Part shown: positions 1-51,451 of the stretch, piece by piece | Layout: each line of letters starts with the position of its first letter | Numbering within the stretch: position 1 is the first letter of the stretch | NCBI GenBank assembly: GCA_023663945.1 | Contig: JAMPGL010000028.1 | Location: 1 to 51,451 of the forward strand | Source of the DNA: Lachnospiraceae bacterium | Lineage (GTDB): Bacteria; Bacillota; Clostridia; Lachnospirales; Lachnospiraceae | Length of the DNA stretch: 51,451 nucleotides | Direction: 5' to 3' | Made by a program: the position numbers and the translations under genes | Notes under the pieces: generated by a model | What the model saw: the letters and a program-made list of their open reading frames with translations, nothing else | Told to the model about the DNA's origin: nothing | The model's database searches: none

Positions 1-41
1 CCTGTTTTCTTTGTCCGAAGCGAAGCAAGTTTGAAAACAGG
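1..41. terminator. Hairpin at the left window edge
   Basis: CCTGTTTTC at 1-9 is an exact inverted match to GAAAACAGG at 33-41. The interior contains a second self-complementary GAAGCGAAGC-like stretch. It lies downstream of the minus-strand operon that ends at 177, so it may be the operon terminator. The T-run that would prove this lies outside the window. Confidence 0.4.
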
Positions 42-50
42 GGGCTTATA

Positions 51-170
51 TCATCTCTGAGAGCGGATTTTTAGATTTTCTCCAAAAAATTTATCGCACA
101 AGCATTGTTTTAATCGAGATATTCCGCTCAATGTCTTTAATCTCTTTACCACATTAAACCGGAATTTCAT
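51..170 (-). CDS. Possible small basic protein, 39 aa
   Basis: An ATG at 170 opens a 39-codon frame ending in TGA at 51-53, just after the HlyD-like gene stops at 177. The product would be strongly basic (many Lys/Arg, two Cys) with no recognisable family. A GAGGGGGG stretch lies about 12 bases upstream, a loose ribosome-binding spacing. It is followed by the edge hairpin at 1-41, so it would be the last gene of the operon. No homology is known to me, and a chance ORF is a real alternative. Confidence 0.25.
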   Translation of the reverse strand: MKFRFNVVKRLKTLSGISRLKQCLCDKFFGENLKIRSQR

Positions 171-176
171 CGCTCA

Positions 177-1508
177 TTATCCCCCCTCAGCACCCTCCTC
201 CCACCGCACCGTATCCCCTTTTTGCAGTTCCTTATCCGCAGACAATATAATCTTACTGTCCCGGTCCACGGCTCCCTCATCAATCGCCGCCCAATTATCA
301 TTTTTGTCAAGAACTTTAACATTCACCTCATCCACGTAATATTCCCTGCCTAAGATTCCCTCCCTCTCCTTTAACAGATAAACGGAGTCCGTCTTTTCCT
401 TTGCATGCAATGCTGTAAGGGGAATGCAAAGCTTGTACTTTTCTCCGGTTTCCGTGCGGGTTACGGTGCCGGACATTCCCGGTATTCCCGTTCCTTCCGG
501 AAGGTTAACCAGTACCTCATATTTTTCCGGATCATTTCTGCTCTCCGCAAGATAGTCCACTTCCTTTTCCAATTCACCGCTTTCCCCTTCCACTTTCACT
601 GAAATCTCATCTCCCAGACTAATATACTTTTTCTCCTCCTTGTCTAACAGCACCTTAAGCTGGCAGGGAAGGCTTTCATCTGAAATCAAGAGCACAGCCG
701 TATCCGGAATCCGGTCTCCCACCCCTGCCATAATTTCCGTGACAACGCCGGCAAAAGGCGCCCGCACCACTCCCTGTCCATCCTTAATCTGTTGGAAGGT
801 GCTTAGTTCCGCGGAAAGACTGGATTTTTCCAGCTTTGCCACATCAAGGTCTGAAGCCGACTCCTCCGGAAGAAGCATGTCTTCCACTTTCCTGCCCGCC
901 TGCTTCACCGCCTCGTCCCTCTCTGCCTTGGCGTCCGCCTCCCCGTAAGCCGCGCTTTGCAATGCACTCTTTAAGGCTTTCTCCTCTTCACTGCCCTCCC
1001 CATAGCTTCCGCCCTCTTCCTCCAAATCCTGCTCGGCGTGGACATAGCTTTCCAAGGCACGTCCCACCTGAGTATCCTGAATGCGCGCCGTGGTATCATA
1101 GTCCTCTCTGGCACGGGCAAGCTCCAGCTCCTTTTTTTGCCGGGCAAGCTCCTGATTTTCCAATATCGTATTAATTTGGAGAGAAAGCTTGGAGATCTCA
1201 TTCTCCTTTTCCTCTATCCGCTCTTCCAAATCTTCCAAATCGATAGAAAAAAGCACATCTCCCTCTTCCATCCGGTCTCCTGCATGAACCGGCATCGCAT
1301 TAATCCGAAGCCCCGGCAGATAAGTGACCGGACGCTCGCCTCCGGCGGCCACGATTCCCTCTGCCTCTACCGTGTGCTCCACATATTTGGATTCCGGCAG
1401 ACAGGTTGTTACCAGCGGAAGCCGATAGGCATAAATGCTTTTTGACACTATGGTGCAGACCAGCATTAAGCTCAAGAATACCCCTAATCCAATCACCGCT
1501 TTTTTCAT
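177..1508 (-). CDS. HlyD/MacA-like membrane fusion adaptor protein
   Basis: The 443-aa protein has one N-terminal membrane anchor (residues 5-27), then a biotinyl-lipoyl-like half motif near residue 70 (PVHAGDRMEEGDVLFSID). A charged helical hairpin, probably coiled coil, spans about 90-235. The second lipoyl half is near 245 (VRAPFAGVVTEI), followed by beta-barrel domains. This is the layout of periplasmic adaptor/HlyD_D23 proteins; in Gram-positives such proteins sit outside the membrane and partner ABC exporters. It is the last large gene of an operon with a solute-binding protein and two importer-type permeases, which is an odd partner set because no MacB-like ATPase or FtsX permease is adjacent. 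The start ATG has AAAAGGAG about 10 bases upstream. Four 19-bp tandem repeats lie just upstream. Confidence 0.8.
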   Translation of the reverse strand: MKKAVIGLGVFLSLMLVCTIVSKSIYAYRLPLVTTCLPESKYVEHTVEAEGIVAAGGERPVTYLPGLRINAMPVHAGDRMEEGDVLFSIDLEDLEERIEEKENEISKLSLQINTILENQELARQKKELELARAREDYDTTARIQDTQVGRALESYVHAEQDLEEEGGSYGEGSEEEKALKSALQSAAYGEADAKAERDEAVKQAGRKVEDMLLPEESASDLDVAKLEKSSLSAELSTFQQIKDGQGVVRAPFAGVVTEIMAGVGDRIPDTAVLLISDESLPCQLKVLLDKEEKKYISLGDEISVKVEGESGELEKEVDYLAESRNDPEKYEVLVNLPEGTGIPGMSGTVTRTETGEKYKLCIPLTALHAKEKTDSVYLLKEREGILGREYYVDEVNVKVLDKNDNWAAIDEGAVDRDSKIILSADKELQKGDTVRWEEGAEGG

Positions 1509-1520
1509 CCCTTCTTCACT

Positions 1521-1596
1521 CCTTTTGAAATATTAATTTCCTTTTGAAACGTTAATCTCCTTTTGAAACGTTAATTTCCTTTTAAAAAGTTAATCT
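1521..1596. repeat. Four 19-bp tandem repeats
   Basis: Four consecutive 19-bp units start at 1521, 1540, 1559 and 1578. The consensus is CCTTTTGAAACGTTAATTT; units 2 and 3 are nearly identical and units 1 and 4 are more diverged. A partial fifth unit (ATTTGAAAAG) follows. On the minus strand each unit carries AAAAGG followed by an AT-rich stretch, so the array multiplies a ribosome-binding-like sequence in the 100-base gap between the permease stop (1611) and the adaptor start (1508). Confidence 0.85.
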
Positions 1597-1610
1597 ATTT
1601 GAAAAGAATT

Positions 1611-2486
1611 TTACTCCTTCAACCCCGAATAAATGATCCCCTGCTCCAGATAATCCTGTCCCATCACAAACACAAAGACCGCCGGTATCAGCGTAATCAC
1701 GCTTGCACAAAAGGCAAAACCCGCCTGTCCCCAAGTGATCTCCGGCAAATATAGCGAAAGCGGCCAAAGCGCCTTATCTTCCAAAAAAGCCATAGGCTGT
1801 TCCATCAGATTCCAATATTCCAGAAATCCCAGAACCACAGCGGAGAGAAGCCCGCTTTTTCCGAGCGGCAGCCCCAGACGGCAAAAGATTGTCAGCTCCC
1901 CTGCTCCATCTATCCGCGCCGCCTCCAAGAGCTGAGGCGGAATCCCCCGAAATCCGCCATAAGATAAAAACACTGGAAAGGTAGAAAACACCGCCGGAAG
2001 GATAATCGCCTGATGGCTGTTTAGCAGGGATAACTTATTTAAAATCAGATAACTTGAAAGCATGGTCACCTGAAAAGGCAGAAGCATCAGCACTACATAA
2101 AGCGCAAACAACAGCCTGCTTCCTTTTACCGGATATACGGCAAATCCCCACGCCGCCGGGACTGCCAGAAGGAGCTGTCCCGCTAGGACGCACAGAACCA
2201 GTTTCATGGAGTTCCAGAACAGCACAAAAAACTGCGGCGTTTCAAACAACAGCTTTCCATAATTTTGAAAGGAAGGAAAATCCGGAAGCAGTTTCCAGCT
2301 TATAAACTTACTTCCATCCGTAAATACCGAAGTCAGATACCCATTTAATTCCAAAGTATCCATCAGGGAACCGGACAACAAAATAAGTACCGGCAATATC
2401 ACCAACAGCAACGGAAGCAAAAGTAAGACAATTGCTCCTGCCTTTTTCAAACATCTGCCTGCAATCATTGAGTATTTACCCAGCAT
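1611..2486 (-). CDS. Carbohydrate-type ABC transporter permease (MalG-like)
   Basis: This is an integral membrane protein with about six membrane segments and the cytoplasmic EAA loop (EAARIDGAGELTIFCRLGLP) that docks to the ATPase, typical of MalG/CUT1 inner-membrane permeases. The open frame extends upstream to 2603 and would overlap the preceding permease. The ATG at 2486 is preferred because AGGGAGG lies four bases upstream and gives a normal 291-aa length. It forms an operon with the MalF-like permease and the solute-binding lipoprotein. No ATPase gene is present, so it probably uses a shared MsmK/UgpC-type ATPase encoded elsewhere, as is common in Firmicutes. Confidence 0.88.
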   Translation of the reverse strand: MLGKYSMIAGRCLKKAGAIVLLLLPLLLVILPVLILLSGSLMDTLELNGYLTSVFTDGSKFISWKLLPDFPSFQNYGKLLFETPQFFVLFWNSMKLVLCVLAGQLLLAVPAAWGFAVYPVKGSRLLFALYVVLMLLPFQVTMLSSYLILNKLSLLNSHQAIILPAVFSTFPVFLSYGGFRGIPPQLLEAARIDGAGELTIFCRLGLPLGKSGLLSAVVLGFLEYWNLMEQPMAFLEDKALWPLSLYLPEITWGQAGFAFCASVITLIPAVFVFVMGQDYLEQGIIYSGLKE

Positions 2487-2556
2487 TCCGCCTCCCTGAA
2501 GTCTCATTTCTTCTGTCTTCATTTTCCTTCTCAACCTTCCCTGCTTTCCCTTTTCC

Positions 2557-3420
2557 CTAAACCGCATCTTTATCCCACAACCTCTGCAGTCCCAAAATTG
2601 CAATCAGCAGTACTCCTCCGGTGCACACCGCTGCCGCCGCCATTTTATCCAGCTCCAAGTTGACAAACCAATTGTTAAAAAGATGCTGCAACAGATAGAT
2701 GCTTTTATCCGGATACGCGCCAGCAGTGAGATACGCCTCCCGGTATATTTTAAAGGAGTTTAAAAAGGACAAGATTACAATCGTGTAAAGGCTTCCTTTT
2801 AGGCAGGGGAGCACAATGTAACGCAGGCTTTTCCATTTCCCCGCGCCGTCCACCCTTGCCGCTTCCAAAAGCTCCGCCGGAATCCCCATGAGCCCTGCCA
2901 GCCAGAGCACCACCGTGTATCCCATGTTTTTCCAGATATAGCTTCCCACCAGCACCCAAAAGGCGGCCGACGTCCCCAGATAATCCTTATGTACTTCCCC
3001 CCACATCCCGCTCCACTGACCCAGCCGGGTAAGAAGCAGATTGAGAAATCCCTGCTTATAAAAGACTATTTTCCAGACCATCACAATGGTTGCCGTAGGC
3101 ATAGCAAGCGGAAATAAATAAATGGACTTCACCCACCTTTTATTTTTAAGCGTATTTAATAACAGCGCCGTCACAAAGCCCGTCAACACCAACAGAGGAA
3201 TGCCCGCCAGTGTAAATTTCACCGTATTTCCCACCGCCAGCATAAACGCCTGATTTTGAAAAATTGTCCGGTAATTCTTAAGCCCGTTAAACTGCCCCGT
3301 CACCGCCGTGGTAAAGGAACGCCGCACCACATCTCCAAAGGGAAGCAGTACAAAAATCACAATTCCCACAAATCCGGGGAAAACAAATAAATAAAAAAAT
3401 TTCCGTCTTTTCTTTAACAT
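2557..3420 (-). CDS. Carbohydrate-type ABC transporter permease (MalF-like)
   Basis: The 287-aa membrane protein starts with a short basic tail (MLKKRRKF) and a first membrane segment. It has about six segments in all and carries the EAA loop (EAARVDGAGKWKSLRYIVLP) near residue 190. This is the usual architecture of the first permease of CUT1 sugar importers. It begins 40 bases after the solute-binding protein stop, with GAGGAAAAGG upstream of its ATG, and is followed by its MalG-like partner. The substrate cannot be read from sequence. Confidence 0.88.
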   Translation of the reverse strand: MLKKRRKFFYLFVFPGFVGIVIFVLLPFGDVVRRSFTTAVTGQFNGLKNYRTIFQNQAFMLAVGNTVKFTLAGIPLLVLTGFVTALLLNTLKNKRWVKSIYLFPLAMPTATIVMVWKIVFYKQGFLNLLLTRLGQWSGMWGEVHKDYLGTSAAFWVLVGSYIWKNMGYTVVLWLAGLMGIPAELLEAARVDGAGKWKSLRYIVLPCLKGSLYTIVILSFLNSFKIYREAYLTAGAYPDKSIYLLQHLFNNWFVNLELDKMAAAAVCTGGVLLIAILGLQRLWDKDAV

Positions 3421-3460
3421 TGCCTTTTCCTCTTATTCATGCAGGCATGACTTTGACTCG

Positions 3461-5923
3461 TTACTCGCTGAAATAAATGGAAAGCTGTTGTCTGACTGCT
3501 TCCAGCGTCTGTTCCAGACTCTGCTCCTCCTGCACGTATTTTTCTCCCGCTTCAAACACTGTCTTCTCCAAAACAATGTCTTCAATATAAGGAGTGTCCG
3601 CCGATTCCATCCAGCTTCTAAAGGTATTCATTTCTTTTTCTGTCGCTATAAAGACAGTGAAATGCGTTTCCCTTCCGTCCTCGTCGATAACAGCCTGCAT
3701 CCCGTATTCTCCGTCTTCACTTACATACTTTTCTTCCGGCTTAAAGGATTCTTCCAAGGCTTCCTTATTAATCACATAGCTTCCCAGCGCAGTCTGAATT
3801 TCTTTTCCCAAAAATACCCTGAAAAATTCTTCTGCCCGCTCTCCCTTCTCGGTCGCCGCATTGATTCCCAGTATAGTTGCCGGAATATATACGTTTTCAC
3901 ACAATCCTTTTACCGGAGTAAACACCGCATCCTCAAAGCCCTTGTTCTTTGCAGTCGAAGCAAGCTCCCAATATCCATACGGATAAGATGTTATCCCCAT
4001 GGAAAATTGCAGATAATCTCCCACAAAATAAATCTCATTGCTGGTATACCAGGTAATGTCATACAGCCAGTCTTCGCCGTATTCCCTGACATAATATTCC
4101 TCATCCAGTAAGTGCTCCGTAATACTCTTTTCATTTAATCCGTCCATCTGGGCATCGTAAATTCTCTTCATTTGCGTGAGAAACTCCCCAATTGCTTCTA
4201 CGTTGATTTCCCCACTGTCATTTTTCCATGCCGGTGCCGAAATTGGTGCAAAAGACTTCATAATCTTCTTTGCATTACACTGATAAAGAATGTCCTTTCC
4301 CGGATTATCTTCCCTGATTCGGCAGATTTCGTCAGCTATGGATTCAAGGTCTTTCATCCCTGAAATATATTCTCCCCTGCCAAGCGCCACCGGAAGATAA
4401 ACGATCGCGGGAACCATGTAAACCTTTCCGTCCTTCGCCATATTTTGATAAATATTTTCATATAAATCCTCTTCCCTGCCGATTTCAGCCATCAGGTCAG
4501 TAAGGTCAAGAAGCAGTCCCTTTTCCATATAAGAATCCATCGGCAGTCCGTCCAGCATCAGCACATCCGGTCCTTCCCCCGCCATAATCCGGGTATTTAA
4601 ATTTTTCAGCGCATCCTCTCTGGTGACTGCATCTTCCTGCGCCATACCGATTTCATACTCCACATAAACCTCGGGGTGATTGAACTGATATAGGGAAATT
4701 GCCGTGCGGACGCTGTAACTGTCTTTCAGGCTGTATACCTTCAAGCTTTCCTCCGGAACGGACGGCATATCCGGGTCATAAGTAAAACGCACCAGCTTTC
4801 CGGCGCTGGAAACTGCCAAAAACTCCCCGTTTTCCAGCGCAGTCATATTTTTTAGGCTGTATAAAGGGCTTCCCAGTCTGGACAGGCTTCCGTCAATCAA
4901 CTGCTCCATCTTGTTTTCTTCCAGTAAATAGCGGTGCAGTCCCTTATCGCCTGCCAGATAAAGCTCCCCCTCTTTTCCCGGAAAAAGATAAAGGTCATAC
5001 CAGCTTCCTCCGTTAAATCCTCTGTCCTGATAATTCTCTTTTATAAAAGAAGCAAACTCCTCCGCTTCCACAGCCTCCCCCTTTTCCATATCATAAAGGA
5101 GCGGTGCCGCAAAGTCGTATCCGTCTACAATCATCAGATTCCCCTGAAACTGCACCAGCTCAGGTCTGCCCTCCGCCGTGAGAAACAGCTTCCCTCTGCC
5201 GTCCTTATCGATTTCGTATATTTTATCCCCTAATGTCGTCACAAAGGTTCTACCGGAGTCCGAAAACCAAATGGCGGAAGGGTACATCTCATCTTCCGAA
5301 AGAGATAATTCTACGGGAATTTCGGTGCCGTCCGGGCTTATCAGCATACATTCCGGGCTGAAGGAATCAAACACGGAAGCCTCTTCCTCATTTTCTTCCT
5401 GCTCATTGCCTGTTTCCTGCCCACCGCTTTCCATTGAATTGTCACTTTGCTCCTGCCTGTCACTTTCTATCAAACTGTCACTTTGCTCCTGCTCATTGCT
5501 TTCCCCACTGTAATCATTAAAAATAACGCCGAGCGTCCCATCCGGCGCCATCTGAATATCCATAAAATAGGCACTGTTCATCTTCTCATCAAGCCAAGGA
5601 TTTTTCATATTCTCCCATGTTTCCCCCTGATCCGTTGATTCCCAGATTCCCGTGGTTTCATCGGTGATGATAAGCCTTCCGTCAGAAAACCTTCTCATTC
5701 CGCTTACAATCTCTAAATCGTCAGTCAAATCAATTTCCCTTTCCGCGTAACGCCCCATTCCGGCATTCTCTTTCTCTGTGCCCTGAGCATCCTCTTGGGA
5801 GCTGCCCACACTTTGGTCTCCTGTACTTGCGTTTTGATTCCCACATCCTGCGGTCAAAAGCAGTATTACCGCTGTCAGTGCATAAAGTACTCTTTTGGCT
5901 GATAAATTTTTCATTTTAATCAC
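3461..5923 (-). CDS. Large lipoprotein: propeller-like region plus solute-binding domain
   Basis: The 820-aa protein has a lipoprotein signal peptide with lipobox LTAGC (Cys27). Residues about 60-390 contain repeated short strand-turn motifs (for example TDQGETWENM) suggesting a beta-propeller or sialidase-like sensor. The acidic low-complexity segment near 140-185 repeats EQSD. From about 400 on it resembles an extracellular solute-binding protein family 1 (NHPEVYVEY, GEGPDVLML). Such proteins are usually about 430 aa, so this is a fusion. The start is uncertain: GTG at 5923 has AAAGGA four bases upstream, while ATG at 5914 has wider spacing. It heads the operon with two permeases and an HlyD-like protein, and its promoter carries BlaI-type operators. 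Confidence 0.8.
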   Translation of the reverse strand: MIKMKNLSAKRVLYALTAVILLLTAGCGNQNASTGDQSVGSSQEDAQGTEKENAGMGRYAEREIDLTDDLEIVSGMRRFSDGRLIITDETTGIWESTDQGETWENMKNPWLDEKMNSAYFMDIQMAPDGTLGVIFNDYSGESNEQEQSDSLIESDRQEQSDNSMESGGQETGNEQEENEEEASVFDSFSPECMLISPDGTEIPVELSLSEDEMYPSAIWFSDSGRTFVTTLGDKIYEIDKDGRGKLFLTAEGRPELVQFQGNLMIVDGYDFAAPLLYDMEKGEAVEAEEFASFIKENYQDRGFNGGSWYDLYLFPGKEGELYLAGDKGLHRYLLEENKMEQLIDGSLSRLGSPLYSLKNMTALENGEFLAVSSAGKLVRFTYDPDMPSVPEESLKVYSLKDSYSVRTAISLYQFNHPEVYVEYEIGMAQEDAVTREDALKNLNTRIMAGEGPDVLMLDGLPMDSYMEKGLLLDLTDLMAEIGREEDLYENIYQNMAKDGKVYMVPAIVYLPVALGRGEYISGMKDLESIADEICRIREDNPGKDILYQCNAKKIMKSFAPISAPAWKNDSGEINVEAIGEFLTQMKRIYDAQMDGLNEKSITEHLLDEEYYVREYGEDWLYDITWYTSNEIYFVGDYLQFSMGITSYPYGYWELASTAKNKGFEDAVFTPVKGLCENVYIPATILGINAATEKGERAEEFFRVFLGKEIQTALGSYVINKEALEESFKPEEKYVSEDGEYGMQAVIDEDGRETHFTVFIATEKEMNTFRSWMESADTPYIEDIVLEKTVFEAGEKYVQEEQSLEQTLEAVRQQLSIYFSE

Positions 5924-6036
5924 TCATTCCTTTCCCTTCATTCAGGCACAAAGAGCATGAAAACATTTTCTAAAAATTTTTTCTGAAAATATTTTTATGC
6001 TGACCCCTTCCTGAAACTATTCGATTATATGCAAAC

Positions 6037-6052
6037 AACTACTGCGATAGTC
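6037..6052. promoter_or_regulatory. BlaI-type operator, downstream site
   Basis: AACTACTGCGATAGTC matches the GACTA-N6-TAGTC dyad found at 6065-6080 and 10019-10034, with one base changed in the left arm. It lies 28 bp from the neighbouring site, centre to centre, inside the predicted transcript of the lipoprotein operon. Confidence 0.6.
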
Positions 6053-6063
6053 ATTTCTTTTAT

Positions 6064-6092
6064 AGACTATCACAGTAGTCACTATATGTCAA
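6064..6092 (-). promoter_or_regulatory. Promoter of the lipoprotein/ABC operon with overlapping BlaI-type operator
   Basis: On the minus strand -35 TTGACA (6087-6092) is followed by 17 bp and TAGTCT (6064-6069). The operator GACTATCACAGTAGTC (6065-6080, GACTA-N6-TAGTC) overlaps the -10 and spacer. The blaI-like gene promoter at 10018-10046 has the same -35/-10 sequences, spacing and operator position, so the same repressor is inferred to act at both. Confidence 0.65.
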
Positions 6093-6142
6093 ATCTTTTT
6101 CTCTTTTATAATTAATGACATTAGAAATATCTTTTTTGTTCC

Positions 6143-6210
6143 CGCAAAAGTTTACGTATATGGATTTTGCAGGAAATGGAAAGAGGCACTTGTTATGTCG
6201 TTTACTATAA
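6143..6210. repeat. Dispersed structured repeat, copy A
   Basis: This 68-bp sequence matches 28576-28643 at 55 of 68 positions without gaps. On the minus strand it reads TATAGTAAACGACATAACAA, then a hairpin with 11-bp arms (6065-6075 of the local 6100s, that is 6165-6175, with 6139-6149). The 15-base loop contains CATATACGTAA. One stem pair is a U-G wobble only in the minus-strand RNA. Confidence 0.75.
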
Positions 6211-6636
6211 TTTCTGCTTAATTTCATGGTGCCGGAGTGCTGGATAAAAAATGCAAGTTTTATCATATTGGTTCTTTCCTACAGAATCGTTCAATTATTA
6301 GAATTTTGTACCTGCACCAAATAGAAAATTTCAGCTTACATGCAAAATCAAGTATGAAACAAAGGGAAAATCAAATTTCAATACCACATATTGTATTGTG
6401 CACTTTTTTATTTGAGGCTCATTGACATAAAATTTCTACATGACAAGAGCTTCTTTCCGTGTTATACTCCTTTCAAAGCAGAAATTTCAATATTCTATAA
6501 CAGTTCTTGCCGTTTTAACAAAGACGGCGTTATCAGCCCGGAGGGCGTCAGACGAAATCATGCTTTTATTTCAACTAATCACAAGTAGAGCAGAAGTTTC
6601 GCGCCAGACGCACGTACCTTCTGCAAGGGAGGTACT

Positions 6637-7665
6637 ATGGGAAAAGAAGACATAAAACTGAAAACTTATTTGGAGGATGCCAGAAGATACGCGGACTTAT
6701 GGAACGGCAGTGTTTTCAGCGGACAGCAGATGCTTAAGCCGGAGGAACTGCGGGTAGTCAGCCCGGTTTTGACAAGTGCGTCTGACGGAAATGCCTTGGA
6801 ACGAACCCGCGATCTGGTCATGATGCAGAGCGGTACGGGACAATGCTTTGCCGTTTATGCCGTGGAAAATCAAGAAAATATTGATTACAGTATGCCTGCC
6901 CGCATCATGATCCAGGAGGCTCTGGAATACAACGGACAACTCCGGAAGATTATGCGTACAAACGAGCTGATGGATAAGGAATACCAAACAAAGCATGGAG
7001 ACAAAATTTATCAAAACGCAGGAGAGCAGATGTATAGAATCCGCAGAACCGATAAGTTATATCCAGTGATAACTCTGCTCATCTACTGGGGTGAAAAGGA
7101 ATGGGACGGTCCAAAGAGCCTCCGGGAGATGATGGACTTTGGCGGAAATAATAACCTGCTTGGAGCGAAGCTTAGAGAAATGATTCCAGAATATCCGCTG
7201 CACTTTCTTGACCTAACAGAGTTTAAGCATTTTGAGCATTTCCAAACAGAGTTAAGACCGCTTTTGGAGCTTTACCAGAAGCGGAACTGCAAAGAAGAGT
7301 TTATCAAGTATCTAAAAGATGAAGAAAAATGCACCAACATGGATGACGAGAGCTGGCATCTGCTTAGCAATCTGACCCGTTCAAAAGGGATAAAGAAGTT
7401 GGTGCAGGAGAAAGGTCAAAAAAGAGAAGGGAGCAGGATTATGTGCAGAGCAATGGATGAATGGGAAGCAGATTGTATCGAAAAAGGCAGAATTGAAGCG
7501 AATATTGAGAATATCATCGACCTTTTGGAGGATCGCGGAGAGGTTTCGGATAAATTAAAAGATTATGTTTCTTCACAAAAAGATTTGTCTCTGCTGGGAC
7601 GCTGGCATAAATTGGCGGCACGCGCAGAAAGCGTTAAAGAATTTGAAGAGCAGATTAATAGCTAA
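6637..7665 (+). CDS. Rpn-like PD-(D/E)XK nuclease/putative transposase family protein
   Basis: The 342-aa soluble protein begins MGKEDIKLKTYL, 5 bases after AGGGAGG. Its overall layout resembles the Rpn (recombination-promoting nuclease, formerly YhgA/transposase_31-like) proteins that are multi-copy in Lachnospiraceae. These have an N-terminal PD-(D/E)XK-like domain, a conserved LYPVITLLIYWG strand mid-protein (about residues 140-151) and a helical, charged C-terminus. I recognise the family from overall pattern and cannot confirm the catalytic residues by eye. It stands alone, followed directly by a fold-back element that probably ends transcription. Confidence 0.55.
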   Translation: MGKEDIKLKTYLEDARRYADLWNGSVFSGQQMLKPEELRVVSPVLTSASDGNALERTRDLVMMQSGTGQCFAVYAVENQENIDYSMPARIMIQEALEYNGQLRKIMRTNELMDKEYQTKHGDKIYQNAGEQMYRIRRTDKLYPVITLLIYWGEKEWDGPKSLREMMDFGGNNNLLGAKLREMIPEYPLHFLDLTEFKHFEHFQTELRPLLELYQKRNCKEEFIKYLKDEEKCTNMDDESWHLLSNLTRSKGIKKLVQEKGQKREGSRIMCRAMDEWEADCIEKGRIEANIENIIDLLEDRGEVSDKLKDYVSSQKDLSLLGRWHKLAARAESVKEFEEQINS

Positions 7666-7682
7666 TACGGGAGATGGGTACA

Positions 7683-7915
7683 TTAAATTTCTGTTTAGTT
7701 TAATTAGCAAACGTAATACGGTACGCTCCGGAGAAAAACAAATTCTACGTCACCACGCTCTCACTCTCTAAAAGGCGTAGCAGTACTTGGTGAGGTATTT
7801 TCGAACCTAGTACTGCTGCGCTTTTTAGTGAACGAGAGTGGGGCGACGTAGAAGTTATTCTTGATACGAGTGGTCGTTTTGATAATACGCCTAATCAGAC
7901 TAAACCGGAATTTAA
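7683..7915. repeat. Fold-back (MITE-like) inverted-repeat element
   Basis: The ends match as inverted repeats: 7683-7707 against 7891-7915 at 21 of 25 positions. The core 7744-7853 is a long imperfect palindrome with about 45-base arms (TCTACGTC ... GACGTAGA outside, GCAGTACT ... AGTACTGC inside). It fills the gap between two converging genes and its right end runs into the stop codon of the M56 gene. No ORF is inside. It may also act as a bidirectional terminator. No clear target-site duplication is seen. Confidence 0.7.
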
Positions 7916-9519
7916 AACCTCCTCCCCGTCCAAGCCCTTGCCGTATCCTTAGACTCCTCCTCCGAAAGGCTTACAAGTCCCACAACGATTCCGCTCTCGT
8001 CACGTTTCACAGCCACGCCGGTATTTCCATTCTCTCCCCCGGCTTCTCTTGCATAGACGCTTCCCGAGAATTTGTTTTCCTCCAAGCTTCGGTTGTCAAC
8101 CAGAAAATAAACCGGCTTTCCCTCAAAATATAATTGATAATCATCGGGCGTAATCTCTATTTCCAGCCCATATATTTCATATTCTTCCGCAAGATTTTGA
8201 AGCGACAGCATCAGCGTGTCCGGCAAATATACATCTTCTGCCACGGCTTCAATCGCAGTCATTTCGCCATCTTCCGTCACAAAGTCGGTTGCAGTCATTT
8301 TGTCGTCTTCCGCCACAAATTCGGCTACAGTCATTTTGTCGTCTTCCGTCATAAATTCGGCTGCAGTCGTCTCATAATCTTCCATCACCACATCAACCGC
8401 AGTCCCCTCCATGCTTTCTGCCAAGGCTTCGCCCGTGAAATTCACTGTAATATGCGGTTCCGCTTCTACAAAAGTAACCGTATATTCTCCATGTCTTAGT
8501 CCTGCTGCCGATGCCTGACTTCCCAAAAAGACAGTCAATGCCAGCGTAAGCGCAAGAAATGCCGCCACTCCACCGCCGATTGTAGTCTTTCCGGCTGTCA
8601 TCACTGCCAGAATCCTTTCTTTTACAGCATTTTTCCCAAACCCCAAAGCCGTGCGGAATCCCGCGCTCCTGTGCTCCGCCAAAGACAAAAGCGCCAATGC
8701 GTACTCCTGCCTCTGCGCCTTACACTTTCGCACCGCCTCCTCATCGCACAAAAGCTCAATGTCCCTGTTAAATAGAGAATACATTACCCACACAAGGGGA
8801 TTAAACCAATGAATGCACAACGCCGTATGGACAATTACCTTTTGCAGATTATCGCGGTTTTTGATATGCACCAGCTCGTGCAAAAGGCAGAATCCCGCCT
8901 CTTTTTCCTTTTCCCAAAAGATGCCCCTCGGAAAAACAACAGCCGGACGGAATATGCCATACGCCACCGGTGTGGCTGTCCGGTCCGAAATCCGAAAATC
9001 TATCTTTTTAAGCCTGTTCTGCTCCTTCTGCCCTGCTCCGGTCAGCTTGATCAACCGCTCCTTTTCCTCCTGATCCATAGGAAGACTTTCCCGAAACAGC
9101 CTGCCATCCTTTTTATAAAGATAAACCGAGCCTGCTGTCATCACCGCTGTTCCTGCCAGATAAAGGATTTTCAGCATCATTTCCCAATTTAACTTTGCAG
9201 GCATGCCTGCCATGTACAATGCCGTATCTGCACTTTCCTCCCCCAAATTTACAGAGCTGATGGTAACCTCTTCAAAGATATATTCCGCCGGCTGCATATG
9301 CTCCGGCATGAAAATTCCAATCCCCGGAATGGGCAAAGACAGGCAAAAGGGAATCAGCAGGCGCAGCACTGCTATTCCCCAAAGAATGACCATAATTCTT
9401 TTGGGTATCCGATGTATAAATAAAAAGCGGAACAGCACAATTCCAAGAATCAAAATCCCTGCCGCAAGGCTCATTTCTGCTAAACTCATCTGTATGAAGC
9501 CTACCTGCACTCCACTCAT
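7912..9519 (-). CDS. M56 family metallopeptidase (BlaR1/MecR1-like sensor)
   Basis: The 535-aa membrane protein has N-terminal membrane segments (about 16-36, 42-62, 112-135). The zinc motif HELVH is at 214-218, followed by a membrane segment and the ELLCDEEA motif near 255. Another membrane segment lies near 315-338. BlaR1-type proteins cleave or inactivate a BlaI-type repressor upon an extracellular signal. The C-terminal outer part (about 200 aa) is not a penicillin-binding domain, so beta-lactams are not the expected signal. It contains four 12-residue repeats (about 382-430). The start overlaps the blaI-like stop by ATGA, indicating translational coupling. Confidence 0.85.
   Translation of the reverse strand: MSGVQVGFIQMSLAEMSLAAGILILGIVLFRFLFIHRIPKRIMVILWGIAVLRLLIPFCLSLPIPGIGIFMPEHMQPAEYIFEEVTISSVNLGEESADTALYMAGMPAKLNWEMMLKILYLAGTAVMTAGSVYLYKKDGRLFRESLPMDQEEKERLIKLTGAGQKEQNRLKKIDFRISDRTATPVAYGIFRPAVVFPRGIFWEKEKEAGFCLLHELVHIKNRDNLQKVIVHTALCIHWFNPLVWVMYSLFNRDIELLCDEEAVRKCKAQRQEYALALLSLAEHRSAGFRTALGFGKNAVKERILAVMTAGKTTIGGGVAAFLALTLALTVFLGSQASAAGLRHGEYTVTFVEAEPHITVNFTGEALAESMEGTAVDVVMEDYETTAAEFMTEDDKMTVAEFVAEDDKMTATDFVTEDGEMTAIEAVAEDVYLPDTLMLSLQNLAEEYEIYGLEIEITPDDYQLYFEGKPVYFLVDNRSLEENKFSGSVYAREAGGENGNTGVAVKRDESGIVVGLVSLSEEESKDTARAWTGRRF
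8230..8379. repeat. 36-bp coding tandem repeats in the M56 gene
   Basis: Four tandem units of about 36 bp encode 12-residue repeats of the type DKMTVAEFVAED, DKMTATDFVTED, GEMTAIEAVAED in the extracellular part of the M56 protein. The frame is preserved, so copy number may vary without breaking the gene. Confidence 0.8.
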
Positions 9520-9887
9520 TTGTTGTCCTCCTGCCCCAAATCGTTAACCATCTTCCGCAATTGTTCTATTTCCTGCTGTGACAATTTCCTGCCATCCAAA
9601 AACGCCGCAAAAAACTTTTCCTTCGATCCGTCAAACATCTTGTCAATCAGCTCCTCCGTCTCGTAATCCTGCACTTCCTGCCGGGAGATTATGGCACTAC
9701 AGATAAACCCCGGTTCCTGCCGTCTCACAGCCCCCTTGTCCACACACTTTTTGATTACCGTATATGTCGTGTTCCTGTTCCATCCGGTCTCTTCCTTTAA
9801 AATCTTAACAATCTGCCCCGCAGGCAGTTCCCCCTCCCTCCAAAGGACTTCCATAACCTTCCGTTCAGAATCAAACAGCTTTACCAT
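9516..9887 (-). CDS. BlaI/MecI/CopY family transcriptional repressor
   Basis: The 123-aa winged-helix repressor begins MVKLFDSERKVMEVLW, the usual BlaI opening. The recognition helix region GWNRNTTYTVIKKCVDKGAV follows. The C-terminal dimerisation part contains the site that M56 partners typically cleave. The frame is open to 9968, but ATG 9887 is preferred: AAAGGAGA lies about 9 bases upstream and family length fits. It is co-transcribed with the M56 protease. Its promoter has a perfect GACTATTATAATAGTC dyad, consistent with autorepression. The same dyad occurs at the ABC/lipoprotein operon. Confidence 0.9.
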   Translation of the reverse strand: MVKLFDSERKVMEVLWREGELPAGQIVKILKEETGWNRNTTYTVIKKCVDKGAVRRQEPGFICSAIISRQEVQDYETEELIDKMFDGSKEKFFAAFLDGRKLSQQEIEQLRKMVNDLGQEDNK

Positions 9888-10017
9888 ACCGTATGTCTCC
9901 TTTCTTCTCATTTCCGCGCAGTCAAAGCCCCCAAAACAAGCCGGCAGGGCATCAAACTTGCAAAACACTTTTCAACAAAATTTTCCTCGTGTTTCATAAT
10001 ATTTTTGAGATATAAAT

Positions 10018-10046
10018 AGACTATTATAATAGTCATAAAAAGTCAA
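10018..10046 (-). promoter_or_regulatory. Promoter/operator of the blaI-M56 operon
   Basis: On the minus strand -35 TTGACT (10041-10046) is followed by 17 bp and TAGTCT (10018-10023). The perfect palindrome GACTATTATAATAGTC (10019-10034) overlaps the -10. Its geometry equals the promoter at 6064-6092. TATAAT within the palindrome is an alternative -10 but would leave only a 12-bp spacer. Confidence 0.65.
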
Positions 10047-10084
10047 GATATATTCTTTCAAATGCCATCAGCGGATATACTTTT

Positions 10085-11389
10085 TCAAATATGACACTGC
10101 TCCAAGTAACTGCGGAGCATGTAAAGGGGAACGTTTACCATCCACTCCTGCTCCCGATACTTGGACATAGAACTTCTGATTGCATCGGACAGCTCATATT
10201 TCCTGCACAGTCCGCGCAGACTCTTTGCCTGCAAATTTTCCTCGGCTTTCACTTCAACGGGAATCACTTTGTTTGCCCTCTGCACAACAAAGTCAACCTC
10301 TCCGGAAGAATTTTCCGCGCTATAATAGTACAAATCTATTCCCGAAGAAACCAGCTCCTGTGCAATAAATTGTTCCGTCATAGCTCCTTTAAATTCTTTA
10401 AAAATTGAATTGCCCTCCAACAATGTAATTGCATCCAAGCCGCCCCTTGCCCCGAGCAAGCCAATATCCAACATATAAATTTTGAATGCCGACATGTCCA
10501 TATAAGAAATCAAAGGCATCTCAGGTTTGCGGATGCGATAACTTTTATGAATCAGCCCGCAGTCCAAAAGCCACTGAATAGCAAGCTCAAAATCCTTTGC
10601 TCTGGCTCCTTCTCTCACCAGCCCATAAATAAATTTCCGATTTTCTTTTGATAATTGCATGGGAATGGAGTTCCAGACCATTTGGATTCTCGGAATCGTT
10701 TTCTTCGGCGCATGCTTAGAAAAGTCGTTTGCATAATAAAGTAATAGTTGCTGCTGTACTACCCTCACTTCCTGTAAATCATCTGTCTCCAAATAAGTCA
10801 TCACGGCTTCCGGCATACAGCCTACATAATAATATCTCCGAAGAATATCTGTGAATTTATCGGAAAATGCATTAATCAAATCATAGTCTTTTCCGGATGC
10901 CAGTTCTGCCAATTCCTTTTGATTTACCGCCATCAGAAATTCCGTGAAATTAAGCGGATATAAGGTCAAAAAGTCAACTTTCCCTACGGGAAACGAGGTT
11001 CCCTCATGCAATGCAATCCCAAGCAGAGAGCCTGCGGCAACTACTGCATATTCCCTTGCATTCTCATAAAAATATTTAAGCGCGCTAAGCGCTCTCGGTA
11101 TCTCTTGTATTTCGTCAAAAATCAGAAGCGTATTGTCTGCTTCTATCCCACTTCCGCATTCTATTTTAAGAGCAGACAAAATTCGCTCTATATCGTAATC
11201 CATTTCAAATACATTTTTCATACGCTGGTTGTTCTCAAAATTAATGTAAACCGTATTTTCAAAATAGCATTTTCCAAATTCCTGCATTAACCATGTCTTT
11301 CCTACCTGCCTTGCTCCATTGATAATCAATGGCTTTCGGTTTCTTTTGCCTTTCCATTTTATGAGTTCTTTCATTAATAACCGTTCCAT
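10085..11389 (-). CDS. AAA ATPase with DUF4143 domain
   Basis: The 434-aa protein has Walker A GARQVGKT (25-32), Walker B LLIFDEIQEIP (about 88-98) and sensor-like AAGSLLGIAL. The C-terminal DUF4143 region holds a PD-(D/E)XK-like core (GEVDFVVQ ... VIPVEVKA). Such ATPases are widespread, often strain-variable proteins of unknown function in anaerobes, and a link to toxin-antitoxin or nuclease activity has been proposed. The start has GGGGTGG upstream. It appears to be a single-gene unit. A decayed relative lies at 13285-13831. Confidence 0.85.
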   Translation of the reverse strand: MERLLMKELIKWKGKRNRKPLIINGARQVGKTWLMQEFGKCYFENTVYINFENNQRMKNVFEMDYDIERILSALKIECGSGIEADNTLLIFDEIQEIPRALSALKYFYENAREYAVVAAGSLLGIALHEGTSFPVGKVDFLTLYPLNFTEFLMAVNQKELAELASGKDYDLINAFSDKFTDILRRYYYVGCMPEAVMTYLETDDLQEVRVVQQQLLLYYANDFSKHAPKKTIPRIQMVWNSIPMQLSKENRKFIYGLVREGARAKDFELAIQWLLDCGLIHKSYRIRKPEMPLISYMDMSAFKIYMLDIGLLGARGGLDAITLLEGNSIFKEFKGAMTEQFIAQELVSSGIDLYYYSAENSSGEVDFVVQRANKVIPVEVKAEENLQAKSLRGLCRKYELSDAIRSSMSKYREQEWMVNVPLYMLRSYLEQCHI

Positions 11390-11520
11390 ATTAAGCCACC
11401 CCTTTTATTTCTATTTTATGCTGTTTAACATTTTTTAGTCGCACTTTTAGTCTATTATAATATTTTTTAGTTGGAGTTTTCTACATATTTTACATTTTTC
11501 AGGCGGAGTTCTGTGTTGAA

Positions 11521-11563
11521 AAGAAAGGACGCCGCTTTATGGAATAATCATAAAGCAGCGCCC
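11521..11563 (-). terminator. Intrinsic terminator of the lipoprotein gene
   Basis: On the minus strand a 15-base stem GGGCGCTGCTTTATG pairs with CATAAAGCGGCGTCC around a 7-base loop, with one G-T pair. It is followed by TTTCTTTTC. It lies 38 bases past the stop at 11601. Confidence 0.8.
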
Positions 11564-11600
11564 TCTTTGTTTCTGCTGTTGTCTATGTAGTTGATGGTGT

Positions 11601-12635
11601 CTATTCCAGATTTTCAATAACGGAAATATAATCCATATAGTTACTACTATACTGTGTGTCACCATAAAGTTCAATATAATATTTCATATTATCCGAGGTA
11701 AAATACCACCAATACCAATTATCCCTTGGAGCATACCCCCGTCTTGAGTACTGGTATTTTCCAATATTTATTTCAGGCATTTCCTCAATAGCATATCCAT
11801 CAGATACTGCTCCTTGCAAATCTGAATCAACCTTCTCCCACGCGTCCTCAACTTTTTCTATCCTCAATGTTATGCCTTCATTTATACCTGAAACAAATAT
11901 CCAATCTTCAAATTCCTTTGATCTGCTATCATATGCAATCACTATACCCAAAGCCGGAATATGAAAACCATCATCTGTGATGAAAGCCAAGCTGTTTATT
12001 TCATTTTCACTCCCTAAAATTCTTTTCAATTGTTCTTCAGCGCTTCCAAAATCTGCTGGCAATACTGCGGAAAAAACAATGCCATTGCTAACAAGCAAAA
12101 TCTTCATCCTGACGCTTCCGCCTTCTGTATAAGCATAATCAATATCCCCAATTTTACCCTTTTTTATTTCATCATAAGCTCCCCGCCAATAAGCATCTTT
12201 AGAAAAGATCTCCGAAATATAGGTATCCAAATCGCCTTCATAATAGCCACAACTAAAGTTTCCCACGCTAATTCTATTATCATTCAAACTCTGAATTTGA
12301 ATTTCAGTCTCCAATGTAAAATTATATGTCACTGCAACATCCTTTTTTATAACAATCCCAAGCTCCTCATTCTTTATCCCCTCAGAATCCATATACCAAT
12401 ATGGTACATCCGCCTCCTCTTCAATGACTTCCGGCTCTTCTTCCGCAGGCTCAGGACTGCTTTCCTCACTTACCTCAGCAGGCTCCGCTTTCTCCTCTTC
12501 TGCATTTTCCAATTCAGGCTCCTCCTGTGCTACCGTCTCAATCTGAGCAGGGGAATCCGAATTATTTGACCCACAAGCCATTAACCCCACTGAAATTATT
12601 ATTGCAATTATTGATAGTGCTAACTTTCTCTTCAT
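11601..12635 (-). CDS. Lipoprotein of unknown function
   Basis: The 344-aa secreted protein has a signal peptide beginning MKRKLALSIIAI and lipobox GLMACG. An acidic Glu/Pro/Ala/Ser-rich linker (about 25-75) leads into a globular C-terminal part. That part has two similar halves, each containing a strand like GIVIKKDVAV or GIVIAYDSRS, which suggests a duplicated domain. ATG 12635 is preferred over 12653 because GGAGG lies 10 bases upstream of it and none precedes the other. It is monocistronic with its own terminator. No family is recognised. Confidence 0.75.
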   Translation of the reverse strand: MKRKLALSIIAIIISVGLMACGSNNSDSPAQIETVAQEEPELENAEEEKAEPAEVSEESSPEPAEEEPEVIEEEADVPYWYMDSEGIKNEELGIVIKKDVAVTYNFTLETEIQIQSLNDNRISVGNFSCGYYEGDLDTYISEIFSKDAYWRGAYDEIKKGKIGDIDYAYTEGGSVRMKILLVSNGIVFSAVLPADFGSAEEQLKRILGSENEINSLAFITDDGFHIPALGIVIAYDSRSKEFEDWIFVSGINEGITLRIEKVEDAWEKVDSDLQGAVSDGYAIEEMPEINIGKYQYSRRGYAPRDNWYWWYFTSDNMKYYIELYGDTQYSSNYMDYISVIENLE

Positions 12636-12816
12636 ATACTTAAAATCCTCCATATTGATTATTTATAGTAAAAAATCATTTAGCAAACAGCAGGCATCTT
12701 GTGCTTTCACCTCCTCCTGTCCCTTCCTCTGATGCTACACAATTCCATACTCACTGCGCGGCGGTCTCATCATGGTTTTAAACTCCGCTTTATTTTTCAT
12801 TTGAATTTATTTTATT

Positions 12817-12836
12817 TTGCAATGTATTCATTGCAA
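12817..12836. promoter_or_regulatory. Dyad operator 1 upstream of the XRE gene
   Basis: TTGCAATG-TATT-CATTGCAA is a perfect 8-bp inverted repeat with a 4-bp centre. A near copy lies at 12871-12890. It probably binds the small XRE regulator encoded downstream. Confidence 0.65.
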
Positions 12837-12870
12837 TTATACATGCCATAACGTCTAAAATCAATAAAAA

Positions 12871-12890
12871 ATGCAATGTATTTATTGCAA
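12871..12890. promoter_or_regulatory. Dyad operator 2 upstream of the XRE gene
   Basis: ATGCAATGTATTTATTGCAA shares TGCAATGTATT with operator 1 and keeps most of the dyad. The start-to-start distance is 54 bp. It ends 18 bases before the chosen start, which supports the start at 12909 rather than 12876. Confidence 0.6.
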
Positions 12891-12908
12891 AATTGTCGAG
12901 GTACTCAT

Positions 12909-13181
12909 ATGGCACAAAAAATAAAGCAGGATATTCAAATAGGCTCTGCTATCCGCGCCCTCCGCAAACAAGCCGGTTTAACGCAGGAGCAGGTAATCAC
13001 CCATCTCCAATTACAAGGGCTTGATATTTCTCGAAGCAGTTATTCTCAAATTGAGTGTGGAACATACAACATCCGCATTTCTGAATTAATTGCGCTTGCA
13101 GATTTGTTTCAGGTTGACTTCAACGCTTTCTTTGAAGGCTTATCTCTTGAATCCACAAAGCCCAAAAAGAAACATGCGTAG
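12909..13181 (+). CDS. XRE family helix-turn-helix regulator
   Basis: The 90-aa protein is essentially one HTH_3/Cro-C1 domain. It has IGSAIRALRKQAGLTQEQV, a second helix region ISRSSYSQIECG and the closing ISELIALADLFQV, then a short basic tail (KPKKKHA). The start is set at ATG 12909 with GAGG eight bases upstream. The open frame reaches 12876, but that region contains an operator and no ribosome site. Two matching dyads upstream suggest autoregulation, and a divergent effect on the lipoprotein gene at 12635 is possible. Confidence 0.85.
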   Translation: MAQKIKQDIQIGSAIRALRKQAGLTQEQVITHLQLQGLDISRSSYSQIECGTYNIRISELIALADLFQVDFNAFFEGLSLESTKPKKKHA

Positions 13182-13232
13182 GATATAAAATATTTAGATG
13201 AAATTAGATATGACAGCAGATTCTCTCAATAA

Positions 13233-13275
13233 AATTCCCTGCTCTTTGTGCATTACTCAAAAAGCAGGGAATTTC
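13233..13275. terminator. Bidirectional terminator between convergent genes
   Basis: AAATTCCCTGCT (13233-13244) and AGCAGGGAATTT (13264-13275) form perfect 12-bp arms around a 19-base loop. The A/T ends serve both strands. It lies between the XRE gene and the decayed DUF4143 gene. Confidence 0.8.
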
Positions 13276-13284
13276 AAATGAAAC

Positions 13285-13831
13285 TTATATAGACTCCTCC
13301 TCCAAATACCGTTCCAATTTCCACAGCAAATACAAGGGAAGACTGTACGTATGCGTTTTTTCCGTCATATTGTCTCCCACATTTTTCATGGAAAGCCGGA
13401 ATCCAAGGGGTGGTTTGTACTTTTTGCAAAACTGTAGATAGCTTTTTGCTCTGGTGCTGATCATTGCTTTCGCTTCTACAGGGACAATCTGGTCTTTATC
13501 CTCAAAAAGAAAATCTAATTCCGCCGTATTTCCTGAACGCCAGAAATACGGTCGTTTTCCCTGTGCCAGCAACTCGTTTAACACATAATTTTCCGTGAGC
13601 GCTCCCTTAAAATTCTTGTAAATCTCCGGCTCTCCCAAAATCGTTTTATGGGATAAGCCGGATTTTCTCCTGAGCAGACCGACATCCGACAGATACACTT
13701 TGAAAAATGCTGCATCCGCATAAAAGGACAGGGGAAGCTCCGGATTCGATACCATTTCCAGCCGGAAAAGAAATCCCATCTCTCTTCACCGAAATTCCTA
13801 AAAGAGAGCCTGCGCACACAATAGGAATTTC
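13285..13831 (-). pseudogene. Decayed DUF4143 ATPase gene
   Basis: The 3' part (13285-13779) encodes a clean DUF4143 C-terminus (FFKVYLSDVGLLRRKSGL, GNTAELDFLFED, VPVEAKA). Immediately upstream, in another frame, IPIVCAGSLLGISVKRDGIS matches the sensor region that in the intact paralog (10085-11389) lies about 170 residues earlier. The Walker A/B region and the middle of the protein are missing and the junction is frame-shifted. It is therefore a remnant with both 5' loss and an internal deletion. The remaining 164-aa frame has no convincing ribosome-binding site. Confidence 0.85.
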
Positions 13832-13863
13832 TTTATTCTTATCTATCTTCCAAGGAAAAATGC

Positions 13864-13915
13864 AAAAGTTCCTATGAACTTTTACATTTCCATGCAATTA
13901 TTCATAGGAACTTTT
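13864..13915. repeat. Perfect 15-bp inverted repeat
   Basis: AAAAGTTCCTATGAA (13864-13878) and TTCATAGGAACTTTT (13901-13915) are exact inverses with a 22-base loop. GAACTTTTACA also occurs as a direct repeat (13876 and 13908). It sits just upstream of the decayed ATPase. A hairpin or a binding-site pair are both possible. Confidence 0.7.
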
Positions 13916-14044
13916 ACAAATCGCGTTTAAATCTCCCATGCAACAGTCATATTATTTTTCCAAAGCCATAATTTTTTCCAGCAATTCTCCGATATATATA
14001 GTAACCAAACAATTCACTATTTAAATACATTTCCAAGGAGGGAG

Positions 14045-14308
14045 ATTAAAGCAGCAAAAGGATTTACTGGTATTTTTATGGTGCATTCAGTAGCGGCGGT
14101 TCCCAATGTCGGCAGAGTAAAGCGTGAACACCGGAATTTTTCCTATTATGGAGACAAAGAGACTGCTTCTAACGAATCCTTTGCACAGGTTCTTGAACGT
14201 GCAAAGGAAGAGACACAGGAGTCTCCTATGAATTGCGTTACCACAACTTATGGGCGCGATTGCAAGATGCGAACCTTTTTCTACCAGCCAAGGGAATACA
14301 CCTTCTGA
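14045..14308 (+). CDS. Small protein of unknown function, possible ATT start
   Basis: The ATG frame (14078-14308, 76 aa) has no ribosome site at normal distance. AAGGAGGGAG (14035-14044) sits directly before an in-frame ATT at 14045, which would add 11 residues (KAAKGFTGIF after the start). ATT is a rare initiator, and the 3-base spacing from AGGAGG is short. The C-terminus NCVTTTYGRDCKMRTFFYQP has two Cys and many aromatic residues, unlike a random ORF. It is followed by a strong terminator. I have an impression of similar short Lachnospiraceae proteins but no function. If ATT is not used, the start is 14078. Confidence 0.5.
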   Translation: MKAAKGFTGIFMVHSVAAVPNVGRVKREHRNFSYYGDKETASNESFAQVLERAKEETQESPMNCVTTTYGRDCKMRTFFYQPREYTF

Positions 14309-14311
14309 CGC

Positions 14312-14368
14312 AAAACAAAGGGCGTTACATGATAGTTTTAAGCTATCATGCAGCGTCCTCTTTGTTTT
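14312..14368. terminator. Terminator after the small protein
   Basis: AAACAAAGGGCG ... CCTCTTTGTTTT outer arms and CATGATAG ... CTATCATG inner arms form a long hairpin ending in a T-rich run. Its form suits termination in both directions. Confidence 0.75.
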
Positions 14369-14382
14369 CTTATAAAGAAAGA

Positions 14383-14431
14383 TTGCTTTTTCACTTTCTT
14401 TGGGTATAATAAGAGTAGGGAAATCCCTACT
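14383..14431 (+). promoter_or_regulatory. Promoter and operator of the AbrB/PIN pair
   Basis: -35 TTGCTT (14383-14388), a 16-bp spacer and -10 TATAAT (14405-14410) are followed by the perfect dyad AGTAGGGA-AA-TCCCTACT (14414-14431) at the expected transcription start. An autorepression site for the antitoxin is inferred. AGGAGG precedes the ATG at 14461 by 9 bases. Confidence 0.7.
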
Positions 14432-14460
14432 TTTATTATTTTATTAGGAGGTTAGCTGTC

Positions 14461-14736
14461 ATGCCAGCAAATGCATTTATAGACAATGCCAAAGTTATGG
14501 CAAAAGGACAAGTCACAATTCCAAAAGACATCCGGGAAATCCTCGGCGTAACAAGCGGTGACCGCATTACATTCATTGTTGAAGGGAGTACTGTCCGCAT
14601 TGTTAATTCTGCAATATATGCTATGCAAATGTTGCAAAAAGAAATGTCCGGAGAAGCAGAACGTGCCGGATTAAATTCAGATGATGATATTATGGCACTT
14701 ATAAAAAATATGCGAAATGAGGACGCAAATCTATGA
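14461..14736 (+). CDS. AbrB/MazE-like antitoxin
   Basis: The 91-aa protein has an N-terminal SpoVT-AbrB swapped-hairpin DNA-binding domain (KGQVTIPKDIREILGV, SGDRITFIVEG). An acidic helical C-terminus (about 55-91) would wrap the toxin. It overlaps the PIN gene by ATGA, the standard arrangement of antitoxin then toxin. A dyad in its promoter suggests autoregulation. Confidence 0.88.
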   Translation: MPANAFIDNAKVMAKGQVTIPKDIREILGVTSGDRITFIVEGSTVRIVNSAIYAMQMLQKEMSGEAERAGLNSDDDIMALIKNMRNEDANL

Positions 14737-15134
14737 GGGTTTTGATAGATACTAATGTCTTGATTTCTGCCGCGCTCAATGCTGATGGCATTCCTTTTCA
14801 AGCATATGCAAAAGCAGCGTCTTATCCCAACCACGGTCTGATTTGCGAACAAAATGTAGATGAAATGACACGGATATTTAACAAAAAATTTCCCAATCGT
14901 CTTAGCGCGCTAAATAGATTTCTTTCTATTGCACTTTTAACCTTAGAGTTGGTTCCCATTCCAACAGATGAAACTATTTCTGAAACGCAAATCCGTGACG
15001 TAAATGACCGTCCAATTTTGCGAGCCGCCATAAACGCCAAAGTCGATATTCTCCTTACCGGCGATAAGGATTTCTTGGAATCCGGCTTGGAGAATCCCAT
15101 GATTATGACACCTGCTGAATTTCTAAAATATTAA
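14733..15134 (+). CDS. PIN-domain toxin (COG1569-like)
   Basis: The 133-aa PIN-fold ribonuclease has the first acidic site in LIDTNVLISA (Asp6), a mid-protein Glu in NVDEMTR, and DVNDRPIL and LTGDKDFLE near 90-110. These form the Mg-binding acidic cluster of PIN/VapC nucleases. It is translationally coupled to the AbrB-like antitoxin. The target RNA cannot be deduced. Confidence 0.87.
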   Translation: MRVLIDTNVLISAALNADGIPFQAYAKAASYPNHGLICEQNVDEMTRIFNKKFPNRLSALNRFLSIALLTLELVPIPTDETISETQIRDVNDRPILRAAINAKVDILLTGDKDFLESGLENPMIMTPAEFLKY

Positions 15135-15155
15135 TTTTTGTTTCATAAACACCTA

Positions 15156-15199
15156 AAAAACAGAGCCAGTTGCCGAAAACAGCCTCTAGCTCTGTTTTT
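15156..15199. terminator. Bidirectional terminator between PIN and DUF5692 genes
   Basis: AAAAACAGAGC (15156-15166) and GCTCTGTTTTT (15189-15199) are perfect inverted arms with A/T tails on both sides, between two converging genes. Confidence 0.8.
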
Positions 15200-15235
15200 A
15201 CTTTTAAAATTTGTAGTCACACTCCGCAGTCCACT

Positions 15236-16273
15236 CTACTCTGCTCTTGCCATTGCCTGCTTAAAGTCTTTCTGGTCTGTAAAGATTTCATTGGTATACG
15301 GGTTCTTCTTCTGATCCTTCGCCCTCTTTAAGATTACGGCAAACACTGCAATATTCACGGCAATTGAGATTACGGAAATAACTCCTTGTGCGGCAGGATT
15401 TGCGGTTGTCGGCATTGCATCTCCAAACGCCGCGGCTCTGCCGCCTGCACCGTATACGGAAGATACGGTCGTAAAACGGCTTGCATCCTGGAACAGCGGG
15501 AATACCTGCGCAAACATACACCACATTGCCAGTGTGTTGGCACGGTTCTGAATCCAGCCTCCCTTATTCCAAAGTGCATTTGCCACGGTAGGCGCCAGCA
15601 GAAGCGCAAATCCGCAATACCATGAGTGGGTAGGAAGATTCAGGTAAGTATACTGGAAGTTCCAAATGTCGTAAGCCAGAATAAAGCACCATGTCATATC
15701 CGGCCAAAGCATATCCTTTTTATCTTTGGAGGAATAAATTCCCCACCAGCCGGTCATGCAGACAATGTTCAAAAGACCTGCAATTCCGTTTAAAATATTC
15801 CACCAGCCGCCGTAAAGCCATACGCCCTCGGAAGACTTCCACCAGCCGCCCATGATACTGCCAGCCCGGATTGCAGACTCGAAATCAGATGCAACTGCAA
15901 TCAAAATGTTAATTGCAACAATCACGAAAGGGAATACCTTAAACGCATGGGATTTTCCCAGCTTGCCCCAATGGTACTTGATAACCATAAAGCCGATACA
16001 TCCGGTAAGCGCAGCATAAAGCTTGGCGTAATGGAACCAGCTGTTCATATGTACGTAAGTCTGGTTATTCAACGCCCACTCCGCACCCTGAGCCGCTCCC
16101 ACATAAATAGCAATAAAGTAAATTGTCAGCGCGGCAGGAATTGCAAAGAAGCAAATGCTTCCGCCGACTTTGGTACGGCGTGCAATCTCATTCATAATGA
16201 TCAAGCCTGCAAACACCATCACCCAGCCTAAAATCTGCCAAAGAGTCCTTCCGTCATAAATTTGAAAAATCAT
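15236..16273 (-). CDS. DUF5692-like polytopic membrane protein
   Basis: The 345-aa protein has about eight or nine membrane segments and is very rich in Trp (for example GGWWKSSEGVWLYGGWW). It has His and Asp within or near membrane segments (NSWFHYAKLY, DFESAIRAG, LAYDIWNFQYTYLNLPTHSW). I believe it belongs to DUF5692, a family without known function. It is the last gene of a minus-strand operon with HypA, an iron-sulfur flavoprotein and HypB. By context it may be the membrane partner of the oxidoreductase or take part in metal/redox handling; that is inference. GAGGGAGAG precedes the start. Confidence 0.65.
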   Translation of the reverse strand: MIFQIYDGRTLWQILGWVMVFAGLIIMNEIARRTKVGGSICFFAIPAALTIYFIAIYVGAAQGAEWALNNQTYVHMNSWFHYAKLYAALTGCIGFMVIKYHWGKLGKSHAFKVFPFVIVAINILIAVASDFESAIRAGSIMGGWWKSSEGVWLYGGWWNILNGIAGLLNIVCMTGWWGIYSSKDKKDMLWPDMTWCFILAYDIWNFQYTYLNLPTHSWYCGFALLLAPTVANALWNKGGWIQNRANTLAMWCMFAQVFPLFQDASRFTTVSSVYGAGGRAAAFGDAMPTTANPAAQGVISVISIAVNIAVFAVILKRAKDQKKNPYTNEIFTDQKDFKQAMARAE

Positions 16274-16326
16274 AATCTCTCCCTCTTTCCTTTGTAAATT
16301 TCATATAGCATCTTTTCAAGCTTTCC

Positions 16327-16671
16327 TTAATATACCTCTATCTCTTTGATGTTAAATTCATTCCCCTGCAAAAGCCATGTTTCCGGGCTTTGGCAGTAGG
16401 GGCAGATTTTCCCGTACTCTACGGTAGGATAAGTCTGTCCGCATCCTTCGCAGTAGGTAACGGCAGGGAGCTGTTCCACAACCAGCTCCGCACCGTCAAA
16501 TAGTTCCCGCTTCTTTGCCGCCCATTTCCAACAGCTCTGCAGATAAGATTCAATCACCGTGGACACCTCGCCAAGCTCCAAAACCACCTTGGTAATGCCT
16601 TCCACTTTATTTTCCTGCGCAACCTTTTCCAGATTGTCCATAATATGAAATACAACCCCTAGTTCATGCAT
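16327..16671 (-). CDS. hypA: HypA nickel metallochaperone
   Basis: The 114-aa protein begins MHELGVV; the Met1-His2-Glu3 start is the nickel site of HypA. A zinc site is formed by two CxxC motifs (C74/C77 in CEGC and C90/C93 in CPYC). The longer frame to 16725 is rejected because it would destroy the N-terminal nickel ligand. HypA hands Ni to [NiFe]-hydrogenase large subunits, or to urease in some bacteria. Here it is in an operon with HypB, but no hydrogenase gene is present in the window. Confidence 0.9.
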   Translation of the reverse strand: MHELGVVFHIMDNLEKVAQENKVEGITKVVLELGEVSTVIESYLQSCWKWAAKKRELFDGAELVVEQLPAVTYCEGCGQTYPTVEYGKICPYCQSPETWLLQGNEFNIKEIEVY

Positions 16672-16767
16672 AACCTCATTCTGCCTCCATTGTCCAACTA
16701 ATCTCTGACATGCTCCGCAGACCACCCTTCAGACTTACAAAATCTGACAGCGCAAAATCCGCAGACT

Positions 16768-19554
16768 TTACTTGTTTTTAGAGGTAAACGTCAGCTTCAG
16801 GGACTGCTTGATCATATTCGGCAGCACATATTTCAGCTTGTCTTCGGATTTCACCATCTCCGAGCATCCCGGATTTTCTCTGTGAAGCGTGATCGCGTCA
16901 AATACGCACTTAGTCGTACAAACTCCGCATCCGATACACTTGTTGGGGTCAACCACCGATGCGCCGCATCCCAGGCATCTGGAAGTCTCCGCCTTCACCT
17001 GCTCCTCGGTAAGGGTATGGGACAGGTCGCGGAAGGAACGCATCTGCGCCTCCTCTGCCTTTTCCGGTCTCTGCCTGTCCGTATTATCGTAGCTGGCAAC
17101 ATAAATATCTTCCTTGTCCAGCTCAATAAAATCTCTCCGGTTTCTTCCGATGGTCAGCGTACAATGCTCATGGACAAAGCGGTGCAGGGAAATCGCGCCC
17201 TCACGCCCCGCCGCAATGGCATCAATAGCAAACTTTGGTCCGGTATAGACGTCACCGCCCACAAAAATATCCGGTTCTGCGGTCTGATAGGTCAGCTTAT
17301 CCGCAAGCGCACCGCCGTTGGGGCGGAGCTCCACCTTCGTTCCCTTTAAAAGGTCTCCCCAGATAATTCCCTGTCCAACGCTGAAGATTACCTCGGAACA
17401 GAGCACCGTCATGGTCTCACTCTCATCGTACAAAGGTGCAAATCTATGGTTTTCGTCGTACACACGGGTACATTTCTTGAATACTACGGCAATTGCCTTT
17501 CCGTCCTCCGTCAGGATTTCCTTCGGGCCCCAGCCGTTATTGATTGCAATCTTTTCTTCGGAAGCTTCCAGAATCTCCTCACGGCTTGCGGGCATCTCGT
17601 CACGGCTCTCCAGACAGAACATGGAAACATTTCCGTCTCCGCAGCGGACAGTGGTTCTTGCCGCATCAATCGCCACATTTCCGCCTCCGATCACAACCAC
17701 GTCTTTTCCAAGCGAGAACGCCTCTTTTTCGCCCACTTCCCTTAAGAAATCTACCGCCGTGTAAACGCCCTCTGCATTTTCACCGGGAACTCCGGCTTTC
17801 TTACCGCCCTGACAGCCGATTGCCACATAAAATCCTTTATAGCCCTGTTCTCTTAACTGCTGAATGGTAATGTCCTTCCCAACCTCAATGCCGCACTTGA
17901 TCTCTACGCCCATCGCCTTGATCACATCGATTTCCGCCTGAATCAAATCCTTTTCCAGCTTATAAGAAGGGATTCCGTAGGTCAGCATGCCTCCCGGAGC
18001 ATCACTCTTTTCAAAAATAGTGGGCTTATAACCTTTATCCGCCAAAAAGTACGCACAGGAAAGTCCCGCCGGACCTGAGCCGATAATGGCAATCTTTTCA
18101 TCAAAATGCCCTTTCAGGGAAGGGACGGTAGGCTTGGGAATATACCGAGTCTCGGCGTTCAAATCCCTCTCAGCCACAAAACGCTTCACTGCGTCGATTG
18201 CAACTGCCTCGTCAATGGTTCCGCGGGTGCAGGCGTCCTCACACCGGCGGTTGCAGATCCGCCCGCAGATTGCCGGAAGCGGATTATCCTTCTTGATCAG
18301 CGCCAGCGCATCCTCATAACGTCCTTCCTTGGCAAGCTGTAAATACCCCTGCACGGCAATATGCGCCGGGCATGCCGTCTTACAGGGTGCCGTTCCGGTA
18401 TCGTAACAGTTGATCCGGTTCACATCACGATAGTTGTGGGTCCACATATGTTCTCCCCACTTCTGCTCCGTAGGAAGAGGCATTTTGGGATAAACAACCT
18501 CGCTTCCATCCTTTTTGCAAAGCTTCTGCCCCAGCTTCACCGCGCCTGCCGGGCATGCCTCCACACACTTACCGCAGGCAACGCACTTTGACTTGTCCAC
18601 CTTTGCCACATAAGCGGAACGGGACATGTTAGGCGTATTAAAAAGCTGGGAAGTACGAAGGGCATAGCAGACATTGACATTGCAGTTGCAGATTGCAAAA
18701 ATCTTGTTTGCCCCGTCTATATTGGTAATCTGATGTACGAAACCGTTGTCCTCCGCCTGCTTAAAAATCGCAAGAGCTTCCTCCTTGGTAACATAGCGTC
18801 CATCCTTCTGGGTCTCCACCACGTAATCCGCCATGTCCCCCACTGCCACGCACCAGCCTTCCGGGTCGTCTGCGCATCCCTCGTCATGCTTCAGACGCGA
18901 ACGCCGGCAGGAACAAGGGCTTGCCGCATATTTTCCCTCGTACTTGCTGAGCCAGTAAGAAATATGTTCCAAGTCGATGGATTCACTTTCCATCTCAATT
19001 GCCTTTTCTACCGGAATGACATGCATACCGATTCCGTTGCCGCCCTCTCCCACAAAGGGGGTAACATGCTCCAAAGGCAGTCTTGACATATGCTCAAAAA
19101 ATAAAGTAACCTCCGGGTGCTCTTCAATCACCTGACTGTTCATGTTAAAAAATTCCCCTGAACCCGGCACAAACATGGGAAGTACATACTGCTTCTCATG
19201 ACGGGGATTCTCCCAGTTGTATTCCAGAAGCCCCTTTCTGGACATCTCCTTGAGCTTAGGCTCAAGTTCCGCTTCCGGAATGCCGGTAAGCTTTACCAGT
19301 TCAGGAAGCGTTTTGGGCTTGCGCACCCCCATTTTCAGCGCAATCTCCGCCTCTTCATCGGTGACAACCCCTGCCAGCCCCCAATATTCAGGATCATCTT
19401 GGGTAATCTTTTTGATTCCCAGCTTTTGGGGGATTCTGTCCGTGATCATCTTCCCCAGTTTCAGAATACTCTCACGGGGCGGCTCACTGTGGTCCGCCTT
19501 GTGCTCCGGATAAACATATTCCGGATAAAGTTCTTTGTCTAGCTGTTTCTCCAT
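16768..19554 (-). CDS. Iron-sulfur flavoprotein oxidoreductase (GltD-like core)
   Basis: The 928-aa multidomain protein has an N-terminal helical region with unusual Cys clusters (CSC at 214-216, C227, C235; C289, C291, C296). A ferredoxin motif C324-C327-C330-C334 follows, then the GltD-type Fe-S region (C391, C395, C430, C434, C438, C442). The FAD fold GSGPAG is at 492-497 and the NAD(P) fold GGGNVA at 623-628. The C-terminus has C860/C863 and a last ferredoxin motif C873-C876-C879-C883. The core resembles the glutamate synthase small chain and electron-bifurcating NfnB-type proteins, which use NAD(P)H. The long N-terminus and multiple clusters suggest an electron relay. It is flanked by hypB and hypA. 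Confidence 0.82.
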   Translation of the reverse strand: MEKQLDKELYPEYVYPEHKADHSEPPRESILKLGKMITDRIPQKLGIKKITQDDPEYWGLAGVVTDEEAEIALKMGVRKPKTLPELVKLTGIPEAELEPKLKEMSRKGLLEYNWENPRHEKQYVLPMFVPGSGEFFNMNSQVIEEHPEVTLFFEHMSRLPLEHVTPFVGEGGNGIGMHVIPVEKAIEMESESIDLEHISYWLSKYEGKYAASPCSCRRSRLKHDEGCADDPEGWCVAVGDMADYVVETQKDGRYVTKEEALAIFKQAEDNGFVHQITNIDGANKIFAICNCNVNVCYALRTSQLFNTPNMSRSAYVAKVDKSKCVACGKCVEACPAGAVKLGQKLCKKDGSEVVYPKMPLPTEQKWGEHMWTHNYRDVNRINCYDTGTAPCKTACPAHIAVQGYLQLAKEGRYEDALALIKKDNPLPAICGRICNRRCEDACTRGTIDEAVAIDAVKRFVAERDLNAETRYIPKPTVPSLKGHFDEKIAIIGSGPAGLSCAYFLADKGYKPTIFEKSDAPGGMLTYGIPSYKLEKDLIQAEIDVIKAMGVEIKCGIEVGKDITIQQLREQGYKGFYVAIGCQGGKKAGVPGENAEGVYTAVDFLREVGEKEAFSLGKDVVVIGGGNVAIDAARTTVRCGDGNVSMFCLESRDEMPASREEILEASEEKIAINNGWGPKEILTEDGKAIAVVFKKCTRVYDENHRFAPLYDESETMTVLCSEVIFSVGQGIIWGDLLKGTKVELRPNGGALADKLTYQTAEPDIFVGGDVYTGPKFAIDAIAAGREGAISLHRFVHEHCTLTIGRNRRDFIELDKEDIYVASYDNTDRQRPEKAEEAQMRSFRDLSHTLTEEQVKAETSRCLGCGASVVDPNKCIGCGVCTTKCVFDAITLHRENPGCSEMVKSEDKLKYVLPNMIKQSLKLTFTSKNK

Positions 19555-19646
19555 ACCTTCCTCCCTTGTCTCTATTTCTACTGACTGTCATTCCTGCCGG
19601 TCATTTCATGCATTTGCAGCAGAACACCTGCTGTCACTGCAATCAT

Positions 19647-20321
19647 CTACACAGGTTCACGCCAGTTTTTTACCTCTTCCACAAGCCAGTCTGTCCACTC
19701 CTTGATTCCCTCTCCGGTTCTGGCACAGATAGGAATGATCTTTGCCTTGGGATTGCGCATGTGAATGTATTCCCTGCACTTATCCATGTCAAAATCAAAG
19801 TAAGGAAGCACATCAATCTTGTTGACGAGAACCACGTTGCAGATGGAAAACATCAGCGGATACTTTAACGGCTTATCATGCCCCTCCGGCACGGATAAAA
19901 TCATGGCGTTCTTGGACGCCCCCGTGTCAAACTCCGCCGGGCAGACCAGATTTCCTACATTTTCTAGGATTGCCAGCTCCACATCACCGGTTTCCAGCCC
20001 CTCTAACCCCTGCCTTGTCATCTCCGCGTCCAGATGGCACATACCGCCTGTGTGAAGCTGAATCACCTTGGCACCGGACTCTGAAATGGTTCGGGCATCC
20101 ACATCCGAATCAATGTCCGCCTCCATCACGCCAATCTTCAAGGTGTCCTTCAATGCCTCAATGGTACGCATTAATGTGGTGGTCTTGCCGGAACCGGGCG
20201 AAGACATCAGATTTAAAAGGAATACTCCCTTCTCTTTCAGCTCTCCCCGAAGAAGCTCCGCCTGACGGTCGTTGTCTGCAAAGACACTTTGCTTAATCTC
20301 CAAAATCCTTACGTCCTTCAT
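19647..20321 (-). CDS. hypB: HypB nickel-incorporation GTPase
   Basis: The 224-aa SIMIBI-class GTPase has P-loop SPGSGKTTT (41-49), switch region EADIDSDVDA (about 67-76) and the dimer metal site C95-H96 with C127. Guanine specificity comes from NKID. It lacks the His-rich N-terminus of some HypB proteins. HypB hydrolyses GTP to drive Ni insertion with HypA. It is the first gene of the operon HypB - oxidoreductase - HypA - DUF5692, with GGGGGA upstream of its ATG. Confidence 0.9.
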   Translation of the reverse strand: MKDVRILEIKQSVFADNDRQAELLRGELKEKGVFLLNLMSSPGSGKTTTLMRTIEALKDTLKIGVMEADIDSDVDARTISESGAKVIQLHTGGMCHLDAEMTRQGLEGLETGDVELAILENVGNLVCPAEFDTGASKNAMILSVPEGHDKPLKYPLMFSICNVVLVNKIDVLPYFDFDMDKCREYIHMRNPKAKIIPICARTGEGIKEWTDWLVEEVKNWREPV

Positions 20322-20576
20322 TCGTTATCCCCCGTTTGCCTGCATGATTTATCTGCGCTTGTACCAAGTATAAATGCGGTACAAACAACTATAATAATTT
20401 TAACATCGGCTGATAAGTCCGTCAATATGGACGCTCTTACTTATCACGATAAACACATAAAAAGCTCCATATCCAAAAAGATGGACAATATCAGCGACTT
20501 TATGGTAAAATGTCGAATAGGAATAATAAGTCATATCGAAACCCTCTATATGTTATTTATTTTACCATTAAACTAA

Positions 20577-20603
20577 TGTAAAATGAATAAGAAATGTTTT
20601 ACA
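20577..20603 (+). promoter_or_regulatory. Inverted repeat in the leader of the RelA/SpoT-like operon
   Basis: TGTAAAA (20577-20583) and TTTTACA (20597-20603) are perfect arms with a 13-base spacer, ending 14 bases before the start codon. It could be an autoregulatory operator or a weak leader hairpin. The rest of 20322-20617 shows only short AT-rich repeats. Confidence 0.45.
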
Positions 20604-20617
20604 AATGAGGCTTTTAT

Positions 20618-21535
20618 ATGAATATTACAAAAGAACAATTTTTTGCAAAATATGGCATTTCAGAAAATCAATTATCAAATGCGCAATTATCTTGGGATGC
20701 GTTATGCGAAATAGCCGAAGATTACGAATTCAAAATTAAAGAATTTTATGATCCACTAAGACAGGATTTTATCAAAAATTATTTTCTGAATAAGGAAAAC
20801 GAAATCGGATTACAGTCCTACCGAAGCAGATGCAAAGCTCCGGAGCATGTTATCGAAAAAATCATACGCAAACGAAATGACAATTATTTAAAATATAAAG
20901 GCATCAACAAAGATAATTATTCTCATTATTTAACAGATTTAATTGGCGTCAGAGGATTATTATTATATCGGGAAGACTGGATAAAATTCCATGAGTATAT
21001 CATGCGCGAAATAAAACCCCGAGAAACTGGTTATATTAAAGACAGTGCACAGGATTATGTAAATGACGGGTCTATTTTTATGGCAGAAGAGCCTAAAGTC
21101 CATATTCGCACAGGAGATTATTACGAAATTTACGTAAACAGAATCCCCTTGGATAATATTTTAGATCACAAGCACTATCGTTCTATACACTATATTGTGA
21201 ATTATAAAGGTGCATATGTCGAAATTCAAATACGTACATTGTTAGAAGAAGGCTGGGGCGAAATTGATCATGACATTTTATATCCTCATAAATTAGATAA
21301 TCAAATGTTAAAAGAATTCTCCGAACTTTTAAACAGACTTGTCGGCATGGGCGATGAGATGAGTTCCTATTATAAACGCCTTGAGAAGGTTCCCGAGAAT
21401 GAATTTCTTTCCAAAAAACAAAGTATAAAAAAACCGTCAATTGATAGTTTACATTATATTCAAGGGCATAAGAAGAAAGGGCAGGAAAACTGCAAAACCT
21501 TTCACGATGTCATAAACTACATTATCAAAGAATAG
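20618..21535 (+). CDS. RelA/SpoT-domain (p)ppGpp synthetase-like protein, toxSAS candidate
   Basis: The 305-aa protein has the synthetase fold without an HD hydrolase domain. Motifs seen are YLTDLIGVRG (Asp107, Arg112), KHYRSIHY (Tyr187-His191, the guanine-stacking Tyr loop), VEIQIRTLLEEGW (Glu202) and EIDHDI (215-220). The catalytic positions known from RelSeq therefore appear intact. N-terminal (1-65) and basic C-terminal (255-305) extensions flank the core. Small alarmone synthetase toxins of this type make alarmones or pyrophosphorylate tRNA ends. Two small genes follow in the same operon (10-base gap, then overlap), suggesting an antitoxin or effector partners. GAGG is 7 bases before the ATG. 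Confidence 0.82.
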   Translation: MNITKEQFFAKYGISENQLSNAQLSWDALCEIAEDYEFKIKEFYDPLRQDFIKNYFLNKENEIGLQSYRSRCKAPEHVIEKIIRKRNDNYLKYKGINKDNYSHYLTDLIGVRGLLLYREDWIKFHEYIMREIKPRETGYIKDSAQDYVNDGSIFMAEEPKVHIRTGDYYEIYVNRIPLDNILDHKHYRSIHYIVNYKGAYVEIQIRTLLEEGWGEIDHDILYPHKLDNQMLKEFSELLNRLVGMGDEMSSYYKRLEKVPENEFLSKKQSIKKPSIDSLHYIQGHKKKGQENCKTFHDVINYIIKE

Positions 21536-21545
21536 GAGAAAAGAT

Positions 21546-21767
21546 ATGTCTCGTGTTAACGGAATTAGTGCAGATGCAATCACTGCTGGAAACAGGATGT
21601 TAGAAATGATTCGTAATGGTAAAGTAAACGAGCACATCATGACAAATAGCTCTTTATACCGCCACGAGGATATTGAGCATGCAGAAATGATTCAATATTC
21701 AGATTTTATCAAATCTAAATGGGGATATGACTTATTACAATTAAGCGGGAATAACACATATGAATAA
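21546..21767 (+). CDS. Small protein of the RelA/SpoT module
   Basis: The 73-aa soluble, mildly acidic, probably helical protein starts MSRVNGISADAI. AGGAG lies seven bases before its ATG. It begins 10 bases after the RelA/SpoT-like stop and overlaps the next gene by 8 bases. Its size and position fit an antitoxin for the synthetase, but no family is recognised. Confidence 0.65.
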   Translation: MSRVNGISADAITAGNRMLEMIRNGKVNEHIMTNSSLYRHEDIEHAEMIQYSDFIKSKWGYDLLQLSGNNTYE

Positions 21768-22326
21768 TATTGAATCATTATATATATCATACGAACCAAT
21801 ACTCCTAGAATTTACCGAGGAGAAAGTCCAGTCAAGGTATCAGAATATTTATCAGGAATTAGAGACTTTTATATCAGAATATTCTCTTACTGATAAGTTG
21901 AGAATTGATGAAACCTTGTTAACGCATGCTGTTTTTGATTATTATACTGATATCTCCCGCCTTAAAAAACTGCACCAGATTAAGAATGTCAATGAAATAA
22001 AAGTCTGTGCATACGAAAGTTTCTGGCTGCTGCGAAGACATCCTATCCAAATCACAATTAACCCTGCCGGAGAAGAAGCAATTGTTTTTGCTAATGAAAA
22101 ATTTTTTTTTTCAAAAATATCTCAATTTTTGATGCAGGAACATGTTAATGACGAGATTGATCCCGAGCATCGTAAAAGTATAATTAACTTTTTTGATATG
22201 CTTTACTACTACTTAAAATATCGGGATTGCAGTGCACAGATGTTGGAAATGTTTTTAATCAGCTTTAAAGCCGGAATTATCATAGGTGAAAATTGCGCCA
22301 ATCAGAAAAGAGACAGGGTCAGTTGA
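21760..22326 (+). CDS. Unknown protein of the RelA/SpoT module
   Basis: The 188-aa soluble, predicted mostly helical protein is rich in Tyr/Phe and acidic residues, with a central YESFWLLRRHPIQI motif and FFDMLYYYLKYRD. No family is recognised. It overlaps the 73-aa gene and has only a weak ribosome site, so it is probably translated by coupling. It ends inside an intrinsic terminator shared with the converging MATE gene. It is a candidate antitoxin or phage-sensing component of the three-gene module. Confidence 0.65.
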   Translation: MNNIESLYISYEPILLEFTEEKVQSRYQNIYQELETFISEYSLTDKLRIDETLLTHAVFDYYTDISRLKKLHQIKNVNEIKVCAYESFWLLRRHPIQITINPAGEEAIVFANEKFFFSKISQFLMQEHVNDEIDPEHRKSIINFFDMLYYYLKYRDCSAQMLEMFLISFKAGIIIGENCANQKRDRVS

Positions 22327-22350
22327 GTCTTTCGGCTAAACTGACCTTTT
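22317..22350. terminator. Terminator containing both convergent stop codons
   Basis: GGTCAGTT (22317-22324) and AACTGACC (22339-22346), followed by TTTT, form an 8-bp stem. The TGA of the plus-strand gene (22324-22326) and the TAG of the MATE gene (22336-22338) both lie within this 34-bp structure. Confidence 0.75.
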
Positions 22351-23733
22351 ACTTCGTCCCTTCACATCCAACGGATTCCACACCCCACGCACATAACAGA
22401 TTAAGAATAAGACAAACAACAGCAGATTATGCGCAATCATGCACCCCCAGGCCGCAACCAATCCAAGCCCAAGAAACTGGGTGCAGATTAAAGTCCCCAC
22501 GATGCGCACCAGCCACATGCCGATAATATTATAGACAAAGGGTTCTTTGGTCTTGCCTACGCCCATCATCATTCCCTCTATAATAATGGAAAATCCGTAA
22601 AAAGGTTCGGACACTGCAACCATCCGAAGGACTGTCGCTCCCAGCGAAATCACCGCATCATGAGCTGAAAACAATCCCATTAAAGCAGGCGCAGCCACAA
22701 AAAGACAGGCTCCCGATCCAATCATCAGAACCGTCTCTAACGGAATAAACATCGAGGCAAGGCGCTTCATCTTTTGCTCATCTTTCGCTCCATAGGCATT
22801 CCCCGCCAGCGTTGCAGCCGCCGTCTGCATCCCATATCCCGGGATGTAAAATGCCGACTCCACCGTATTGGCAATGGTATGTGCCGCCGTAGACACCTCC
22901 CCCAAAGAATTAATCATTGCCGCAAACGCCACATACCCCAGCGAAGTGCCGAAACGCTGTAACATATTGGGAAAAGCCACCTTCATACAAGGCTTTAAAA
23001 TCTGCATGTCCGGGGCAAACCTCTGTCCCCGCGGAGAAATCATCGGATGCCTCCACAGCACATAAGTGATACAGATTCCTCCGATGGTAAAAGAAACCGC
23101 ACTGGCAGCCGCGGCGCCGATAACGCCAAGCCCTGCGCCCCACATGGTAAAGTGCAGGGAAAAGAAACTGACCTCCCGCATCGGATAGATAAAAAGAAAA
23201 TTCAACGCCACATTGATTAAATTGACCAGAACTCCGATTTTCATCGGCGACTTGGTATCCCCCGCAGCCCGAAGCACCGTGCCGAAAATAATGCTGGCTG
23301 TTCTTGGAAGCATGGGAATATATAATATCAGAAAATAGGTTGACGCCATCTGCCGTATCCCCGGGTCAACCTGCATCCAGACCGGCACCATGCCGCTTAA
23401 GGATACCGTCAGGATTGTAAAGAAAATACCCAAAACGCATGTGACCAGAACCGCCTGCGAAACGGCACGTTTCGCGGCGGTTCTGTCGTCTGCTCCATAT
23501 GCTTTTGCAATGTAGGAAAGAAATCCCACGCCCACCGCTGAAATTGTACTGCCAATCAGCCAGTTAACCGTTCCGGTGGATCCTACTGCCGCAGTTGCCT
23601 GTGTACCCAGACTTCCTACCATTGCCGTGTCAATATATTGAACAGCCGTCTGCATCAACTGCTCCAGCATCGTCGGCCACGCAAGGGCAAGAATCGTAAT
23701 CAGCATACTGCGCCCAGATTCATTGTTCTTCAT
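22336..23733 (-). CDS. MATE family multidrug/metabolite exporter
   Basis: The 465-aa inner-membrane protein has twelve predicted helices in two homologous halves (for example PTMLEQLMQTAVQYIDTAMVG near the start and NMLQRFGTSLGYVAFAAMIN in the second half). This is the MatE duplication of Na+ or H+ coupled exporters (DinF/NorM superfamily). It begins with AGGGGA nine bases upstream. It is monocistronic and converges on the RelA/SpoT module. Substrate unknown. Confidence 0.9.
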   Translation of the reverse strand: MKNNESGRSMLITILALAWPTMLEQLMQTAVQYIDTAMVGSLGTQATAAVGSTGTVNWLIGSTISAVGVGFLSYIAKAYGADDRTAAKRAVSQAVLVTCVLGIFFTILTVSLSGMVPVWMQVDPGIRQMASTYFLILYIPMLPRTASIIFGTVLRAAGDTKSPMKIGVLVNLINVALNFLFIYPMREVSFFSLHFTMWGAGLGVIGAAAASAVSFTIGGICITYVLWRHPMISPRGQRFAPDMQILKPCMKVAFPNMLQRFGTSLGYVAFAAMINSLGEVSTAAHTIANTVESAFYIPGYGMQTAAATLAGNAYGAKDEQKMKRLASMFIPLETVLMIGSGACLFVAAPALMGLFSAHDAVISLGATVLRMVAVSEPFYGFSIIIEGMMMGVGKTKEPFVYNIIGMWLVRIVGTLICTQFLGLGLVAAWGCMIAHNLLLFVLFLICYVRGVWNPLDVKGRSKRSV

Positions 23734-23865
23734 TTCATGAGTCCCCTAAAGCGCTGTACTTATGGTATGATTATACCAGCCGCCTTCCCCCGTGGCAAGA
23801 AGCCGGAACCTGAAAATGCAGGGTGGCGAAACCGCAAAGTTAAACTGTCGTAAGCAGGCAGCCCA

Positions 23866-24897
23866 TCATTCCACTAACTCCTGATAACGCTTGTCTCCCT
23901 TGAGAAATCCATAAGCTTCCTCATCCCTAAAGTTATCCCGCATAGTCTTTTTCAGCGATTCCTTAAAATCATCGGAAAGTGCCTTAAACTCCATATGCTC
24001 ATAAAGCGGGGATGTCTGCCACTTGCTGATGGTATCGGCACTTTCTAGCAGCTGTCTCATGATTTCGATGGTTTCGTCAATCTCCTTTTCTGCCGCTGCC
24101 AGTTCCAGCCTTACACAGATTTCGTTATACCTTCCCATCTCAAACACCTTTGCCATCTGGCTTTGCTTCTCCACCAAATAGCGTGCTTTTGCCTTGTCTT
24201 CCTCTTCCATGGCAAGCCAAAAAAGGTTGTATAATACCATACTGCTCATCTGATAACCGGAAAACAAAATCTGTTCATACGCCTTATAAGCTTCCTGTTT
24301 GCGGTCTGTCTTACTGTAAATGAACGCCTGCTTTCGTTTCCGCTCCGGGTCTTCCGGTGCGAAATAAGCCAAAAGCTCCTCCGCCTTTTCCCACTGCTCC
24401 TTCCGGATATAAAATCCAAGCAGGGAATCCGCCGCGTACTTTTTTAGTTCCTCCTCCCTGCTGTCCAAAATACGTTCATAACAACCGCATAGATAATCAT
24501 CATAGCTTTCTGCCTCCGGCACACCTTTGGTAATCCGCCACGCATCAAGCACCAGCGCCATCTGCCAGACCAGCCATTCACAATTTGGGTACTGCTCCAG
24601 AATTTTCTTTGCCCACAAAAATACCTGCTCATAGGGCTCCTTTTTTAATTTGTCGTTCGCCTCATTAATCAGACCATTAATTTCTTCTCTGGTAAGCTCC
24701 TCATGAAAGGACAGTAGCGTATCCGGCGTAATGTCCAGCAGTCTTGCAATGGGCGAAAGCAGCGTAATATCCGGCATGGAATTTCCGTTTTCCCACTTGT
24801 TGACCGCCGGAGCGCTTACGCCCAGACGGTTCGCCATCTCCTCCTGCGTCATATTTTTGCTTTTTCTGTATTTGCGAATCACTTCACCTATCTGCAT
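23866..24897 (-). CDS. XRE regulator with TPR-like C-terminus
   Basis: In the 343-aa protein, residues 1-62 form an HTH_3 domain (IRKYRKSKNMTQEEMANRLG, VSAPAVNKWENG). The rest is a series of paired helices (AEELLAYFAP, AYKAYEQILFSG, KARYLVEKQSQMAK) consistent with tetratricopeptide-type repeats. This architecture is common in Firmicute regulators that sense peptides or protein partners. AAGGAGGA precedes the ATG. No obvious target operon is adjacent except the upstream intergenic region. Confidence 0.87.
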   Translation of the reverse strand: MQIGEVIRKYRKSKNMTQEEMANRLGVSAPAVNKWENGNSMPDITLLSPIARLLDITPDTLLSFHEELTREEINGLINEANDKLKKEPYEQVFLWAKKILEQYPNCEWLVWQMALVLDAWRITKGVPEAESYDDYLCGCYERILDSREEELKKYAADSLLGFYIRKEQWEKAEELLAYFAPEDPERKRKQAFIYSKTDRKQEAYKAYEQILFSGYQMSSMVLYNLFWLAMEEEDKAKARYLVEKQSQMAKVFEMGRYNEICVRLELAAAEKEIDETIEIMRQLLESADTISKWQTSPLYEHMEFKALSDDFKESLKKTMRDNFRDEEAYGFLKGDKRYQELVE

Positions 24898-25210
24898 GAG
24901 TGTATCCTCCTTTTTGTCCCTGATAATTTTGCATCGGCCTTTGCTGATTTCATCTTATCAGGAAAAAGCGGATTTCTCAATTGAGCGGATATTAACTTTT
25001 AGGAATATTTTTTAACTGCTATTCATTATTTTTCATAAATAGTTCTCTGAGGTCGGCACACTTATGATTATCTGTCCGCTTTTCTTTATGCTATGTAAAT
25101 TACTTTACTAAAAATTTAAATTTTAAATGGCGCAAACTTTTCTATTATTTTTATTGCTTTCCGAATGACATTGTAATATAATTGTCTTACAAATGAGAGG
25201 AGGTTTTATC
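24898..25210. other. Divergent promoter region, 313 bp
   Basis: The region lies between the XRE-TPR gene (minus) and the RelB-like/PIN pair (plus). It contains AAAATTTAAATTTT near 25109 and the toxin-antitoxin promoter at 25154-25192. No gene is supported. Confidence 0.6.
25154..25192 (+). promoter_or_regulatory. Promoter/operator of the RelB-like/PIN pair
   Basis: -35 TTGCTT (25154-25159), 17 bp and -10 TATAAT (25177-25182) are overlapped by the inverted repeat TTGTAA (25171-25176) / TTACAA (25187-25192). Antitoxin autorepression is inferred. Confidence 0.65.
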
Positions 25211-25519
25211 ATGGCTACTTCATTATTACAGGTTCGTATAGACGACTCTTTAAAAGACGAGGCTGCGCAGGTCTTTGAACGTTTAGGAATAGATACATCT
25301 ACCGCTGTAAGAATGTTTTTGAAACGTGCAATTCTGGAAAATGGCATTCCTTTCAAAATGACTCTTCCCAAAGCACCTTATAATGCCGAACGCGGGTATC
25401 GTGCTATGGTCGAAATTGGAGAGGCCTCTGAAAAGAATGGTCTGGCAGATATGTCTCTGGAAGAAATCAATGCCGAGATTGAAGCTTCCAGAAATGCGCG
25501 CCAGGCATCCGCTCAATGA
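25211..25519 (+). CDS. RelB/DinJ family antitoxin
   Basis: The 102-aa protein is a ribbon-helix-helix type: strand LLQVRIDDSLKDEA, then FERLGIDTSTAVRMFLKRAI and NGIPF, the RelB/DinJ signature. An acidic helical C-terminus would bind the toxin. The start at 25211 follows AGGAGG by 7 bases; the upstream in-frame codon at 25193 lies in the ribosome site. It overlaps the PIN gene by 4 bases. RelB-type antitoxins usually pair with RelE/YafQ, so the PIN partner is a swapped pair. Confidence 0.88.
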   Translation: MATSLLQVRIDDSLKDEAAQVFERLGIDTSTAVRMFLKRAILENGIPFKMTLPKAPYNAERGYRAMVEIGEASEKNGLADMSLEEINAEIEASRNARQASAQ

Positions 25520-25929
25520 AATACTATGCAGTATTGGACACTAACGTCCTTGTCTCTGCTATCTTAAAAACCGGCTCGGTACCCGGTCAGATTATGGCAG
25601 AAGCATTAAACGGTGTCATTATTCCCGTTCTTAATGACGAGATTATTACAGAGTATGAGGATGTACTAAACCGCCCCAAGTTTCGTTTTGATAAAAAGGC
25701 TGTAAAAGTTCTTTTGGATGAACTTAAAAAACGTGCTGTCTACTCTGACTATGGATTGATTGAAGATGAAATCCCTGATTCAAAAGATGTCATTTTTTAT
25801 GCAGTACTAATGGAAAAGCGCAAAGAAGAAGATGCCTATCTTGTAACCGGAAATATAAAACATTTTCCCATGCGGACATATATTGTAACCCCTCGGGAGA
25901 TGCTGGAAATCATTGGAGAGGGTAAATGA
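25516..25929 (+). CDS. PIN-domain toxin
   Basis: The 137-aa COG1569-type PIN nuclease has AVLDTNVLVSAI with the first catalytic Asp (Asp8), mid-protein DEIITEYEDVL, SKDVIFYAVL, and the end motif LVTGNIKHFP. The third acidic site is less clear because the usual D/E in GDKD is replaced by GNIKHF, a common variant of this subfamily. It is coupled to the RelB/DinJ-like antitoxin by ATGA overlap. Confidence 0.87.
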   Translation: MKYYAVLDTNVLVSAILKTGSVPGQIMAEALNGVIIPVLNDEIITEYEDVLNRPKFRFDKKAVKVLLDELKKRAVYSDYGLIEDEIPDSKDVIFYAVLMEKRKEEDAYLVTGNIKHFPMRTYIVTPREMLEIIGEGK

Positions 25930-25935
25930 TAATAA

Positions 25936-26454
25936 TCACTCCCTCTCCGCCTTTTTAATCAACGAATACATTTTCATATCCAGCACTTTGCCATTCTTCA
26001 CCGCATTACACCTTAAAATCCCTTCCAGCATAAACCCTGCCTTTTCGAGCACACGGCAGGATGCGGCATTATAAGCAAAGGGTTCCGCAAATATCCTGAT
26101 AATATCCGTGTGTGCAAACACGTAATCACATGCCTGCTTTACCGCACTGCTTCCCAGCCCTTTTCCCCAATAGGGCTCTCCGATATAATATCCCATCTCG
26201 GCAGTTCTGGAATGAATGTTCTCACATCGGAAAACGCCGATGCTTCCAACAGCCTTATCCTCGACAGTAATCGCAAATGCAAAGGTCTTGGTTTTATCCG
26301 CCGAAAGCATTTCGGTAATATACTCTCTTGCATCTTTGGGCGTATACGGATAAGGCAGACCATCGCGCAGATTGTTTAAAATATTTTTGTTGTTCAGCAT
26401 GCGTGCCAAATCCTCCGCATCTTCTATCCGCCACTCCCTTATCATACATTCCAT
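25936..26454 (-). CDS. GNAT N-acetyltransferase, RimJ/RimL type
   Basis: The 172-aa protein has the Acetyltransf_3 layout: N-terminal IREWRIEDAEDLARML, core strand VGSIGVF, acetyl-CoA loop PYWGKGLGSSAV (residues about 95-106), and C-terminal NAASCRVLEKAGF. The frame is open to 26490, but ATG 26454 has AAAGGAG eight bases upstream. It lies 32 bases after the sensor kinase stop and may be co-transcribed with it. Substrate unknown. Confidence 0.88.
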   Translation of the reverse strand: MECMIREWRIEDAEDLARMLNNKNILNNLRDGLPYPYTPKDAREYITEMLSADKTKTFAFAITVEDKAVGSIGVFRCENIHSRTAEMGYYIGEPYWGKGLGSSAVKQACDYVFAHTDIIRIFAEPFAYNAASCRVLEKAGFMLEGILRCNAVKNGKVLDMKMYSLIKKAERE

Positions 26455-26486
26455 ACTGACTGCTCCTTTCAATAAAACCGTATACT

Positions 26487-27806
26487 TCAAAAACTGTCCT
26501 GTCTATCTTCCGCCGGAATCGGCAGGTATAAAAATAGGTGAAAGCTCTCCTCTTTGCGGTCAATTTCCATGCCTCCGCCATATTTCTTTACTGTTTCCTG
26601 AATGCTCTTAAGACCAAGCCCGTGGTTTTTCGCATCCTTTTTGGTTGTCTCAGGAAGCCTCTCTTTTCCGGCGGACTTTTTTGGTAAGTCGTCCGTATCA
26701 ACACGTTTGCAGGCGTTTTTAACACTCACCGCCAAAACTCCTTTTCCTGCCCTTGCATCCAGATAAATCTCACGCAAAGGGTCTTCCAGCTCCATGCACC
26801 CCTCCGCCGCATTGTCCAGCGCATTGGCAAAAATTGCACAAATATCCGCTTTTTCAAAGGGAAGCTCCCTGTTAATGGCAATCTTCGGGCAAAAGCGGAT
26901 TCCTTTCTGTCTCATCAGGCTTTCCTTTGCAGTCAGCACGGCATTGATCGTGGAATCGCCACACCAAGTCAAGGTCTGCCCCAGTGCCGGATTATCCAGC
27001 ATTCCCTTAATATACGCATCCTTTTCCTGTCCCGGCAGTGCAAGAAGCGCCTGCAAGTGATTAGACAGGTCATGCCGCAGTCTCCGGACTTCAAACTGCT
27101 GCTCTTCCATAGCCTCGTAATATCTCCGATTCTGATTTGCCAGCGTATTTTCTCTTTCCAATCTCTGCTGTCTTTCCAAAACTGTCAATGCGCGCAAAAG
27201 TCCGATAAACGAAAGCATTGCCACCAAAAACAAAACGCCGTCCGAAAGCACAACCGAGCTTATCTTTACAAAAGGACTGCTGAACAAAATAACAGAAATC
27301 ATAATTCCCAGGGGCGAAACGGTAAGCATCAGCATCAGTTTCCAAAGAGGTTCGGAAAGTTCAAAATCCTTCTCTGTTTTCTGCATCCGGATAAGCAGAT
27401 ACAATCCCACCGCAGACACCAATCTGCCCGCTGGATACAGTTTTTCATACAAGTCATCCTGTCCATAATAATGGGCGGCGTATGCCGCACAGTTGTCCCA
27501 CAAACCGCTAAAGGCAAATACGGTACTGCCAAGCATCAGACCGATTGTAACCTTTTTCAGCCCGGTGCCCTCACAGGCAATCCATAAGACTGCCAGAAAA
27601 ATCACCATGCTGATAGTCAGATTAAGCATATCGCCAATATAAATAATCATAAAAACTGCCTGCCAACAGCTAAGAAGAAGGCACCACCTGCACCATTGCT
27701 TTTCCTTTATCCGAATCAGGCAGGACAAAGCCAGATAAACAAACACCGCCGCCGCAAATCCCAACGCGCCGAATAGCAGTCCTGTCACATATTTCCAGAT
27801 GCCCAT
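26487..27806 (-). CDS. GHKL-type sensor histidine kinase (AgrC-like)
   Basis: The 439-aa protein has six or seven N-terminal membrane segments (residues about 5-205), a short coiled coil, and phospho-acceptor His245 in RRLRHDLSNHLQ. The HATPase_c_5 domain has N box NALDNAAEGC (328-337) and the G box near HGLGLKSI. This is the AgrC/ComD-type kinase that pairs with LytTR regulators and often senses peptides. It overlaps the response regulator gene by 22 bases. Confidence 0.9.
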   Translation of the reverse strand: MGIWKYVTGLLFGALGFAAAVFVYLALSCLIRIKEKQWCRWCLLLSCWQAVFMIIYIGDMLNLTISMVIFLAVLWIACEGTGLKKVTIGLMLGSTVFAFSGLWDNCAAYAAHYYGQDDLYEKLYPAGRLVSAVGLYLLIRMQKTEKDFELSEPLWKLMLMLTVSPLGIMISVILFSSPFVKISSVVLSDGVLFLVAMLSFIGLLRALTVLERQQRLERENTLANQNRRYYEAMEEQQFEVRRLRHDLSNHLQALLALPGQEKDAYIKGMLDNPALGQTLTWCGDSTINAVLTAKESLMRQKGIRFCPKIAINRELPFEKADICAIFANALDNAAEGCMELEDPLREIYLDARAGKGVLAVSVKNACKRVDTDDLPKKSAGKERLPETTKKDAKNHGLGLKSIQETVKKYGGGMEIDRKEESFHLFLYLPIPAEDRQDSF

Positions 27807-28531
27807 TGCTCTTCCCCTTCCAGCATTGCCTTGGCAAGCTTCACCAACGCTCCCTCTTTCATGGCTCTGCTCACAGGAATATTCTGCCCGTCTGCCGTCA
27901 CACTTTCCCCTCCAATGCGGGTAACCCGCCCGGGATTCACGAGATACCTTTGATGCACGCGCACAAAGGCGTCCGACAGCCGCCGCTCAACCTCGTCCAA
28001 TTTTCCATAAAAAGCGTAAGCAGGCTGTTCCCCTCGCCCGGCACAGACTACATTCACCTTTCGTTTTTCACTGTAAAAATAAGAAATATCCGCCAGCGGA
28101 AGCCGGTAGGTTCCTTCCGCATTTTTAAAGGAAAAAAATTTCTCCCTGCCGTCAAAAACCTGCTTCCGCACCCTCCTCAGCACTTCCGCAAGCCTCTCGG
28201 CTCCCACTGGTTTTATCACATAGTCAAGCGCATTTACCTTATAGCCGTCAAACACGTAATCGGTGTATCCTGTCACGAACACCAGACAGATATTTTTGTC
28301 AAACTCCCGAATCTGCCCTGCCGCCTCCATCCCGTTCATTCCCTTCATTTCCACGTCAAGAAACAGCAGGTCAATCTCTCCCGGATGCTTCTTCAGCCAG
28401 CGCGCCGCGCTCTCCCCCGTGGAAAACTCATAAACAATCTGCTCCGACTCTTCCCGAATCACCTTTTCCAATTGAAAACGCAGAGAATCTCTGGCATCTA
28501 TCTGATCATCACATATTCCAATCCGAAGCAT
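27785..28531 (-). CDS. LytTR family response regulator
   Basis: The 248-aa protein has a receiver domain with acidic pocket D8/D9, phospho-acceptor Asp59 (LLFLDVEMKGMNG) and Lys107. The LytTR DNA-binding domain follows from about 135 (FVRVHQRYLVNPGRVTRI). The open frame reaches 28621, but ATG 28531 is the family start. The extra upstream codons would run through the structured repeat. It forms a two-component system with the GHKL kinase and probably controls the divergent ABC transporter at 28929-31821. Confidence 0.9.
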   Translation of the reverse strand: MLRIGICDDQIDARDSLRFQLEKVIREESEQIVYEFSTGESAARWLKKHPGEIDLLFLDVEMKGMNGMEAAGQIREFDKNICLVFVTGYTDYVFDGYKVNALDYVIKPVGAERLAEVLRRVRKQVFDGREKFFSFKNAEGTYRLPLADISYFYSEKRKVNVVCAGRGEQPAYAFYGKLDEVERRLSDAFVRVHQRYLVNPGRVTRIGGESVTADGQNIPVSRAMKEGALVKLAKAMLEGEEQWASGNM

Positions 28532-28575
28532 TTTATCACCGCCTGTTTTCTTATTAAAAATTGCTATTTCGGTCT

Positions 28576-28643
28576 TGCAAAATCTTACGTATATGACTTT
28601 TGCAAGAACCGGAAAGTGCAATTTGTTATGCCGTTTACTATAA
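28576..28643. repeat. Dispersed structured repeat, copy B
   Basis: It is 55/68 identical to copy A (6143-6210). On the minus strand TATAGTAAACGGCATAACAA is followed by a hairpin. The outer stem pairs 28558-28564 with 28618-28624. The inner perfect 10-bp stem pairs 28573-28582 with 28598-28607. The 15-base loop contains CATATACGTAA. A T5 run follows, about 25 bases before the response regulator ATG, so it has the shape of a leader attenuator. Confidence 0.75.
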
Positions 28644-28928
28644 ATATTGTACCACCCTTCCCCGCTTCAAACAATCCTGCGGTTTTACTGCAGATCCCTT
28701 TGCCCTGCCAAACATTACAAAATCGGCGCCAATCTTTACAGAATGAGAAATCATCTCCCAAAAATGACAAACAAGCCGTCAAAAATAACGCTCTCTCCTC
28801 CGGCTTCTTCTTTTTTTGCTACACTGACCGTAAACAAGTCAACAACCCCGCAGCAGTCGTCAAATGTATACAAGTTACACTTGACTCGTTGCTTGCGAGA
28901 ATTACCACACAATAGAAAGGTATGCGCT

Positions 28929-29723
28929 ATGCTATATGTTAAAAATCTTCACAAATCTTATCAGAGCGGAAGCAAGTCTTATCCTGTGCTCAAGGGCATA
29001 GACCTGTCCGTTGCCAATCAGGAGTTTGTGGCAGTGATGGGACCATCCGGTTCCGGAAAAAGCACATTGCTGAATTGTATCTCCTGCTATATTCCTTTTG
29101 AACAGGGCGCCATTACCTTAGGCGGTCAGGAATTAAAAGGCTTAGATGAAGACAGCCTTGCCCAAATCCGCAACGAAAAGCTGGGATTTGTCTTTCAGGA
29201 CTTTATGCTTCTTGACGGTCTGACCATCCGCGAAAACATTCTGGTTCCTAAGATTATTCAGGGAAAAGCAGACCGAACGGCCGAAAGGTGGACCGACCGG
29301 CTTTTAGCTCTTTTTTGCCTTGAACACATTGCCTCCAAATATCCGGCAGATGTCTCCGGCGGAGAACGTCAGCGGACTGCCGTGGCACGAAGCCTGATCA
29401 ATCAGCCTCTGCTCATCCTTGCCGACGAACCCACCGGAAACCTTGACAGCAAATCCAGCCGTACAGTTATTGAGTCCTTTGAAAATGCTAGAAATAAACT
29501 CGGCGCGTCCATCTTTATGGTTACCCATGACAGCTTTGCCGCATCCTTCTGCGACCGGGTGATTCTTCTTAAAGACGGCGTCATTTACAGCACACTGGAA
29601 AATGCGCCGGGTAATCTTGAAAATCGGCAGAGTGCTTTTCAAGACCGCCTGCTTGACGCTATCCGCCAAATGAGCAATACCGGCTCAGCGTCCGCAGGGG
29701 AAAACGCAGGAAGGAGGCAGTGA
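28929..29723 (+). CDS. ABC transporter ATP-binding protein (BceA/MacB type)
   Basis: The 264-aa ATPase has Walker A GPSGSGKST (38-46), Q-loop FVFQDF, signature VSGGE (142-146), Walker B LLILADEPTGNLDS (161-174) and switch His in MVTHD. The DEPTGNLD form is characteristic of the LolD/MacB/BceA group. The frame is open to 28647, but ATG 28929 with GAAAGG upstream matches the family. Its permease follows within 2 bases. It is divergent from the GHKL/LytTR system. Confidence 0.92.
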   Translation: MLYVKNLHKSYQSGSKSYPVLKGIDLSVANQEFVAVMGPSGSGKSTLLNCISCYIPFEQGAITLGGQELKGLDEDSLAQIRNEKLGFVFQDFMLLDGLTIRENILVPKIIQGKADRTAERWTDRLLALFCLEHIASKYPADVSGGERQRTAVARSLINQPLLILADEPTGNLDSKSSRTVIESFENARNKLGASIFMVTHDSFAASFCDRVILLKDGVIYSTLENAPGNLENRQSAFQDRLLDAIRQMSNTGSASAGENAGRRQ

Positions 29724-29724
29724 C

Positions 29725-31821
29725 ATGACCCTTAAAGCTTTGGAGAAAAAACTGCAAAAGGCAGATGCAAAGCAGGCGGTGCTTTACCTGTTCTGCAATT
29801 TTGTTTCTTTAGTATTAATCACAGCTTATTCTGCAATGATGTTTTCGCCTACCGTGCTTACGATATTTCCGGATGGAGGCGACAGCCGAAAACAAATGAT
29901 TGCCATCTTTATGCTTACCTTGTTCGGCTGTGTCGTATTTACGATTTATGCCTCCGGGCTCTTTTTCCGCCAAAAGGCACGACAGCTTGGAACTCTTATG
30001 GCGCTTGGCGCGTCAAGGCACTGTCTTCTTCCGGGTCTTCTGCGCGAAGTGCTGGCACTTAGCTCCTTCTCTTCCTTTGCCGGAATCCTTGCAGGCTTTC
30101 CTTTTATCTGGCTTTTGTGGAACGGCTTCCGCCTTTTCATCATAGACAGCACGCAGATGATTCTGACATTTGACTTTAAGTGCCTGTTCCTGTCGGCAGT
30201 ATTTTTTGTTCTTGTTGCCGTCTTTTCCTGTATAACGGCTTACCGCTATCTGAAAAAAACAAATATTATGGAAGTGATGCACGAGGAGCACCGCAGCGAA
30301 CCAGTGAAGGAGCTTGGAATCTGGTGCGGTCCTGCGGGGATTGTACTGACGCTTGCAGGCGCCGTCACGGGGTATCTGGCTCCCGCCATTTATCAAAAAC
30401 TGTTCCATGCCTATGCACCGATATGGATTAATGTTTTTTATGCACCGCTTTTTGCAGGGCTTTATATGATCATGCTTCACACGGTAGTGCACGGCTGGCG
30501 TTCCCGCCAAAAACAGCCGTACAAAAATCTGATTGCCCGGAGCATCATGAAATTTCAGGGAAAGCAGACCGTAAACAGCCTGCTTGTATGCACCGTCCTG
30601 ATTGCCGGAAGCGCCTTTGCCATCTTTTACATTCCCATGATGAGCGCGGGACAGCTTATGGAAATAAAATCCCGTCCCTACGACTACTATTATCACTACC
30701 GGGCAGACCAGAATATTCCTGACGAAGAAGAGATTTCCACCCTTGCCGGAAAGCACGGTCTTGCCATTAAAGATTACAAAAGCGCTCCCTATCTGTCCCT
30801 TGCCATGGATGGCATTACCGAAATTGAAGATGAGGGCAATTCCTTTCATTATGAGCGGGTTCCTTTTTGTAATGAGGCAAAATTTATCTCGGAAACCTCT
30901 TTTGAAATTTTAACCGGGGAAAAAGCCTCCGTAGAAAAAGGCAGTTATCGTGCCATTTCCAACGCAGACGAGACAGGTCTTTACTATTTAAATTCTACAG
31001 CCGTTGTGCTTACCAATATGAGCACCTTTGAGAGCATTCCCGTAAGCTTTGCCGGATATGCACACTATGATCTCTTGGCGGATTCGGCAGGATATTATGT
31101 GCTGAGTGATGAGGATTATGAGACGATTTCCCTTGGGCTTGCCCCCGACTGGATGGGCGCCGCCGCCTTTTTCAATATGGACGGCGAAGACAGCTACGCC
31201 TTCGCACAGGACTTCTTTTACACTCTGGTTTCCGCCTTCGATTCGGAATGCGAACTGCCCGCTTATTATGACCGGGTGACAAAATACTATAAAAATCTAC
31301 AGGGGGAAGTTTATTGGGGCGATACTCCAGACATGACGCAGATCAGCTATTCACAGCCTGACAGCAGTGATTTCAGGAGCTATTGGCGGTACATGCCCAA
31401 AAGCCGGATTCTCGACCGGACTGACTTTACCAGAAACTTTTCCGTGTTCCTGATGATGTTTCTCTTTATCGCCATTATCTGTTCCTTGGCGGCAATGATC
31501 ATCAGTTATATCCGCTGTATGACTATCGCGCTCAACAACCGATATCTCTTTGAGGATTTGAAACGGCTTGGCGCATCGCCCGCTTTCCTGCAAAAAGAAA
31601 TCAAAGGACAGGCAGGTCCCGTATTTAAAATTCCTGCCATCGCAGGAATGACCGCTATGTACCTTCTGTACCTGCTCTTACTTTGGGGAAACGACGGAAA
31701 AATTACGGGCAGTGAAGCCGTTGGAATGGCTGTCTGCTTTTTTATTCTTGCAGGCATCGCGGCGGCGTATTATCTGGTTTACCGGTGTACGGTTCGGAAT
31801 ATGTTTAAATTCTTATTTTGA
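29725..31821 (+). CDS. FtsX-like ABC permease (BceB-like)
   Basis: The 698-aa membrane protein has an FtsX domain near residues 60-180 (RQKARQLGTLMALGASRHCLLP) and further membrane segments at about 195-310. A large extracellular domain spans about 320-570. C-terminal FtsX segments occupy about 575-698 (DLKRLGASPAFLQKEIKGQ). This is the BceB/VraG layout used for peptide-antibiotic detoxification, although the paired regulator here is LytTR rather than OmpR type. GGAGG lies 7 bases before the ATG. The gene converges on hicB with a 9-base overlap. Confidence 0.85.
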   Translation: MTLKALEKKLQKADAKQAVLYLFCNFVSLVLITAYSAMMFSPTVLTIFPDGGDSRKQMIAIFMLTLFGCVVFTIYASGLFFRQKARQLGTLMALGASRHCLLPGLLREVLALSSFSSFAGILAGFPFIWLLWNGFRLFIIDSTQMILTFDFKCLFLSAVFFVLVAVFSCITAYRYLKKTNIMEVMHEEHRSEPVKELGIWCGPAGIVLTLAGAVTGYLAPAIYQKLFHAYAPIWINVFYAPLFAGLYMIMLHTVVHGWRSRQKQPYKNLIARSIMKFQGKQTVNSLLVCTVLIAGSAFAIFYIPMMSAGQLMEIKSRPYDYYYHYRADQNIPDEEEISTLAGKHGLAIKDYKSAPYLSLAMDGITEIEDEGNSFHYERVPFCNEAKFISETSFEILTGEKASVEKGSYRAISNADETGLYYLNSTAVVLTNMSTFESIPVSFAGYAHYDLLADSAGYYVLSDEDYETISLGLAPDWMGAAAFFNMDGEDSYAFAQDFFYTLVSAFDSECELPAYYDRVTKYYKNLQGEVYWGDTPDMTQISYSQPDSSDFRSYWRYMPKSRILDRTDFTRNFSVFLMMFLFIAIICSLAAMIISYIRCMTIALNNRYLFEDLKRLGASPAFLQKEIKGQAGPVFKIPAIAGMTAMYLLYLLLLWGNDGKITGSEAVGMAVCFFILAGIAAAYYLVYRCTVRNMFKFLF

Positions 31822-32178
31822 ATAAACAGCATCATTTCTGGAAAGAAGATACACACAGTACTGGTTCATACTGATGCCTTCCCTTTTAGAATGCTCAGCC
31901 AGCAGCCTGTGCAGACTTCGCGGTATTCTCAATTTGAATTGCCCTGAATAATCCTCCAAATCATCCGGCTCATGAATCTCTATGCCGTCTTCAAGGGCTG
32001 CTTCAATCCATGCTTTTTTGGCATCCAGCGCATTTGCTACCGCAGATTCCACAGTCTCGCCACAAGTAATACAGCCTGGAAGGTCAGGATAGGAAGCCAC
32101 AAATCCCCCTTCAGCCTTATCTTCTATAATCTCCATACGATAGGACATTGCCATATAATCATCCAGCGTCTTCACCAT
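31813..32178 (-). CDS. hicB: HicB antitoxin
   Basis: In the 121-aa protein, the N-terminal partial RNase H-like fold (YRMEIIEDKAEGGFVASYPDLPGCITCGET) is the HicB signature. The C-terminal FKLRIPRSLHRLLAEHSKREGISMNQYCVYLLS is a ribbon-helix-helix DNA-binding domain. It follows hicA with a 20-base overlap and should neutralise HicA and repress the operon. Confidence 0.93.
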   Translation of the reverse strand: MVKTLDDYMAMSYRMEIIEDKAEGGFVASYPDLPGCITCGETVESAVANALDAKKAWIEAALEDGIEIHEPDDLEDYSGQFKLRIPRSLHRLLAEHSKREGISMNQYCVYLLSRNDAVYSK

Positions 32179-32416
32179 TTTGCGCCTCGCTTTCTACTAT
32201 CTGCTTAACCATTTCCACATAAGCCTTTTTAATCGGTTCATGCTTTGGGATTGTAATTGGTTGACAGCCTGCTTTTCTGAATGTGAAATGACTACTTCCA
32301 CCTTTGGGAGCATTCATCTCATATCCACAACTTTCCAAGACTTTACGTAGTTCATCAAATCGTAGGTCTTTTGATAAAGTGAAAATCCGTGTTAATAGTT
32401 TATCCCACTTTGACAT
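32159..32416 (-). CDS. hicA: HicA mRNA interferase toxin
   Basis: The 85-aa double-stranded RNA-binding-like toxin has FDELRKVLESCGYEM, the catalytic His in GGSSHFTFRK, and the closing IPKHEPIKKAYVEMVKQIV. Typical HicA is 60-85 aa. AGAGGA precedes its ATG. It is first in the pair, as usual for hicAB. Confidence 0.93.
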   Translation of the reverse strand: MSKWDKLLTRIFTLSKDLRFDELRKVLESCGYEMNAPKGGSSHFTFRKAGCQPITIPKHEPIKKAYVEMVKQIVESEAQNGEDAG

Positions 32417-32435
32417 TTGGATTCCTCTTTTTTAT

Positions 32436-32464
32436 ATTATATGTGGTATCATATTTGGTGTCAA
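32436..32464 (-). promoter_or_regulatory. Consensus promoter of hicAB
   Basis: On the minus strand TTGACA (32459-32464), exactly 17 bp, then TATAAT (32436-32441), 20 bases before the hicA start. The spacer includes ATGATACCAC, part of a possible HicB site. Confidence 0.8.
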
Positions 32465-32723
32465 CTCCTAACGTTGATCCAAATTTCATTCCATGATGAT
32501 ATTTAGTTCCTTATCTATCCCTCAATAAACTATAGGTAGTTAAATAACGCAAATTTCAAGGTTCAACACTCTGTAAAGCAAATATACTGCTTAAAAGCAT
32601 TTGTTTTCATCGCAAAAACCTCCTTCAAATGTTCGTGCACAGCCCCTTCCGAGGGTTCCGGTTTCTTACTGCTGGCTGTCAACGACATAACAGCAAGATA
32701 CCTATTAGACCAGCATGTTCATT
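32465..32723. other. Gap between rloB-like and hicA genes
   Basis: Together with the hicAB promoter this is a 307-bp stretch without a standard gene. It holds the 15-codon ORF at 32563-32610 and an otherwise featureless AT-rich sequence. Confidence 0.5.
32563..32610 (-). CDS. Possible 15-aa peptide with strong ribosome site
   Basis: GAAGGAGG stands 7-8 bases before an ATG at 32610 that opens MKTNAFKQYICFTEC followed by TGA. Either it is a short leader or signalling peptide, or it is the 5' stub of a lost gene. No similarity is recognised. Confidence 0.3.
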   Translation of the reverse strand: MKTNAFKQYICFTEC

Positions 32724-33407
32724 CTATTCATCCAAATAACTTTTCAAATCTTCCACCAGCTTATATACCATGGTTCCTGGATCAAACTCTGACGGCTTAT
32801 CTCTATTGACATTAAATCCAGCCATTCTGCGTTTCGCATTTTTTATTGCATTATTCACTCCATCATATGTATTCACTATATTATAAATATCTTCATAATT
32901 CTTTTGGTATGTGCCATTACCTAAATCACGTTCCTTGAATATTTCATTGAGCTTTTCGTTCCACTCATCTCTATGCAGTGCTGAATCACTATAATGAAAA
33001 TGAAGATATAGCCAATATTCAAATGCCTGATTGCTCCAAGCCACATGATACCCCTTACTGACGCCAGCTTTGATTGATTGGTCGAAATCTCCAAAATCAT
33101 CCTTATCAAATACTACCCATATATTTTGATATAAAACCTTTGCCTCCTTCACAATCTGCTCTGTAATTTCTATCAGCTTTCCAGTCGAACACCCCTCACC
33201 ATATACATCTATCAATGGATTCTCTATTATGTTAATCGTACCGCCTATTTTTTCGCTGATAAGCTTTTTTAATCCCCTAAAATAATAAGGTTCTGTGCGC
33301 TCCCCTTCTGTAACAATTAAAAAGGAATTGGCTTTAGGACTTTTTACATCATGTTGCCTCTGTTTTCTAGCCTCTCTTCTTTTTTTAAACAAATCATCCG
33401 TTCCCAC
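32724..33407 (-). CDS. rloB: RloB family protein
   Basis: The 227-aa protein has the N-terminal motif SFLIVTEGERTEPYYFRGL and the acidic strand IWVVFDKDDFGD, together resembling a Toprim-like Glu plus DxD pair. AFEYWLYLHF and a basic C-terminal region follow. This matches RloB (restriction-linked ORF B; also AbiL-type partner). The start codon is GTG at 33407, directly after the RloA-like stop with no gap, so it is translationally coupled. It probably acts as the effector of an ATPase-nuclease defence pair. Confidence 0.85.
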   Translation of the reverse strand: MGTDDLFKKRREARKQRQHDVKSPKANSFLIVTEGERTEPYYFRGLKKLISEKIGGTINIIENPLIDVYGEGCSTGKLIEITEQIVKEAKVLYQNIWVVFDKDDFGDFDQSIKAGVSKGYHVAWSNQAFEYWLYLHFHYSDSALHRDEWNEKLNEIFKERDLGNGTYQKNYEDIYNIVNTYDGVNNAIKNAKRRMAGFNVNRDKPSEFDPGTMVYKLVEDLKSYLDE

Positions 33408-34601
33408 TTATTCACCTTCCTTCATCTCAAAGTCTTTTATAAGCGGAATCCCCCCATATACTCCTGCTAAATAATCCTTTTCAAAAGACGCATCCGATCT
33501 CACTTTAAAATCAGACAACGCTGTTAATTCAGAATACCCAAATTCATCTTTCTGAACAAACCAAATCTGATCTCTGCGGAAAAACTTCTTATCCATCAAA
33601 GTTGTATCGTGAGTTGTATAAATCAACTGAGCTTTTGAATTTTCCTCATAAAACAAGTCTATAATAAATTTTAACAATAACGGATGTAATTTGATATTTA
33701 ATTCATCCACAAAAAGAGAAGCTCCGCCTCGAATAGCTGTTCGCGCATAAATGTAAATCATGATGCTTTTGATAGTTCCTTCTGACTCGTTATACAAGTC
33801 TAAGAAATATTTATTTCCATCTTTTCCTACATGTTCTGTAAAGAAACCAATCTCCTTATCTCTCTCTTCATATCCAATATCCTTAATGCCAGTATCAATT
33901 GCTGTAAGAAATTCGATTAATTTTTCTCCTTCCGCATCTATAACTCTTGGTAAAAACGTCTCTAAAACACTTGTATCCTCGTAAAAATCCGCTGGCATTA
34001 TAAGCGTAGACATAATACTCGAATAGACTACTTTAAAAATTTCTGTCTTCAGTTTTAATTTATTAAAGAACGATAACACTAATGTTTCTACAGGAACCTG
34101 CTCCTTATATACATCACATTCTTTTCTGACGGAAGACCCAAACTTTACGGAATGAGTTGTTCTTTCAAAAATAATCGCCGTCCTGTTTGTTTCCATATTT
34201 TTTCTGTACAGCCATTCCGCCGCTATACACTCCGAATTATATTCAAATCCATATCGGTATTCGTAATTTCCGATTATTTCTATTATTTGAAATTCCGAAT
34301 TATCTTCATTTTCCTCAAAAGAAAAAGGATAAAAATACTGCGCAATTGCCGTCTGCGCATGTTCTTTAACGTTATTTAGCGATTCCACAATAATCTGCTG
34401 AAAGTAACTCATCGCCAAATACAAATTAGATTTTCCACTTGCATTTGCACCATAAATAGCCGCTACTTTCAAAAACTTTTCCTTCGTTCCTATATCAATC
34501 ATATTGCATTTATGCTCTTTATAGGCATTAATCGCTGTCATATCCAATATAGTTTCATCCCGAAAAGACAAAACATTCTTTAACATAAACTGCACCAGCA
34601 T
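33408..34601 (-). CDS. rloA: RloA-like AAA/ABC-type ATPase
   Basis: The 397-aa ATPase of the AAA_15/OLD-like group opens with FMLKNVLSFRDET, Walker A GANASGKS (51-58), late Walker B SLFVDELNIKLHP and YTTHDTTLMD. Such ATPases pair with RloB in type I restriction loci and with AbiLii in the AbiL abortive-infection system. AGGAGG lies upstream of the ATG. It is downstream of hsdR with a 199-base gap that may hold its own promoter. Confidence 0.85.
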   Translation of the reverse strand: MLVQFMLKNVLSFRDETILDMTAINAYKEHKCNMIDIGTKEKFLKVAAIYGANASGKSNLYLAMSYFQQIIVESLNNVKEHAQTAIAQYFYPFSFEENEDNSEFQIIEIIGNYEYRYGFEYNSECIAAEWLYRKNMETNRTAIIFERTTHSVKFGSSVRKECDVYKEQVPVETLVLSFFNKLKLKTEIFKVVYSSIMSTLIMPADFYEDTSVLETFLPRVIDAEGEKLIEFLTAIDTGIKDIGYEERDKEIGFFTEHVGKDGNKYFLDLYNESEGTIKSIMIYIYARTAIRGGASLFVDELNIKLHPLLLKFIIDLFYEENSKAQLIYTTHDTTLMDKKFFRRDQIWFVQKDEFGYSELTALSDFKVRSDASFEKDYLAGVYGGIPLIKDFEMKEGE

Positions 34602-34800
34602 AATTCAACACCTCCTGCAATATATAATATACGGTTTTTAAATATTATGTCAATATTTTTGTGAAATATTCACATTTATTTCATCATGGCAAATGCATTG
34701 TCCTTTTTATGCACATGTTTTTACTATTATATATTTCGGTTCATTATAAGACACTCAACTCTTCTTCGCCGTTTTCTGCCTATTTCCCTTAAAGTTCATT

Positions 34801-37800
34801 TTATGCTGCCGCATTTGCGTTAATCTGTTCAATCACCTTCCGAATGCCCAGCCAAATATTTAAATCTGTAAATACCTCCGCCACGCTTCCCCTGTCCGTA
34901 AAGGGCGTTTCCTGCAGCACGGATAAGTCTTTCATCAATCCATTATGAACAATGTACTCGATAATCTGATTCACAAAATAAATCTGCCTGCTGTCAAAGT
35001 TTGTCTCGTTTAAATACTCCGAAAATGCTTCTTTTGCAGCATTCATGTCAAGCCCGACAATTTCCCTGACAAATTCTCCGAGAGGCTTTTCTCCGTATTC
35101 CTTCTCATAATCCTCTTTTGTTCCCAGCTCCTTCCACAAAATTTCTTCAAGAGCTTTTATATCCGTTTCCGTTAAGGGTTTATTAGTCTTTAACTTTGCA
35201 ATCACAAAATTATCCTGATGCTGCCGGATATAAAACTCTGCTTTCGCTTTATAATTTGCCAGCTCGTCATTATCAAGCTCTGAATCATTCCATTCTTGTG
35301 ATATGATGAAATCCGTAAAATCAGTCACGTACTTTGTCCCTGCCGTCTGCGGTATATACTTCATCAAGCCGCGTAATTCTTCACGAATATGCTCAAATTC
35401 ATTGATGCCTGCATCTTCTACATATCTGGTATGTAAAATCTGCCGAATTAATTCCGACTTCATCTGTATCTCCGGAATATTTGCCACACTTGCAATGGCA
35501 CTGACTCGTTTCATCAGATCGCTGCGCGCTCTCGTATATTTCTTGCCTGCCAGATACGCCAGCTCAATTCCATACATCAAAGCATCGAATCTCACCGCAC
35601 TGATTTCATCTTCGTCCGGCAGAATCAATGGTGCAACTTCATCACAGACAATTAAAGTATCTTCATAAGTCAGCGCATTATAATTTTCTGCATCTGCGTA
35701 TAAATCCACATACTTTAAATGTTGACGAACCGCATAATTTTCGCGGTTGAGCTCAGATACTTTCCTGCTCATCATTTCTACCAGTCTATTTCTATAAGCG
35801 ATTAATCGCTCTGTCTGATAATCAATATCCTGCAGCTTATACGCAATTTGAAATTCCAAATTAAAAACAGCTCCCTGCAATGCCATCATATTTGCCGTGG
35901 GCTTTCCATTACTCATTCTGAAAAATTCAAAGTTGCCGCAAAAATCAAAAATATAAAATTTTTCTTTATCATTTCCATCCATTAAGCCCGGACACAATCT
36001 TGTCCCGCGTCCAATCATCTGCCAAAATTTTGCTTTACTCATTACCTTTTTAAAAAATACAAGATTTAAGACCTCCGGCACATCGATTCCGGTATCAAGC
36101 ATATCAACAGAAATTGCAATCTGCGGCAGTTTCTTAGGATCTGAAAACTCGTCAATAGCGGTTTGTGCATAGTTAATGCGATTATCTATGACCTTAACAT
36201 AATCATTGGGTAAATGAGGATATTCTTTATGAAATATTTCATAGATTTTTTCTGCATGATCATGATTCCTTGCAAATATAATGGTCTTTCCAAGTTTCTC
36301 CCCGTATGCTGTTTTTAAACCATCCGTCATAAGGATATGCAAAACCTTACGGATCGTATCTTCATTAAATACCCATGTATTCAGTGCTGAGGAACTAATG
36401 GCCTCAGGAATTTCTCCATTCTCATTTTCAAATGTGTCTTCATAGGCTTCTTTATCTTCATCAGGCAATTCATCATATACGATGCCCTGTTCCACAAATT
36501 TCAGTGCAGTTTCTACCGACTGAAAATCAACCAAATACCCATCCTTCACTGCCTGTGCTAATTCATAACCATATGTAGGCACACCGCTTTCCAGTTCAAA
36601 AATAGAATATGTATTCTTATCTATTTCATCTTTAGGCGTAGCCGTAAGCCCAACTAACGGCGCATCAAAGTATGTAAAAATATCTCTGTATTTGTTATAA
36701 ATAGACCTGTGCGCCTCATCACATATAACCAAATCAAAATGTCCGCAAGAAAATACTTTGCCCTCTTCGTCTCTGGCATCATCAATTAAATTCATCATTG
36801 TCTGATAAGTAGAAAAAACGCAGTGTGCGTTATAATTATCTTTTTCCTCACATAGATTAGTACACGACAAATCCGGCAGCAGATTTACAAAGCTGCGCTT
36901 AGCCTGCGTGACAAGGGTATTACGATCCGCCAGAAAAAGAATGTTTTTTATCCATCCGGCATTCAACAGCACATCACATAATCCAATCACTGTTCTTGTT
37001 TTCCCTGAACCGGTTGCCATAACAAGCAATGCTTTTCGTCTGCTTTTGTCCCCGAAGCTGTCACAAACCGCTTTAATTGCACTTTCCTGATAATAGCGTC
37101 CAGCAATGTCCTTATTGATCACAATCTTTTTAAGGCTTGTTCTCGTTGCGAGCAAATTAAACCATTTTTCCAAATCTCTTTTTGAATAAATGGATGCGCA
37201 TTTTCTTTCCGGATATTTACCATCTACAATTCTGGTGTCAAATCCATTTGTGAGGAATACAACCGGTCTTCTTCCATATTTCTTTTCCAGTAAATCTGCA
37301 TAAATCTTTGCCTGCTGACGCCCCTTAGACACATCTGCGCAAGTACGCTTTGCTTCAATTACAGCTAACGGCTTATGGGTGTCATCATATAACACATAAT
37401 CTGCATAACCTGCTTCCGACTTATTGGGCATTCCCGGAATTTCGACTTCGTTCAGCCAGTCTTTTCCTTCCGTCCAGCCAGCATCCGTCAGCATGGAATC
37501 AATGTAAATCTTTCTCGTTTTGTATTCCGACAAATTAAGCGGCTTGGATACATATTCCAGCACCTGCTCTTCACGCCTGCCGGTAAGCTCTTCTTTCAGC
37601 GCTCTGTTCTCCTCAATCAAAGCTTTCAAATCAATATCTGCAAACTCTTCCGGAATCGCAGGATGCGGCTCTCCCTGCCCTTCCTTCAGAAGCTGTGTAT
37701 CAAAATCTCTCTGCTCATAATTATCTCCATAGCAATATGCAATAAAATCAAGGAAAATATATAAGTCCTGTAAGCATAACGCAGCCTGCTCAAAGGTAAC

Positions 37801-38103
37801 TTTTTTCCCGGTATGAGCCGCATTGTTACCCATACGCCGAATAAAATCCAGCCTATGCCACAGGTTATCATCCAGAATATCTTTAAATTCATCTGTATGC
37901 ATCAGGCTTTGCAGATTATCCCGATACGGCATTGTCAAGGACTCATCTACTGAATACATCCACTTAATTGCAAACTCCATAGACCTGCGGCAGTTAATAA
38001 CACATGCCTCAGGATCAATATGTATGATTTTCTCCGCAGATATAGCAACATCTGCAAAAATATGAAATTGTGGTTGTGAATTTAAGTGGTCAAAGTTGGT
38101 CAT
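34801..38103 (-). CDS. hsdR: Type I restriction enzyme R subunit
   Basis: The 1100-aa protein has an N-terminal DUF4145-like region (1-130) and PD-(D/E)XK nuclease motifs (D235 and E250-x-K252 in AVIEAKR). The helicase motor has Walker A ATGSGKT (363-369), DEAH box (462-465), LTATP, and motif VI GRGTRLCPG. A C-terminal helical domain contacts the methylase. It translocates DNA and cuts when the HsdMS complex finds unmodified sites. GAGG precedes the ATG, 16 bases after hsdS. Confidence 0.94.
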   Translation of the reverse strand: MTNFDHLNSQPQFHIFADVAISAEKIIHIDPEACVINCRRSMEFAIKWMYSVDESLTMPYRDNLQSLMHTDEFKDILDDNLWHRLDFIRRMGNNAAHTGKKVTFEQAALCLQDLYIFLDFIAYCYGDNYEQRDFDTQLLKEGQGEPHPAIPEEFADIDLKALIEENRALKEELTGRREEQVLEYVSKPLNLSEYKTRKIYIDSMLTDAGWTEGKDWLNEVEIPGMPNKSEAGYADYVLYDDTHKPLAVIEAKRTCADVSKGRQQAKIYADLLEKKYGRRPVVFLTNGFDTRIVDGKYPERKCASIYSKRDLEKWFNLLATRTSLKKIVINKDIAGRYYQESAIKAVCDSFGDKSRRKALLVMATGSGKTRTVIGLCDVLLNAGWIKNILFLADRNTLVTQAKRSFVNLLPDLSCTNLCEEKDNYNAHCVFSTYQTMMNLIDDARDEEGKVFSCGHFDLVICDEAHRSIYNKYRDIFTYFDAPLVGLTATPKDEIDKNTYSIFELESGVPTYGYELAQAVKDGYLVDFQSVETALKFVEQGIVYDELPDEDKEAYEDTFENENGEIPEAISSSALNTWVFNEDTIRKVLHILMTDGLKTAYGEKLGKTIIFARNHDHAEKIYEIFHKEYPHLPNDYVKVIDNRINYAQTAIDEFSDPKKLPQIAISVDMLDTGIDVPEVLNLVFFKKVMSKAKFWQMIGRGTRLCPGLMDGNDKEKFYIFDFCGNFEFFRMSNGKPTANMMALQGAVFNLEFQIAYKLQDIDYQTERLIAYRNRLVEMMSRKVSELNRENYAVRQHLKYVDLYADAENYNALTYEDTLIVCDEVAPLILPDEDEISAVRFDALMYGIELAYLAGKKYTRARSDLMKRVSAIASVANIPEIQMKSELIRQILHTRYVEDAGINEFEHIREELRGLMKYIPQTAGTKYVTDFTDFIISQEWNDSELDNDELANYKAKAEFYIRQHQDNFVIAKLKTNKPLTETDIKALEEILWKELGTKEDYEKEYGEKPLGEFVREIVGLDMNAAKEAFSEYLNETNFDSRQIYFVNQIIEYIVHNGLMKDLSVLQETPFTDRGSVAEVFTDLNIWLGIRKVIEQINANAAA

Positions 38104-38119
38104 GGTATGTACCTCATTT

Positions 38120-39298
38120 CTATCCGAAATATTTCTGCATTAGAGAGTCAAATAAAAGCTGTAACTTTTCCAAACGCTTTTGCTCTACATCTTTCAATTT
38201 GTCGGTCTGGCGGACGAAGGTGGCAAACTGGTTTTGGAGTTCTATTGGCGGAACCGGAATCTCTAATGCCCTTAAAATTTGTTGATTAAGGTTTTGAATA
38301 TTTGCCCCTCTCCCAACCATCTTTTGACGCATTGACTCTGTCTTTAATACCCTCAATAAATACGGAATTGAAATAGCATCATCTGTTTTTCTGTATCTAA
38401 TACAGAACCCACTAAATGTGGTTGGCACATCATCTGGATAAACCGCTAGGCTTCTTCCGACAAGCGCCTTATTCCCATTCGATCTCACAAAAACAATATC
38501 TCCATCCTTCAATAGATATTCCTCTGATGGCATTTCATTCAATGATACCATTGGAAGTTTCTCTACATCATCAATAAGAGTCAAATCCTTAAAATCTCCT
38601 ACACCTAAACAATGAATTTCTATCCCAGCATCATCTTGATGAAAATTCATTCCATTCTTACATTCACCCATATCTAAGAAAGGCTTCTTGTTCCAACCCA
38701 TAGGATTCGAAATTGGATCCCCAAACATCTCGACAAATCTGGATTTGATAAGTTTGTCCAAATCGACTAACTGGCATTTGTATTGGTTGATGATACAACA
38801 AATTTTGTCTAAAATCTCTACAACTTGGTGCTGTACTAACCTATCATCATCAAAAAGAAATTCAAAATTTCCCAAATCCACCTTTTTAATATTAGGCATA
38901 CATGCACCTGAACGAATTTTCATAATACGTTCTTGCTGACTTTTGAGTGCATAATATAAATACTTTATATCTCCAACTGTATCAAAAAGATAATAACAGT
39001 GAGCACCACACCAAAAAGGTTGATTCATATAATTTACATATCCACTTGAATTTCCACCCTCACTAATGGTAATAGTATTTCCATCAACATTGTATGAATG
39101 CCACTTACCTGATGGATATATACCGCCATTCAAATAATCATATATACCATCTTTAAGTAGTTTATCGCCATTAATTTGCTGACCTTTTGAATATGATGCA
39201 ATATCTTTTAATTTAACTTTCTGCTTCATCTTTATCCCCACAAACCCGAATTGTATTGTTTCATCACTTATAAAAGTTTTAACTTCATTCACCATCAT
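38120..39298 (-). CDS. hsdS: Type I restriction specificity subunit
   Basis: The 392-aa protein has two target-recognition domains separated by a conserved helical spacer (LDKICCIINQYKCQ, LDKLIKSRFVEMFGD near 160-190). A second spacer lies at the C-terminus (ATFVRQTDKLKDVEQKRLEKLQ). It determines the recognised bipartite sequence. The start may be 39298 or the ATG directly after it, with a short ribosome spacing; ATG 39229 (MKQKVKL) is the alternative where TRD1 clearly begins. No second hsdS or inverted repeats that would allow switching are seen. Confidence 0.9.
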   Translation of the reverse strand: MMVNEVKTFISDETIQFGFVGIKMKQKVKLKDIASYSKGQQINGDKLLKDGIYDYLNGGIYPSGKWHSYNVDGNTITISEGGNSSGYVNYMNQPFWCGAHCYYLFDTVGDIKYLYYALKSQQERIMKIRSGACMPNIKKVDLGNFEFLFDDDRLVQHQVVEILDKICCIINQYKCQLVDLDKLIKSRFVEMFGDPISNPMGWNKKPFLDMGECKNGMNFHQDDAGIEIHCLGVGDFKDLTLIDDVEKLPMVSLNEMPSEEYLLKDGDIVFVRSNGNKALVGRSLAVYPDDVPTTFSGFCIRYRKTDDAISIPYLLRVLKTESMRQKMVGRGANIQNLNQQILRALEIPVPPIELQNQFATFVRQTDKLKDVEQKRLEKLQLLFDSLMQKYFG

Positions 39299-39304
39299 TC
39301 CCTG

Positions 39305-39535
39305 CTATTCCTGATTTAGCAATTCTTTCTCCGTTTCAAGCAATATCTGAGTTAACACCTTGTAATCCAAATACTGTATTCCATCTTTTCCAAGATAAAT
39401 TTTATCAGCCAATTTACTGCTATAGTATATATCCATTGCTTTTTCATAGGAAAAATTACACATCTCTGCTAAATATGCTATTAACCGTTCTTCTAAATTT
39501 TCCTGATATACCTTTTCTAATATTTCTTCATTCAT
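39305..39535 (-). CDS. Small protein of the DUF3791/DUF3990 cluster
   Basis: The 76-aa helical protein (NFSYEKAMDIYYSSKLADKIYLG, YLDYKVLTQILLETEKELLNQE) looks like the small companions of DUF3990 proteins. It overlaps the DUF3990 fragment by ATGA and ends 6 bases before hsdS, so it is transcribed within the restriction operon. Function unknown; an antitoxin-like role is possible. Confidence 0.6.
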   Translation of the reverse strand: MNEEILEKVYQENLEERLIAYLAEMCNFSYEKAMDIYYSSKLADKIYLGKDGIQYLDYKVLTQILLETEKELLNQE

Positions 39536-39651
39536 GTCTTTATTACCTCATAGAATAAGTCATAAAACCCTTTTCCAAAATCCAGCGGCCGAAAAGAATG
39601 CTCTATATCCGGATGATTTACAATCACATTTGAACCATGATAAACAATCAT
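39532..39651 (-). pseudogene. Internally deleted DUF3990 gene
   Basis: The 39-codon frame begins MIVYHGSNVIVNHP and continues PLDFGKGFY, the diagnostic N-terminus of DUF3990, an ADP-ribosyltransferase-like family usually about 150 aa or more. After GFY it runs straight into DLFYEVIKT and a stop. It overlaps both neighbours by ATGA, so the natural junctions survive while the middle is missing, pointing to an internal deletion. Confidence 0.7.
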
Positions 39652-39863
39652 ATAGCTATCCCCCTAACATCAAAATATTCCTTGATATTATCGATAATAT
39701 ACTCTGTACTTTGCGTGTGAAGAATCTCATAATTAGGCACCAGAAATCCCATAATGCAATTTGTTTTTTTCATGTTTCTGTATACCTCCGAAGGATTTTG
39801 CTCCCAATAATTTGCACATGCGTGAATCATGTATATAATAAATGAAAACGTCTCTTTATTCAT
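39648..39863 (-). CDS. DUF3791 family small protein
   Basis: The 71-aa protein has FSFIIYMIHACANYWEQNPSEVYRNMKKTNCIMGFLVPNYEILHTQS. The helix pair with N-P-S-E-VY and YI/L-VP-Y-LHTQ matches DUF3791, which is usually found directly upstream of DUF3990. It overlaps the DUF3990 fragment by 4 bases. It may be the antitoxin half of a toxin-antitoxin-like cluster. Confidence 0.75.
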   Translation of the reverse strand: MNKETFSFIIYMIHACANYWEQNPSEVYRNMKKTNCIMGFLVPNYEILHTQSTEYIIDNIKEYFDVRGIAI

Positions 39864-40079
39864 AGTTCTATTTCCCTTTCAGCAATAATCATCTTTTATT
39901 TACATTCGTATCACTTTCCTAGCTGATTGATGTGATCATTAATGCGACTGGTCTGTCGGAATTTGCAATTTGCAAAAAATGCAAATTGCTTTCTTTGCCT
40001 ATCTCATTAATTTTTCTTGACATCTCCATAAAAAATATATATGATAACAGAAAAGAAATGGGTTTTTCGACCGTACAGC
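39864..40079. other. Gap upstream of the DUF3791 gene
   Basis: The 216-base AT-rich stretch lies between the frameshifted remnant and the DUF3791 gene. GAATTTGCAATTTGCAAAAAATGCAAATTGC near 39958-39990 holds overlapping GCAATTTGC / GCAAATTGC inverted repeats that may form a hairpin. No gene is supported. Confidence 0.5.
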
Positions 40080-40500
40080 TTATTGCTCAAGCGGGGTGCT
40101 CGTTTCTTTTTTTATTCTTAAAATATCATATAAATATTTTTTACCATCTTCTGCACATCTTATCAATATACGTGCCGCAAATACATTATATCTATCAACG
40201 TTTCCTAACTCATCATACACTGGCAAGGCAAACCTTGAATCATATCGTTTCCACCCATATCTAGCATTATGAATATGTTTTTCTTCATAATTATCTGAAA
40301 ATGTTGGATTGGCCGCAATTTTAATTATCTGCGCTATGCCTTGAGCCGCATTCGCTTTTGCCTTAGCTAATGTTTATTTTTTCTTTTCCCCTTAAACATA
40401 ATATTATCAATTAGTACTACTTCTTTACCATCTTTATCCTCTATAATTTTTACATATTTGTCCAAATATTTTCTCCCTCTAGCTTCTATAACATCGCCCT
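40080..40500 (-). pseudogene. Frameshifted remnant, possibly from a polyvalent mobile-element protein
   Basis: Two reading frames in series look protein-like. The first is about 40400-40500 (VIEARGRKYLDKYVKIIED, ending KGKRKNKH and a stop). After a one-base frame change near an A-rich run (about 40371-40385), the second spans 40080-40370 (AKAKANAAQGIAQIIKIA, YGWKRYDSRFALPVYDELG, KKYLYDILRIKKE). The second part has strongly protein-like composition but no start. The 5' side merges into the hsdM end. It resembles C-terminal parts of large phage/ICE polyvalent or toxin proteins in my judgement, without a firm family. Confidence 0.55.
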
Positions 40501-41982
40501 CAATTCCTGCAATTCTTTTGTAATCTTTTCTTCCAATTCCATTATCTCATTCATTATTTCTTCTGTAGGAGGATACTCCACCGGAACATATTCCACCTTT
40601 TTATACTTATTAATCGATAAATCATATCCATTATCTACAATCTCCTGCTTTGAAACCATAAATGACTTTTCTGTACGTTCCCTGTCCGCTTCCTTATCAC
40701 GATTAGGGAACCTTTCAATAATATCAGGAATATCATTTTCATTAACCTTGCTGCGCTTATCATCCAGACTATACCCATCTGCCTGCATATCATAAAACCA
40801 TACATTGTCCGTTCCGCCATGCTCTGTTTTCGTAAAAATCAGTATTCCTGTTGATACACCTGCATAAGGCTTAAACACACCTGAAGGCATGGATATCACT
40901 GCTTCCAGCCTTTGATTCTCCACCAATTCTTCCCGTATTGCTTTATGCGCTGTGGAGGAACCAAATAAAACACCGTCGGGAACGATGCATGCACATCTTC
41001 CACCAATTTTCAGCATCCGGACAAATAGCTCTATGAACAACAGCTCTGTCTTTTTGGTCTTACATCTCTTAAGAATATCTGCAGCGACGATATCATAATC
41101 AAGGCTTCCCTTAAATGGCGGATTTGCCAGTATCAGCGAATATTTATCCCTGTCTGTGTTCTGGTCAGACAGGCTGTCGCGGTACTCAATAAACGGATTG
41201 CTGATTCCATGCGTCATCATATTCATCGCTCCGATGCGAAGCATGGTACGATCCATATCGAATCCATGGAACATATGATTCATGTAATGTTCCTTTTTTA
41301 CTTTGTCATAAAAAATCTCGTCCTTTTTATTTTCTTTCAGATATTCCCCTGCAGCTACCAGAAATCCCGACGTACCGCAAGCCGGATCACAGATTACATC
41401 ATCTACTGTCGGTTTCATTAATTCCACCATCATTCTGATAATATGGCGCGGTGTCCTGAACTGTCCGTTCACTCCGGAATTTGCCAGCTTTGACAACAAA
41501 TACTCATATACATCACCGCGCACATCCGTGTCCTTTAATCCTGCCATTTGATGATATAAATCATCCATTGCATCAACGATTTTAGAGAGAATTAAAGGTG
41601 TCGGTATCTTAAAAATTGCATCACCCATGTATTTAGAATAAGCGCTGTCCTTATCTCCATGCAGATTTTTAATAAAAGGAAATACCATCTCCTGAATAAC
41701 ATCATACATTTTTTGCGCCGGAAAATCATGAAATACCGACCATTTCAACTGTGCACCGTCAATAATCCTGTCGCCAAGCTGCACTTCCGTTGTAAAAATA
41801 CTTTGGTATGGCAATCCCAGCATTGCACTTTCCTTTGCATGAATATTATCCGTATCATCCAGATCGTGGATAAACATTAAGTATGTCATCTGTTCAATAA
41901 CATCCAGTGGATTCGTGAGTCCGCCTGTCCAGAAAATCTCCCATAAACTATCTATTTTGTTCTTTAGTTCTCCTGTAATCAT
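40486..41982 (-). CDS. hsdM: Type I DNA methyltransferase subunit
   Basis: The 498-aa protein has an N-terminal HsdM_N helical domain, SAM-binding motif DPACGTSGFL (199-208), and adenine methylase motif NPPF (287-290) followed by KGSLDYD. The C-terminal coiled region contacts HsdS. The frame is open to 42069, but ATG 41982 has GGGAGG ten bases upstream and gives the usual length. It begins 87 bases after jetD. hsdS follows about 1.2 kb further on, after remnants, so the RM operon is interrupted. Confidence 0.93.
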   Translation of the reverse strand: MITGELKNKIDSLWEIFWTGGLTNPLDVIEQMTYLMFIHDLDDTDNIHAKESAMLGLPYQSIFTTEVQLGDRIIDGAQLKWSVFHDFPAQKMYDVIQEMVFPFIKNLHGDKDSAYSKYMGDAIFKIPTPLILSKIVDAMDDLYHQMAGLKDTDVRGDVYEYLLSKLANSGVNGQFRTPRHIIRMMVELMKPTVDDVICDPACGTSGFLVAAGEYLKENKKDEIFYDKVKKEHYMNHMFHGFDMDRTMLRIGAMNMMTHGISNPFIEYRDSLSDQNTDRDKYSLILANPPFKGSLDYDIVAADILKRCKTKKTELLFIELFVRMLKIGGRCACIVPDGVLFGSSTAHKAIREELVENQRLEAVISMPSGVFKPYAGVSTGILIFTKTEHGGTDNVWFYDMQADGYSLDDKRSKVNENDIPDIIERFPNRDKEADRERTEKSFMVSKQEIVDNGYDLSINKYKKVEYVPVEYPPTEEIMNEIMELEEKITKELQELRAML

Positions 41983-42069
41983 TAACTTTCGTCCTCCCAA
42001 TTCCATACATATTTCGTATATCTCCTTATTTCTTCTTCCACCCGATTGGGTTTGGCAGCCTTCTTTCAA

Positions 42070-43284
42070 TCAGCTTTTCATGCATTCCTGCTCCAGCTTT
42101 ACATTTTTTTCCAGCATATACTCAAGAACATCCGCATATTCCACATCTGGATTTTCTTTTAATATTTTCTCTATTCTGGCACGATCATTTTCCGTCAACG
42201 TTCTCCCATACTTTTCATATCGCATCAAATGCTCCCGATCCATCTTGTAAAGCTTAAAAGGAATCCCCGTTTTTCGGCGCAAATCCTCGTAAATAAGGAA
42301 TCCTCCCACATCGATATCCCCAAAATGAAAATATTCCGCCTCCGGAAGCATCTGATAGATTTTGGCAAGCAGCGTGCGCCGGACGCTGTTATGGTATCCT
42401 CCCAGATAAACCATAAGGCTGTACGGTTCTTCCCAGCGGAAAAAGGTCGTAAGATTTTCAATGGTTATCACTTTGCAAATCTGTGTAACATCCTGAAAAC
42501 AAATCCTTTCTATATCTTCGCCGGAAATCCCTATGCCCTGATGCAGCTCCCCTATCCGATACTCATGATCTCCCATGCCAAGTGAAACATTTCCCTTAAA
42601 ATATACATAGTTTGGCGTATGATAAATCCCATATTCTGCAAGAATTTCGTCCAATTCCTTCTCTCTATATTCCTCCGCGAACATATGCATTGCCCTTACA
42701 ATTTTTCCGCTCATGGACTCGAAAACCTTGGAATTGCGAAAATGTTCTATCGAAAATTCTCTGATATAACATATTTTGTCATTTTGTTCAATCTGTGCAA
42801 TTCCTGTTAATAAAACCTCTGTTTCCGACAGATTGGACAAATCAATGAACTCCTTTACCGACTGTGCGTTTTTAAGGCGGTTATCCAGATAATCAATCAG
42901 CGACTGATAAACCGGAGTATGATAACGCTTCCGCAATTCGGAAAGCAGCTCTTTATTTTGACCGATCAGATCTGCCTTCGAAATTCTGGATACATAGGCA
43001 TAGGCTTTCTCCAATTCTTCTATGCATAGCAGAACCTTTGAAATAATATGACCTTCCTTTCCCTTTTTCCATTCAATGATGATCAGCCCCCGCTGTTCCA
43101 GTCTTTCCATCTCTGCATGGATTTCCTCATAAGCAAAGGAGCTTTCATCAAAATAGGCAGGAAGAGTACTTCTATTAAAGGGAAACGCAATGTGCACCGT
43201 CACTTTATTTTTGCCGGTAAACAAAGTACTGGACTCATAGGAATCCAGCAGTTTGTTTATTATTTTTTTATCATACTGCGCCAT
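42070..43284 (-). CDS. jetD: Wadjet JetD nuclease subunit
   Basis: The 404-aa DUF2220 (JetD C-terminal) protein has a winged-helix and middle domain and a Toprim-like C-terminal nuclease with Glu276 (TIENLTTF) and D323/D325 (FHFGDIDVGGFLI). JetD cuts circular DNA after loop extrusion by JetABC. GAGG precedes its ATG, which overlaps the jetC end by 14 bases. It is the last gene of jetABCD. Confidence 0.93.
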   Translation of the reverse strand: MAQYDKKIINKLLDSYESSTLFTGKNKVTVHIAFPFNRSTLPAYFDESSFAYEEIHAEMERLEQRGLIIIEWKKGKEGHIISKVLLCIEELEKAYAYVSRISKADLIGQNKELLSELRKRYHTPVYQSLIDYLDNRLKNAQSVKEFIDLSNLSETEVLLTGIAQIEQNDKICYIREFSIEHFRNSKVFESMSGKIVRAMHMFAEEYREKELDEILAEYGIYHTPNYVYFKGNVSLGMGDHEYRIGELHQGIGISGEDIERICFQDVTQICKVITIENLTTFFRWEEPYSLMVYLGGYHNSVRRTLLAKIYQMLPEAEYFHFGDIDVGGFLIYEDLRRKTGIPFKLYKMDREHLMRYEKYGRTLTENDRARIEKILKENPDVEYADVLEYMLEKNVKLEQECMKS

Positions 43285-46200
43285 TATGATACCTCTCTAC
43301 AAAACTGACCCTTTCATCTGTCATCACCAGCAGAGTTTCCTCCACGGAAGGACTGATATACTGAATCTTATCAGGCGGTGCGGCAATGATAATCTGGAGC
43401 GGTAAATTTCTCAAAAATTCCAGAACACCACCGATGCGCTCGTCATCCATGTTGTTGAAAGCCTCATCGAACATGACAAGACCAATCGCCTCATCTCCAA
43501 TATTATTTCGATACAATTGTACAAAAGAAGCCGCCACCGTAACATAAAAGGGCGTCTGGGTTTCGCCGCCGCTTTTTTCCTCACACACCTTGGAATAGTA
43601 GGAATAGCTGTTATCGCTGTGCACAATTTTAATATCATAATCCATGTAAGTTCTGTAATCCGTAAACTCATCCAATGCCTGCGCACTGTTCTCATTATCA
43701 AGAGCCAGCTTTTCAAAAAGCTCGTCGATTACCTCCTTGTGAGTTTCATGGAACAATCCGCTAAAAATTGATTCTCCCTGCATAGCATTAAAATCGTCCA
43801 TAATCATCTCATAATACTGCCTGTACCGCTTGCTGGGCAAATAAAGAAATTCATATTTTTCATTGCTGAAAACAATGTCTTTCAGTGCCTTGTTCAATTC
43901 TTTAAACTCATTCTGCGCCTGCTTCATGTTTTCCTGAAGCTTGGACAAGAACTGCTCCCGAAATTCCTCTTCCGCCGCCAACCTTGCGGACTGCACTTTT
44001 TCTTCATAGTTTAGAAGCTCCGACGTCCGAAGTCTCTCATAGACATCCGCAAAGTCCGGATATCCGTCCATGCTGGGAGCTGCGCCAAAGTCATACTCCG
44101 TCTTATAGGAAACCATGGTATTAATCATATTGGTTCTGGCATGATCTGTGGTGGTGGCGTTCGCCTTCTTTCTCCGGGCAAAATTATCCCGGAACTGATC
44201 AAAGGATTTATCCCTAGTCTGTTTCTCATAGTCACTATTCCATGCAGGCAGAGCATCTCCTGCTGCCGCACCCAGTTCTACAACAGACGTCTGCTTCAAG
44301 GCGCGCTCAGCCCGCAGTCTTTCCATCTCGCTTTTACAATCTTCGATTTTCTGCTCATACCTTCCTGCTTCCTGATTCCATTTCCGTAACTGCATGTCCA
44401 GTTCACTGATCAAACTTTCCAGTGTCTCCAACTGAATCCGCTTTTGAATCATGGTTGCATTTTTCTCCAATGTGGAAATATTCACCTTACACTTATCTAT
44501 GCCTGCCTGTATGGTTCTAATCCGCGCCAATACATCCAGCCTGTACTGAATATCAATGTCTGAATCCACACTTAAAGGCTCCATTACATAAGTAAGATCT
44601 TCGATCTGCTTCTTCAGTTTGTCGATCTCCTCCGACAACTGCGCTCTCTCCTTTAATGCCTGCTCAAGCTGTACTCTTACTGCATTTTGTCCGATAAAAG
44701 GCGTCTCAAAAATAGAAGGCTTAATTGCACTTGCCACATGATTTTGATACTTCATGCATTCTCTGGTAATAGAAATAGGGTAGTCTTTCAGTTCGCTGTA
44801 ATGCTTACACATATGAACCTTCCCCAAAACCATATTGATAAACTGACTGGCATATTGATTGGAAGAAGAAACCGCCGTGGCAAGCGTCCCTTCCGGCGCC
44901 TCACTGTACTTTTCCAGTTTTCTGGTGTTGATAAGCCCTACCCCATAAGCCTTTTTGGTTTTGCGGAGCTTATCATAGATTCCCAGCGCAATATCAAAAT
45001 TCTCCGGCTCCACCAAAATATAAAAACGCTGGGTGTTCAAATAGCCTTCTACCGCATTCCGCCACTGTTCATCCGTAATTTCCAATAGTTCACATAAAAT
45101 TCTCGGTTCCGGTTTTCTGCCAATTCGGGAAAACTCCTCCCGAATTGCCTGCAAGACTCTGACCACATCTTCCGGATAAGTTAATCTCTTCTGCTTCAAT
45201 TGCTCAACTTTTTTATCCAGTTCAAGCCGTTTTGACTTTGTATCGTTCAGCGTGACCTGAACCTGCGCACTTTTTAACTGAACCTTGTCGTACATCTGCT
45301 TTTTGTAAGCAATCACTGTTTGTGTAAGATGTTTCACACCGGCAATGTCCTCCTGCGTATCCAGATTTTCCAATGCTTTGCCGTATTCTTTAACACATTG
45401 ATCCACATCCTTTACTTCCAACAGCTTTATCACCTGATCCCGGGAAACTTTTACGCTGGCAAGCAGGTTTTTCCGCTCCTCTTTCTGTTCCTGCAAGGCG
45501 GTCTGCAATTTCTGTAATTCCTTTTTCTGTCCATCTAGTGCAAGGAAGTCATCATCCTTTGCAAGCTCCGCCATCAAAGCATCTCTTATCTGCTGTTTTT
45601 CATTCTTTTCATCCGCTGCTGCCTGAATTTTCTTTTCCTGCTGCTCCAGACGATAGCTTTCCATCTGCATCTGGCTTTTGGTCTGGGTAAACTGTTCTCC
45701 CAAAATATCGGTCTCTGCTCTTTCAAGGAAATAATCGTACATTTTATCCTTTTCGAGACCTGCCATCACCTGACTGTGGTATTCCTCAATGACCTCCAAT
45801 TTTATTATGCGGTTTTTCACACCCTTCAACGTGTTTTCCAACTCCTGATAGGTTCTGACGTTTTCCCGCAAAATATCAATATTGACTTCCTTCTCATCTA
45901 ATACATAAGAGTACACGAAGTCCTTAATATCATCGATGGGTCTGAATGCCAGAGCTTTCGGAATCAGTGTAAAGAATTTGTCCTCTATCCTTCCAAAGCG
46001 GTTTTTTATCATCTTCTTTGCTTCCACGCCGGTCTTACACCACATTTTTATTTTTCCGCTTTCTGCACTGCGAAACTGGGTAATAGACCTCGGTGTTTTC
46101 CCCTGAAAAAACATATCCTCCGTAAATCGGGTATTATCCATCAGGTAGCGGACAGTCGTTTCCTGCCCTTCGGAGGCAGAGTCAATCACCGCACCCACCA

Positions 46201-46513
46201 CAAAATACTGATTTTTACTGTCCTCATAAAATTCCAGCGCAACATGTGCGCTGATCTCGCCGTTCCGCTCATAAGGCTTATTTTCTTTTCCTGTTTTACA
46301 GCGTATGTAACCCGTCAGTTTCCTCTTTCCGTTCTCATGGGCCGCTTTATTAAAGTAATTGGCAGAACAGGTCACTACAAACTGAATGGCATCTAAGAGC
46401 GTGGATTTTCCGGCGCCATTTTCCCCGGAAAGAAGCGTAGAAGTTCCAAGCTCTATCGTGGTATTTGTAAAACGATGCCAGTTAATCAGCTTCACTCTCT
46501 TCAATGTCTTCAT
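43271..46513 (-). CDS. jetC: Wadjet JetC SMC-like ATPase
   Basis: The 1080-aa protein has Walker A GENGAGKST (30-38), long coiled coils (about 260-480 and 610-760) around a hinge region, signature EKSGGETQTPF and Walker B VMFDEAFNNMDDER near the C-terminus. It is MukB-like and extrudes DNA loops. The frame reaches 46552, but MKTLKRVKLINWHRF at 46513 with AAAGGGAG upstream is the natural start. It overlaps jetB. Confidence 0.94.
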   Translation of the reverse strand: MKTLKRVKLINWHRFTNTTIELGTSTLLSGENGAGKSTLLDAIQFVVTCSANYFNKAAHENGKRKLTGYIRCKTGKENKPYERNGEISAHVALEFYEDSKNQYFVVGAVIDSASEGQETTVRYLMDNTRFTEDMFFQGKTPRSITQFRSAESGKIKMWCKTGVEAKKMIKNRFGRIEDKFFTLIPKALAFRPIDDIKDFVYSYVLDEKEVNIDILRENVRTYQELENTLKGVKNRIIKLEVIEEYHSQVMAGLEKDKMYDYFLERAETDILGEQFTQTKSQMQMESYRLEQQEKKIQAAADEKNEKQQIRDALMAELAKDDDFLALDGQKKELQKLQTALQEQKEERKNLLASVKVSRDQVIKLLEVKDVDQCVKEYGKALENLDTQEDIAGVKHLTQTVIAYKKQMYDKVQLKSAQVQVTLNDTKSKRLELDKKVEQLKQKRLTYPEDVVRVLQAIREEFSRIGRKPEPRILCELLEITDEQWRNAVEGYLNTQRFYILVEPENFDIALGIYDKLRKTKKAYGVGLINTRKLEKYSEAPEGTLATAVSSSNQYASQFINMVLGKVHMCKHYSELKDYPISITRECMKYQNHVASAIKPSIFETPFIGQNAVRVQLEQALKERAQLSEEIDKLKKQIEDLTYVMEPLSVDSDIDIQYRLDVLARIRTIQAGIDKCKVNISTLEKNATMIQKRIQLETLESLISELDMQLRKWNQEAGRYEQKIEDCKSEMERLRAERALKQTSVVELGAAAGDALPAWNSDYEKQTRDKSFDQFRDNFARRKKANATTTDHARTNMINTMVSYKTEYDFGAAPSMDGYPDFADVYERLRTSELLNYEEKVQSARLAAEEEFREQFLSKLQENMKQAQNEFKELNKALKDIVFSNEKYEFLYLPSKRYRQYYEMIMDDFNAMQGESIFSGLFHETHKEVIDELFEKLALDNENSAQALDEFTDYRTYMDYDIKIVHSDNSYSYYSKVCEEKSGGETQTPFYVTVAASFVQLYRNNIGDEAIGLVMFDEAFNNMDDERIGGVLEFLRNLPLQIIIAAPPDKIQYISPSVEETLLVMTDERVSFVERYHNGAV

Positions 46514-47096
46514 CGGATTTTGCTCCCTTTCTGTAAATTTCCAGCTTTTCATATGCCTGTTTGATATCTTCCACCCTCACTGCCATTAAAATGGAATCAA
46601 AGATCAATATTCTGGAATCCTCATTTTCCAGATTCTTGTCTAATATTTCAACCAGCTGGAAACGGCGGAATAGGCTGAGCGCATTTCGCATGGTCGTCTT
46701 GTCAATTAATTTGTCCCTGACTTTCAGGCTCAAAAACTTCTCCTGAATATCGCCCAGATTGACAATGACTTCATCCGATGCCGAAAGCTCCCTTTTCTTC
46801 TCATCAAAGAGGACTCGTAAAATCAGCAGAATGATTGACTCATACAGCCTCAGATTCAATCTGTTATAATTCTGCGGGTTAGTCAATTGAACCACGCCGT
46901 ATTCCTCGTTGATTTCCAGACGATACCCCAGCACGGACAAATATTCCGTGATTTCCGGTTTATGCTTCAGGACAAAATAATAGTCCGCCCTGCTTGTGAT
47001 ATTTCCCTTACACAAAAAGCAGGTACTGAGCAGCTTATTACAAACCCTGACAAAATTATCTTTATCCCTTTGAAGCATTCCATCTAACAAATCCAT
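46482..47096 (-). CDS. jetB: Wadjet JetB (DUF4194) subunit
   Basis: The 204-aa MukE-like winged-helix protein has RADYYFVLKHKPEITEYLSVLG, LRLYESIILLILR and TTMRNALSLFRRFQLVEI. It bridges the JetA kleisin and the JetC SMC. ATG 47096 with GGGGAG five bases upstream is chosen; the upstream codon at 47135 lacks a ribosome site. Its end overlaps the jetC start by 32 bases. Confidence 0.9.
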   Translation of the reverse strand: MDLLDGMLQRDKDNFVRVCNKLLSTCFLCKGNITSRADYYFVLKHKPEITEYLSVLGYRLEINEEYGVVQLTNPQNYNRLNLRLYESIILLILRVLFDEKKRELSASDEVIVNLGDIQEKFLSLKVRDKLIDKTTMRNALSLFRRFQLVEILDKNLENEDSRILIFDSILMAVRVEDIKQAYEKLEIYRKGAKSDEDIEESEAD

Positions 47097-47150
47097 AGCG
47101 CTCCCCCATTCTTTCCTGTCTGCATATGAAACCATGCCTGTAAGCTTTTA

Positions 47151-48530
47151 CTACATTTTCAGCCGAATCAAAAAATCCTTGAACCGATAACCATTCACTT
47201 CCACATCTTCCCTCAGCTCAACAGCGTAATCCATATTCTTTCTCTGACCGTAAAGCCTGATATAAATAATTTTTACAAAATCTTCCGGACTCTCCATCGG
47301 AAATTGCGCCGCCAAAAGCTCTGACCTGTCTCCAAGCTGAGCTCTGACATAAGCGTTTATTTTGGCAGGGCTCAACACCTTCTGCATCTTTTCAGCCATC
47401 CTCCGGAGCTTTTCCTGTCGTAATTCCAAGTCCGGCTCCGCATCTGCAATTTCTTCGGGCTTAAACTCCTTTTTACCTTCTACCGGAGAATACAAAGATT
47501 TCTCATCCAGACAGCTGACACTGTAAATGCGGATCAGCTCTTCCAAAAAGTCAATCCGGTAAATACCGCCCAAGTTCATCTGTTCCTTTGCAATTTCCTC
47601 GTTAATCCCTATTAAAATCTCTTTAATCTGCCCTCTGACATCCTCGCTTCCCGTCAGCATAAAACGTGCGCGATTGACCGCCGAACGCTGATACTGCGTG
47701 TTTTTTTGATTAATTTCCTTAAGAATATCATCCATATTTCGAAAAGCACTTATAATCCCATGAAGATAATGATAGACCAGCTCTTCCGCCTCTTTTACAG
47801 AAATCTCTTTGATGCCGGCAATTTCCTCTGCCGCCTTTTCCACATAAGATTTGCTCCGGCTTTTCCCTTCCAGACGCTCTATAATCTCCGGTCTGAATTT
47901 TGATACATTATCCGAAGTCAAAAGCCTGTGATATGCCTTGTCCACAATATTCGTAATATAGTCATTAAACAGCGCATCCATGATTTCCGCCACTGTCTTA
48001 TGTCTGGTCAAGTCGTCAATATAATGCTTGATGCTGGAATTAAGATTCTTCAGTCCTGTAATCAACAGATCCGTATTTTCCAGAATCTGCATAAGCACCA
48101 CCCCGGGATGATCCGTACTGCTCCGCACCAGAGAATAAATCGTATAAATATATCCCTGATACTCAATCTGCCTTCCCTCCGCAATCTCTATAAGAGTTTT
48201 GATTACCTTAACTGCATACTCCTTAAAATTGACCCTCTGCACATAACTTTTATCCGTCTCTATTTCAAGCCAGCCACAATGCTCCAGCCGCCGCAGCATC
48301 CAGTTTGCCTTGCTCCGGCTGTCCGTTCCGACCAGCTCCTCCTCCGAAAAATCCGCCGCATTCGCCTGATCAAAATAATATTGCAGCTCATCAACCAGCA
48401 CGTCCCGCTCCACGCCAAAAGAAAGCTGATTGTCCATAATGGAAAACAGCTTGCAGATACATTCCCAATATACCAGTTTGTTGGGGGAAGCCAACGGAAC
48501 GAAAAAACCGTCTGATATGACGTTGAACAT
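47151..48530 (-). CDS. jetA: Wadjet JetA (DUF5716) kleisin-like subunit
   Basis: The 459-aa protein opens with MFNVISDGFFVPLASPNKLVYW, characteristic of JetA in type I Wadjet. Winged-helix segments at both ends and a helical middle resemble the MukF kleisin. AAAGGG precedes the ATG. It is first in the jetABCD operon, which restricts plasmid transformation. A 20-bp core of the dispersed repeat lies 49 bases upstream. Confidence 0.9.
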   Translation of the reverse strand: MFNVISDGFFVPLASPNKLVYWECICKLFSIMDNQLSFGVERDVLVDELQYYFDQANAADFSEEELVGTDSRSKANWMLRRLEHCGWLEIETDKSYVQRVNFKEYAVKVIKTLIEIAEGRQIEYQGYIYTIYSLVRSSTDHPGVVLMQILENTDLLITGLKNLNSSIKHYIDDLTRHKTVAEIMDALFNDYITNIVDKAYHRLLTSDNVSKFRPEIIERLEGKSRSKSYVEKAAEEIAGIKEISVKEAEELVYHYLHGIISAFRNMDDILKEINQKNTQYQRSAVNRARFMLTGSEDVRGQIKEILIGINEEIAKEQMNLGGIYRIDFLEELIRIYSVSCLDEKSLYSPVEGKKEFKPEEIADAEPDLELRQEKLRRMAEKMQKVLSPAKINAYVRAQLGDRSELLAAQFPMESPEDFVKIIYIRLYGQRKNMDYAVELREDVEVNGYRFKDFLIRLKM

Positions 48531-48578
48531 GGTTGCCCTTTCTTATATTATGCTTTACTCTCATACATTTATAGTTAA

Positions 48579-48599
48579 TTTGTTATGTCGTTTACTATA
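48579..48599. repeat. Dispersed repeat core, copy C (partial)
   Basis: TTGTTATGTCGTTTACTATA is identical to the copy A core and one base off copy B. The hairpin part is absent. It lies upstream of jetA in the same orientation relative to the gene as the other two copies. Confidence 0.65.
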
Positions 48600-48636
48600 T
48601 GTTTTCATCTTACCCCATGACCTTAACTTTTACAAG

Positions 48637-50595
48637 TTATTTCTCTATATTGACCCTGGCCTCTCCAAGAAATGTCATCTCCTCATCGCCCTCCATACTG
48701 CCGTAAACGTGGACAAAATAAACGCCTTTCCGCTCATAGCCGGACAAATCAAGCTCATATGCGGAGTAGTTTTCGTGATTTCCGGGCACGCTGAACCATT
48801 GCAGATCGTCCTGCTCCCCCTCTTCGCTCCAAAGCGCATAGTTAAGCATATCCCACTCTTCCCCGTTATACAGCTCCACCGTAATCACAGTCTGCTCCTC
48901 GTTTACTCTCGCGTAGACATGTTCTGCCTCTTCATATTCCTCATAAATTAAGTTGTCCGAAAGCTTTAACGCATAATACTTTGCAAGCCGCTTTTCAAAT
49001 TCCTGCATCTGCTCCGCCGAAAGAAGATTAGCCTCTCCGCCTGTGGTGCAATAACAGATTCCCATAGACTCAAAGTAAGTGTCATAAAGGCTCCCGCTCT
49101 CAATAGCAAACAGGCTGTCCCCCCAAAAATAGTTCGGCGCAGACATATCGAGAAAGTCCAGGATTGTGGGCGCCATATCCAAGGAATTCCGCCCTCCGGC
49201 ATCGTACCTTTTGGGAGTAACCCCCTTATAATAAATCATGAACGGTATCCTGTCCAGCGAAGGATCCTTCCGCATATAATCCGGAAAAGCCGTGACAAAA
49301 TCCGCGTCCTGATAAGCTGCATGGTCGGATGTCAAAATTATTATGGTGTTTTCCGCCAGTTCACTTTCATCAAACCGCTTTAAAAAGCTTCCAATCTGCA
49401 CATCCAAATCATAAAACCTGTTCAGCAGTGCATTGGATCCGCCCGCAAATTCCTCATAAACGCCATCTAACGTTGCATGAGTTCCAAAAGAGTACATCGC
49501 AAGGAAAAACGGTATCTCATCTGCGTTTTGCTCAAGCGCCGTTTCAAACAGCATCTCATAGGCGGACTTGTCGCTAAGCGCATCTGCCATCCCATCCACC
49601 CTGCTTTTATCGGCAAGCAATTCCTCAAAACCAAAATTCGCAAGATATTCCGAAAATTCCTTATTCTCCGGTTCCGTGTTGATAAAAGCAGTTTTATATC
49701 CGTAATCCCGGAAAATATCCTGCACGGAAACCAGCGGGTTCGCATCATAATTTTCACGCTGATAATCAGAATAAAGCTGACCGCTGAGCCCCATGTAAGT
49801 GGCAAACGTATGATTATAATAATTTGCAAAGTAAATAGATTTGTCCTGCAATGCCGACACATTCGGCATAATATTCCGCGTATCGTCAATAATGTTCTGC
49901 GACATTCCCTCCGCAAAAATAAGTATCACATTCGGATTTTCAGAAATCTCCTCCGGCTTCGCAAAATAATCCGCCACAGAATCCGAATAAAATTCATTTT
50001 CCTCCTGCTCCTGCTGTGACTCGTTTTCCCCACTGACTACCATGCCGCTCATAGCTTCGGCTACCGCGTCCTCCGCCATCCGGCTCCGCTCCGCCTGCTG
50101 ATAAAGCATATAAGCCGCCCGATAGGGCGAATATTCTATGATGCCCGTAAAAATAACGCCAATATAAAGCACCGCCGCCGCAGTGCCCAGCGCAAACGTC
50201 GTCTTTTTATTTCCGGGAATCACTCCGACTGGCAAAAAAGAAAATACTAAGACTGACACGACCGAAAACCCATAAACCAGAAACTTACCGCTGATAGCAT
50301 TGATTGAATCCAGATTTGCCAGCATCACCGCACTTACAAAAGTGCTTCCCCAGTACAATACCGCAAACTGAACATTCATAAATAAAAGCGCCGGTACATT
50401 AAAAAGATACCCCAGCCAGCTTTTCACGCGGCATAACAGATTGGTAACAAAAGCGATAAGAACCACTTCCGCCAGCGCTACAGCAATATAGCGCCAAGTC
50501 ATCTTGTGCACCGCCGCCGCCAAAATCGGAAACAGCATGGCAAAAAGGTATTTTAATATTAGGCAGATAGAAATGCAAAGCCCTCTTCTTTTCAT
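48637..50595 (-). CDS. LtaS-like sulfatase-fold membrane protein
   Basis: The 652-aa protein has five N-terminal membrane segments (about 10-160), a linker with acidic Gln/Glu-rich stretch (about 185-205), then an extracellular alkaline-phosphatase-superfamily domain. That domain has NVILIFAEGMS, the Thr-containing YYNHTFATYMGLSGQ, TSDHAAY and a C-terminal beta region. This is the LTA synthase / phosphoglycerol transferase family acting on cell-envelope polymers. It appears monocistronic. The ribosome site AAGGAA is about 13 bases from the ATG, so the start is less certain. The exact polymer is unknown. Confidence 0.85.
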   Translation of the reverse strand: MKRRGLCISICLILKYLFAMLFPILAAAVHKMTWRYIAVALAEVVLIAFVTNLLCRVKSWLGYLFNVPALLFMNVQFAVLYWGSTFVSAVMLANLDSINAISGKFLVYGFSVVSVLVFSFLPVGVIPGNKKTTFALGTAAAVLYIGVIFTGIIEYSPYRAAYMLYQQAERSRMAEDAVAEAMSGMVVSGENESQQEQEENEFYSDSVADYFAKPEEISENPNVILIFAEGMSQNIIDDTRNIMPNVSALQDKSIYFANYYNHTFATYMGLSGQLYSDYQRENYDANPLVSVQDIFRDYGYKTAFINTEPENKEFSEYLANFGFEELLADKSRVDGMADALSDKSAYEMLFETALEQNADEIPFFLAMYSFGTHATLDGVYEEFAGGSNALLNRFYDLDVQIGSFLKRFDESELAENTIIILTSDHAAYQDADFVTAFPDYMRKDPSLDRIPFMIYYKGVTPKRYDAGGRNSLDMAPTILDFLDMSAPNYFWGDSLFAIESGSLYDTYFESMGICYCTTGGEANLLSAEQMQEFEKRLAKYYALKLSDNLIYEEYEEAEHVYARVNEEQTVITVELYNGEEWDMLNYALWSEEGEQDDLQWFSVPGNHENYSAYELDLSGYERKGVYFVHVYGSMEGDEEMTFLGEARVNIEK

Positions 50596-50678
50596 TAGTA
50601 TTTTTATTTCCTTCCGTCAAACGCTTTATCTTTGCTTCTATATCTTACCATGAAAATACTTGTTTTTCCATGAAAATA

Positions 50679-51152
50679 TTACTCTGCTCCCTCACAATTC
50701 AATTTCTTCTCCATAATTTCATAAACCAGTTTAACATCATTTTGTAATTCATAAGCTCCATGCCCTACCGTTTTATATCCTCTATGTTCATATAGGCAGA
50801 CTGCCGAAAGCGAAGCATCCAAGAGAACTGCATCATATTTTTTTGAAATTTCCGCTTCCAGACAGTCCATAATCTTTGAACCGCAGCCCTGCCTCTGATA
50901 ATCGGGCAGCACATATACCCCTGTAATATGATTACCGTCATAACACCCCGTACCCATGATAATGCTTCTATCTGCCAATATTCCCATATTTCCGGAAGCT
51001 ATCCCCTCTAAAATATGCTCCCTGTTATGATGTCGGAAAAAGAAATCAACGACCTCTTCCGGGTAATACTTTGGATATACCGTTCTTATCGTTGTATGTA
51101 AAATGTTGTGTATGGCATCCGCCATTTCCGCTGTTGCTGTCAGATACTCCAT
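50679..51152 (-). CDS. GNAT N-acetyltransferase
   Basis: The 157-aa Acetyltransf_1-type protein has core strand GVYVLPDYQRQGCGSKIMDCLE, including the acetyl-CoA loop Q-x-x-G-x-G/C (about 93-101), and the closing LYEHRGYKTVG. The frame is open to 51203, but ATG 51152 has AGGAGG six bases upstream. It is a single gene; substrate unknown. Confidence 0.87.
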   Translation of the reverse strand: MEYLTATAEMADAIHNILHTTIRTVYPKYYPEEVVDFFFRHHNREHILEGIASGNMGILADRSIIMGTGCYDGNHITGVYVLPDYQRQGCGSKIMDCLEAEISKKYDAVLLDASLSAVCLYEHRGYKTVGHGAYELQNDVKLVYEIMEKKLNCEGAE

Positions 51153-51370
51153 TCCTCTCCTCCTCAAATACTCCAATACCCAATCATTGCAAATAATTCG
51201 CAATCCTCAGCACTGTCTGTTCCCCCTGGTTTTCACTCACAAGTTCAAATAAATTTCTTTTCAAAAAAGTCCGTACTCTCACCAATGCCATTTCAAAAGG
51301 AATCAACACATTGCTCCCCGCTAATAATTGGTAATTAAAACTTCCCTCGTACTGCTTTCACCATTTTTTG

Positions 51371-51392
51371 TATGATAATTACAATTATCATA
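51371..51392. promoter_or_regulatory. Perfect palindrome, Fur/PerR-like
   Basis: TATGATAATT-AC-AATTATCATA has perfect 10-bp arms with a 2-bp centre, in the 300-base gene-free end of the window. The half-sites TGATAAT/ATTATCA resemble Fur-family boxes, but the central spacing is 4 rather than 1. The controlled gene would lie past 51451. Confidence 0.4.
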
Positions 51393-51451
51393 GTTAAAAT
51401 TTATTTTGTGCATATGGTATTTTCTTGTTTTCCGCCAGTCTAACAAAATAC

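What the first reader, a model, noticed from the sequence alone, without database searches (positions are those of the whole stretch)
20618..22326. Three-gene RelA/SpoT module: candidate new toxSAS or anti-phage system
A 305-aa synthetase-domain protein with intact GVR, YRSIHY, EIQIRT and EIDHDI motifs, but no hydrolase domain, is followed in a tight operon by a 73-aa and a 188-aa protein that match no family I know. Single-domain alarmone synthetases with small neighbours are often toxins (FaRel, PhRel, CapRel). The extra N- and C-terminal extensions and two partners instead of one do not fit a described arrangement I recall. A 7-bp inverted repeat sits just before the first start codon.
Basis: partly seen in the sequence, partly recalled or inferred. 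Interest (0 to 1): 0.75.

Follow-up and report, generated by a model that had tools for sequence, protein, structure and literature searches.

The report
Swappable-effector alarmone synthetase toxin module
A gut bacterium carries a three-gene unit in which an enzyme that may stop growth travels with two small unnamed proteins, and in other bacteria relatives of these two proteins travel with a membrane protein instead of the enzyme, which suggests a reusable control cassette for self-poisoning, perhaps against viruses.

Summary
In detail: window 20618-22326 encodes a 305-aa RelA/SpoT-type synthetase (P1), a 73-aa protein (P2) and a 188-aa protein (P3) in a tight operon. Thirteen catalytic-type positions of P1 are identical in 52 of 52 aligned rows. 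P2 and P3 match no family convincingly; P3's confident model (pLDDT 91) has no significant fold match. Of 80 fetched P3 loci, 56 have an intact P1 with P2 between, and 13 instead have a small multi-TM protein, fragmentary in 2. P2 has an N-terminal TM helix in 13 of 13 TM-type loci and 0 of 41 others. So P2-P3 looks like a control cassette with exchangeable effectors. Effectors decay beside intact P2-P3 in a few loci, and three viral contigs carry P2-P3 without a detected effector. A related clade lacks both P2-P3 and P1's C-terminal tail. Best reading: a toxSAS-like toxin-antitoxin or abortive-infection system with unnamed partner families. Toxicity, product and phage trigger are untested. 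The 7-bp inverted repeat is chance-level.

The parts
20618..21535 (+). P1: 305-aa RelA/SpoT-type synthetase (putative effector)
   Evidence: Pfam PF04607 46.8 bits; phrog_2211 1.5e-30; AF2 model pLDDT 89, nearest solved folds RelP/RelQ, then CapRel; 13 catalytic-type positions identical in 52 of 52 rows
21389..21532 (+). C-terminal tail of P1 (about residues 258-305), low-confidence linker plus a last helix with a (T)xxDAIxSVIxE-like end; putative docking segment for P2/P3
   Evidence: a tail with such an end (DAI or DCL-like) in 21 of 21 near P1 rows that have P2-P3, the window's own included, and in 0 of 14 relatives without them (by eye); more distant P1 rows have other tails; pLDDT 51-79, helix 295-304
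21546..21767 (+). P2: 73-aa small partner, putative adaptor/antitoxin; core G25, N34, E44, Y/F51, F/Y54 well conserved
   Evidence: alignment A4 of 45 rows; no family; N-terminal TM helix only where the effector is a membrane protein
21760..22326 (+). P3: 188-aa almost all-alpha protein, putative sensor/stabiliser shared by all variants
   Evidence: alignment A2 of 74 rows with invariant D64, W89, N112, E113, Y150, R155, E163; AF2 pLDDT 91.2, pTM 0.85; no significant fold match; no coherent family
21760..21767 (+). 8-base overlap of the end of P2 and the start of P3 (translational coupling inferred)
   Evidence: sequence; 8 is also the commonest value in P1-type relatives (12 loci)
20577..20603 (.). 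7-bp inverted repeat TGTAAAA-13-TTTTACA before P1; treated as chance

Best explanation
P1-P2-P3 is a toxin-antitoxin or abortive-infection-type module. P1 is an active small alarmone synthetase that acts as a growth-arresting effector. P2 binds the effector (through P1's C-terminal tail in this variant, next to the membrane partner in the TM variant). P3, the constant soluble part, binds P2 and holds the effector off, or senses the trigger. When the P2-P3 hold is lost, perhaps when a phage product binds P3 or P2, the effector is freed and growth stops. Shown here: the conserved operon, intact catalytic-type residues, P2-P3 with two unrelated effector types, matching of P2 membrane anchoring to effector type, correlated divergence, a few cases of effector decay beside intact P2-P3, and joint absence of the P1 tail and P2-P3. 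Inferred: toxicity, neutralisation, who binds whom, the product (nucleotide or tRNA) and the trigger.
For: Order conserved: of 80 genome contigs P3 loci, 56 have an intact P1, 3 a broken P1 (L076 also partly cut by the contig start), 2 a P1 cut by the contig end, 13 a TM-type unit (effector intact in 11, fragmentary in L095 and L119), 2 no effector, 4 have P3 at a contig end. P2 accompanies all 56: 54 by HMM, L072 by inspection, L073 as a natural fusion of the first half of P2 with P3. TM helix in 13 of 13 TM-type P2 and 0 of 41 other P2 rows (40 P1-type, the orphan L099); P3 0 of 74; P1 0 of 52 (hydropathy only). Distances correlate: P1-P3 0.889, P1-P2 0.856, P2-P3 0.868, 0 of 2000 permutations each. 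P1-driven search: 16 of 30 genomes have P3 next to P1; 14 of these P1 are intact, and G339's P1 is split with P2 and P3 intact. Further intact P2-P3 with broken or absent effector: L082, L083, L099, L095, L119. Patchy: P3 in 4 of 37 same-genus genomes and 20 of 397 in the family, own genome included.
Against: No toxicity or binding data exist here. P1 is nearest by sequence and fold to RelP/RelQ, with CapRel further down and FaRel2 not among the 50 fold matches shown. 14 of 30 P1-bearing genomes of the family search lack P3 and keep an intact P1; with them counted, 14 of 28 intact P1 have no P3. Prophage and plasmid relatives of P1 also lack P2-P3, and the rooted tree does not settle which state is ancestral. 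The P2 HMM recognises 8 of 13 TM-type P2; 4 of these 8 were used to build it, so 4 of 9 independent ones: the tie between the two P2 kinds is weak in places. PADLOC has no convincing model. Neighbours in the window are hydrogenase-maturation genes and a MATE transporter, with PIN/RelB genes about 3-6 kb away: no clear defence island. The decay asymmetry rests on few independent events; in G181 P1 is truncated, but P2 was not found and P3 is shortened too, and G022 is degenerate throughout.
Confidence: 0.58

Rival explanations
1. A non-toxic regulated alarmone synthetase: P2 and P3 sense a metabolic or envelope signal and switch P1 on or off as part of stress signalling; the TM version is a separate signalling output.
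For: P1 is closest to RelP/RelQ. A related clade of the enzyme is kept without partners in 14 genomes. The own genome has three further synthetase genes, one of them in a long frame of 777 codons, so an accessory signalling role is possible.
Against: Patchy occurrence (4 of 37 in the genus), effector exchange with a membrane protein, some effector decay beside intact P2-P3 and P2-P3 in viral contigs fit conflict systems better.
Confidence: 0.24
2. A three-part toxin-antitoxin-chaperone (TAC) system in the strict sense: P2 is an unstable antitoxin and P3 its dedicated chaperone, as in SecB-like TAC systems.
For: Three genes with a small middle partner and a larger third protein; the P2-P3 fusion in L073 suggests that the two act together.
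Against: P3 is almost all-alpha, and no SecB is among the 50 of 75 PDB fold matches shown; no SecB family among the hits of 74 members at E 0.01.
Confidence: 0.1
3. P2-P3 is a phage-derived or phage-targeted part: phages carry P2-P3 alone as an antidote to the host's effector, or the host uses P2-P3 as a decoy of a phage component. (Compatible with the best explanation.)
For: The 3 viral contigs found with P3 (L056, L198, L199) carry P2-P3; none holds P1 or the multi-TM effector by profile, with positive controls found in the same searches. In L056 the pair precedes an HNH-like gene (my reading) and a terminase small subunit (Pfam PF05119); in L199 it precedes genes that I read as a head-joining protein and a portal.
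Against: Only 3 contigs, any of which may be a fragment; a different effector could be missed; L198 has a 294-aa membrane-like protein about 200 bases upstream.
Confidence: 0.3

Closest known systems
toxSAS toxin-antitoxin systems (FaRel2/ATfaRel2, FaRel with two antitoxins, PhRel, PhRel2/PanA, CapRel)
   Same: Single-domain RelA/SpoT synthetase as putative toxin next to small partner genes; FaRel even has two antitoxins (PMC11782079, passages read).
   Different: Partners show no match to the SAH hydrolase, Tis1-like, pZFD/ATfaRel2 or Panacea proteins described there; relatives of them also pair with an unrelated membrane effector; P1 is nearest in sequence to RelP/RelQ.
Panacea (PanA, DUF4065) antitoxin network
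   Same: One antitoxin family paired with many unrelated toxins, toxSAS and membrane proteins included (PMC8832971, passages).
   Different: P3 shows no Pfam match to DUF4065, comes with an extra small partner (P2) whose anchoring follows the effector type; two effector types were well sampled here, a possible third seen twice.
CapRel fused toxin-antitoxin defence proteins
   Same: Synthetase effector; structural similarity of P1 to CapRel 7ztb (E 2.2e-6); P1 relatives are common in viral contigs.
   Different: Control parts are separate genes, not a C-terminal pseudo-zinc-finger domain.
TAC (toxin-antitoxin-chaperone), e.g. CmdTAC and the M. tuberculosis TAC
   Same: Three-part layout (starts of abstracts in the listing only; gene order recalled).
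   Different: No sign of a SecB-like chaperone: P3 is almost all-alpha without a known fold.
fpRel / cloRel small alarmone synthetase subgroups (Atkinson 2011)
   Same: Taxonomic spread of P1 relatives on plasmids (Firmicutes, Fusobacteria, alpha- and beta-proteobacteria, and one Persicobacter) resembles that given for fpRel (PMC3153485, passages).
   Different: Assignment rests on distribution only; the passages seen describe no P2-P3 partners.

Membership tests
Small alarmone synthetase (SAS) | RelA_SpoT synthetase domain above the curated cut-off | tested here: met
   PF04607 46.8 bits against 27
Small alarmone synthetase (SAS) | catalytic residues intact | tested here: met
   13 positions identical in 52 of 52 rows; which residues are catalytic is recalled
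Small alarmone synthetase (SAS) | no hydrolase (HD) or regulatory domains | tested here: met
   only RelA_SpoT passes its cut-off in Pfam
toxSAS | toxic when expressed alone | not testable with these tools
   needs a growth assay
toxSAS | adjacent conserved partner gene(s) | tested here: met
   56 of 80 P3 loci have an intact P1, with P2 in all 56
toxSAS | partner of a known toxSAS antitoxin type (SAH, Tis1-like, pZFD, Panacea) | tested here: not met
   no such family in P2, P3 or the 74 P3 rows; no significant PDB sequence match for P2 or P3 profiles and no fold match for P3. P2 was not folded; very diverged versions are not excluded
toxSAS | YXXY recognition motif in the antitoxin | tested here: inconclusive
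   YXXY near the P3 N-terminus in 26 of 61 other rows and 6 of 13 TM-type rows; YXXY somewhere in 69 of 74 P3 and 11 of 45 P2, so not diagnostic
toxSAS | falls in a known toxSAS clade (FaRel, FaRel2, PhRel, PhRel2, CapRel) | not tested
   no named toxSAS sequences were put in the trees; the PDB profile hits at E 0.01 are 8 RelP/RelQ-type chains
CapRel | C-terminal pseudo-zinc-finger antitoxin domain in the same chain | tested here: not met
   P1 ends in a low-confidence tail of about 48 residues
TAC (toxin-antitoxin-chaperone) | SecB-like chaperone | tested here: not met
   P3 almost all-alpha; no SecB among the 50 of 75 Foldseek matches shown; no family hit
Panacea antitoxin | DUF4065 domain | tested here: not met
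   absent from the Pfam matches of the 74 P3 members at E 0.01
Type II toxin-antitoxin | protein partner(s) bind and inhibit the effector | not testable with these tools
   only indirect: some effector decay beside intact P2-P3, overlapping genes
Anti-phage defence system | reduces phage plaquing | not testable with these tools
   no PADLOC model fits convincingly
fpRel subgroup | placement with named fpRel sequences in a tree | not tested
   taxonomic spread only

The most novel reading that the evidence does not exclude
P2-P3 is a previously unnamed portable immune cassette: a constant sensor/inhibitor (P3) plus a matching adaptor (P2) that plugs into unrelated killers (alarmone synthetase, multi-TM membrane protein, and in two distant loci a 2-TM protein). 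Phages carry effector-free P2-P3 copies as antidotes, and the bacterial synthetase has once been domesticated into a free enzyme by losing both the cassette and its docking tail.
Probability: 0.35. Interest if true: 0.85.

Novelty: new variant of a known kind. Interest (0 to 1): 0.66.

Why it matters
Known toxSAS systems pair a synthetase with antitoxins of a few known types. Here two protein families without a name pair with an alarmone synthetase in most loci and with a small membrane protein in others, and in the loci examined the small partner has a membrane anchor just where the effector is a membrane protein. If confirmed, that would be a reusable trigger cassette for self-arrest in gut Lachnospiraceae and, by record titles, several other phyla. 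It would give a direct comparison of a controlled and a freed enzyme (the solo clade), and it predicts phage-borne antidotes that can be tested in laboratory strains.

Tried and rejected
Single-sequence scans with P1 of genome contigs and viral contigs found no relative (64 and 16 stretches matched a pattern, none confirmed); the alignment-driven scans worked. The long P3 frame of L072 was rejected as a fusion: it is P3 read back through P2 in another frame, and P2 is present in its own frame. L073 (same fused protein as L023) is the only real fusion seen. A first translation of L023 was out of frame. Weak family hits of single P3 rows (Pfam, NCBIfam, PADLOC) were rejected because each hits 1 or 2 of 74 members with unrelated names. 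The number of effector exchanges could not be counted: 4 label changes for the TM rows, starred branches force only 1. The inverted repeat was rejected as a signal. Synteny of the site was inconclusive: genes within 1.5 kb of hypB differ among 8 same-genus genomes and none shows the module there. YXXY was tested as a link to ATfaRel2 and found not diagnostic. ABC-3C middle components, Panacea and SecB were considered for P3 and not supported. PDB profile searches with P3 and P2 gave only chance-level hits. On the second check G181 was withdrawn as a clean case of effector decay (P2 not found, P3 shortened), and the confidence was lowered from 0.60 to 0.58, with rival 1 raised from 0.22 to 0.24, for that reason.

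Full report
What is there. P1 (305 aa) is a RelA/SpoT-type synthetase (Pfam PF04607, 46.8 bits, cut-off 27) with phrog_2211 as best phage family (1.5e-30). P2 (73 aa) and P3 (188 aa) have no convincing match in Pfam, NCBIfam, PADLOC or PHROGs. P2 starts after a gap of 10 bases, with an AGGAG that overlaps the P1 stop, and P3 starts inside the end of P2. The own genome holds three further RelA_SpoT matches, in open frames of 777, 375 and 248 codons; the first is presumably the long Rel, so P1 is probably not needed for the ordinary stringent response (inference).

Conservation. A search of 200 genomes of the family found P1 relatives in 16, the own genome included. Larger stretches showed P1-P2-P3 in L021, L022, L033, L034 and L035, a fusion of the first half of P2 with P3 in L023, and no P3 in nine others. 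A P3 profile found P3 in 20 of 397 family genomes, 4 of 37 same-genus genomes, 5 of 391 in the class and 2 of 398 in the phylum; the own genome counts in each. In genome contigs 138 relatives were confirmed and the best 80 returned: mostly Lachnospiraceae, but also Treponema, Desulfovibrio, Synergistales, Fibrimonadales, Oscillospiraceae, Atopobiaceae and others by their record titles (mostly MAGs). The family of the window is taken as Lachnospiraceae: contigs of G118 and G032 have the same lengths as the Fusicatenibacter saccharivorans and Sellimonas caecigallum records.

Tally of the 80 loci: intact P1 56; broken P1 3 (L076, also partly cut by the contig start, L082, L120); P1 cut by the contig end 2; TM-type 13; no effector 2 (L083, L099); P3 at a contig end 4. 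The list holds some near-copies (for example L125 and L126). P2 is present in all 56 intact loci: 54 by HMM, L072 by inspection, L073 as the fusion. Divergence of the three proteins is correlated: P1-P3 r 0.889 (49 loci), P1-P2 0.856 (35), P2-P3 0.868 (41), 0 of 2000 permutations each; this shows joint inheritance, not contact. In L155 and L051 a P2-like ORF (by eye, not found by the HMM) precedes P1, and P3 follows P1 directly.

Effector exchange. In 13 of the 80 loci, and by eye in L160, the gene before P2 is not a synthetase but a small protein with predicted TM segments: 151-215 aa and 3-4 segments in the 11 intact ones. Ten of them gave no Pfam hit above its cut-off, and eleven plus L160 align as one very divergent family. 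In L095 (classed by a 44-aa remnant like the end of L119's, and by its P2) and in L119 the effector is fragmentary while P2-P3 are intact. The P2 of these loci carries an N-terminal TM helix in 13 of 13 cases, against 0 of 41 other P2 rows (40 P1-type and the orphan L099); P3 has none in 74 and P1 none in 52 (Kyte-Doolittle only). The P2 HMM, built with 4 of the 13, finds 8 of 13; the other five were assigned by place and size. Two class-level relatives (L157, L158) have a P3-like gene followed by a 2-TM protein with weak PADLOC resemblance to 2TM/4TM/SLATT effectors (E about 1e-3). TM-type P3 rows cluster in the P3 tree, but the number of exchanges is not resolved. I infer that P2 meets the effector and P3 is the constant part.

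P1 and its freed relatives. A P1 profile found P1 in 30 of 397 family genomes: 16 have P3 next door and 14 do not. The 14 form one clade with 100/100 support. In a tree with outgroups they lie among P3-bearing rows (96/92), with the exact sister open (49/33). The 21 near P1 rows with P2-P3, the window's included, end in a tail with a (T)xxDAIxSVIxE-like end; none of the 14 solo proteins does (by eye). More distant P1 rows have other tails. The simplest reading is one loss of P2-P3 and tail together, that is, the tail is the docking site; the opposite order of events is not excluded, since plasmid relatives without P3 sit near the base with weak support. With the solo clade counted, 14 of 28 intact P1 have no P3.

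Decay is one-sided where it could be seen. P1 is split with P2 and P3 intact in G339 (same P2 sequence as L120) and in L082, and perhaps L076. P2-P3 stand without an effector in L099 and in L083 (only an AbiH N-terminal fragment before P2). On an Azospirillum plasmid a P2-like ORF (by eye) precedes a distant P3 (27% identity), with no P1 relative in that record by tblastn. Against this: G181 has a truncated P1 but also no P2 found and a shortened P3; G022 has remnants of P1 and P3 only; G358 a cut P3, G240 a P3 and G076 a P3 fragment, all without a P1 match. Among P1 genes outside the solo clade, none of the 14 intact ones lacked P3. Few independent events, so suggestive only.

Viruses. Three viral contigs with P3 were found, all with P2 (HMM for L198 and L199, by eye for L056) and without P1 or the multi-TM effector in the whole record; the same searches found their positive controls. 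In L056 the pair lies just before an HNH-like gene (my reading) and a terminase small subunit, in L199 before genes that I read as head-joining and portal proteins, and in L198 about 200 bases behind a 294-aa membrane-like protein. Conversely 53 viral contigs carry P1 relatives, and no P2 or P3 was found by HMM in their fetched stretches. An ORF was recovered in 51 of the 53; 40 of these 51 are 332-502 aa, and the seven of that size printed have a long, partly coiled-coil-like C-terminal extension (by eye). So there is a wider, prophage-rich synthetase family beside the three-gene units.

Structures. P3: pLDDT 91.2, pTM 0.85, almost all-alpha; best E 1.0 in the PDB and 0.47 in the viral library. 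P1: pLDDT 89; best matches S. aureus RelP (3.8e-9), B. subtilis RelQ and CapRel 7ztb (2.2e-6) (50 of 56 matches at E 0.001 shown). By sequence profile 8 RelP/RelQ-type chains match. So P1 looks like a SAS; whether it makes (p)ppGpp, (pp)pApp or modifies tRNA is open. P2 was not folded.

Known systems. toxSAS toxins are neutralised by SAH, Tis1-like, pZFD or Panacea proteins, and FaRel has two antitoxins (PMC11782079, passages; PMC8832971, passages). CapRel is a fused, phage-sensing toxSAS (PMC9712102, and PMC11578894, passages). Alarmone synthetases that are normally exported inhibit growth when kept inside, also ones that make (p)ppGpp (PMC12691689, passages), so similarity to RelP/RelQ does not by itself speak against toxicity. 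TAC systems are tripartite with SecB-like chaperones (listing only). The spread of plasmid relatives resembles the fpRel subgroup (PMC3153485, passages). I found no description of P2-P3 in searches of an open-licence library, which misses most subscription papers.

Verdict. A real, conserved three-gene unit, best explained as a toxSAS-like toxin-antitoxin or abortive-infection module (0.58 overall; that P1, P2 and P3 act as one unit is near certain, toxicity about 0.6, phage trigger about 0.4). The new element is the P2-P3 cassette that appears with unrelated effectors.

Noticed in passing
window 14733-15134, 25193-25519, 25516-25929: A PIN-domain ORF and a RelB-PIN pair lie about 3-6 kb on either side of the module.
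   Followed up: partly
window 20559-20603: Three half-sites of the form ATTTTAC/GTAAAAT/TTTTACA spaced about 19 bases apart before P1; might be an operator, but an inverted repeat this good is common in AT-rich stretches here.
   Followed up: partly
G000:C37:33664-34026 (L002): One of the own genome's other SAS genes appears fused behind a response-regulator receiver-like domain (translation; domain by eye).
   Followed up: no
L083:5300-6519: An AbiH N-terminal fragment (Pfam PF14253, 1e-11) lies directly before P2-P3 in place of P1.
   Followed up: partly
L157, L158: P3-like genes followed by a 2-TM protein with weak SLATT/2TM/4TM effector resemblance; possible third effector type.
   Followed up: partly
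L056:4720-5498, L198:4758-5573, L199:4705-5543: P2-P3 without a detected effector in viral contigs, two of them beside packaging or head genes; possible phage-borne antidotes.
   Followed up: partly
L200-L252: 53 viral contigs encode P1 relatives without P2-P3 in the fetched stretch; 40 of 51 recovered ORFs are 332-502 aa; a prophage-rich SAS group of unknown role.
   Followed up: partly
L099:1848-2517: A nucleotidyltransferase plus a substrate-binding (HEPN-like) protein on the opposite strand beside an orphan P2-P3.
   Followed up: no
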